From assembly GCA_947625965.1 (NCBI GenBank), contig CANQQO010000016.1, forward strand, positions 1 to 33,513: 33,513 bases of DNA, given 5' to 3'. This DNA is from an uncultured Oscillospiraceae bacterium. GTDB lineage: Bacteria > Bacillota > Clostridia > Oscillospirales > Oscillospiraceae. Below, in pieces: positions 1-33,513 of the stretch. The position numbers and the translations under genes are program-made. How positions within the stretch are numbered: position 1 is the first letter of the stretch; each line of letters begins with the position of its first letter. Below the pieces are notes generated by a model, which did no database searches, was not told the origin of the DNA, and saw nothing but the letters and a program-made list of their open reading frames with translations.

Positions 1-1091
1 CCGTATCCGCTGTAATAGGCGAACCCGCCGTTTACGAATTGCCCGCCATGCTCCTCGGCAAACTGTTCTCCAAAGGCGGAGAATTCAAAGAAATCTTCCA
101 TGTCCGGGTGCATGCCGTACCCATCCACATTGTCCACGAGATAATGGGCAATGTCTTCCTCATCGGAAACCTTGGGAATAAAAGCGAAGTCCTCCAAGCG
201 TTCCGCAAGGGCAGCGACTTGGGACGCCTTTCGCGCGTCGGCCAGCTCCGCCACAGCGGCGAGCTTTTCCCAATCCATATTCTCAGAGGAAAGTTTTCCC
301 AGCATGGCGTTGACTTCATAGATCCCCTCGCTGTTCAGCAGGGCTTCGATTCTCCCCGCCATGGGTTCTGCCACCAAGGGCGAAACGTCCATGTGAATCG
401 CGCAGGCCTGGATGGAGGACGCGCCCAGTCTTGTAACCGCTTTCCCGATGGCAAGTTCCTCCTCGGGCAGCAGCAGGAGCTCCTGCCTGCCGTTGTACTC
501 CAGCGTTGCCGCGACGACAAAGTCAGAGCGGTCATAGTAAGGGGGAAAGGTATGCCCATCATACACCTCGTTCAGTTCGTCGAAGGGATTGTAGATGAGC
601 AGGCCCTTGGCTGTGATTTGCGCGAGACCGCGGTCAATGAGTTCTTTACCGATGGCGGCATATTTGGGATCGTCCTCATCATTCGTCGGGACAGCCCCTT
701 CCGTATTCATGACGTAGGCTCTGCCGATTTTCCCGTAATTGCTGACGTTCCGCGCCAGGGTGAAATGATCCAGGTTGAACGTCAGGTTGATGAGGTCCTT
801 GGGAGAAGGGTCATCCAGCTTGGAAATTCCAATGAGAAACTGATCCATCTCCAGCGCGTCGAAACTCTCCATACGCTTGGCGAGATAATTCATCTCATCC
901 AGATTGACCTGCCGGCCTTCCAGGACGGAGAATTCCTCCGGCCAGTAGATGCCCTTCACGGTGACCGGGGGCTGTTGGTCCGGGCTGTCAATCGCGAGAA
1001 TTTCAAATAGTCTGTCGTACAGATCGCTTTCGCTGATGGGAAAACGGATATCCGTTTCGTGGCCGGCGTTCCCGACTTTGAGTTTAATCAT
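1..1091 (-). CDS. ArdA-like antirestriction protein, partial (C-terminus beyond window)
   Basis: The frame opens at ATG 1091 and stays open to the window edge (363 codons), so the C-terminus is missing. An AAGGAGGAG ribosome binding site precedes the start. The segments DLINLTFNLD (about residues 105-115) and the acidic pattern near the cut end (DMEDFFEFSAFGEQF, then GGQFVNGGF) resemble the ArdA-like antirestriction proteins of clostridial conjugative elements. ArdA proteins mimic DNA and protect incoming DNA from type I restriction. It lies 4 bp after the stop of the DUF6075-like gene and is probably co-transcribed with it. The assignment rests on remembered family patterns, not a search; another accessory protein of integrative elements is possible. 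It is likely mobile-element cargo, given the tRNA next door. Confidence 0.6.
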   Translation of the reverse strand, partial: MIKLKVGNAGHETDIRFPISESDLYDRLFEILAIDSPDQQPPVTVKGIYWPEEFSVLEGRQVNLDEMNYLAKRMESFDALEMDQFLIGISKLDDPSPKDLINLTFNLDHFTLARNVSNYGKIGRAYVMNTEGAVPTNDEDDPKYAAIGKELIDRGLAQITAKGLLIYNPFDELNEVYDGHTFPPYYDRSDFVVAATLEYNGRQELLLLPEEELAIGKAVTRLGASSIQACAIHMDVSPLVAEPMAGRIEALLNSEGIYEVNAMLGKLSSENMDWEKLAAVAELADARKASQVAALAERLEDFAFIPKVSDEEDIAHYLVDNVDGYGMHPDMEDFFEFSAFGEQFAEEHGGQFVNGGFAYYSGY

Positions 1092-1095
1092 AACT

Positions 1096-1464
1096 TTAAA
1101 TCTCCTCCTTGAAGTGAATGGCGCCGAGGCCAAGCCTCTTAATCGCCATGGCATTGCAGATCAGGGTAAAGGTTTTCGGCGGAATCAACTCGGGATCGGC
1201 AAGGTCGCTGACCGTCAGGCGCTTTGTGCCGAGGTAGAGATCCTTTGCCGCGCAGAGGAGGGTGTAGCCGCTTTCTGTGCTGTCCTTCGGTTTGAAGCCG
1301 TCGAACTGGATCTCATCCCGTTCCACGAACCTTCTGATCCTCGTCCAAAGCTTGTGTTCCGCGGTCAGCAGATACAGCGCCGCCATGAGGGCCTGGTCCT
1401 TTTGGTTCAGGCGCTTGATTGCCTCGGAAAATACGACGCGGTGCTTTTCGTTTCGGTACTCCAT
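1096..1464 (-). CDS. DUF6075-like small protein of mobile elements
   Basis: This 122-aa protein begins MEYRNEKHRVVFSEAI. The start at 1464 is chosen because AGGAAAGG lies 10-17 bases upstream; the frame is open further upstream but only through hairpin DNA without a ribosome binding site. The pattern (H-x-x-V/A-F near the start, ALYLLTA, then FTLICNAMAIKRLG near the end) resembles DUF6075 proteins found in clostridial integrative elements; no biochemical role is known to me. It precedes the ArdA-like gene with a 4-bp gap. An intrinsic-terminator-like hairpin sits directly before its ribosome binding site, leaving no room for a promoter between them, so expression probably depends on read-through. 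Confidence 0.55.
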   Translation of the reverse strand: MEYRNEKHRVVFSEAIKRLNQKDQALMAALYLLTAEHKLWTRIRRFVERDEIQFDGFKPKDSTESGYTLLCAAKDLYLGTKRLTVSDLADPELIPPKTFTLICNAMAIKRLGLGAIHFKEEI

Positions 1465-1486
1465 AAGTGCTACTTCCTTTCCTAGA

Positions 1487-1528
1487 AAATAAAAAAAGAG
1501 CCGACCGTTTGAAAAAACGATTGGCTCT
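1487..1528 (-). terminator. Intrinsic terminator or attenuator in front of the DUF6075-like gene
   Basis: Arms 1497-1510 and 1515-1528 form a 14-position stem with one mismatch and a GAAA loop. On the minus strand the stem is followed by TTTTTTTATTTT, the textbook intrinsic terminator layout. The next gene's ribosome binding site starts within about 10 bases of the T-run. It may end transcripts coming from the tRNA side, or act as an attenuator of the accessory genes. Confidence 0.75.
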
Positions 1529-1541
1529 GAAAAAACGAAAT

Positions 1542-1565
1542 GCAGGCGGGATTTTTCCTGCCTGC
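1542..1565. repeat. Perfect 10-bp stem hairpin between tRNA and accessory genes
   Basis: Arms 1542-1551 and 1556-1565 pair over 10 positions (one G-T) around a TTTT loop. On the minus strand it is followed by ATTTCGTTTTTT, so it could be a second, weaker terminator in tandem with the one at 1487-1528. Confidence 0.55.
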
Positions 1566-1677
1566 TGATCTTAACTTTTGCGATATTCGGCTTCCACGAG
1601 GGTTCAAGTCTATAAAAAGCGGAAAAACGCATTTTATATCTACAGTTTTGAATGCCGAAATTTCGCCCCTTAAAACG

Positions 1678-1730
1678 CCGAAAAGCCTTGCGGCGCAAGG
1701 CTTTTCGGGGACAATATCTTTTTTATTGTC
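1678..1730 (-). terminator. tRNA-Leu transcript terminator (double hairpin)
   Basis: A perfect 14-bp inverted repeat (1678-1691 / 1695-1708, loop GGC) contains AAAAGCCTTGC/GCAAGGCTTTT and so carries a T-run on both strands. A smaller hairpin, GACAATA/TATTGTC (1710-1716 / 1724-1730), lies between it and the tRNA 3' end. Position just downstream of the tRNA on the minus strand suggests it ends the tRNA transcript. Confidence 0.7.
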
Positions 1731-1736
1731 TCTAGA

Positions 1737-1820
1737 TGGTGCGAGAGATGGGACTCGAACCCACACGGCGGTTGCCACACGCACCTCAAACGTGCTTGTC
1801 TACCATTCCAACACTCTCGC
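1737..1820 (-). tRNA. tRNA-Leu (anticodon GAG)
   Basis: Read on the minus strand, the acceptor arms GCGAGAG and CTCTCGC pair fully. The D-loop has GGAATGGTAGAC, the anticodon stem is CACGT/GCGTG around the loop TTGAGGT (anticodon GAG, reading CUC/CUU), the long variable arm pairs GGC/GCC as expected for class II tRNAs, and the T-arm has TTCGAGT. The 3' ACCA is genome-encoded (1737-1740). The element-like genes lie on its 3' side, the usual side for tRNA-targeting integrases. Confidence 0.97.
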
Positions 1821-1830
1821 AGGCCAAGTT

Positions 1831-1859
1831 ATTATAACCCCAAGGGCTGTTTTTGTCAA
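1831..1859 (-). promoter_or_regulatory. Sigma-A promoter of tRNA-Leu
   Basis: On the minus strand TTGACA (1854-1859) and TATAAT (1831-1836) are both perfect consensus with a 17-bp spacer, 10 bases before the tRNA 5' end. Confidence 0.93.
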
Positions 1860-1964
1860 CTGTTTTTAAAAAGTTCCCAAAGATTTCTTTTTTCTGATGC
1901 AGTCGTGATGCACCTTTCCGGTAATCTTGCATTTAGAAAATCTAAAGCATTTTCAACCGCAATT

Positions 1965-2009
1965 CTTAAGGAAGTCTTAAAGACTTCTTAAACCTTCCGA
2001 TGGTAAAAT
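1965..2009 (+). promoter_or_regulatory. Three 11-bp-spaced CTTAA repeats before the first C39 gene
   Basis: CTTAAG (1965), CTTAAA (1976) and CTTAAA (1987) recur at exactly 11-bp steps, the geometry of tandem OmpR/PhoB-family binding; streptococcal CiaR uses a similar NTTAAG-N5-WTTAAG pattern. The same bases form the palindrome GAAGTCTT-A-AAGACTTC (1971-1987). A TAAAAT -10 with an extended TGG lies at 2001-2009 and no good -35 exists at 17 bp, which fits activator-dependent transcription. Which regulator binds is unknown. Confidence 0.55.
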
Positions 2010-2041
2010 ATTGGCAGATCTCAAAAAGGAGGAATTTTTAT

Positions 2042-2815
2042 ATGCGCCGCAATACTATTACGATCGCCGCTCTGGCGCTGGTCCTCTGTCTCGTCACCGG
2101 GCACCTGGTCTTCCGGGACGCGAGGCAGGTCTGCGCCCTCAAAAATCCGTCTCCGGCAGAGCAGACGGTGATGGCCTTTGCCGAAAGCCGGAACCTTTCC
2201 ATCTCGGACTACCCAGCGTCCCTGATCCAGCTTCTGGAACGGAATCCGGAGACGGAACGCTTTGTCCTGGACTATCCCCTGGAGCACGACAAGGAGCATA
2301 CCGTGGACCTTTCCGATGTAGACCTATCCCAGGGCGTCCCTCTGTTTTTACAGTGGGACGAGCGGTGGGGGTATCTGCGATATGGGTCTGACGTGGCCGG
2401 TCTCACGGCCTGCGGGCCGGTGTGCCTGGCCATGGCGGGGTACTATGTCACCGGCGATCCCGCCTTCTCGCCGGAGAAAATGATCGCCTACTCCCTGGAG
2501 AACGGCTACTATAGCTGGGGCAACGGCACCGAATGGGCCCTGATCAGTCAGGGCGGCGTGGACCTGGGCCTGGACGTGACAGAGATCCCCCTGGATAAGG
2601 ACCGGATCCTCGCCAATCTGGAAGTGGGAAACCCCATCATCTGCGTGGTGGGACCCGGAGATTTTACCACGGACGGGCACTTCATCGTCCTGTCCGGCTG
2701 TTCCGGCGAGCTGATCCAGGTCAACGACCCCAACAGCGTGGAGAACTCCCGGCGGCTCTGGTCCTACGAGGAGATCTGCGGGCAGATCCTGAATCTATGG
2801 GTCATCCGGGCCTAA
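2042..2815 (+). CDS. C39-like (papain-fold) secreted peptidase, copy 1
   Basis: This 257-aa protein starts at ATG 2042, after AAAGGAGG; an in-frame ATG at 2000 lacks a ribosome binding site. An N-terminal hydrophobic stretch (about residues 5-22) acts as signal peptide or membrane anchor, without an obvious lipobox. A conserved NPETE...YPLE pro-region comes next, then a C39_2-type domain with the catalytic set visible: Cys in TACGPVCLAMAGYY, His in DGHFIVLSG and Asp in VNDPNS. Such proteins are predicted extracellular cysteine peptidases or bacteriocin-leader-type proteases, but the substrate is unknown. The neighbour at 2895 is a close paralog. Expression may depend on the CTTAA repeats upstream. 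Confidence 0.85.
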   Translation: MRRNTITIAALALVLCLVTGHLVFRDARQVCALKNPSPAEQTVMAFAESRNLSISDYPASLIQLLERNPETERFVLDYPLEHDKEHTVDLSDVDLSQGVPLFLQWDERWGYLRYGSDVAGLTACGPVCLAMAGYYVTGDPAFSPEKMIAYSLENGYYSWGNGTEWALISQGGVDLGLDVTEIPLDKDRILANLEVGNPIICVVGPGDFTTDGHFIVLSGCSGELIQVNDPNSVENSRRLWSYEEICGQILNLWVIRA

Positions 2816-2857
2816 AAAAGTAACAATTTCTTTACATTTGTTTTTGGAAAAATGCGC

Positions 2858-2863
2858 TATAAT
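2858..2863 (+). promoter_or_regulatory. -10 box for the second C39 gene
   Basis: A perfect TATAAT lies 31 bases before the start codon in the 79-bp gap between the two C39 genes. The -35 match is poor at 17 bp (TTTACA occurs at 21 bp). The gap suggests the second copy has its own promoter. Confidence 0.55.
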
Positions 2864-2894
2864 GGAGAACAGAAAATTCTGAGGGGGGACGAGC

Positions 2895-3785
2895 ATGGAC
2901 ACAGCAGGCCGCCGGGCGGCAAAGGCCATTGGGATGGTCGCGGTGATCCTGGCCCTTGGCATCGGCGCCATGTGTCTGACGATGGCGCCCCAGTCTCCCC
3001 CTTCTCCCTCCTCTCCTCAGACCTCCCCCTCGCCGACCGCCAGCGCGGCTCCATCGGCCACCAGCGGCAGCACCCAGCCTCCCTCCCCCACCCGGTCCCA
3101 GGCGGAGCTCACCATCGAGGCCTTCGCCGGGGAGCATGGTCTGACCATGGGAGACTATCCCACCTCCCTCATCAATCTGCTCATCCGCAATCCGGAAACT
3201 GAGGATTTTGTCCTGCAATATCCCCTGGAATATGGCAAGGAGCATGAGGTGGACCTGTCGGAATACCGGGGAAGCGGCGATCAGGACGGTCTGGCGGAAA
3301 TGCCCCTGTTTTTACAGTGGGACAAGCGGTGGGGCTACCTGCAATACGGGGCGGACGTGGTCGGTCTGACGGGCTGCGGTCCGGTGAGTCTGGCCATGGT
3401 GGGCTTCTACCTGACGGGAGACGACAAGTTTTCCCCGGACAAAATGGTGGCCTACGCCCTGGAAAACGACTACTGCGTCAAGGGCAACGGCTCTGCCTGG
3501 ACGCTCATCAGCCAGGGAGCGGTGGATCTGGGGCTGGACGTGACGGAGATCCCCCTGAACCGGGAGCGGATCCTGGCGAATCTGGAGGCGGGAAATCCCA
3601 TCATCTGCGTGGTGGGGCCCGGGGATTTCACGCTGGGCGGCCATTTCATGGTCCTCTCCGGCTGCGAGGACGGCAGGATCAAGATCCACGACCCCAACAG
3701 CCGGATCAACTCCGCCAAGCTCTGGGACTACGACCGTCTGGCCTCTCAGATCGAGGCCCTTTGGGTAGTTCGATACGATGGATAG
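2895..3785 (+). CDS. C39-like secreted peptidase, copy 2 (paralog)
   Basis: This 296-aa protein starts at ATG 2895 after GAGGGGGG. It has a membrane anchor or signal (about residues 10-30), then a low-complexity Ser/Pro/Thr linker (about 31-68) absent from copy 1, then the same NPETE...YPLE pro-region and C39_2 domain. Catalytic candidates are Cys in LTGCGPVSLAM, His in GGHFMVLSG and Asp in IHDPNS. The catalytic domains of the two copies match over most positions (for example GNPIICVVGPGDFT in both), so this is a tandem duplication that has since diverged in the stalk. The Ser/Pro stalk may hold the domain away from the membrane or across the wall. The substrate is unknown. Confidence 0.85.
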   Translation: MDTAGRRAAKAIGMVAVILALGIGAMCLTMAPQSPPSPSSPQTSPSPTASAAPSATSGSTQPPSPTRSQAELTIEAFAGEHGLTMGDYPTSLINLLIRNPETEDFVLQYPLEYGKEHEVDLSEYRGSGDQDGLAEMPLFLQWDKRWGYLQYGADVVGLTGCGPVSLAMVGFYLTGDDKFSPDKMVAYALENDYCVKGNGSAWTLISQGAVDLGLDVTEIPLNRERILANLEAGNPIICVVGPGDFTLGGHFMVLSGCEDGRIKIHDPNSRINSAKLWDYDRLASQIEALWVVRYDG

Positions 3786-3789
3786 ATCC

Positions 3790-4077
3790 GCGCCCCTCCC
3801 GGAATGGGAGGGGCGGCTGAGGCTGTCAAAAACCTTCGTTTTTGACAGCCTCCCAAATGGGACCCGCTTCGCTGGGCTCCCATTTGGAGGGGATCGCAGG
3901 CTGACCCGCGCACTCGCCGGTCTTTCGCCCGGCTCGCACACTCTCAGCCTGAGAGGTATTTTTTGCCAGGTACACGCCCTGGCAAAAAATGATTGAAATG
4001 GGTTTGCCGTCTGCGGACGGCAAACTCGGAAAGGCTTTTTTGATAAGCTGGCGCCCCTCCCGGAATGGGAGGGGCGG
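3790..4077. repeat. Palindrome-rich non-coding block between identical 27-bp repeats
   Basis: Bases 3790-3816 and 4051-4077 are the same 27-bp sequence, itself a hairpin (GCCCCTCCC / GGGAGGGGC). Between them lie at least four more inverted repeats: GGCTGTCAAAAAC/GTTTTTGACAGCC (about 3821-3850), CCAAATGGGA/TCCCATTTGG (about 3852-3887), ATTTTTTGCCAGG/CCTGGCAAAAAAT (about 3958-3990) and GTTTGCCGTC/GACGGCAAAC (about 4003-4026). Short open frames here are by-products of the palindromes. It may be a mobile repeat unit (MITE or REP-like) inserted in or duplicating a terminator. Confidence 0.7.
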
Positions 4078-4082
4078 TTTTT
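4051..4082 (+). terminator. Terminator at the right edge of the palindromic block
   Basis: The 9-bp GC stem of the 27-bp repeat is followed on the plus strand by GGTTTTTATT, giving a good intrinsic terminator for the plus-strand C39 genes. The left copy (3790-3816) has no T-run. The T-run reaches the stop codon of the convergent MATE gene. Confidence 0.65.
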
Positions 4083-5442
4083 ATTGGGCTTTTTCCAGCT
4101 TTCTCAACATTCTCAGCAGCACCGCCACGGCGACGAAGGACAAAATCACTTCCGCGCTGGTCTGGGCGTAGGCAAGGCCATAGAGGGGGAAAAGGGCGTT
4201 CAAGAGGAACAATGCCGGGATCTCCAGGGCGATCTTCCGCAGGATCGCGAAGATCAGGGACAGCAGGCCTTTTCCGCTGGCCTGGAAAGCGCCCACGCAG
4301 AGGAAATCCAGGCACAAAAACGGCGTTCCCAGGCACATTCCCCGCAGAAAGCGGGTCCCGTAGTCCACAATCTCCTGATTCTTCATGAACAGGCGGATCA
4401 GATCCCCAGCGAAGACGTAGTACACCGCCGACATGGCCGCAAGGAAGGTCAGGGACAGCTTGGCCGCGAAGGAAAGGGTCCCCCGGACGCGGGAGATGTT
4501 CCGGCTGCCGAAATTGTAGCTCATCAGGGGCATGATGCCCTGGGACAGGCCCATGGCGATATACATGGGGATCATGTTCAGCTTGTAGGAGATGCCCATG
4601 GCCGTGACGGCGTTGGTGCCGAAATCGGAGGTAAAGTTGTTCAGCACCGTCATGCCCGTGACGTTCAGAAGATTCTGGACCGAGGCGGGGATCCCCACCG
4701 CCAGAACGCCCCGGAGAACGGGGCCGCTGGGGACCGCCAGCTTGGGAGATATGCAGACGTAGGTGGTCCGGCGGCGGACAAAGAGCAGAACGAAAAAATA
4801 GGCGCAGGCCACGCAGTTGGACAGGAAGGTGGCCAGGCCCGCCCCCGCGGCGCCCATGTTCAGGCCCCAGGGAAGGATAAAAATGGGGTCCAGTACGATG
4901 TTCAGCAGGCAGCCGCTCATGGTGCCGACGCTGGCGTGGAGGGCGGCGCCCTCGGTGCGGACCAGGTAGGCCAGGACCACGTTGAGAATGGAGGGCATGG
5001 CGCCGAACATGGCCGTCCAGAGGAGGTAGCCTTCCGTGGCGGGCCGGTTCTCCGGCTTGGCGCCTAGGAGGGTCAGCAGAGGCTCCCGGAAAGCCGACAC
5101 CGCCAGGGAAAAGGCAAGGCCGCTGAGGACCGCCGCCCAGAAGCCAAAGGCGGAGGTCCGGCGGACGGTGTCATAGTCCTTCCGGCCCAGGGCCCGGCCC
5201 ATCATGCTGGAGCTGCCCACGCCGAAGAGATTGTTCACGGCGTTGAAGGCCAGCAGCACCGGAGCCGCCAGCGTCACGGCGGCGCTCTGGATGGGGTCCT
5301 GGAGCATACTGACGAACCAGGTGTCCGCCAGGTTGTACAGGACCATCACCAGAGAGCTCAGGATCGTGGGCACGGACAGCCGGGCCACGGCGACGGGGAT
5401 CGGAGTGCGTTCAAAAAGGGCTTCCTTTTTGGGGTCTTCCAT
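4081..5442 (-). CDS. MATE family efflux transporter
   Basis: The 453-aa protein has about 12 hydrophobic segments in the two-lobe MATE arrangement. Family signatures include PTILSSLVMVLYNLADTWFV near the start, GVGSSSMMGRALGRKD after TM2, and the second-lobe counterpart GLSQGIMPLMSYNFGSRN. MATE proteins export cationic drugs or metabolites using Na+ or H+ gradients; this one looks MepA/NorM-like, with substrate unknown. The start at 5442 lies 3 bp after the purC stop, so translation is probably coupled to purC. The placement as last gene of a purine operon is unusual and could hint at export of a purine-related compound, though it may only be chance adjacency. It converges with the palindromic block. 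Confidence 0.93.
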   Translation of the reverse strand: MEDPKKEALFERTPIPVAVARLSVPTILSSLVMVLYNLADTWFVSMLQDPIQSAAVTLAAPVLLAFNAVNNLFGVGSSSMMGRALGRKDYDTVRRTSAFGFWAAVLSGLAFSLAVSAFREPLLTLLGAKPENRPATEGYLLWTAMFGAMPSILNVVLAYLVRTEGAALHASVGTMSGCLLNIVLDPIFILPWGLNMGAAGAGLATFLSNCVACAYFFVLLFVRRRTTYVCISPKLAVPSGPVLRGVLAVGIPASVQNLLNVTGMTVLNNFTSDFGTNAVTAMGISYKLNMIPMYIAMGLSQGIMPLMSYNFGSRNISRVRGTLSFAAKLSLTFLAAMSAVYYVFAGDLIRLFMKNQEIVDYGTRFLRGMCLGTPFLCLDFLCVGAFQASGKGLLSLIFAILRKIALEIPALFLLNALFPLYGLAYAQTSAEVILSFVAVAVLLRMLRKLEKAQ

Positions 5443-5445
5443 AGC

Positions 5446-6153
5446 TCAGCCCAGGACCCGGCGCATCATTTCCTGGTAGGCGTCCTCCACGCCCCCCATG
5501 TCCCGGCGGAAGCGGTCCTTGTCCAGTTTTTCATTGGTCTTGGCGTCCCAGAAGCGGCAGGTGTCCGGGGATATCTCGTCGGCCAGGACCAGAGAGCCGT
5601 CGCTCAGGCGGCCAAATTCCAGCTTGAAGTCCACCAGCTTCACGCCGATGGAGGCAAAGTAGGCTTTCAGAGTCTCATTGACCTTCAGAGCCATGGACTT
5701 GATCTGGGCGATCTCCTCCTTGGTGGCGAGCCCCAAGGCCAGGGCATGGCTGTCGTTGAGGAGGGGGTCGTGGAGGTCGTCGTTCTTATAGGAGAACTCC
5801 ACAGTGGGCTCGGCAAAGACGATGCCCTCCTTCACACCGTAGCGTTTGGCGAAGGAGCCGGCGGAAATATTGCGGACAATGACCTCCAGCGGCACGATGG
5901 AGACCTTCTTCACCACGGTCTCCCGGTCGTTCAGCTCCTGGACATAGTGGGTGGGGATCCCCTGCTTTTCCAGCAGCCCCATTAGGAAATTGGACATCCG
6001 GTTGTTGATGGCGCCCTTGCCGGTGATGGTGCCCTTTTTCAGACCGTCCAGGGCGGTGGCGTCGTCCTTGTAGGAGACAATGACATAATTGGGGTCGGCG
6101 GTGGCAAAGACCTTTTTGGCCTTGCCTTCGTAGAGCTGTGCTGCTTTTTCCAT
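5446..6153 (-). CDS. purC: Phosphoribosylaminoimidazole-succinocarboxamide synthase (SAICAR synthetase)
   Basis: The 235-aa protein has the usual length for bacterial PurC. It ligates CAIR and aspartate using ATP in de novo purine synthesis. Family motifs are in order: [10 protein letters not shown] with the ATP-binding start, [47 protein letters not shown]-type [10 protein letters not shown], and [14 protein letters not shown], which contains the catalytic and substrate-binding residues. It sits 16 bp after purF, with the upstream sequence TTGGAGGATC providing a ribosome binding site, and is followed after 3 bp by the MATE gene. The three genes form one operon driven from the purF promoter. 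No defect is visible. Confidence 0.97.
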
Positions 6154-6169
6154 GATGATCCTCCAATTT

Positions 6170-7606
6170 TTATTCTATATTTTTGGGAGGCCGCTGGGAC
6201 AGCGGGGCCTCAAACCGGTCTTTTCGGGTGTCCTCCGGCACGGGGGTGGGATATTTGCCGTCGAAGCAGGCGGCGCAGCAGCTTCCGCAGCCGCACATCT
6301 CCCCCAGGGCCTCCAGCGGAAGGTAGCCCAAGGTGTCCACGCCGATCATCTCCGCGATTTCCTCCACTGTGTGGCGGCAAGCGATGAGATGGTCCTGGGA
6401 GTCCACGTCGGTGCCGTAGTAGCAGGGGTAGCGAAAGGGCGGCGCGGAGACCCGCATATGGACCTCCCTGGCCCCCGCCTCCCGCAGGAGGCTGACGGTC
6501 CGGGCGCTGGTGTTGCCCCGGACGATGGAGTCGTCGATGAGGACCACCCGCCTGCCCTCCACCGTGTGGCGGATGGGACTGAGCTTGATGCGGACCTGAT
6601 TGACCCGCAGGGCCTGGCCCGGGGAGATGAAGGTCCGGCCGATGTACTTATTCTTCAAAAATCCAAGGCCGTAGGGGATCCCCGAGGCCCGGGAGTAGCC
6701 CAGCGCCGCGTCCAGACCCGAGTCCGGCACGCCCACCACCACGTCCGCCTCCACGGGATAGGTCCGGGCCAGGATCTCCCCCGCGCGCATCCGGGCCGCC
6801 TGGACGCTGACCCCGTCGATCACCGAGTCGGAACGGGCGAAGTAGATATGCTCAAAGACGCAGGGGGTGGGGACCGCCGTGCGACAGTGTTCCCGGTGGG
6901 AGACAAGGCCCTTGTCGCTGAACACCAGGATCTCCCCCGGCTCGATGTCCCGCTCCATCACCGCGCCCACGGACTGAAGGGCGCAGCTCTCGGAAGCCAC
7001 CACGTAGGTGCCGTCCTCCATTTTGCCGTAGCACAGCGGCCGGAAGCCGTGGGGGTCCCGGGCGGCGATGAGCTTGGTGGAGGACATGAGGACGATGGAA
7101 TACGCGCCCTCCAACGTGTCCATGGCCCGGCTGACGGCGGCCTCGATGGACGGGGCCGTGAGGCGTTCCCGGGTGACGATGTAGGCGATGGTCTCGGTGT
7201 CGCTGGTGGTGTGGAAAATGGCGCCGTTGCGCTCCAGCTCCAGGCGGAGCTGGAAGGCGTTGCTCAAATTGCCGTTGTGGGCCAGGGCCATCTTGCCCTT
7301 GTGGTGGTTGACCTGGATGGGCTGGCAGTTGGCCCGGCTGCTGCCGCCGGTGGTGCCGTAGCGCACATGGCCCAGGGCCAGGCGGCCCGGAGGCAGACGG
7401 TCCAAAGCGTCGGGGCTGAAAACCTCGCTGACCAGACCCAGATCCCTCCGGGAGTAGAAGACGCCGTCGTCGTTGACCACGACGCCGCAGCTCTCCTGCC
7501 CGCGGTGCTGCAATGCGTAGAGGCCGTAGTAGGCAAGGCGGCCCACCTCCTGGCGCTGCCGGCTGAAAACGCCGAACACGCCGCATTCCTCATGTAAACT
7601 GCTCAA
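6170..7606 (-). CDS. purF: Amidophosphoribosyltransferase
   Basis: The 478-aa enzyme makes phosphoribosylamine from PRPP and glutamine, the first committed purine step. The N-terminal glutaminase nucleophile is Cys8 in HEECGVFG, after a 7-residue leader that is probably removed, as in the Bacillus-type enzyme. The PRPP loop is [14 protein letters not shown]. Cysteines in [22 protein letters not shown] and the [11 protein letters not shown] cluster near the C-terminus fit the Fe-S ligands of Gram-positive PurF. The start is TTG at 7606, chosen because GGAGG lies 7 bases upstream and no ATG or GTG fits before Cys8. It heads the purF-purC-MATE operon, under a near-consensus promoter overlapped by a 19-bp palindrome. 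Confidence 0.97.
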
Positions 7607-7683
7607 ACCCTATCCTCCCGCGAATGGCGACGACAAGACGTGACCCGCGCTTCGCTGCCGAAGCGCTCTGAGATTCCGAAGAT

Positions 7684-7712
7684 ATTGTATAGACGCCGGG
7701 GCTCTTTGTCAA
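7684..7712 (-). promoter_or_regulatory. Sigma-A promoter of purF-purC-MATE
   Basis: On the minus strand TTGACA (7707-7712, perfect) and TACAAT (7684-7689, one mismatch) are 17 bp apart. The leader to the TTG start is about 70 bases. I looked for a purine riboswitch in it and saw none. Confidence 0.9.
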
Positions 7713-7723
7713 CAGTTGACAAA
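7705..7723. promoter_or_regulatory. 19-bp perfect palindrome on the purF -35 box (candidate operator)
   Basis: TTTGTCAACAGTTGACAAA has 9-bp perfect arms around a single central base and covers the whole -35 of the purF promoter. Its size and placement suit a dimeric repressor. It does not resemble the Bacillus PurR box (AWWWCCGAACWWT). The regulator is unknown. Confidence 0.6.
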
Positions 7724-7832
7724 AATATCGTTTGAAGTTTGTGAAACCCGCCAACTCCCTCCCCGGATGGGACCGGCAAACCGGGCGATATTTCCCCACA
7801 GAAAAAAGGGTGTGAATTTTTTATGTAGCCTA

Positions 7833-7861
7833 TTGCGAAAAAAAGGAAAAAGTGGTATACT
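7833..7861 (+). promoter_or_regulatory. Sigma-A promoter of the S11-propeller gene
   Basis: TTGCGA (7833-7838) and TATACT (7856-7861) are separated by 17 bp, 42 bases before the start codon. It is divergent from the purF promoter, and the 296-bp intergenic region holds nothing else beyond these promoters and the palindrome. Confidence 0.85.
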
Positions 7862-7902
7862 GTGTATCAAGAATCCTGCTTTTGCAGCTTTGGAGGTAAG
7901 AA

Positions 7903-10770
7903 ATGAAAAAGACGATCAGCCTTGTGACGGCCCTGGCACTGATGTTTGCCTTTGCTGCCCCGGTCATGGCTCTGGAATACAGCGGTTCGCTCAACGCCGA
8001 CCACGTCGTCCTGATGAACGCGGACACCGGGGAGATCCTTTTGGATAAGGACGGCTCCGCCGCCGTGGACCCCTTAGCCTCCGCCAAACTTGTGGCCGCT
8101 CTGACGGCGGTAGACGCCAGCGCCGATCTCAGCGCCTCGGTGACCCTGGACGCCGACACTCTGGACGGGGAGTACGACAGCGACTCGGTGCTGGAGGAGG
8201 ACGACGTCCTCACCCTGGAGCAGGTGATGATGCTGATGCTCTTCCGGCAGGAGAGCGACCCCGCCGTGGCCGTCGCCAAGACGGTAAGCGGCGATGTGGA
8301 CGCTTTCGTGGCGGCCATGAACGCCAAGGCCAAGGAGCTCAAAATGGACTCCACGGTCTTTGTCAATCCCCACGGCGAGGAGGCCGAGGGTCAGCAGACT
8401 ACCGCCAAGGACCTGGCGGTGCTGGGCTCCGCCATTTCCGAGCGGGATCTGTTCCTGGAGCTGCTGTCCTACACCCAGTACGACATCCCCGAGGGGGAGA
8501 ACAACCACGCCTACACCGCCAAGAATCCCAATGAGCTGATGTACCGGGAGGGCGAGGGCAGCGAGCATTTCTATGAATACGCCACGGGCCTTCTGGCCTG
8601 GACCGACGGCGACGGGGCCGGCTGCCTCCTGGCCACCGCCCAGCAGGGCGGCACCCGGCTGACCTGCGTCATCCTGGGGGACCATTCCAGCGGCCAGACT
8701 GAGCGCTGGACCCTGGCCAAGGATCTGATGGAGGAGGGCTTCAACCACGCCCTGGACAATTCCGCCGATCCCAACCAGGTCTCCCGGCCCCAGACCACCT
8801 CGCCGGGAGCCTCCGCGCCCTCCCAGTCCCAGGCCCCCAGCGGGAATCAGGACCCCGGCGTCCACCAGGAGGATCCGGCCCTCCAGCGTCTGCGGATGGC
8901 CTTGATCGCCCTGGCCGCCATTACCTGCGTGCTGGCGGTGGCCTCCATCGCCATGCTGGCTTTCAGCGTCATGAGCAACCGGAGGCCCAGCAGCACCCAG
9001 AACATTGTTTCTATCGCCCTGTACGTGGTCACCTTCCTGGTGGCGCTGGTCACCATCCTCTGCGTCTTCCAGTACCGGAATATGGAGCGCTCCGCCTTGC
9101 TGGATCCCAGCCGCCGCCCATCTGTCACCGCCTCCGTTCCCACGGAAGCCACCACAAAAGCTACGGAGCCGCCTGTTACGGCGGCTCCTACTGCATCTAC
9201 GACCGTCCCTCCTACCGAGCCGCCTCCCCCTCCCACGGAGCCTGACCCCATGGATAATTTCCATCCCCACCACACGGAGGACACGGACCCGGACAATTTC
9301 GATGTGAACTGGGAAATCATAGTGGACGATGAAATCGTGGAGACCTACGATCGGGAGGCCCCCATTTTCTTTGGAAAAAACACGGACTACGCCTCCTCCC
9401 TGCCCTCCATCACCACCTTCCGGGGGGACAATTTCCGCACCGGCGCCACCTACGGCACCGCCAGCATTTCCAATGAAACCATCTCCGAGGAATGGAGCGT
9501 CCCTGTGGGCTCCTTCAACACCTGGTCCGGCTGCGGGTGGACGGGCCAGCCCCTGCTGGTCCAGTGGGACGCCGAGACCCGGCAGATCATGAATCTCTAC
9601 GAGGACAAAAAGGACAAGGACGGTCTGGTGGAGATCATCTACGCCACTCTGGACGGCTACATCTACTTCCTGGACCTGGACGACGGCAGCTACACCCGGG
9701 ACCGGATGTATGTGGGCATGAACTTCAAGGGCGCCGGCGCCGTCGATCCCCGGGGGTATCCCCTTATGTATGTGGGTTCCGGCGACTATGTGGAGAATAT
9801 GTCCCCCAGAATGTATATCATCAGTCTGATCGACTGCACCGTTCTGGCGGAAATGGGCTACAGCGAGTCCTATATCCCCCGGAGCTGGAACGCCTATGAC
9901 TCCTCCCCCCTGGTCAGCGGGGAGACCGACACCCTGATCTGGCCCGGGGAAAACGGCCAGCTCTACACCATCGACCTGAATACCCAGTATGACAAGGCCG
10001 CCGGCACCATCTCCGTGGACCCCAAGGTCGTTGCCAAGGGGTCCTACAATCCGGACCGCTTCGGCTCCTACTCCTATTGGGTAGGCATGGAGGATAGCTG
10101 CGTAGTGGTGGGCAACTACCTGTACGTGTCGGAAAACGGCGGACTCTTCTTCTGCGTGGACCTGAACACCATGGAGCTGGTTTGGGTCCAGGACACCAAG
10201 GACGACTCCAACTCCACCCCGGTCTTTGAGTGGGGCGAGGACAACAACGGCTATCTTTACACCGCTCCCTCCCTCCACTGGACCGCAGAGGGAGGCTGGG
10301 GGGAGATCTCCATCTACAAGCTGGACGCTCAGACCGGCGAGATCGTCTGGGAGCACCCCTGGGACTGCGGCACGGTGGAGGATGTGTCCGGCGGCGTCCA
10401 GTCCTCCCCCCTGCTGGGCAGGAAGGGCACCAACATCGAAGGGCTCATCATCTACTCCATCTCCCGGACCCCGGAGCTCTATGACGGCAGGCTGGTGGCC
10501 TTCCACACCTCCGATGGCAGCGTGGCCTGGGAATGTGAACTGCCCTACTATGGCTGGAGCTCCACCACGGCGGTCTACGGCGACGATGGGACGGTCTACC
10601 TGATCCAGGCTTGCTCCGACGGCACGGTGCTCCTGATCGACGGCGCCACCGGCGAAAAGCTGGACCGGACCAACCTGGGCTCCACCATCGAGGCTTCCCC
10701 CGTGGTATGGGAGGACAAGGTGGTCCTGGGTACCCGGGGCGCGTCCATCAATATGATGATCGTGAGTTAA
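7903..10770 (+). CDS. Inactive S11 (DacA-like) domain fused to two TM helices and a PQQ-type beta-propeller
   Basis: The 955-aa protein starts at ATG 7903 after TGGAGG. It has a signal peptide (1-23), an S11 peptidase-fold domain (about 30-285), a Pro/Ser linker, two hydrophobic helices (about 331-357 and 368-390), a Thr/Pro/Glu-rich linker (about 400-445), and a C-terminal beta-propeller with PQQ-like blades (about 490-955). The S11 fold is shown by VVLMNADTGEILL and STVFVNPHG...TTAKDLA, but all three catalytic motifs are lost: SxxK reads A59-S-A-K62, SxN reads Q116-E-S118, and KTG reads A227-T-G229. With a cleaved signal and two helices, both large domains should face outside. A wall-binding or scaffold role is my inference. 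There are no internal stops, so the fusion is not an assembly artefact of two frames. Confidence 0.88.
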   Translation: MKKTISLVTALALMFAFAAPVMALEYSGSLNADHVVLMNADTGEILLDKDGSAAVDPLASAKLVAALTAVDASADLSASVTLDADTLDGEYDSDSVLEEDDVLTLEQVMMLMLFRQESDPAVAVAKTVSGDVDAFVAAMNAKAKELKMDSTVFVNPHGEEAEGQQTTAKDLAVLGSAISERDLFLELLSYTQYDIPEGENNHAYTAKNPNELMYREGEGSEHFYEYATGLLAWTDGDGAGCLLATAQQGGTRLTCVILGDHSSGQTERWTLAKDLMEEGFNHALDNSADPNQVSRPQTTSPGASAPSQSQAPSGNQDPGVHQEDPALQRLRMALIALAAITCVLAVASIAMLAFSVMSNRRPSSTQNIVSIALYVVTFLVALVTILCVFQYRNMERSALLDPSRRPSVTASVPTEATTKATEPPVTAAPTASTTVPPTEPPPPPTEPDPMDNFHPHHTEDTDPDNFDVNWEIIVDDEIVETYDREAPIFFGKNTDYASSLPSITTFRGDNFRTGATYGTASISNETISEEWSVPVGSFNTWSGCGWTGQPLLVQWDAETRQIMNLYEDKKDKDGLVEIIYATLDGYIYFLDLDDGSYTRDRMYVGMNFKGAGAVDPRGYPLMYVGSGDYVENMSPRMYIISLIDCTVLAEMGYSESYIPRSWNAYDSSPLVSGETDTLIWPGENGQLYTIDLNTQYDKAAGTISVDPKVVAKGSYNPDRFGSYSYWVGMEDSCVVVGNYLYVSENGGLFFCVDLNTMELVWVQDTKDDSNSTPVFEWGEDNNGYLYTAPSLHWTAEGGWGEISIYKLDAQTGEIVWEHPWDCGTVEDVSGGVQSSPLLGRKGTNIEGLIIYSISRTPELYDGRLVAFHTSDGSVAWECELPYYGWSSTTAVYGDDGTVYLIQACSDGTVLLIDGATGEKLDRTNLGSTIEASPVVWEDKVVLGTRGASINMMIVS

Positions 10771-10870
10771 TGAAATCGATCGTCCGCGCGATCAGCGCTC
10801 AGAGACAAGTGTCCCCTTTCCCGTTCGTCTTTCGCGGCCGTCATCGGCGGAAGGGTCCCGCAAACAAAAG

Positions 10871-10908
10871 ATGGCGCGGCTCCGGTTGGATATGCCGCGC
10901 CATTTTTT
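10871..10908 (+). terminator. Terminator after the S11-propeller gene
   Basis: ATGGCGCGGC (10871-10880) pairs with GCCGCGCCAT (10894-10903), followed by TTTTTT. It lies 100 bp after the stop; the 100 bp between shows no feature. Confidence 0.88.
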
Positions 10909-10981
10909 CCAAAAAGATCCTGCTCCCGCGCACGCATGGACGGTCCATTTTGGGGTATTCTAAGCCCGGGAGGGATTGAAC

Positions 10982-11137
10982 ATGAAGCGGAGAGAACCGG
11001 CGGATCTTCGGATGGAACCGGAAAAACGGCTCTGTCCCAAGTTCGACGAGATGAGCATCGCCCTCTTCCCCGTGGCAAAGCCCGGGGAGATGGGGGTCCG
11101 GGTGCTGGACAACTGCGCGGAAGAAAATATTCAGTAA
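10982..11137 (+). CDS. Small 51-aa protein of unknown function
   Basis: ATG 10982 is preceded by GGGAGGG at good spacing, and a possible -10 TATTCT lies at 10956-10961. The product begins MKRREPADLRMEPEKRL, contains a central CPKFDEMSIALFPV stretch with two cysteines overall (also DNCAEEN near the end), and has no membrane segment. A strong terminator starts 8 bp after the stop, so the gene forms its own transcription unit between two terminators. I do not recognise the family. Support comes from the ribosome binding site, the framing by terminators and reasonable composition; it could still be a chance frame. Confidence 0.55.
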   Translation: MKRREPADLRMEPEKRLCPKFDEMSIALFPVAKPGEMGVRVLDNCAEENIQ

Positions 11138-11144
11138 ACTCCCA

Positions 11145-11177
11145 GGCCCCGGCATTTTGCCGGGGCCGATTTCTTTT
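11145..11177 (+). terminator. Terminator after the 51-aa gene
   Basis: GGCCCCGGC (11145-11153) pairs with GCCGGGGCC (11159-11167), followed by GATTTCTTTT. The T-run overlaps the -35 of the next promoter. Confidence 0.85.
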
Positions 11178-11204
11178 GACAAGTCGATCTCCCTGTGATA
11201 CAAT
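11176..11204 (+). promoter_or_regulatory. Sigma-A promoter of the marR-kinase-Sel1 genes
   Basis: TTGACA (11176-11181) and TACAAT (11199-11204) with a 17-bp spacer, 30 bases before the MarR start. Confidence 0.9.
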
Positions 11205-11234
11205 AGAGGTAGCGATATGGGAAAGGAGGACGCC

Positions 11235-11696
11235 ATGGAAGAGGAGCGTTTTGAGATATTTGCCGGGTTGATCTCCGGCATCTATCGGGACATTCAGAAG
11301 CTCAAGGCCAAGTGGACGGAAACGCTGGGAATGAAATCGGTCCACATCTTCTGGGTGTACCTGCTGCGGAACCACCCGGAGGGGCTCTCCGCCTCGGAGC
11401 TGTCCCGGTACAGTCAGACCAACCGATCCCTGGTCTCCCGGGAGCTCCAGGAGCTCATGGACCTGGGCTATGTCACCGTGGGGGAGGAGCTGGTCCGCCG
11501 CCGCCACGGACAGAAGCTGGTCCTGACCCCGGCGGGTCTGACCGCCGCCCAGCGGATCAGTCAGATCAGCTACCAGATCCAGCAGACCGTCAGCGCCGCC
11601 ATTCCCCGGGAGGACCTGGAGGTATTTTACCGGACCTTGAAGGTCCTTCTGACCAACTTCGACGCTTTGGCAGAACAGCCCTTAGCCGGGGCTTGA
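11235..11696 (+). CDS. MarR family transcriptional regulator
   Basis: The 153-aa protein starts at ATG 11235 after AAAGGAGG; an in-frame ATG at 11217 lacks a suitable site. The winged helix-turn-helix covers about residues 40-105, with LSASELSRYSQTNRSLVSRELQELMDLGYV as recognition region (helix then wing) and RRRHGQKLVLTPAG as the beta-wing. Flanking helices form the dimer interface expected of MarR. Such proteins usually repress their own operon and bind small ligands; target and ligand are unknown. It is first in a likely operon with the cytidylate kinase-like gene (31 bp downstream) and the Sel1 gene. Confidence 0.9.
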   Translation: MEEERFEIFAGLISGIYRDIQKLKAKWTETLGMKSVHIFWVYLLRNHPEGLSASELSRYSQTNRSLVSRELQELMDLGYVTVGEELVRRRHGQKLVLTPAGLTAAQRISQISYQIQQTVSAAIPREDLEVFYRTLKVLLTNFDALAEQPLAGA

Positions 11697-11727
11697 AGAC
11701 CATATTACAGAAAAGGAGCGCTTGAAT

Positions 11728-12330
11728 ATGAAGATTATTACCATCAGCCGGGAATTTGGCAGCGGAGGCCGCACGGTGGGCCGCCTAGTGGCGGAGAAAC
11801 TGAATATTCCCTTCTACGACAAGGAATTGGTGGAGCAGGTGGCGCTGGAAACGGGCTTCGCCCCCCAGTTCGTGGAGGAGCATGGGGAGCACTCCCCCGG
11901 GAAGAGCCTGTTCTCCTACGCTTTCGCCCCCCAGGGGGTCCCCGGGGTGATGAACGGGATGTCCACGGCAGACTTCCTGTGGCACATCCAGTGCGGCGTC
12001 ATTCTTCAACTGGCGGAGAAGGGCCCCTGCGTCATCGTGGGCCGGAACGCCGACTACATCCTCAAGGAGCGGGGGGACGTGTTCAACGTCTTCATCCACG
12101 CGGACATCCCCTTCCGGGCGGAGCGGATCGTCCGGCTCTACGGCGAGTCGGAGAAGAGTCCCGAAGCCCGCCTACAGGAGAAGGATAAGCGCCGCCGGGT
12201 CAACTATCAGCACTACACCGGCCGCACCTGGGGCATGGCGCAGAACTACGACGTTTGCCTGAACACCGGCAAGATCGGCGTGGAGCGGGCGGCGGATCTG
12301 CTGGTGGAGCTGATCCAGGGTGCCAAATAG
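11728..12330 (+). CDS. Cytidylate kinase-like family protein
   Basis: The 200-aa protein starts at ATG 11728, nine bases after AAAGGAG; an upstream in-frame TTG at 11722 is too close to the site. It opens MKIITISREFGSGGRTVG, the P-loop typical of the cytidylate kinase-like family common in Clostridia, and continues with IPFYDKELVEQVA, CVIVGRNADYIL and DVFNVFIHADIPFRAERI. These proteins are related to Cmk, but their true substrate is generally unproven, so I do not call it cmk. The Sel1-repeat gene overlaps its 3' end by 11 bp, suggesting translational coupling. Confidence 0.9.
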   Translation: MKIITISREFGSGGRTVGRLVAEKLNIPFYDKELVEQVALETGFAPQFVEEHGEHSPGKSLFSYAFAPQGVPGVMNGMSTADFLWHIQCGVILQLAEKGPCVIVGRNADYILKERGDVFNVFIHADIPFRAERIVRLYGESEKSPEARLQEKDKRRRVNYQHYTGRTWGMAQNYDVCLNTGKIGVERAADLLVELIQGAK

Positions 12331-12889
12331 CACGAGCCCGACTCCCCAGGACATCGACGGATCGCAAAAGACGGCTCCGGCGGACCCCGACGCCCAATAC
12401 CGGCTGGCTATGGCCTACATATACGGAAACGGCGTGCCGGAGGACAACAAAAAAGCGGCCTCCCTTCTGACCCAGGCCGCCCAGGCGGGGCACCGGGAGG
12501 CGATCTACAATCTTGGCATTTGCTATCACCATGGCTACGGCGTCGCCAGGGACCCGGACAGGGCCTTCGCCCTCTACCAGCAGGCAGCGGAAATGGGCTA
12601 TGCCAAGGGGATGCACATGGTCGGAGAATTTTATTACAGCGGCCTGTCTGTAGAGCGGGACCGGGCCGAGGCTGTGCGTTGGTTTTCCGCCTCCGACGCT
12701 CTGAACGACACCACGACTCTCGGTTTTGACGGCTGCTACCTAGGAGCCTGCTGCGCCCACGGCGACGGGGTCCCCAGGGACCCGGACAGGGCCCAAGCGT
12801 ATTTTGCCAAGGCTGTCGCCGCCGGCGGAGAGGCCGCCAGGGCGCTGATCGACAAACTAATGGAAGAAAAACAGGAAGGGTCCGCTTAA
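12320..12889 (+). CDS. Sel1-repeat protein
   Basis: The 189-aa protein starts at GTG 12320, inside the last codons of the kinase gene, so it probably relies on coupled translation; its own ribosome binding site is weak (CCAGG). It contains about three to four Sel1-like (TPR-related) repeats: AQYRLAMAYIYGNGVPED, AIYNLGICYHHGYGVARD, GMHMVGEFYYSGLSVERD and a weaker last one around GACCAHGDGVPRD. Such repeats form a helical solenoid for protein contacts. No signal peptide or membrane segment is visible, so a cytoplasmic adaptor is likely. Its partner may be the kinase-like protein, by gene context only. The stop codon lies within the loop of the following terminator hairpin. Confidence 0.88.
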   Translation: MPNSTSPTPQDIDGSQKTAPADPDAQYRLAMAYIYGNGVPEDNKKAASLLTQAAQAGHREAIYNLGICYHHGYGVARDPDRAFALYQQAAEMGYAKGMHMVGEFYYSGLSVERDRAEAVRWFSASDALNDTTTLGFDGCYLGACCAHGDGVPRDPDRAQAYFAKAVAAGGEAARALIDKLMEEKQEGSA

Positions 12890-12910
12890 AGGCGGACCCT
12901 GATCGTTTTT
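12877..12910 (+). terminator. Terminator shared by convergent genes
   Basis: AGGGTCCGC (12877-12885) pairs with GCGGACCCT (12892-12900), followed by GATCGTTTTTATTTT. The stem includes the end of the Sel1 gene. On the minus strand the convergent membrane-protein gene ends at 12909. Confidence 0.88.
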
Positions 12911-13517
12911 ATTTTACTTCTGTCCGCTTCATGCACATGGGGAAGCAGGCAAAGGCCGCCGCGCCGGCCAGGGCCGACAGCTCCGGGAGAATGGGCACGA
13001 TTTTGATCGTATCCAGCACCGCGGTGAAAGCCTCCTTGAATTTCTGCGCCTTCAGCAGGGGCGGGATGGCCTCCCAGCTCTGAAGATATGTTCCCGCGTC
13101 TCCAAACAGGCGCAGGACCAGCGGCAACAGCAAAAGGAGCAGGGCGATGCCGCGCGTAGGCAGATACCCCAGGCCCGTCACGATCAGTACCGCCGCCCCC
13201 AGCAGGAACAGCACCAGGGAGAGCACGCCCCACTCCCCCGCCAAGTGCGGGGAGGCAACGAGGAAATAGGCCAGCGCCAGAGCCCCGTAGACCACCGGCA
13301 CGTTCAGCCGGACCGCCCGGAGCAGGACCCCGTGGGCCGCCAGGACCAGAGCCGGCAGGATCAGCGGCAGCAGGAGGCTCATGGCCGTCCAGCCCTCGGT
13401 GAAGCAGAGGTAGTACAGCGCCGCCAGGAAGATGGACAGCCCCGCGAAAAAGGCGGAGGCCGTCATCCAGGGGCTTTGAAAGTCCAGGGTATACCGGACG
13501 CCGGGTTTGAATTTCAT
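12909..13517 (-). CDS. Six-helix membrane protein of unknown function
   Basis: The 202-aa protein has about six hydrophobic segments, including FFAGLSIFLAALYYLCF, SLLLPLILPALVLAAHGV, LSLVLFLLGAAVLIV and ALLLLLLPLVLRLFG, and a soluble stretch about 140-170 (QSWEAIPPLLKAQKFKEAF). Its ATG overlaps the pgsA stop by 4 bp (ATGA), so it is translated with pgsA and ends the long minus-strand run. I do not recognise the family. A link to membrane lipid metabolism is only suggested by position. Confidence 0.8.
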   Translation of the reverse strand: MKFKPGVRYTLDFQSPWMTASAFFAGLSIFLAALYYLCFTEGWTAMSLLLPLILPALVLAAHGVLLRAVRLNVPVVYGALALAYFLVASPHLAGEWGVLSLVLFLLGAAVLIVTGLGYLPTRGIALLLLLLPLVLRLFGDAGTYLQSWEAIPPLLKAQKFKEAFTAVLDTIKIVPILPELSALAGAAAFACFPMCMKRTEVK

Positions 13518-14062
13518 GCCTTACCGCCTCCATTGTCCCAGATGCAGGACCCGTTTTGAATAAAATACTCCACTCCGGAGTACAGCGTGGTCGCCAGAAT
13601 GACGATCACCACCGTCCAGCACAGCCAGACCGTGTCCGGGAAGACCATCATGGCGCACAGGCCCACCATGGTGCAGGCCGTCTTGACCTTGCCGCTCCAG
13701 CCGGCGGCAATGACCTTCCCCTTCCCCACGGCCATGAGCCGCAGGCCCGTCACGGCGAACTCTCGAGCCAGTACCAGCATCAGCGCCCAGGCCGGGAACT
13801 TGCCCCACTGGCAGAACATCAGCATGGCCGCCAGGACCAGGAGCTTGTCCGCCAGCGGGTCCAGGAATTTGCCAAAGTCGCTGATCTGATGGTATTTCCG
13901 GGCGATCTCCCCGTCGATGAAGTCCGTCAGGCTGGCAAGGATGAACACCGCCAGGGCCCACCACAGATAAACGCCGGGCGTTCCGCCGCTGAGATACATC
14001 AGAACCATATACACCGGGAGGATCGCCACCCGGATCAAGGTGATTTTCGTTGCCGTCGTCAT
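13514..14062 (-). CDS. pgsA: CDP-diacylglycerol--glycerol-3-phosphate 3-phosphatidyltransferase
   Basis: The 182-aa membrane enzyme makes phosphatidylglycerophosphate, the precursor of phosphatidylglycerol. The CDP-alcohol phosphotransferase motif is complete: D-F-I-DG-E-I-AR, then D-F-G-K-F-L-D-P-L-A-DK (about residues 48-75). The start at ATG 14062 gives MTTATKITLIRV, the normal PgsA beginning; the frame is open upstream but inside rimO. The ATG overlaps the rimO stop (ATGA), and the following gene overlaps its own stop the same way. rimO-pgsA adjacency is common in Firmicutes. Confidence 0.95.
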   Translation of the reverse strand: MTTATKITLIRVAILPVYMVLMYLSGGTPGVYLWWALAVFILASLTDFIDGEIARKYHQISDFGKFLDPLADKLLVLAAMLMFCQWGKFPAWALMLVLAREFAVTGLRLMAVGKGKVIAAGWSGKVKTACTMVGLCAMMVFPDTVWLCWTVVIVILATTLYSGVEYFIQNGSCIWDNGGGKA

Positions 14063-15393
14063 TCCAGTGCCTCCACAACATAGCCGGACAGGTCCCCGTC
14101 CACGGTCCCATCGATGCGGGCCAGGACAAAGGTCCCCTCCGTCAGGGGTTCCTCCGAGGCCAGCCACACCCGGCCGTCGATGTCCGGGGAGTCGGCATAG
14201 GTCCGGCCGTAATACTGCTCCGCTTCCTCATCGTAGCCGTCCACCAGGACCTCCAGGGTCTTTCCCATCCGGGCGGCGTTGCAGCCGGCCATGACCTCCT
14301 CCTGAATGGCGGCGAGGACCTGGGCCCGCTCCTGGGCGGTTTCGGTGTCCGGATACTCCATCTGGGCGGCGGGGGTCCCCTCCTCCGGGGAGAAGACAAA
14401 GGTCCCGGCTCGCTCCAGCTTTTCCTCCCGCAGAAATTCGCAGAGCTCTTCAAACTCCGCCTCTCCCTCCCCGGGGAGGCCGGCAATCAGGCTGGTCCGC
14501 ACCACCAGGCCGGGCAGTCTCTCCCGGAGTTTGGCCAGGAGGGCCTTCAGCTCCGCCTTGGTGCCCCGGCGGCACATCCGTTTCAGGATGGCGTCGTTGC
14601 AATGCTGAATGGGGATGTCCATATAGTTTACCAGCTTTGGCTCCCGGGCATACACATCGATGAGGGCGTCGTCGATCATGTCGGGGTACAGGTAGTGGAC
14701 CCGGACCCAGTGGACCCCGGGAATTTGGCAGAGGCCGGTCAGCAGCTCCGGCAGGAGCCGCCTGTGTCCCGGAAGGTCCGTTCCGTAGCGGCTGGTGTCC
14801 TGGGCTACCACGATCAGCTCCCGGGCGCCCTGGGCCGCCAGGCCCTCCGCCTCGGCCAAAATCGCCTCCATGGGGCGGCTCCGATACCTGCCCCGTAGAC
14901 TGGGGATGACGCAGAAAGCGCAGCGGTTGTCGCAGCCCTCGGCGATCTTTATGTAAGCGTAGTGCCGGGGGGTGGTGAGGACCCGCCCGGACTCCGGGAC
15001 CGGGCCGTCGATGCTCCGAAAGGACTCGGGGTGCGTCTCCGAGAGGACCTGCCGGATGGCCGGCACGATGTCCATGTAGCTCCCGGTGCCCAAAATGCCA
15101 TCCACCTCCGGCAGCTCCTTCAGAAACTCCTCCCGGTACCGCTGGGTCAGGCAGCCGGTGACCAGGATCTTGCCCACCTGACCCGCTTCCTTCAGCCGCG
15201 CCATGTCCAAAATGCAGTCAATGGCCTCGGACTTGGCCTCGTCAATGAAGCCGCAGGTGTTGATGACCACCACGTCGCAGCCCTCCGCCTGGGGGCTCAG
15301 CTCGTAGCCCGCCTCCCGGACCCGGTACATCATTCCCTCGCAGTCCACCTGATTTTTGGCGCAGCCAAGGGAAATAAAGCCGATTTTTGCCAT
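14059..15393 (-). CDS. rimO: Ribosomal protein S12 methylthiotransferase
   Basis: The 444-aa radical-SAM enzyme adds a methylthio group to the conserved Asp of ribosomal protein S12. The N-terminal UPF0004 domain carries cysteines in SLGCAKNQVD, NTCGFI and VTGCLTQRY for one Fe-S cluster. The radical-SAM core has C-x3-C-x2-C in GCDNRCAFCVIP. A TRAM domain ends the protein (about 375-440). QDTSRYGTDL and the absence of MiaB-type features support RimO over MiaB. It is separated from recX by a decayed gene of about 260 bp and is followed directly by pgsA. Confidence 0.96.
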   Translation of the reverse strand: MAKIGFISLGCAKNQVDCEGMMYRVREAGYELSPQAEGCDVVVINTCGFIDEAKSEAIDCILDMARLKEAGQVGKILVTGCLTQRYREEFLKELPEVDGILGTGSYMDIVPAIRQVLSETHPESFRSIDGPVPESGRVLTTPRHYAYIKIAEGCDNRCAFCVIPSLRGRYRSRPMEAILAEAEGLAAQGARELIVVAQDTSRYGTDLPGHRRLLPELLTGLCQIPGVHWVRVHYLYPDMIDDALIDVYAREPKLVNYMDIPIQHCNDAILKRMCRRGTKAELKALLAKLRERLPGLVVRTSLIAGLPGEGEAEFEELCEFLREEKLERAGTFVFSPEEGTPAAQMEYPDTETAQERAQVLAAIQEEVMAGCNAARMGKTLEVLVDGYDEEAEQYYGRTYADSPDIDGRVWLASEEPLTEGTFVLARIDGTVDGDLSGYVVEALE

Positions 15394-15425
15394 AATTTAC
15401 CTTTCCGCCGCATTTTTGCGTGCAT

Positions 15426-15660
15426 TTATGAATCCGCCGGCGTGCAGATCCGGTCTTTCAGCTCTTTGGCATTGTCATCGTGAAAATGATCCGACCATGT
15501 TCCGGCGCGGCCAATAAAGGTTTTGAGGATACCGCACCGTTCCCTTTGCGTGGGCGCCCGCCAGGGCAAGGGCGTATTTCCCCGTCACCGTTTGGACAAG
15601 CTGTTGACAGATCTGGGAAAGGGACGCCGCAAAGTCCGTCACCGGTATCGCCTCTTTCAA
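15426..15660 (-). pseudogene. Decayed gene remnant between recX and rimO (nucleotidyltransferase-like start)
   Basis: An open frame from TTG 15660 to a TGA at 15475 gives 61 aa. Its part KYALALAGAHAKGT resembles the GSHAKGT start of nucleotidyltransferase domains, but the expected D-x-D never follows and the frame ends. In another frame the DNA continues as TFIGRAGTWSDHFHDDN...ELKDRI and stops at 15426. That segment looks like a real protein end, with a loose resemblance to sulfotransferase C-termini (low confidence). It is not a normal intergenic spacer; I read it as a gene, or two gene ends, shortened and frameshifted. The TTG overlaps the recX stop. Confidence 0.45.
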
Positions 15661-16274
15661 AGGTTTTCCGTCTCCGCGTCCAGCGCCGCCAGAGCGCGGC
15701 GGATGTCGCCGTAGCTGTGGCCCCGGCGGAGGAGGGCGTTCACGACCCGCTGGGTCGCCTTGGGGTCCCCGTCCTCGGACAGATGGGCGCGAAGATAATT
15801 TTCAATGGCCTCGTTCTGGTCGGGATAGTCCGCCAGCGCCTCGTCCCAATAGGCCTTGGGGATCTGCTTTTCATAGAGGACCTGCCGGGCGCGGGTCAGC
15901 CCGTAGCCCTTGGCGGCGCAGCGGGCGGCCAAGCGCTTGGCCACCTCCCGGTCGTCCACCAGGTCCAGGTCCGCCATCCAGGCGACCGCCTGCCTGGCCT
16001 GGTCCGGGTCCTCCCCTTTTTGGACCAGGCGGCGCTCCAGGTCCCGGCGGGACACGTCGGCGGCGGCCACGATCCGCACCGCCCGATTCTTGGCGGAGAG
16101 CTCCCCCGCCGTCTGGCGGAGCTGGGCATATTCCGCCTCCGTCAGCTCCCTTCCGGGGGCCAGGGCAAATTCCGCCACCGTCTGGGCATAGAGCCGCAGA
16201 GCGGCGCCGCCAGAAAAGCGGACATAGTACCTCCCCGCCCGGTCCGGCGAGGGTGAGACGGACTCACAGGTCAT
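15657..16274 (-). CDS. recX: Regulatory protein RecX
   Basis: The 205-aa protein binds RecA filaments and modulates recombination. It is built of three-helix repeats, visible as [38 protein letters not shown] and [24 protein letters not shown]. Start ATG 16274 is preferred over the TTG at 16280; either start lies inside the end of recA, giving an 11-bp overlap with translational coupling. recA-recX order is classic. Length is normal for Firmicutes. Confidence 0.93.
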
Positions 16275-17367
16275 CGTCAAACTCTTCCGCCGTGATGGCC
16301 ACCGGCTTCTGGGCCGCCTTGGCGGGGGCCTTGGACAGGCCCTGGAGCTTCCACATATTCTCCCGGACCTGGGCCTCCACCTTCTCGGCCACCTCGGGGT
16401 TGGCCTGGAGGTAATCCTTCACGCTGTCCCGGCCCTGGCCGATCCGCTCGTCGCCCATGGAGAACCAGCTTCCGCTCTTCTGAATGATCTCCAACTGGAC
16501 CGCCAGATCTACCAGCTCGCCCCACTTGCTGATGCCCTGGCCGTAATAGATGTCGAAAACGGCCTCCCGGAAGGGTGGGGCCACCTTGTTCTTGACCACC
16601 TTGACCCGGGTCTTGTTGCCAATGATGTTGGTGCCGTCCTTGATCGTCTCGATCTTCCGCACGTCCAGGCGGACGGAAGCGTAGAATTTCAGGGCGTTGC
16701 CGCCGGTGGTGGTCTCCGGGTTGCCGTACATGACGCCGATCTTCATGCGAAGCTGATTGATGAAGATCACCACGCAGTTGGTCTTGGAAATGCTGCCCGC
16801 CAGCTTCCGGAGAGCCTGGGACATGAGCCGGGCCTGGAGGCCCACAAAGGCGTCGCCCATCTCCCCCTCGATCTCCTGCCGGGGGGTCAGGGCCGCCACG
16901 GAATCCACCACCACCGCGTCCACCGCGCCGGAACGGACCAGGGCATCGGTGATCTCCAGCGCCTGCTCGCCGGTGTCCGGCTGGGAGACCAGCATATTGT
17001 CCGTGTCCACGCCAAGGGCGGCGGCGTAGACCGGGTCCAGAGCGTGCTCCGCGTCCACAAAAGCCACCTCGCCGCCCAGCTTCTGGGCCTCCGCCAGGAT
17101 GTGGAGGGCCAGGGTGGTCTTGCCGGAGGACTCGGGGCCGTAGATCTCAATGATCCGCCCCTTGGGGACGCCGCCGATGCCCAGAGCCGCGTCCAGGGCC
17201 AGGGAGCCCGTGGGAATGGCGTCCACGTTCATCTCGGGCCGGTCGCCCAGACGCATCACCGCGCCCTTGCCGTAGGTCTTCTCGATCTGGGCCAGGGCCG
17301 TCTGCAACGCTTTCTTCTTGTCCGCCGCCGGGGCGGGGGCTTCATAATTTGTCTTCTTCGTCGCCAT
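16264..17367 (-). CDS. recA: Recombinase RecA
   Basis: The 367-aa recombinase drives strand exchange and LexA-type SOS induction. The Walker A motif is GPESSGKTT, the Walker B region is [12 protein letters not shown], and the L1/L2 regions and [21 protein letters not shown] are intact. The C-terminus ends in acidic EEFDDDL as usual. It lies 3 bp after prmC and overlaps recX. No separate promoter or SOS box is apparent in the 3-bp gap, so it seems to be transcribed from upstream, or from a promoter inside prmC that I could not identify. Confidence 0.99.
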
Positions 17368-17370
17368 ATG

Positions 17371-18249
17371 CTAGGTTCCTTCCTTCCCCTGATATTGGGC
17401 GCACACCGCCCGCAGGATCTCTTGATTGTCCCGGGTCCATTCCAGGACGGTATAGCCGTTGTTCCGCAAGATCTCCTCCACGCCTTTTTCCTGGCCCAGA
17501 CCAAATTCCAGGCAGAGGATGCCCCCGGGCTTGAGGGCGGAGGTGAAGTTTTCCGCGATCGCCCGATAGAAGTCCAGTCCGTCGGCGCCCCCGTGGAGGG
17601 CAAGCTCCGGCTCATAGCACCGGACGCTCTTGGGCAGCTCCCCCATTTCCGCCGTGGAAATGTAGGGGGGATTGGACACGATCATGTCGAATTTCCCCAA
17701 AAAGCCGGGGGCCGCCTGGGCGGCGTCCGCCTGGACACAGGAGACCCGCCCGGACAGGTGGTGCAGCGTGATGTTCTTCTTCGCCACGGCCAGAGCCTCC
17801 CGGGAGAGGTCCGCCAGGGTGACCCGGGCGTCCTTCACCCGGCTGGCGATGGCCAGGCCGATGCAGCCCGAGCCGGTACACAGGTCCAGGATCCGGGGAC
17901 TTTTGTCCAGGAACAGGGCCTTCTTAATTGCCAGGCCCGTGACGGCGCAGGTGTCGTCCCGGGGGATCAGAACATCCCGGTTTACATAAAGTTTCAACCC
18001 ATAGAATTCCCATTCCCCCAGCACATAGGCCAGGGGCTCGCCCTCCAGGATGCGGCCCATCTCGTCCTCCAAGGCGTGGCAGACGGAGGAGGACACCACC
18101 TCCTCCTGACGGGCCAGCAGCTCCTCCTGGCGCAGGCCGGTGACGTGGCTCAGAAGGTTCCGGGCCAGGAACGCCGCCTCCTGGGGCGTCTCGGTCGGGA
18201 GAAAGCCCTCCCGGGCGGCGAGGTAAAGCTCTTTCAGCGTCGCTACCAA
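17371..18249 (-). CDS. prmC: Peptide chain release factor N(5)-glutamine methyltransferase
   Basis: The 292-aa enzyme methylates the GGQ glutamine of release factors RF1 and RF2. The N-terminal helical domain (LREELLARQEE-type region) is followed by a Rossmann methyltransferase core with LDLCTGSGCIGLAIA (SAM loop) and the catalytic NPPY in VSNPPYIS. The start is TTG 18249, chosen because GAGGGGG lies about 7 bases upstream; the open frame continues upstream but only into the DUF1385 gene, which it overlaps by 7 bp. Coupling of prmC with DUF1385 (YqhQ) is common in Firmicutes. Confidence 0.94.
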   Translation of the reverse strand: MVATLKELYLAAREGFLPTETPQEAAFLARNLLSHVTGLRQEELLARQEEVVSSSVCHALEDEMGRILEGEPLAYVLGEWEFYGLKLYVNRDVLIPRDDTCAVTGLAIKKALFLDKSPRILDLCTGSGCIGLAIASRVKDARVTLADLSREALAVAKKNITLHHLSGRVSCVQADAAQAAPGFLGKFDMIVSNPPYISTAEMGELPKSVRCYEPELALHGGADGLDFYRAIAENFTSALKPGGILCLEFGLGQEKGVEEILRNNGYTVLEWTRDNQEILRAVCAQYQGKEGT

Positions 18250-19244
18250 CGGTCCGCCCCCTCCTGCTCCGGCAGTACCGCCCGCAGGGCGGCGATGCCC
18301 ACCTCGATCATACCATCGTCGGGCTCGTTGGTGGTGAAGTTCTGGAACCACATACCGGGGGCGGTGAGGATCCGGGTGAGGAAATTGTCGTACCGGCCCA
18401 CGATCCGATTGACCTCATAGCTCACGGAGACCACCAGGGGCAGAAGCAGCAGCTTGTACACGATCATGAGGATCCGATACCAGATCCCGCCCCGAAGGGC
18501 CGCCAGACTGGGGACCAGGGCCAGCAGTACCGCCGACGCCACGGAAAAGACCAGAATGGACAGCAGCATCACCACCAGCAGAAAGCTGGTGCCGCAGCGT
18601 GGGTGCTTCCGGGTCTGGACCCGGACGTTTTCCACCGTCAGGGGCAGGCCCGCCTCATAGCAGCGGATGGTCTTGTGCTCCGCGCCGTGGTAGGAAAAGA
18701 CCCGCTTCATCTCCCCCATCCGGGAGATCAGGAGCATATAGGCAAGGAAAATCAGCATCCGCACCACGCCCTCGATGAGATTGATGAGGATGGGATTGGA
18801 GATCCAGGGGTCGAAAAAGCTGCCAATGACCATAGGCAGCAGGAAAAACAGCCCCACGGACACCGCCATGCCAATGACCACCGCCACGGCGACGATAGCC
18901 TTCTGGAAGGCCTCGCTGCCCAGCTTTTCCTCCAGCCACTTGTCAAATTTGGAGGGTTCCTCCTCCGTCTCCTCCGGGGACAGGTCCGCCGAGCGCATCA
19001 GGGCTTTGACCCCGGTGACCTGGGCGTCCACAAAATTCACCACTCCCCGGATCAGGGGCCAGCGGAGGGGGGAGCTCTTCGGGGGAAGGACGCGGGCCTT
19101 GACCTCCACGTTCAGGCCCTCCGGGCCCCGGGTGACGATTGCGTCCTTCTCCGGCCCCCGCATCAGGATGCCCTCGATCAGGGCCTGTCCGCCGATCATC
19201 GTGCGGAACTGCTCCCGGCAGGGGGATTCACAGGTTTTTTTCAT
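18243..19244 (-). CDS. DUF1385 (YqhQ family) membrane protein
   Basis: The 333-aa protein begins with the conserved GGQALIEGILMRGP motif. It has membrane segments at about 120-145, 160-180, 218-245 and 255-280, and the conserved YHGAEHKTIRCYEAG and HPRCGTSFL segments that define DUF1385. In Bacillus the homologue is YqhQ; its function is not established to my knowledge. The start at 19244 has AGGAGAGG upstream. It sits between the histidine kinase (13-bp gap) and prmC (overlap). Confidence 0.93.
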   Translation of the reverse strand: MKKTCESPCREQFRTMIGGQALIEGILMRGPEKDAIVTRGPEGLNVEVKARVLPPKSSPLRWPLIRGVVNFVDAQVTGVKALMRSADLSPEETEEEPSKFDKWLEEKLGSEAFQKAIVAVAVVIGMAVSVGLFFLLPMVIGSFFDPWISNPILINLIEGVVRMLIFLAYMLLISRMGEMKRVFSYHGAEHKTIRCYEAGLPLTVENVRVQTRKHPRCGTSFLLVVMLLSILVFSVASAVLLALVPSLAALRGGIWYRILMIVYKLLLLPLVVSVSYEVNRIVGRYDNFLTRILTAPGMWFQNFTTNEPDDGMIEVGIAALRAVLPEQEGADRW

Positions 19245-19257
19245 AGCCTCTCCTTCT

Positions 19258-20685
19258 CTATTGGGCGGCGGGCAGACGGACCGTCACCAGCGTGCCGCCG
19301 CCGGTGGCGTTCTCCAGGGTCAGGCTGCCGCCGTGCATCTGGACGATCTCCTCGCAGACCGCCAGGCCGATGCCGGTGCCCCGGGTCTTGGAGCTGCCCC
19401 GATAGAATTTCATTTTCACCAGAGGAAGCTCGTCCTCCGGGATGCCGGGACCAAAGTCCCGGATGCGGATGACCACCCAGCCCCGCTCGGCGGAGATGGA
19501 CGCCTGGATCCGCTTGCCCTCTCCCCCGTGCTTGGCGGCGTTGTCCAGGATGTTCAGAAACACCTGGCGCATCCGCTTGGGGTCGCAGGGAATGGCCGGC
19601 AAAGGCTCGTCGCTTTCCTCGTATTCCAATTGGATGCCCTCCGAGGTCAGGCGGCTGCCATACATATACACAATGTCCTCAAATTCCGCCCGGAGGTCCG
19701 CTTCCTCAATGTTTAGGGTCATACGGCCGTCCTGCAATCGGGTGAAGTCCAGCAGACCGACCACCATTTCCGTCAAGCGCTTGGCCTCTCCCAAAATGAT
19801 CCGCACCCCCCGCTGGGTCTGGGGGTCCAGAGTGTCCCCGTCCAGGAGAGTCTCGCTCCAGCCGGTGATGGCCGTCAGAGGGGTCCTGAGCTCATGGGAC
19901 AAGGAGGAAATGAAATCCGCCTGGATCTTCTCGTTCTGGCTGATGGTGGCGGACAGGTCGTTGATGGCCTCCGCCAGTTTGCCCAGCTCGTCGTCGTATT
20001 TGCTTTGGATCTGGATGCCGTAGCTACCGCCGGCAATGCGGTTGGCCTTCTGGGTGATCTGATCCAGGGAGTAGAGGATGGAGCGGATGTACAGGCTCCC
20101 GCTCACCGCCACCGCGACGGCCACCACGATCAGCGCCCCCAGGGCCGCCAGGGCCACCAGGAAGATCTGCCGGTCCACCAGGCGGGTGGAGGTGACGTAG
20201 CGCAGGACGCCGATGACCTCCCCGTTGCTGTAGATCATGGGGCAGGACACCGCCAGGATCCGCTCCCCAGTGTCCGGGTCCTGCCCCAGGTAGGGACGGG
20301 TCCCCCGGGTGCTCACCGCCTCCCGGATCTCGGGCGTGGCGGGGGGATCGCCGGCCCAGGGGCCGTAGGAGGAGGCCACGATTTGGCCCTGAGCGTTGAT
20401 GAATTGGAGCTCCAAACGGTTTTTCTCCTGGAAGCTCTCGGCGTAGGCGATGCAGGACTGATAGAAGCCGTTGTAATCCAGGCCCAGAGAGTGGGAAAAA
20501 TACTCCGTCGTGGTCTTGGCCCGGTAGCGCATATCCGCCTCCAGGGAAGAATAGCTGGACACGGCGAACAGCGCCGTCACTCCCATGACGCAGGCCAGGC
20601 CCAAAGAGCAGACCACGATCAGCGTCCCCACCAGATACCGGCCCTGGAGGGTACTGGGCCGCCGCTCCTTCCTGCCGCCGGGCAT
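19258..20685 (-). CDS. Sensor histidine kinase
   Basis: The 475-aa membrane kinase has TM1 (about 20-45), an extracytoplasmic sensor region (about 46-172, Cache-like size), TM2 (about 175-200) and HAMP (about 201-255). HisKA follows with the phospho-accepting His in SSLSHELRTPL. HATPase follows with NILDNAAKHG (N box), DFGPGIP (G1) and GTGIGLA (G2). Start ATG 20685 shares one base with the stop of the response regulator (TGATG); a GTG at 20697 is possible. The pair forms a PhoR/WalK-like two-component system. The stimulus is unknown; the lipoprotein upstream is a candidate accessory sensor. Confidence 0.95.
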   Translation of the reverse strand: MPGGRKERRPSTLQGRYLVGTLIVVCSLGLACVMGVTALFAVSSYSSLEADMRYRAKTTTEYFSHSLGLDYNGFYQSCIAYAESFQEKNRLELQFINAQGQIVASSYGPWAGDPPATPEIREAVSTRGTRPYLGQDPDTGERILAVSCPMIYSNGEVIGVLRYVTSTRLVDRQIFLVALAALGALIVVAVAVAVSGSLYIRSILYSLDQITQKANRIAGGSYGIQIQSKYDDELGKLAEAINDLSATISQNEKIQADFISSLSHELRTPLTAITGWSETLLDGDTLDPQTQRGVRIILGEAKRLTEMVVGLLDFTRLQDGRMTLNIEEADLRAEFEDIVYMYGSRLTSEGIQLEYEESDEPLPAIPCDPKRMRQVFLNILDNAAKHGGEGKRIQASISAERGWVVIRIRDFGPGIPEDELPLVKMKFYRGSSKTRGTGIGLAVCEEIVQMHGGSLTLENATGGGTLVTVRLPAAQ

Positions 20686-21371
20686 CAGGCGCCCCACTTA
20701 TAGCCGAAGCCCCAGACAGTCGTGATGTAGGAGGGGTTGGCGGTGTCGTCCTCGATCTTGATCCGCAGACGGCGGATGTTCACGTCCACGATCTTCAGAT
20801 CTCCCTCATAATCCCGGCCCCAGACCGCCGAAAGGATGTCCTCCCGGGACAGGGCCCGGCCCGGATTCTGCATAAACAGCTTCATAATGGCATACTCCAC
20901 CTGGGTCAAGCGGACCCGGTTCCCGGCCTTTTCCAGCGTGTGGTTCCGGGTGTTCATCACAAAGGGGCCCTGGGTCAGCAGCTCCCCGCCGCCGGTGCTG
21001 TCCCCGCCCAGGCGGCGGTACAGCGCGTCGATGCGGGCCGTCAGCTCCGCCGGGGAGAAGGGCTTGGTCACATAGTCGTCGGCCCCGGTCATAAGGCCCG
21101 TGATCTTGTCCATCTCCTGAGTCCGGGCGGTGAGCATGATGATGCCGATCTGCTTGTCGGAGGCCCGGATCCGGCGGCAGACCTCAAAGCCGTCCATGTC
21201 CGGCAGCATGATGTCCAAAATCGCCACGCCAGTATCCGGATTCTCCCGGAGCCGGTCCAAAGCCTCCTGGCCCGTGCCGGCCTCGATGGCCTCGTACCCC
21301 GCCCGGCGGAGATTGATGACCACAAAGGAGCGGATATTCTCTTCATCCTCCAAAATCATTACCTTTTTCAT
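20685..21371 (-). CDS. OmpR/PhoB-family response regulator
   Basis: The 228-aa regulator has a receiver domain with acidic pocket EDEEN, phosphorylation Asp in ILDIMLPD (about residue 53), MLTART and TKPF. A winged-helix DNA-binding domain (about 130-228) follows, with LTQVEYAIMKLFMQNPG, SREDILSAVWG and VDVNIRRLRIKIEDD...YITTVWGFGYKW. This class binds tandem direct repeats with 11-bp phasing. It is co-translated with the kinase. The triple CTTAA repeat at 1965-1991 has the right geometry for such a protein, but nothing links the two directly. Confidence 0.96.
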   Translation of the reverse strand: MKKVMILEDEENIRSFVVINLRRAGYEAIEAGTGQEALDRLRENPDTGVAILDIMLPDMDGFEVCRRIRASDKQIGIIMLTARTQEMDKITGLMTGADDYVTKPFSPAELTARIDALYRRLGGDSTGGGELLTQGPFVMNTRNHTLEKAGNRVRLTQVEYAIMKLFMQNPGRALSREDILSAVWGRDYEGDLKIVDVNIRRLRIKIEDDTANPSYITTVWGFGYKWGA

Positions 21372-21383
21372 TGCAAATCCTCT

Positions 21384-22673
21384 CTAAATCTGCCCTGTTT
21401 TCCAATCTCTCTGGACCAAATGAAAGCTGTCCGTCAAGCTCTGCTGGGTAATGGCGTAATCCCCGGCGGACGCCAAAGCGGCCGCGTAGGTCACGGTGTC
21501 TGTCCGCAGCAGGACGAAACGGCCCCGGCTGGCGGCCTGGGCGTCCCGGTCCGCCCCGGTAAAAGCGTAGACGGTAAACAGCAGCTCTCCGTCCCCGCCG
21601 TAAAAGTCATACTGCCCTTCCCCCGCCTCCACGGTGACGGAAGGGGCCCAGGCGCTGTCCAGGTTCAAATACCATCCGGCGGGGTCCTGGTGGTAGGTGT
21701 AGCGCTTGGTCACCTCCCGGCCATCGGGGGTCAGGGCGTACCAGCGGATCAGGTATCCGCCGCTCTCGGCGGACTCCGCCGTGGGGCCGGCAAGCCCCTC
21801 CGGGAGCTCCACCGTCCCGTCGCCGTCGATGTCCTCGGCGAAGATGACCTCCGGCTGATGGGCGGGGGTCCCGTCGGCGATCCTTTGGAAGCCGCCCTCC
21901 GTCAGGGCAAAGACGTCCGTGACCAAGCCCCCCTCCCCGTCGCCGCTGGCGGCGAAGACCGCCCGGGTCCCGTCGGTCAGGGCGCCGGCGATCACCCGCC
22001 GGAGGCGGCGGGCAGGCTCGGAGAGGGCCGCCCGCTCATATCGCTTGGCCGTCCCCTCGGAAAAGCCGTAGAGCTCCGCCAGGCCCGGGTCCGTCTCCGC
22101 CTCCCCGGGCCGGAGGAGCAGCAGCTCCTCGCCTTCGGCGCCGTCCATGTCCAGGGTCAGGAACGCGGCGTAATTGGCGGAGAGCAGCCGGCTGAGCCCG
22201 CTGTCCCCCAGAGAATAGACGCTGACGGAACGGGGCAGCTTCTCGCTGAGCCGCAGGCCCACCACCAGCTCCACTCCGCCCCGGCCGTCCATCTGCGCGT
22301 ATTCCACCCGGTCAAAGGCCGAGCCGTAGCTTTCAAGGGTGTGGATCAGGGTAAATTCCTCCCCCTGACGGCGGAAGATCAAGATCCGAAGGGGCTTTTC
22401 CTCCCCAGCGCGGGCAAAGAGAAGGTATTCCTCCTCCCCATCCCCGTCCAGGTCGGCGGTCTGGACCGTCTGCTGATGCTCCCCCGCCACGGGAGCGCTG
22501 TATTCCAAGCCGGTCATGGCCCGGTCAATGGCCGATTGAAAAGCCTCGCTTTCCCCCGACCGGCGGGGCAGGCAGTAAAGCTGCTCCGCCGTGGCGATGC
22601 CGCAGCCGGAAAGGGTCAGGACCGCCAGGAGGAAAAGGAGGGCAAGGCCCAGGTTTTTTCTCATCTTTGGCAT
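21384..22673 (-). CDS. Lipoprotein with FG-GAP/VCBS-like Asp-rich repeats
   Basis: The 429-aa protein has a lipoprotein signal with lipobox LSGC (Cys24), so it should be anchored outside the membrane. Repeats of the DxDGDGxxE type, typical of integrin-like/VCBS calcium loops, appear at TADLDGDGEEEYLLF (about 72), AQMDGRGGVELVVG, LDMDGAEGEELLLL and EDIDGDGTVELPE; the second and third are degenerate. The start at 22673 follows GGAGGGGGAG; ATG 22664 is an alternative. It lies 12 bp before the response regulator and heads the run. A role feeding an external signal to the kinase is plausible but inferred from context. Confidence 0.85.
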   Translation of the reverse strand: MPKMRKNLGLALLFLLAVLTLSGCGIATAEQLYCLPRRSGESEAFQSAIDRAMTGLEYSAPVAGEHQQTVQTADLDGDGEEEYLLFARAGEEKPLRILIFRRQGEEFTLIHTLESYGSAFDRVEYAQMDGRGGVELVVGLRLSEKLPRSVSVYSLGDSGLSRLLSANYAAFLTLDMDGAEGEELLLLRPGEAETDPGLAELYGFSEGTAKRYERAALSEPARRLRRVIAGALTDGTRAVFAASGDGEGGLVTDVFALTEGGFQRIADGTPAHQPEVIFAEDIDGDGTVELPEGLAGPTAESAESGGYLIRWYALTPDGREVTKRYTYHQDPAGWYLNLDSAWAPSVTVEAGEGQYDFYGGDGELLFTVYAFTGADRDAQAASRGRFVLLRTDTVTYAAALASAGDYAITQQSLTDSFHLVQRDWKTGQI

Positions 22674-22714
22674 CTCCCCCTCCAGGCTCCCGGCAGCCGG
22701 TCGTTATCTCGGTT

Positions 22715-22720
22715 ATTATA
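22715..22720 (-). promoter_or_regulatory. -10 box for the lipoprotein-regulator-kinase run
   Basis: On the minus strand TATAAT occurs in the 71-bp gap between dnaE and the lipoprotein gene; the -35 at 17 bp (TTCCCT) is weak. I see no convincing dnaE terminator in this gap. Confidence 0.5.
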
Positions 22721-22744
22721 ACACATCTTTTTGAAAAAGGGAAG

Positions 22745-25700
22745 CTATTTCACAACAACATTCCCGTTTCCCAGCACATTTTCCAGCTCCGCCACCAGCC
22801 GCCGGTCCAGGCCGCACCGGGTCCCCCGGCGCAGGCGGGTGTCGGCAAAGTACACCACCGCCTGGGCCGTCCCCGGGAACATATTCAGCATGGCCCGTAC
22901 CTTCCGAAATCGGGCGTCCGTCTCGGTTGGCAGCCGGAGATACAGCGTGGTCCCCGGAAGCTGATTTGGGGGAAGCCGGGGCTCCGCCGGCGGCGGGGCC
23001 TGGGAAAAGTCGGAGATGGGCCGCGCCCGATTCACCACGATCTGGGGCTCCTTCTCGTCCCGGAGGGACAGCCGGCCCGTGATCACAACGGGGTTGTTCT
23101 CCCGGAGGTAGCCGCCATACTCGCTCAGGACGTTGGAGAAGGCCAAAAGTTCAATGGAGGCGGTGTCGTCCTCCACGGTGACGTAGGCCATCATGGAGTT
23201 GTTCCTGGTGGTCTTCATCTTCACGGTCTGGACGATGCCCGCGACGCTGACGATCTGATCGTCGGCAAAGCCCGCGTCCTCCGACGTCAGCTCCCCGATG
23301 GGGATGACGTGGGTATTTTTCAAATAGGGCCGATAGTCGTCCATGGGATGGCCGGAGAGGTAGAGACCGGTGGTCTCCTTCTCCATCAGCATCCTCTGGG
23401 ACCGGTCCAGCTCCGGCAGGGTGGGAATGGGCACGCTGGCGGCCCGATCCTCCCCCTGGAGCATGGCAAACAGGCCCATCTGGCCCTCCAGATTCCGCTT
23501 CCGGGTGGCGGACACGCTGTCCATCATCGGCTCGTACACCGCCAGCAGCTCGCTGCGGCGGTGGCCCAGGCAGTCCATGGCGCCGCACTTGATGAAGTTC
23601 TCCACGGCCCGCTTGTTCAGCTCCCCCTCCCCCATCCGCTGGAGAAAGTCCTCCAGGGACTGGAAGGGGCCGCCCTCGGCCCGCTTTTCCACCACGGAAC
23701 GGATCAGCCCGTGGCCCACGTTCTTCACGGCCCCCAGGCCAAATCGGATGGCGTCCCCCTCCACCACGAAGTGGTCCTCCGACCGGTTGATGTCCGGCGG
23801 CAGAGTCCGGATGCCCCACTCCTTGCACTCGGCGATGTAGCCCGCCACCTTCTCGGAGTAGTCCAGCACCGAGGTCATGAGGGCGGCCATGTATTGGAGG
23901 GGGTAGTGGCACTTGAGGTAGGCGGTCTGATAGCTGACCACGGCGTAGCAGGCGGAGTGGGCCTTGTTGAAGGCATAGTCGCCGAAGGCCACGATCTCGT
24001 CGTAAATGGACTGGGCCGCCGCCTCGCCGACCCCCCGGGCCACCGCGCCGGGGATGTTCTGCTTGGGGTCGCCGTAGACGAAGACCGGCCGCTCCGCGTC
24101 GATGATCTTCTGCTTTTTCTTGGAGATGGCCCTGCGGATGTTGTCCGCCTGGCCCATGGAGTAGCCGCCCAGGGAGCGGAAGATCTCAATGACCTGCTCC
24201 TGGTAGAGAATGACCCCGTAGGTGACCTTCAGAATCGGCTCCAGGAGGGGAGTCTTGTAGGTGATCTTCCTGGGGTCCTGTTTATTCGCGATGAAGGTGG
24301 GAATGGACTCCATGGGGCCCGGGCGGTAGAGGGCCACCAGGGCCGTCAAGTCCTCGATGGAGGTGGGCTTCATGTTCATACAGACGCCGGTAATGCCGGC
24401 GGACTCCAACTGGAACACGCCCTGGGTCTTGCCCTCGGCCAGCATGGCGTAGGTCTCCCGGTCGAAGTCCGGCACCGCCTGGATGGAGAAGTCCGGCTGG
24501 AGCTTCCGGATCTGGGCCTCGGCGTCGGCGATGACCGTCAGGTTCCGCAGGCCCAAAAAGTCCATTTTGAGAAGGCCCAGCTCCTCGATGGTGGTCATGG
24601 TGTACTGGGTGACGATGGTGTCGTCGTTCCGGGACAGGGGCACGTAGGTGTCCACGGGCTTTGCCGTGATCACCACGCCGGCGGCGTGGGTGGAGGTGTT
24701 CCGGGGCATCCCCTCCAGGCTCATGGCGGTGTCGATGAGGGTCTTCACCCGTCCGTCCCCGTCATACATCTCCTTCAGCCGGGGGGAGACGTTCAGCGCC
24801 TCTTTCAGCGTGATGTGGAGGGTGGTGGGCACCAGCTTTGCCACCACGTCGGTCTCGGCGTAGGTGAAGTTCAGCGCCCGGCCCACGTCCCGGATGGCGC
24901 CCCGGGCCGCCATGGTGCCGAAGGTGACGATCTGGGCCACATGGTCCTTGCCGTACTTCTCCGTCACGTAGTCAATGACCTCGCCCCGGCGCTCCTGGCA
25001 GAAGTCCGTGTCGAAATCCGGCATACTGACCCGCTCGGGGTTCAAAAACCGCTCGAAGATCAGGCTGTACTTCATGGGGTCCACCTCCGTGATGTGGAGG
25101 CAGTAGGCGGCAATGGAGGCCGCGCCCGAGCCGCGGCCCGGTCCCACGGGGATGCCCGACTCCTTGGCGTAGCGGATAAAATCCCAGACAATGAGATAGT
25201 AGTTTACATAACCCATCTTGGAAATGACGCCCATCTCATATTCCAGCCGCCGGCGGTATTCCTCCGGCGGGTTCTCATAGCGCTTTTGGAAGCCCTCCAG
25301 GCACAGACGGCGGAAATAAGTCTCGCTGTCCTCCCCGGTGGGCACCGGAAACTCCGGCAGATGGTACTGGTTGAAGACGAACTCCACATTGCACCGCTGG
25401 GCGATCTTGACCGTATTTTCAAAGGCTTCCTCACAGTCCGGGAAGCGCTCGCGCATTTCCTCCTCGCTCTTGAGGTAGAATTCCTCGGTCTGGAATTTCA
25501 TGCGGTTGGGGTCGTCCACGGTCTTGGCGGTCTGGATGCACAGAAGCACGTCCTGGATCTTCGCGTCCTCCCGGCGGAGGTAGTGGGCGTCGTTGGTGAC
25601 CACCAGGGGCAGGCCCGTCTCCCGGGCCAGGCGGCGGATGCCCTGGTTCACGGCCCGCTGGGCATCGATGCCGTGGTCCTGAAGCTCCAGGAAGAAATTT

Positions 25701-26203
25701 CCCGGGCCGAAGATCTCCGAGAGGGTCAAGGCGTAGCTTTTGGCGCTGTCGTAGCTGTCCTCCATCAAATACTGGGGAATTGCCCCGGCCAGGCAGGCGG
25801 ACAGGGCGATGAGTCCCCCGTGATGCCGCCGCAGCAGCTCCAGGTCCACCCGGGGCTTTCCGTAAAAGCCGTTCAGAAACGCCTGGCTCACCAGCAGGCA
25901 GAGATTTTCATACCCGGTCCGGTCCTCGCAGAGCAGCACCAGGTGGTACGGGTCGTTGTCCACGCCGTAGATCCGATCCGACATATTCCGCCGCGCCACA
26001 TAGACCTCGCAGCCGATGATGGGCTTGATCCCGGCGGCCTTGGCGGCCTTGTAAAAATCGATGCAGCCATACATGACCCCGTGGTCCGTGATGGCGACGG
26101 CCTCCTGGCCCAGCTCCTTCACCCGGTCCATCATGGAACCGATGCGGCAGGCGCCGTCCAGCAGGCTGTACTCCGTGTGGACATGGAGGTGGACAAAACT
26201 CAT
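22745..26203 (-). CDS. dnaE: DNA polymerase III subunit alpha (DnaE)
   Basis: The 1152-aa polymerase begins MSFVHLHVHTEYSLLDGA, the PHP domain. Start ATG 26203 follows GAAGGAGG and overlaps the whiA stop (ATGA). The palm domain shows VGPGRGSGAASIAAY, the catalytic PDFDTDF, and GLLKMDFLGLRNLTV. The fingers, a helix-hairpin-helix region and a C-terminal OB fold (VSVAGIVQTVKMKTT) follow in normal order. It is DnaE1 type rather than PolC, since it lacks an internal proofreading exonuclease. murB-whiA-dnaE form one run. Confidence 0.98.
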   Translation of the reverse strand: MSFVHLHVHTEYSLLDGACRIGSMMDRVKELGQEAVAITDHGVMYGCIDFYKAAKAAGIKPIIGCEVYVARRNMSDRIYGVDNDPYHLVLLCEDRTGYENLCLLVSQAFLNGFYGKPRVDLELLRRHHGGLIALSACLAGAIPQYLMEDSYDSAKSYALTLSEIFGPGNFFLELQDHGIDAQRAVNQGIRRLARETGLPLVVTNDAHYLRREDAKIQDVLLCIQTAKTVDDPNRMKFQTEEFYLKSEEEMRERFPDCEEAFENTVKIAQRCNVEFVFNQYHLPEFPVPTGEDSETYFRRLCLEGFQKRYENPPEEYRRRLEYEMGVISKMGYVNYYLIVWDFIRYAKESGIPVGPGRGSGAASIAAYCLHITEVDPMKYSLIFERFLNPERVSMPDFDTDFCQERRGEVIDYVTEKYGKDHVAQIVTFGTMAARGAIRDVGRALNFTYAETDVVAKLVPTTLHITLKEALNVSPRLKEMYDGDGRVKTLIDTAMSLEGMPRNTSTHAAGVVITAKPVDTYVPLSRNDDTIVTQYTMTTIEELGLLKMDFLGLRNLTVIADAEAQIRKLQPDFSIQAVPDFDRETYAMLAEGKTQGVFQLESAGITGVCMNMKPTSIEDLTALVALYRPGPMESIPTFIANKQDPRKITYKTPLLEPILKVTYGVILYQEQVIEIFRSLGGYSMGQADNIRRAISKKKQKIIDAERPVFVYGDPKQNIPGAVARGVGEAAAQSIYDEIVAFGDYAFNKAHSACYAVVSYQTAYLKCHYPLQYMAALMTSVLDYSEKVAGYIAECKEWGIRTLPPDINRSEDHFVVEGDAIRFGLGAVKNVGHGLIRSVVEKRAEGGPFQSLEDFLQRMGEGELNKRAVENFIKCGAMDCLGHRRSELLAVYEPMMDSVSATRKRNLEGQMGLFAMLQGEDRAASVPIPTLPELDRSQRMLMEKETTGLYLSGHPMDDYRPYLKNTHVIPIGELTSEDAGFADDQIVSVAGIVQTVKMKTTRNNSMMAYVTVEDDTASIELLAFSNVLSEYGGYLRENNPVVITGRLSLRDEKEPQIVVNRARPISDFSQAPPPAEPRLPPNQLPGTTLYLRLPTETDARFRKVRAMLNMFPGTAQAVVYFADTRLRRGTRCGLDRRLVAELENVLGNGNVVVK

Positions 26204-27120
26204 ATGGAAGCCTCCTTCCCTTCCTCCGCCAGCTCCGTCAAACGGCGGAGGCGGTGACTCATGGCGCTCTTCGTGATGGGCGGCTCCATCATCTCCGCCA
26301 GCTCCGTCAACGACGCCTCGGGATTGGCCTCCCGGGCCAGGGCGGCACAGCGGAGCTTGTCCGGCAGGCTGTCCAGCTTTCCCTGGGCGCGGAGGAGCCG
26401 AATGGCCTCGCACTGTTCCTGGGCCGCCTCCACCACCTTGGTGATGTTGGCGTCGTCACAGTTGCAGCGGCGGTTGACCTTGTTGTTGAGTTCCTTTTCC
26501 AGCCGGGCCTCCATGATCCCCATGGCCGCCACAGGGGCCCCCAGGTAGGTCAAGCAGTCGGCGATCCGCTCGCTCTGCTTGAGGTAGAGGATCTGCCCGC
26601 CGCCCCGGCGGGCGGTCTTGGGATAGAAGCCCAGGACCTCCTCCATCAGGGCGTAGGTCTCCCGGCAGACGCTTTGATGGGTGGTGGTCAGCTCCAGGTG
26701 ATAGCCCTTGGCCGGGTCCGTGACGGACCCGCCCGCCAGGAAAGCCCCCCGGAGGAAGGACGCCTTGCAGCAGTCCTCCTCCACCACCGGCAGATTGACA
26801 TGGAGGGCCAGGGTATCCCTGGGACTGAACCCAAACTGGGTCATGACGAGGGCGATCTTCTCCGGGTCCGTCAACTGGAACACCAGCTTGCCCCCGCCCC
26901 CCTCCGGGGTCTGGTCAAAGGTCAGGCCGAAAGCCCGGCGAAAGAGCTTGGGCAGCCGCTGGGCAAATTCCCGGCTCTCCGTGATGATTCGCGCGCCCCC
27001 GGCGCCAAAGCTGTTGCAGAAGAGCAGGATCCCAAAGCACTCCGCAACCGCGCAGCACCGCTTCTGGGGGAAAAAGCGGCACAGCTCCGCCTTGACGCTG
27101 CCGGAAAACGATACCGCCAC
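26200..27120 (-). CDS. whiA: Sporulation/cell division regulator WhiA
   Basis: The 306-aa protein combines a degenerate LAGLIDADG-homing-endonuclease fold (region with CCKASFLRGAFLAGGSVTDP) with a C-terminal helix-turn-helix (LRCAALAREANPEASLTELAEMM, then MSHRLRRLTELA). It is a DNA-binding regulator linked to chromosome segregation and division in Firmicutes. The chosen start is GTG 27120 (VAVSFSGSVKAEL, matching the usual MSFSxxVKxEL) with AGGTGAGG upstream; upstream GTG and TTG codons are alternatives. It lies between murB and dnaE; the usual rapZ and gluP/yvcK partners are absent here. Confidence 0.94.
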   Translation of the reverse strand: MAVSFSGSVKAELCRFFPQKRCCAVAECFGILLFCNSFGAGGARIITESREFAQRLPKLFRRAFGLTFDQTPEGGGGKLVFQLTDPEKIALVMTQFGFSPRDTLALHVNLPVVEEDCCKASFLRGAFLAGGSVTDPAKGYHLELTTTHQSVCRETYALMEEVLGFYPKTARRGGGQILYLKQSERIADCLTYLGAPVAAMGIMEARLEKELNNKVNRRCNCDDANITKVVEAAQEQCEAIRLLRAQGKLDSLPDKLRCAALAREANPEASLTELAEMMEPPITKSAMSHRLRRLTELAEEGKEASI

Positions 27121-27152
27121 TGTCCTCACCTGCCCTTCCAAAAACAAACATT

Positions 27153-28049
27153 TTACCAGAGCCGGATCTCCGGCTCCAACTGGGTCCCGCTGTTCTCATA
27201 CACCCGGTCCGCCACCGTTTTCAGCAGCTCCCGGACCTGGGCGGCGGTGGCGTGGCCCAGATTGACCACGAAGCCCGCGTGTTTTTCCGAAACCGCCGCG
27301 TCCCCCACCCGTAGGCCCTTGAGGCCCGCCTGGTCGATGAGGGCGGCGGCGTAGCCTCTCGCGGGCCGCTTGAAGGCCGACCCGGCGGAGGGATATTCCA
27401 AGGGCTGAGAGGCCCGCCGCCTGGCCGCCAGCTCCCGCATTTTGGCCCGGACGGTCTCCTCCGGGGCGGGGGTCAGGACAAAGTCCGCGCTCAATACGAT
27501 CTCCCCCCACGCCTGCGCCGGGCTGTGCCGGTAGGAGAAGGTCAGCTCCTCCCCGGCGTGGGTGTGGACGCCGCCCCGGCGGTCCATAGTGGTCACCGCC
27601 GCGCAGACGCCGCCGATCTCCCCGCCGTAGGCTCCGGCGTTCATGTACACGCCGCCCCCCACGGTGCCGGGGATGCCGTGGGCAAATTCCAGGCCGGACA
27701 GCCCCTGCCTGGCGGCAAAATCCGCCGCCCGGGCCAGGGTCAGCCCCGCGCCGAAGCGGACCCGCCGCTCCCCCAGCCGTTCCGCGCCGGACAGGTCCTT
27801 CAAGCAGATGACCAGTCCCGCCACGCCCTCGTCCGGGGCCAGGACATTGGTCCCCGCCCCCAGGATCGCCGGGACCGTCCTCAGCTCCCGGCAGAGGGCC
27901 AGAAGGGCCTCCAATTCCTCCCGGGTCTGGGGAAAGGCCATGACCTCCGCCGGGCCGCCGATGCGGAAGGAGGTGTGGGAGGCCAGGGGCTCGGAAAGCC
28001 GCAAGTGCTGGCCGGGAAGCCGGGAAAAAGCCTGCTGAAACGCCGTCAT
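27153..28049 (-). CDS. murB: UDP-N-acetylenolpyruvoylglucosamine reductase
   Basis: The 298-aa FAD enzyme reduces UDP-GlcNAc-enolpyruvate to UDP-MurNAc in peptidoglycan synthesis. FAD-binding motifs are NVLAPDEGVAGLVI and GLEFAHGIPGTVGGGVYMNAGAYGGEI. The substrate/catalytic motif is SAGSAFKRP, and the C-terminal KHAGFVVNLG is conserved; it is the shorter type II MurB. Start ATG 28049 follows AGGAGG; the frame is open further upstream but runs into the promoter. It heads murB-whiA-dnaE. Confidence 0.97.
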   Translation of the reverse strand: MTAFQQAFSRLPGQHLRLSEPLASHTSFRIGGPAEVMAFPQTREELEALLALCRELRTVPAILGAGTNVLAPDEGVAGLVICLKDLSGAERLGERRVRFGAGLTLARAADFAARQGLSGLEFAHGIPGTVGGGVYMNAGAYGGEIGGVCAAVTTMDRRGGVHTHAGEELTFSYRHSPAQAWGEIVLSADFVLTPAPEETVRAKMRELAARRRASQPLEYPSAGSAFKRPARGYAAALIDQAGLKGLRVGDAAVSEKHAGFVVNLGHATAAQVRELLKTVADRVYENSGTQLEPEIRLW

Positions 28050-28104
28050 AGGGACCTCCTGAACACGTTTTTTCACCCGGCAGCGCCGGGGTATAGACAG
28101 TATT

Positions 28105-28133
28105 AGTATAGCATATCCGGCGGCAAGATGCAA
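28105..28133 (-). promoter_or_regulatory. Sigma-A promoter of murB-whiA-dnaE
   Basis: On the minus strand TTGCAT (28128-28133) and TATACT (28105-28110, preceded by TGC) are 17 bp apart, 56 bases before the murB start. It is back-to-back with the M48 promoter, the two -35 boxes being only 30 bp apart. Confidence 0.87.
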
Positions 28134-28163
28134 TTCTTACCCCGATCTTTTTTTCTTCCCCCC

Positions 28164-28192
28164 TTGCAATCCCTTTGCCGGAGGATTATAAT
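28164..28192 (+). promoter_or_regulatory. Sigma-A promoter of the M48 protease gene
   Basis: TTGCAA (28164-28169) and TATAAT (28187-28192) with a 17-bp spacer, 31 bases before the start codon. Confidence 0.9.
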
Positions 28193-28223
28193 GGAGGCAG
28201 AACCGAACGAAAGGAGCACCGCT

Positions 28224-29444
28224 ATGAATTATAAACCGATCTGCCTAATTTTGATGGGTCTGATCTTGTGCTACGACCTATTCGTCCAGTATCTCAGCTA
28301 CCGGTCGAAGGACAACCCCATCCCCGACAACGTCAAGGACCTGTACGACGGCGAGACCTACGCCAAATGGAGCTCCTACCACAAGGAGACCTGCCAGGCG
28401 GCCATTATCGCCACCTTCTTCAACGACTGCGTGTACATCGCCCTGATCGCCTTCAACGTCATGCCCCTGGTGGCCATCGAAGGGAACCCGTATTTCGGCA
28501 TGATGAGCGTTTTGGGCGTTTTTGTGCTGATCGACACCGTCCTCGGCGGGATCTTCAGCTACATTTTCAACATGAAGATCGACGAAAAGTACGGCTTCAA
28601 CAAAATGACCCTGAAGACCTTCTTTGCCGACCAGATCAAGTCCTTCCTGATCACTCTTGTGCTCCTGTTTGCCCTGATGAGCCTGTTCATCCTCATTTAC
28701 GAGGCCCTGGGTGACTGGATCTTGCTGCTGTTCTCCGGGGTGATGGTGGCGTTTCTCTTCGCGGTCATGTTCCTGGCCCCGGTGTTTTCCAAGCTGTTCA
28801 ATAAATTCACACCTCTGGAGGAGGGAGAGCTGCGGACCAAGCTCACCGCCCTGCTGGAAAAGTACGGCTACCATGTGAAGGAGATCCAGGTCATGGACGC
28901 CTCCAAGCGGTCCACCAAGGCCAACGCCTATTTTTCCGGCCTGGGCAAGACCAAGACCATCGTTCTGTATGACACCCTGATCGCCGCCATGACGCCGGAC
29001 GAGATCGTGGCGGTCTTCGCCCACGAACTGGGCCACGGGCTCCACAAGGACACCCTGAAAAACAGCGTCATCGGCATTGCCCAGATGCTTCTGATCGTGG
29101 TCCTGGCCTGGGCCACGGTGCGGACCGAGGCAATTTACCCGGCCTTTGGCTTTGCCGGCCGGAATTACGGCTTTGCCCTGCTGCTGGTGATGCTGGTGGA
29201 ATCCCAGATCGTCATGCCCCTGTTCTCCATCCTGGCCGGGGCGGTGTCCCGGAAAGCCGAGTACCGGGCCGACGCCCAGGCGGTGAAGGAGGGGTACGGC
29301 GAGGCCCTGATCACCGGGCTGAAAAAGCTGTCCAAGGAGAATCTGGCGGACCTGGCCCCCTCCAAGTGGGAGGTCCTTTTGACCTACGATCACCCGCCCC
29401 TGAGCCAGCGCATCGCCGCCATTGAAACAGAAATGAAAAAATAA
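28224..29444 (+). CDS. M48 family (Ste24/CAAX-protease-like) membrane metallopeptidase
   Basis: The 406-aa protein starts at ATG 28224 after AAAGGAG; the longer frame upstream overlaps the promoter. It has several membrane helices in the first half, the zinc motif HELGH in VFAHELGHGLH, and the third ligand and partner in RKAEYRADAQAV (E-x-x-A-D). The order (N-terminal helices, STKANAYFSGLGKTKTIVL, HELGH, two helices, ExxAD, HPP) matches the full-length Ste24 type rather than the shorter HtpX. Bacteria have no prenyl-CAAX substrates, so it is likely a membrane-protein quality-control protease. It is monocistronic with its own terminator. Confidence 0.94.
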   Translation: MNYKPICLILMGLILCYDLFVQYLSYRSKDNPIPDNVKDLYDGETYAKWSSYHKETCQAAIIATFFNDCVYIALIAFNVMPLVAIEGNPYFGMMSVLGVFVLIDTVLGGIFSYIFNMKIDEKYGFNKMTLKTFFADQIKSFLITLVLLFALMSLFILIYEALGDWILLLFSGVMVAFLFAVMFLAPVFSKLFNKFTPLEEGELRTKLTALLEKYGYHVKEIQVMDASKRSTKANAYFSGLGKTKTIVLYDTLIAAMTPDEIVAVFAHELGHGLHKDTLKNSVIGIAQMLLIVVLAWATVRTEAIYPAFGFAGRNYGFALLLVMLVESQIVMPLFSILAGAVSRKAEYRADAQAVKEGYGEALITGLKKLSKENLADLAPSKWEVLLTYDHPPLSQRIAAIETEMKK

Positions 29445-29448
29445 GCAT

Positions 29449-29485
29449 CGCCCCCAGACACGCCAAGTGTCTGGGGGCGCTTTTA
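29449..29485 (+). terminator. Terminator after the M48 gene
   Basis: CGCCCCCAGACAC (29449-29461) pairs with GTGTCTGGGGGCG (29467-29479) around GCCAA, followed by CTTTTAT. Confidence 0.9.
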
Positions 29486-29562
29486 TAAAGGGAAGTAAAA
29501 AACTGCCGATCTTCCATTTGTCAAGGGCCTTTTTGCCGCTTATGGAGCGAAACGGACCGAGT

Positions 29563-29603
29563 ATCGAAAATCGGTGGACATCCGGTTCGATTTTTGCTAT
29601 GCT
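29563..29603 (+). promoter_or_regulatory. Promoter of LytTR-DUF3021 with dyad around the -35
   Basis: TGGACA (29575-29580) and TATGCT (29598-29603) are 17 bp apart. The -35 lies at the centre of an imperfect inverted repeat, ATCGAA..CGG (29563-29574) and CCG.TTCGAT (29582-29591). The placement suggests a regulator site, possibly for the LytTR protein itself. Confidence 0.65.
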
Positions 29604-29625
29604 GTTGCCAGAAAGGAGGCGAGAT

Positions 29626-30063
29626 ATGCGGGTCGAAATTCAAATCGAGGAAGGCTGTCAGGAGCCTAGGCTCGTCATTGTCGCGGGGAAGATGACCGAC
29701 GAGGTGGCGGAGCTGGCCCGGCAGCTCTCCGGGGAGCGGCCCCAGGTCCTCGCCGGCTGCCAGGCGGAGGTGTGGCGGGTCCTGGACCCGGCGGAGATTT
29801 ATCGCGTCTACGCCCAGGGCGGAAAGGTCCTGGCGGAGACGGCCGGGGGCGTCTATACCCTCCGGCTAAGGCTCTATGAGCTGGAGGAACGGTTGGGGCG
29901 GCACTTTGTCCGCATTTCCAACTCGGAGATCGTCAATCTGAAAAAGGTCAAATCCTTCGACCTGAGCTTCACCGGCACCATTCAAGTCCGACTGACCAAC
30001 GGGGCGACAGCCTATGTATCAAGGCGTTATGTAAACAAAATCAAGGAAGTATTGGGGGTTTGA
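29626..30063 (+). CDS. Stand-alone LytTR DNA-binding regulator
   Basis: The 145-aa protein starts at ATG 29626 after AAAGGAGG. The N-terminal about 45 residues are a short alpha/beta region without a receiver Asp pocket. The LytTR domain (about 48-145) shows EIYRVYAQGGKVLAETAGGVYTL, LYELEERLGRHFVRISNSEIVNL and the terminal VSRRYVNKIKEVLG. It belongs to the receiver-less LytTR type that pairs with a membrane protein, and the next gene (4 bp downstream) is exactly such a DUF3021 partner. The membrane partner typically restrains the regulator. Targets are unknown; autoregulation is likely given the dyad at the promoter. Confidence 0.92.
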   Translation: MRVEIQIEEGCQEPRLVIVAGKMTDEVAELARQLSGERPQVLAGCQAEVWRVLDPAEIYRVYAQGGKVLAETAGGVYTLRLRLYELEERLGRHFVRISNSEIVNLKKVKSFDLSFTGTIQVRLTNGATAYVSRRYVNKIKEVLGV

Positions 30064-30067
30064 ACCA

Positions 30068-30511
30068 ATGAGACGCATCGTTTTACACCGAGCCCTTAGG
30101 GGCGCGCCGGTGGGGCTGCTGATCTGCCACTTCATTACCCTGGTCATTTCTCTGCAACATGGGAACGGGACCTATCTGGCTGTGCCCCAGGCATTGATTG
30201 CCGACTGGGGCGGGGAGCTGAACGCGGTGCTGGTCCAGACCGGGCTGTGCCTGGCCTATGGAGCCATGTGGGGCGGCGCCTCGGTGATTTGGGAGATCGA
30301 GCGATGGAGCCCGCTGCGAATGACATTGACCCATCTGGCGGTCACCGCCGGTTCCACCCTGCCGGTGGCCTGGCTTCTGCGGTGGATGCCTAGGAGTGCT
30401 CTGGGGGTGGGGGTCTACTTTGCCATTTTCTTCGGAATTTATCTGTGCATTTGGCTGGGGAGCTATGCCAAAGTCAAGGCCAGCATCGACCGGATCAATC
30501 GGAAAATGTAA
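30068..30511 (+). CDS. DUF3021 membrane protein (LytTR partner)
   Basis: The 147-aa protein has four hydrophobic helices, approximately 14-30, 55-75, 88-106 and 112-134, and a basic tail KVKASIDRINRKM, as is typical of DUF3021. It begins 4 bp after the LytTR gene with a weak GGGGGT site, consistent with coupled translation. Pairs of this kind are known regulatory membrane systems in Firmicutes. The signal sensed is unknown. Confidence 0.88.
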   Translation: MRRIVLHRALRGAPVGLLICHFITLVISLQHGNGTYLAVPQALIADWGGELNAVLVQTGLCLAYGAMWGGASVIWEIERWSPLRMTLTHLAVTAGSTLPVAWLLRWMPRSALGVGVYFAIFFGIYLCIWLGSYAKVKASIDRINRKM

Positions 30512-30516
30512 AAACC

Positions 30517-30544
30517 GCCGCCGGACCCCATTGGGTCCGGCGGC
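30517..30544 (-). terminator. Terminator between convergent DUF3021 and GyrI-like genes
   Basis: GCCGCCGGACCC (30517-30528) pairs with GGGTCCGGCGGC (30533-30544). On the minus strand it is followed by GGTTTTTACATTTT, so it fits the GyrI-like transcript best; on the plus strand no T-run follows, though the strong stem may still slow DUF3021 transcripts. Confidence 0.8.
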
Positions 30545-30549
30545 ACAGC

Positions 30550-31182
30550 TCATTTCCTTCGGATGGGGTGGCGGATCACCGTTTTCCACCGCTCCGGGGG
30601 GACCTTCCGCACGTCGGAGAGGTAGATCTCATGGTGGAGGCGGGTGGGAGAAAAGTCGTTTTCATAGCCCCGCTCCTCAAGGTAGGCGTCCATTTTGGCC
30701 ACGCTGGCGGGTTCCTCGTCAAAAGGACCCATATGCAGCATCTGGACGCAGAGCCCCTCCTCCACGGGCAGGAACTCCACCCTGGAAAAATCCTATTTCT
30801 TCTTCCGCTCCGCCTCGGCCACCGCCCAGGCAAAGTCCGTCTCCTTTACGAAGTCCGGCAGACGGATCACCGAGATCCAGTGAAATGCCGCTTTCCGCCG
30901 GTAGTCAAAGCCCTCCACGCCCTCCTGCCACCAGAAGCCCTCCAGGGGCGGCACCACGTAGTCGAAGTAGCCCTCGATCCGGTGGTCCCCAAGCTTGCTC
31001 ATTTTGATGGTAAAGGCGACGCCGTAGAGCAGACCGATAGAGGCTTTGTAAGCCCCGCCCTCCTCGTTGGGGTCCCCGGACCCCCGGACCGCCAGGTAAT
31101 TCATCCTCGGCACCGTAACGATCTCCGGCTTGGCCTTGGGGAGGTAAAATTCCCGGTACTCTTTTTTGTAGTCAAAAGCCAC
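30550..31182 (-). pseudogene. GyrI-like small-molecule-binding protein split by an in-frame TAG
   Basis: From GTG 31182 (after GGAGGAAG) the frame reads 129 aa to AERKKK, then TAG at 30793-30795, and continues in the same frame as DFSRVEFLPVEEGLCVQ... to the stop at 30550. Joined, the two parts give about 210 codons, close to the length I recall for this GyrI-like family. The N-part has YLAVRGSGDPNEEGGAY and GYFDYVVPPLEGFWWQEG; the C-part has LHHEIYLSDVRKV and VIRHPIR. A single change (for example AAG to TAG) explains the break, and the rest looks undamaged, so loss is recent, or the base is a sequencing error. A GTG before EFLPVEEG could in principle restart translation, but no ribosome binding site precedes it. 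No clear promoter is visible in the 129 bp upstream (31183-31311). Confidence 0.88.
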
Positions 31183-31311
31183 TTTTCGCTTCCTCCTTCC
31201 GTCTTCGGCGCTGTTCCAGCCGTCCCACGCCCCCTGGCAAAGGCGCGAAGGGTCGGGGGGACAAATTCGCCCCCACGATCGGCAACGGGCCTTTTCCCTG
31301 GGGTGCTGGGA

Positions 31312-32166
31312 TCAGAGAATGGTCACATAGGTCGTCAGATTGCGCTTCATGCGCTGGGCGGCTTGCACGGATTGGTTTACATAATCATTGCCATTCTCCC
31401 CCTGCTTCCAGGCGCTGGTGAGGGAGTCCCCTGCGCAGACCACCGCGCCATGACCGAAGCGGTCGAAGGCCGCGGAGCACTTTTTGGCGTTGGCGGAGGG
31501 GAAATCGTAGCCATCCACCAGGAGAAATAAGCGGTTGTATTTGGTCCGCAGGGTCTTTAGAGCCGCCTCCGCCGGGGCGCCGGCCACGGCTCCCACCTGG
31601 GAATAGCCGCATTTCCCGTAAAGGCCCTGGCCGTGGCGGTCCGCCAGCTCCGCCGCCGCCTGATGGACCAGGCGGGTGCCGGTGAGCAGGTCCTGGAGCT
31701 CCGAGGCCGAGCGGTTGGGGGTGCGGGTCAGGAGGAAGAGGCTCTTTCCCCTCCGGCACAGGGGCAGGAAGGGCCGGACGCAGTCGCTGCCCAAGTAGGG
31801 CGACAGGACCAGGCCGTCCCAGGTCCAGTTCTCCAGCTCCCGAGCCGCCGCCTCGGCGGTCTGGGGGGACAACAGCTCCGGCGCGTCCAGAACAATGTAA
31901 TAGCCCAGCTCCTTTGCCAGATCCAGGCACCCGGACAGCGCCTCCAGGCCCGCCGGGCCCAGGAGGGCGAAGCCGCCGAAGGAGAATCGCACGGCGGGAA
32001 GCAGGTCCTTGAGCCCCCCCATCAGCTCCCGGCAAAGGGCAGCGTATCCCTCCGCCAGGGGCAATTCCGCCAGGGCCGGAGGCACCTGCCGCCCGTCCGG
32101 GGAGAAGAAAAGCATGGAGGGATTTTTCAGTTTGCGGATTTTTTCCTGCAAGCGGTCAATGGACAT
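31312..32166 (-). CDS. PyrF (type 2 OMP decarboxylase)-like pseudoenzyme
   Basis: The 284-aa protein follows the subfamily-2 orotidine-5'-phosphate decarboxylase layout: MSIDRLQEKIRKLKNPS start, YYIVLDA, then DGLVLSPYLGSDCVRPFL, KSLFLLTRTPNRSASELQDL, GYSQVGAVAGA and a C-terminal helix. The catalytic DAKRGDI, however, reads D94-A-P-E-L-L-S100, so the essential Lys and second Asp are gone; the phosphate-loop end is also altered (VDGYDFPSA, CAGDSL). It is therefore very unlikely to decarboxylate OMP and may bind a nucleotide or play a regulatory role, which is inference. Start ATG 32166 has AGGGGG upstream and a consensus promoter at 32188-32216. No clear terminator is seen after it. I give it no gene symbol. 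Confidence 0.8.
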   Translation of the reverse strand: MSIDRLQEKIRKLKNPSMLFFSPDGRQVPPALAELPLAEGYAALCRELMGGLKDLLPAVRFSFGGFALLGPAGLEALSGCLDLAKELGYYIVLDAPELLSPQTAEAAARELENWTWDGLVLSPYLGSDCVRPFLPLCRRGKSLFLLTRTPNRSASELQDLLTGTRLVHQAAAELADRHGQGLYGKCGYSQVGAVAGAPAEAALKTLRTKYNRLFLLVDGYDFPSANAKKCSAAFDRFGHGAVVCAGDSLTSAWKQGENGNDYVNQSVQAAQRMKRNLTTYVTIL

Positions 32167-32187
32167 GGCAAGGCCCCCTTTTTACGG

Positions 32188-32216
32188 ATTATAACGCAAA
32201 ATTGCCGTTTTGTCAA
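32188..32216 (-). promoter_or_regulatory. Sigma-A promoter of the PyrF-like gene
   Basis: On the minus strand TTGACA (32211-32216) and TATAAT (32188-32193) are perfect consensus with a 17-bp spacer, 22 bases before the start codon. Confidence 0.93.
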
Positions 32217-32217
32217 A

Positions 32218-32246
32218 CTTCCCCAGGCGGGTCCCGCCTGGGGAAG
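32218..32246. terminator. Perfect 14-bp hairpin after kbl
   Basis: CTTCCCCAGGCGGG (32218-32231) and CCCGCCTGGGGAAG (32233-32246) are perfect arms around one base. On the minus strand it lies just after kbl but is followed only by TTTGAC; the better T-run (GCATTTTTT) is on the plus side. It ends one base from the next -35 box. Confidence 0.65.
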
Positions 32247-32253
32247 GCATTTT

Positions 32254-33441
32254 TTACAGGCCCATTTCCGCCTTGACCTGGCGGAACGCCTCGATGGCCC
32301 GGTCCAGGTCCGCCCGCTCGTGGCCGGCGGAGATCTGGGTGCGGATGCGGGCTTTGCCCTGGGGCACCACGGGATAGGAGAAGCCCACCACATAGACGCC
32401 CTTTTCCAGCATCCGGGCGGCAAATTCCGCTGCCACCTTGGCGTCGTAGAGCATCACCACCACGATGGGGTGGCTGCCGGGAAGCACGTCAAAGCCCAGC
32501 TTTTCCAGCTTTTCCCGGAAATAGGCGGTGTTGGCGTGGACCTTGTCCCGCAGCTCCGTGGAGGCGGTGAGCAGCTCGATGGTCTTGAGGGACGCGGCGC
32601 AGATCGCGGGGGCCAGGGTGTTGGAGAACAGGTAGGGGCGGCTGCGCTGCCGCAGCAGGGCCACGATCTCCTTACTCGCCGCCGTATAGCCGCCGGAGGC
32701 GCCGCCCAGGGCCTTGCCGAAGGTGCCGGTCAGGATATCCACCCGGCCCTGGACCCCGCAGAATTCCGGGGTGCCCCGGCCGGTATCGCCCATGAAGCCC
32801 ACGGCGTGGCTGTCGTCCACCATGACTAGGGCGTCAAATTCCTCCGCCAGGTCGCAGATGCCGGGCAGATTGGCGATGTAGCCGTCCATGGAGAACACGC
32901 CGTCGGTGGCGATCATGAGCTTTTGGCACCCCGCCGCCCGGGCGGCCTCCAGTTGGACCCGGAGGTCGGCCATGTTGTTGTTCTTATAGCGGAACCGCTT
33001 GGCCTTGCACAGCCGGACGCCGTCAATGATTGAGGCGTGGTTCAGCTCGTCGGAGATGATGCCGTCCTCCGGCCCCAGGAGGGTCTCGAAGAGGCCGCCG
33101 TTGGCATCGAAGCAGGAGGAATAGAGAATGGCGTCCTCCATGCCCAGAAATTCCGCCAGCTTCCCCTCCAGCTCCTTGTGGATCGCCTGCGTGCCGCAGA
33201 TAAAGCGGACAGAGCTGAGGCCGAAGCCCCAGGTATCGTAGCTGTCCTTGGCGGCCTGGATCAGGGCGGGATGGTTGGAAAGGCCCAGGTAGTTGTTGGC
33301 GCACAGGTTCACCACGCCCTGGGCGGCGGTGGTGTCGATGGCGGAGCGCTGGGGGGTGGTGATGATCCGCTCGTCCTTCCAGGTGCCGGCCTGGCGGATG
33401 GCGTCCAATTCCTGGCGATAATATGCAAGCGCTGATTTCAT
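32254..33441 (-). CDS. kbl: Glycine C-acetyltransferase (2-amino-3-ketobutyrate CoA ligase)
   Basis: The 395-aa PLP enzyme converts 2-amino-3-ketobutyrate and CoA to glycine and acetyl-CoA in threonine breakdown. Alpha-oxoamine synthase motifs are present: [14 protein letters not shown] near residue 46, [18 protein letters not shown], and the PLP lysine in [15 protein letters not shown]. Length and the DERIITTPQ start region match Kbl rather than BioF or HemA. Start ATG 33441 ([13 protein letters not shown]) fits the family; an in-frame ATG at 33453 abuts the AAAGGA site too closely. No tdh is visible in the window, so threonine dehydrogenase may lie upstream outside it or elsewhere. Confidence 0.93.
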
Positions 33442-33513
33442 AAGTATGACCATTCCTTTCCGCTGCGCTTCAAGGCACCAAAGGGAATGAAACACAGGTG
33501 CCACTAGCACAGC
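33442..33513 (-). promoter_or_regulatory. Possible structured leader of kbl, cut by window edge
   Basis: On the minus strand GCTGTGC...GCGCAGC encloses a second stem GGCACC...GGTGCC just before the AAAGGA ribosome binding site. This could be a folded leader RNA. GTGGCACC is reminiscent of part of a T-box, but the rest lies outside the window. Confidence 0.3.

Follow-up and report, generated by a model that had tools for sequence, protein, structure and literature searches.

A peptidase S11 domain lacking its catalytic motifs, fused to a membrane-anchored beta-propeller in an uncultured Oscillospiraceae bacterium, and its possible role as a docking module

The window, by which we mean the whole 33,513-nucleotide stretch analysed here, is one (contig 16) of the 110 contigs of a 2.03-Mb, metagenome-type genome from an uncultured Oscillospiraceae bacterium. 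A frame of 955 codons is open on its plus strand, from an ATG at 7903 to a stop codon that ends at 10770, and its GC content by codon position (0.59/0.44/0.85) follows the pattern of a real gene. An 810-amino-acid open reading frame on the opposite strand (8074-10506) was ruled out as a gene, its codon-position GC (0.85/0.44/0.59) being the mirror of that of the plus-strand gene. The 955-codon gene stands alone between a purF-like gene and a MarR-family gene and has a promoter-like site and a GGAGG of its own; its product is ordered as signal peptide, S11 domain, Ser/Pro/Gln-rich linker, two transmembrane (TM) helices, Thr/Pro-rich linker and PQQ/BamB-type beta-propeller. The features of the locus are:

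6170..7606, minus strand: purF-like neighbour, reading away from the gene; adjoins five of the six other fused loci looked at (L233 ends at a contig end)
7833..7861, plus strand: promoter-like site TTGCGA - 17 - TATACT with TG before the -10, from a consensus scan that gives no evidence of function
7892..7896, plus strand: GGAGG, ribosome-binding-like by sequence
7903..10770, plus strand: 955-amino-acid open reading frame for signal peptide, degenerate S11 domain, two TM helices and propeller (open reading frame, Pfam, hydrophobicity)
7903..7974, plus strand: signal peptide, residues 1-24 (hydrophobic segment 5-23; A23 invariant in alignment A1)
7981..8757, plus strand: S11 (DD-carboxypeptidase-like) domain, residues 27-285 (PF00768 at 29-261, 108.5 bits; dN/dS 0.139)
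8077..8088, plus strand: SxxK column, reading A-S-A-K, residues 59-62 (alignment; Lys retained in 9/9 degenerate rows)
8248..8256, plus strand: SxN column, reading Q-E-S, residues 116-118 (alignment)
8362..8376, plus strand: VNPHG, retained fold signature, residues 154-158 (sequence, alignment)
8581..8589, plus strand: A-T-G, residues 227-229, not the KTG column (alignment; TG also in intact homologues)
8593..8601, plus strand: true KTG column, reading L-A-W, residues 231-233 (LAW in 9/9 degenerate rows, KTG in 14/14 intact rows)
8758..8901, plus strand: Ser/Pro/Gln-rich linker, residues 286-333 (sequence; dN/dS 0.394 for residues 286-326)
8902..8958, plus strand: TM helix 1, residues 334-352 (hydrophobicity)
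9013..9069, plus strand: TM helix 2, residues 371-389 (hydrophobicity)
9259..10767, plus strand: PQQ/BamB-type beta-propeller, residues 453-955 (PQQ_2, 50.1 bits; BamB and quinoprotein chains by profile; dN/dS 0.092)
11217..11696, plus strand: MarR-family neighbour, about 450 bases downstream; also at the S11-less loci L009, L242 and L243
11722..12330, plus strand: cytidylate-kinase-like neighbour; also at nine S11-less copies

The S11 fold, which the sequence-only reading had recognised from the letters, is borne out by the retained VNPHG signature and by Pfam, where Peptidase_S11 (PF00768) matches residues 29-261 and scores 108.5 bits where the cut-off is 27.6. PQQ_2/BamB (PF13360) matches with 50.1 bits (cut-off 27.6), and PF01011 stays below its cut-off (24.6 versus 26.7 bits). 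These matches and the hydrophobic segments at residues 5-23, 334-352 and 371-389 uphold the fusion through two TM helices to a PQQ-type propeller that had been proposed. The signal peptide and two-TM topology predict that the S11 domain and the propeller both lie outside the cytoplasm, again as first suggested, and the helices are separated by a short loop only, with no cytoplasmic signalling domain. No RNA element scored above threshold in Rfam. Assignment to a defence system was rejected, the window protein (P0001) having no PADLOC match up to E 0.01, as was a phage or plasmid origin, since no record covered 80% of the protein and no viral contig was confirmed.

While the domain reaches the S11 profile cut-off, the SxxK nucleophile, SxN and KTG are all absent from it. 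To place the motifs, we aligned 18 full-length proteins of more than 850 amino acids, the window's own included, taken from the best 120 of 1892 matches. In 14 of the 18 (41-46% identical) the motifs are intact (STTK, SGN and KTG). The corresponding residues of the window protein are A59-S-A-K62, in which the Ser is gone and the Lys retained, Q116-E-S118 and, at residues 231-233, L-A-W. The loss of all three motifs described in the sequence-only reading thus stands, as do its readings A-S-A-K and Q-E-S. Loss of KTG was also called correctly, although the A-T-G assigned to it (residues 227-229) lies four residues ahead of the true column, and its TG is equally a feature of the intact homologues (13 of 14 have T228 and all 14 have G229; e.g., 'YATGMKTGYTPT'). 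Homologues with intact motifs at shifted positions, which had been named as the finding that would overturn the proposal, were looked for in the alignment; the 14 intact proteins among the 18 carry the motifs in the same columns. Residues 27-285 of the window protein contain neither an SxxK nor a [KRH][TSG]G, and the SLN at 29 is the sole SxN-like triplet, so a shifted motif set is absent.

The same state is found in nine rows (P0001-P0004, L007 and L036-L039), which are not independent, as seven fall in one close group; the assemblies of L036-L039 bear Lapin in their titles and presumably come from rabbit. All nine have LAW in the KTG column, lack the Asn of SxN, and retain Lys62 of SxxK and Asp119, which follows SxN. 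The Ser of SxxK is replaced by Ala in eight and remains in P0003. LAW is unchanged across two sub-clades whose S11 domains share only 38-39% identity (P0001 versus P0004 and P0003), and since P0003 still has its Ser, the most economical order of events puts the change in KTG before the others. Thirty-nine positions are invariant in the nine degenerate rows and common to at least 12 of the 14 intact ones; nine further positions, L231, A232 and W233 among them, are invariant in the degenerate rows but unlike the intact ones. Positions lost from all degenerate rows are only mildly concentrated around the motifs (11 of 23 near versus 11 of 50 far, p 0.03), and the corresponding values for positions not fully kept are 18 of 23 and 28 of 50 (p 0.075). 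The loss is more than chance: all seven genomes found in the genus with a fused S11 domain, the window's own included, lack all three motifs.

In a published account of E. coli PBP7, the active-site Ala variants S67A, S124A and K231A did not bind Bocillin, the fourth variant, K70A, not being among them (PMC11586513). With the three motifs gone, and given the inability of these PBP7 variants to bind Bocillin, catalysis by the window's S11 domain is very unlikely, as judged from sequence. The cell may still have this activity from elsewhere, since the genome encodes four other S11 genes, candidates for wall trimming, all with SxxK and SxN intact and three with KTG seen (motifs read by eye in these genes, as in L207 and L253).

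The degenerate domain has a clear relationship to intact ones. In a tree of 78 S11 domains, which omits L004, L006, L145, L008 and L179 as duplicates and includes four added S11 proteins from a further protein search, the 23 fused rows split from 55 separate S11 proteins with support of 100/99, so that the window's domain groups with the 14 intact fused domains. The nine degenerate domains fall together (100/99) on a stem of 0.82 and nest inside the intact fused ones with weaker support (87/97). An intact fusion for which DNA is at hand, L253, comes from the same bacterial family. Given that 14 of 18 homologues are intact in the same columns, the ancestral protein was probably a fusion with an active DD-carboxypeptidase. 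No additional full-length fusion came from two further protein searches, and the census comprises the best 120 of the 1892 matches plus the genome searches.

A further question is whether selection still acts on the domain. The open 955-codon frame had been offered as evidence that it does; an open frame is not evidence alone, but codon comparison is, and it supports the claim. Among five related sequences of one genus (L007 and L036-L039), dN/dS after motif loss was 0.139 for the S11 domain (bootstrap 0.092-0.198, 259 codons), with dS about 0.28. The first linker (residues 286-326) gave 0.394 (0.196-0.737) and the second 0.220, the TM part 0.123 and the propeller 0.092 (0.063-0.123). These values were obtained by Nei-Gojobori counting with our own script, gapped codons being dropped; the sample was made without L008 and L231, whose proteins equal those of L037 and L036, and without the later-found L230, L232 and L233. 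Between the window and the five, dN/dS was 0.337 in S11, where dS was 0.73, and 0.162 in the propeller. Identity between degenerate and intact rows is 36% in S11 and 57% in the propeller, and between intact pairs 61% and 67%. The degenerate S11 domain is therefore under purifying selection, with a weaker constraint than that on the propeller.

The propeller is more widespread than the fusion. In the window's genus (136 genomes), 35 genomes carry the propeller family at E 1e-60; seven have the S11 domain, degenerate in every case, and 28 of the 35 lack it, so the S11 domain is dispensable there. The six other fused genomes of the genus include at least four assemblies behind L036-L039. In another genus of the same family (g453), P0014 at E 1e-150 has matches in two of 35 genomes, the intact fusion L253 in one and, in the other, an S11-less copy that starts with a signal-peptide-like segment. 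Sampled more widely, the propeller family is accessory, since P0014 at E 1e-100 finds 73 of 400 genomes in the bacterial family and 52 of 391 in the class. Among the matches listed to profile A1, the window's genome alone of 394 in the order has the full fusion, and a profile search of 299 phylum genomes at E 1e-90, which differs from the class search with P0014 in sample and query, found no genome other than its own. Nearly every genome in the order, class, family and phylum searches was scored at only two candidate places.

Of 24 S11-less loci compared, twelve have beside them a gene that also flanks the window gene (MarR at three and the cytidylate-kinase-like gene at nine, with flanks of at most 1.5 kb), which indicates the same locus minus the S11 domain. 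A signal-peptide-like start ahead of the two TM helices is present in 30 of the 102 listed S11-less proteins, and since such a start is seemingly unneeded there, it favours loss of S11. In propeller trees, which were quick ones, degenerate fused, intact fused and S11-less proteins are interleaved; the first contained 18 fused P rows, 34 of the 102 listed S11-less proteins (one in three) and hand-picked locus propellers. A single clade of fused proteins is rejected with p-AU 9.75e-06 in a tree of 58 of 96 rows, hand-picked, from which the near-copies L037 and L038 had been removed. The simplest reading of these sequences is one fusion event followed by repeated S11 losses, and the S11 part could also have been swapped between propellers.

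Among 80 named loci, with flanks of at most 6 kb that often end early, no conserved partner gene was found. Of the neighbour clusters that recur, which were named by eye, the biggest are ABC-ATPase-like (14 loci) and MATE-like (9); another, in 16 loci, resembles shadow frames of the opposite strand. Two further clusters, RimO-like (7) and cytidylate-kinase-like (6), partly represent the window's own locus (L036, L037 and L039 included); the former also occurs at the S11-less loci L040, L041, L043 and L046, and the latter at L040, L042 and L102. In 2 of the 80 loci, L059 and L086, an S11 gene with the motifs SMTK, SGG and KTG lies directly upstream of the propeller gene.

We propose that the S11 pseudoenzyme of the window protein derives from an active DD-carboxypeptidase fusion and is retained, without catalysis, as a docking module attached to an envelope propeller anchored in the membrane, a reading to which we assign a probability of about 0.5. 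The ancestor would have been a wall DD-peptidase anchored at the membrane with an extracytoplasmic propeller beside it. The propeller may be the conserved working part, binding a partner or ligand as BamB does. In the window lineage the S11 part would have become a pseudoenzyme held as a docking or positioning domain, offering a surface that may bind, most likely, proteins of peptidoglycan synthesis or the wall, on the outer side of the membrane where the propeller would also lie. The docking role itself is the weakest step, and we would put it at somewhat worse than even. There is a precedent for activity-free behaviour of an S11 protein, since midcell localisation of E. coli PBP7 is described as independent of its activity (PMC11586513). 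We counted against docking that the degenerate S11 domain diverged beyond the propeller, that it is dispensable in 28 of 35 genomes and that a conserved partner gene was not found among the loci compared. The mildness of the motif-centred loss and the S11 dN/dS of 0.337 between the window and the five were counted in the same way.

The strongest rival, unlikely on balance though well short of negligible, is that the S11 domain is a useless relic on its way out, constrained only for folding and export until it is deleted. S11-less copies at the same locus in the same genus, with a window neighbour at half of the loci looked at, are what such a relic would leave behind, as are the S11-less proteins that retain a signal-peptide-like start before their two TM helices. 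It also fits the greater divergence of the degenerate domain, and the rejection of a fused clade by the propeller tree though the S11 domains themselves group together. However, the S11 dN/dS is close to that of the TM part and well under that of the linker, LAW persists in nine of nine rows across sub-clades that differ at most S11 positions, and seven genomes of the genus still hold the domain in frame.

Alternatively, the groove may bind a wall stem peptide uncut while the propeller relays the signal, which we consider improbable. The fold is retained at 108.5 bits, Lys62 and Asp119 are present in all nine degenerate rows, and receptor use of this fold is known from BlaR1/MecR1. However, the KTG strand lines the substrate in active enzymes, and here it reads LAW, with Trp in place of Gly, and the Asn of SxN is gone from all nine rows. 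A receptor of this kind is also hard to reconcile with the short inter-TM loop and the missing cytoplasmic signalling domain. Still less probable is a new chemistry in which Lys62, Asp119 and LAW form another active site, acting for example on a D-alanyl ester; invariance of the two residues in nine of nine rows would suit it, but Ser59 has no conserved nucleophile as a substitute, being Ala in eight rows and Ser in P0003. An assembly or annotation artefact, conceivable for a single metagenome-type genome in 110 contigs, is refuted by the same loss in related full-length proteins of six other genomes of the genus. The overall interpretation of the sequence-only reading is supported in part.

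Breakdown of an N-terminal domain on this propeller does not seem to be confined to S11. In a clostridial family, f64 (11 genomes, ten of them with a match), a Beta-lactamase2 domain (PF13354; 133.8 bits versus a cut-off of 22) precedes a propeller of the same family, whose position in the propeller tree is far off (judged by L174, which is the gene L210). The Beta-lactamase2 and S11 folds belong to the same superfamily. SxxK, SDN and K-x-G are intact in L207, L208, L210, L220 and L221, and intact as far as seen in L206, which is without the SxxK part, and in the partial L224. Four copies are broken: L204 (QATA and GDY, with the third motif unaligned), L205 (DSTA and NDM, yet FKSG), L222 (the SxxK pattern retained as SVYK, with DDR and SLFT) and L223 (AAYK, DDR and SFVT). 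L209/L226 ends before the SxxK and SDN columns, and L227-L229 lie outside the motif count. The Beta-lactamase2 domain in the broken copies still scores 59 to 87 bits. These copies occur in two genera, g226 and g206, and one genome (G491) holds one intact and one broken copy. In a nine-row tree without L207, the pairs L204/L205 and L222/L223 each have 100/100 support and stand apart on long stems, on branches with 82/84 and 94/94. From these sequences, it seems that the propeller acquired a related fold of this superfamily in a separate fusion, and that this fold then broke down twice more.

One or more motifs have thus been lost in three branches, S11 in the window's genus and its relatives and Beta-lactamase2 in g226 and g206. 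A wider and more speculative possibility, doubtful enough that we offer it as a suggestion, is that the propeller is a recurrent chassis for at least two different SxxK-fold domains (S11, Beta-lactamase2) that lost catalytic motifs in these branches while staying in place, the proteins acting as pseudo-PBP envelope sensors in which catalysis is optional. If so, the N-terminal fold would bind D-alanyl or wall-peptide ligands or PBP partners. The series from intact to degenerate to absent within one bacterial family has a parallel in another domain, and because natural intact, degenerate and S11-less versions coexist, the role of a wall enzyme without catalysis is directly testable.

Among known systems, the closest in fold are the peptidase S11 DD-carboxypeptidases and endopeptidases (DacA/PBP5, PBP7 and B. 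subtilis DacB; PF00768), which the domain resembles over nearly the whole profile model; solved S11 relatives such as 3mfd were matched, and the signal peptide and outer location are also S11-like. The window protein differs from these enzymes in lacking SxxK, SxN and KTG and in its fusion to two TM helices and a propeller, and from its sequence it would not be expected to bind penicillin. BlaR1/MecR1-type sensors combine an M56 peptidase with an acylatable SxxK sensor domain; the window protein has no M56 match up to E 1 and its SxxK is lost, which sets it outside that type. BamB and other PQQ-type propellers (PF13360) are similar by the profile match above cut-off and by BamB chains found by profile, whereas the NCBIfam cut-offs for BamB and PQQ-dehydrogenase are far from reached (27.5 versus 285.2 and 40.7 versus 480 bits). 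The relatives of the window's propeller protein are Oscillospiraceae, unlike the BamB setting, and to our knowledge no BamA partner is known in that family. PQQ-type propellers are described as protein-binding (PMC9218822). WalA of C. difficile, likewise a clostridial envelope propeller, is a lipoprotein with a predicted beta-propeller lyase domain that may modulate WalK, and it is set apart by a description that, in the part of the paper used here, has no S11 domain (PMC9210968).

The f64 proteins share the propeller family, an N-terminal SxxK-fold domain and the coexistence of intact and broken versions, and differ in having a class A beta-lactamase-like rather than an S11 domain, a lipoprotein-like or N-terminal hydrophobic anchor (judged by eye) and a separate branch in the propeller tree. 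An S11-type pseudoenzyme fused to a propeller, or a degenerate S11 domain, was not found in the open-licence literature, as judged from titles and abstract starts among the matches listed, and the searches made gave no specific name for the architecture. Also close to the window protein are the S11 - 2TM - propeller proteins with intact motifs (L253 and 14 P rows), which have the same domain order and S11 domains that group with the degenerate ones, and which differ in possessing all three motifs. Fold, propeller and the pseudoenzyme concept are already known; what is new, as far as we searched, is that an S11 domain of this architecture is degenerate yet under selection, that its LAW is invariant, and that fusion and breakdown recur on one propeller family.

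A signal-peptide-like start lies a few residues ahead of the two TM helices in propellers of the same family that lack the N-terminal S11 domain (P0006, P0023, P0030, L009, L242 and others), and 30 of the 102 S11-less proteins among the matches listed begin in this way. This start is likely a scar of a lost S11 domain. At two loci (L059:4604-7833 and L086:4616-7848), an S11-less propeller gene has a separate S11 gene directly upstream, at a spacing of 219 and 51 bases, respectively, with the motifs SMTK, SGG and KTG. L251, an S11-less propeller from the window's genus, has a lipoprotein-like start (MKITRMIALVCLISMVFAGC) and lacks the two TM helices.

Other features of the window are as follows.
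1737-1820, minus strand, tRNA-Leu(gag)
2000-2815, secreted gene with a profile match to Peptidase_C39_2
2895-3785, second secreted gene, adjoining and resembling the previous one
8074-10506, minus strand, open frame of 810 aa that overlaps the gene under study in antisense
12909-13517, minus strand, hydrophobic 202-aa protein, no Pfam match at E 0.001

Codon-position GC ruled out the 810-aa frame as a real gene and identifies it as a shadow of the plus-strand frame.

The clostridial family f64 has Beta-lactamase2-propeller proteins (L204-L210, L220-L224), whose motifs are intact in some genomes and broken in two genera; one genome, G491, encodes one protein of each kind. At L207, L208 and L210, the intact gene is flanked by an oxidoreductase-like gene on one side and a sugar-kinase-like and SIS-like pair on the other, and these neighbors, named by eye, hint at amino-sugar or wall recycling.
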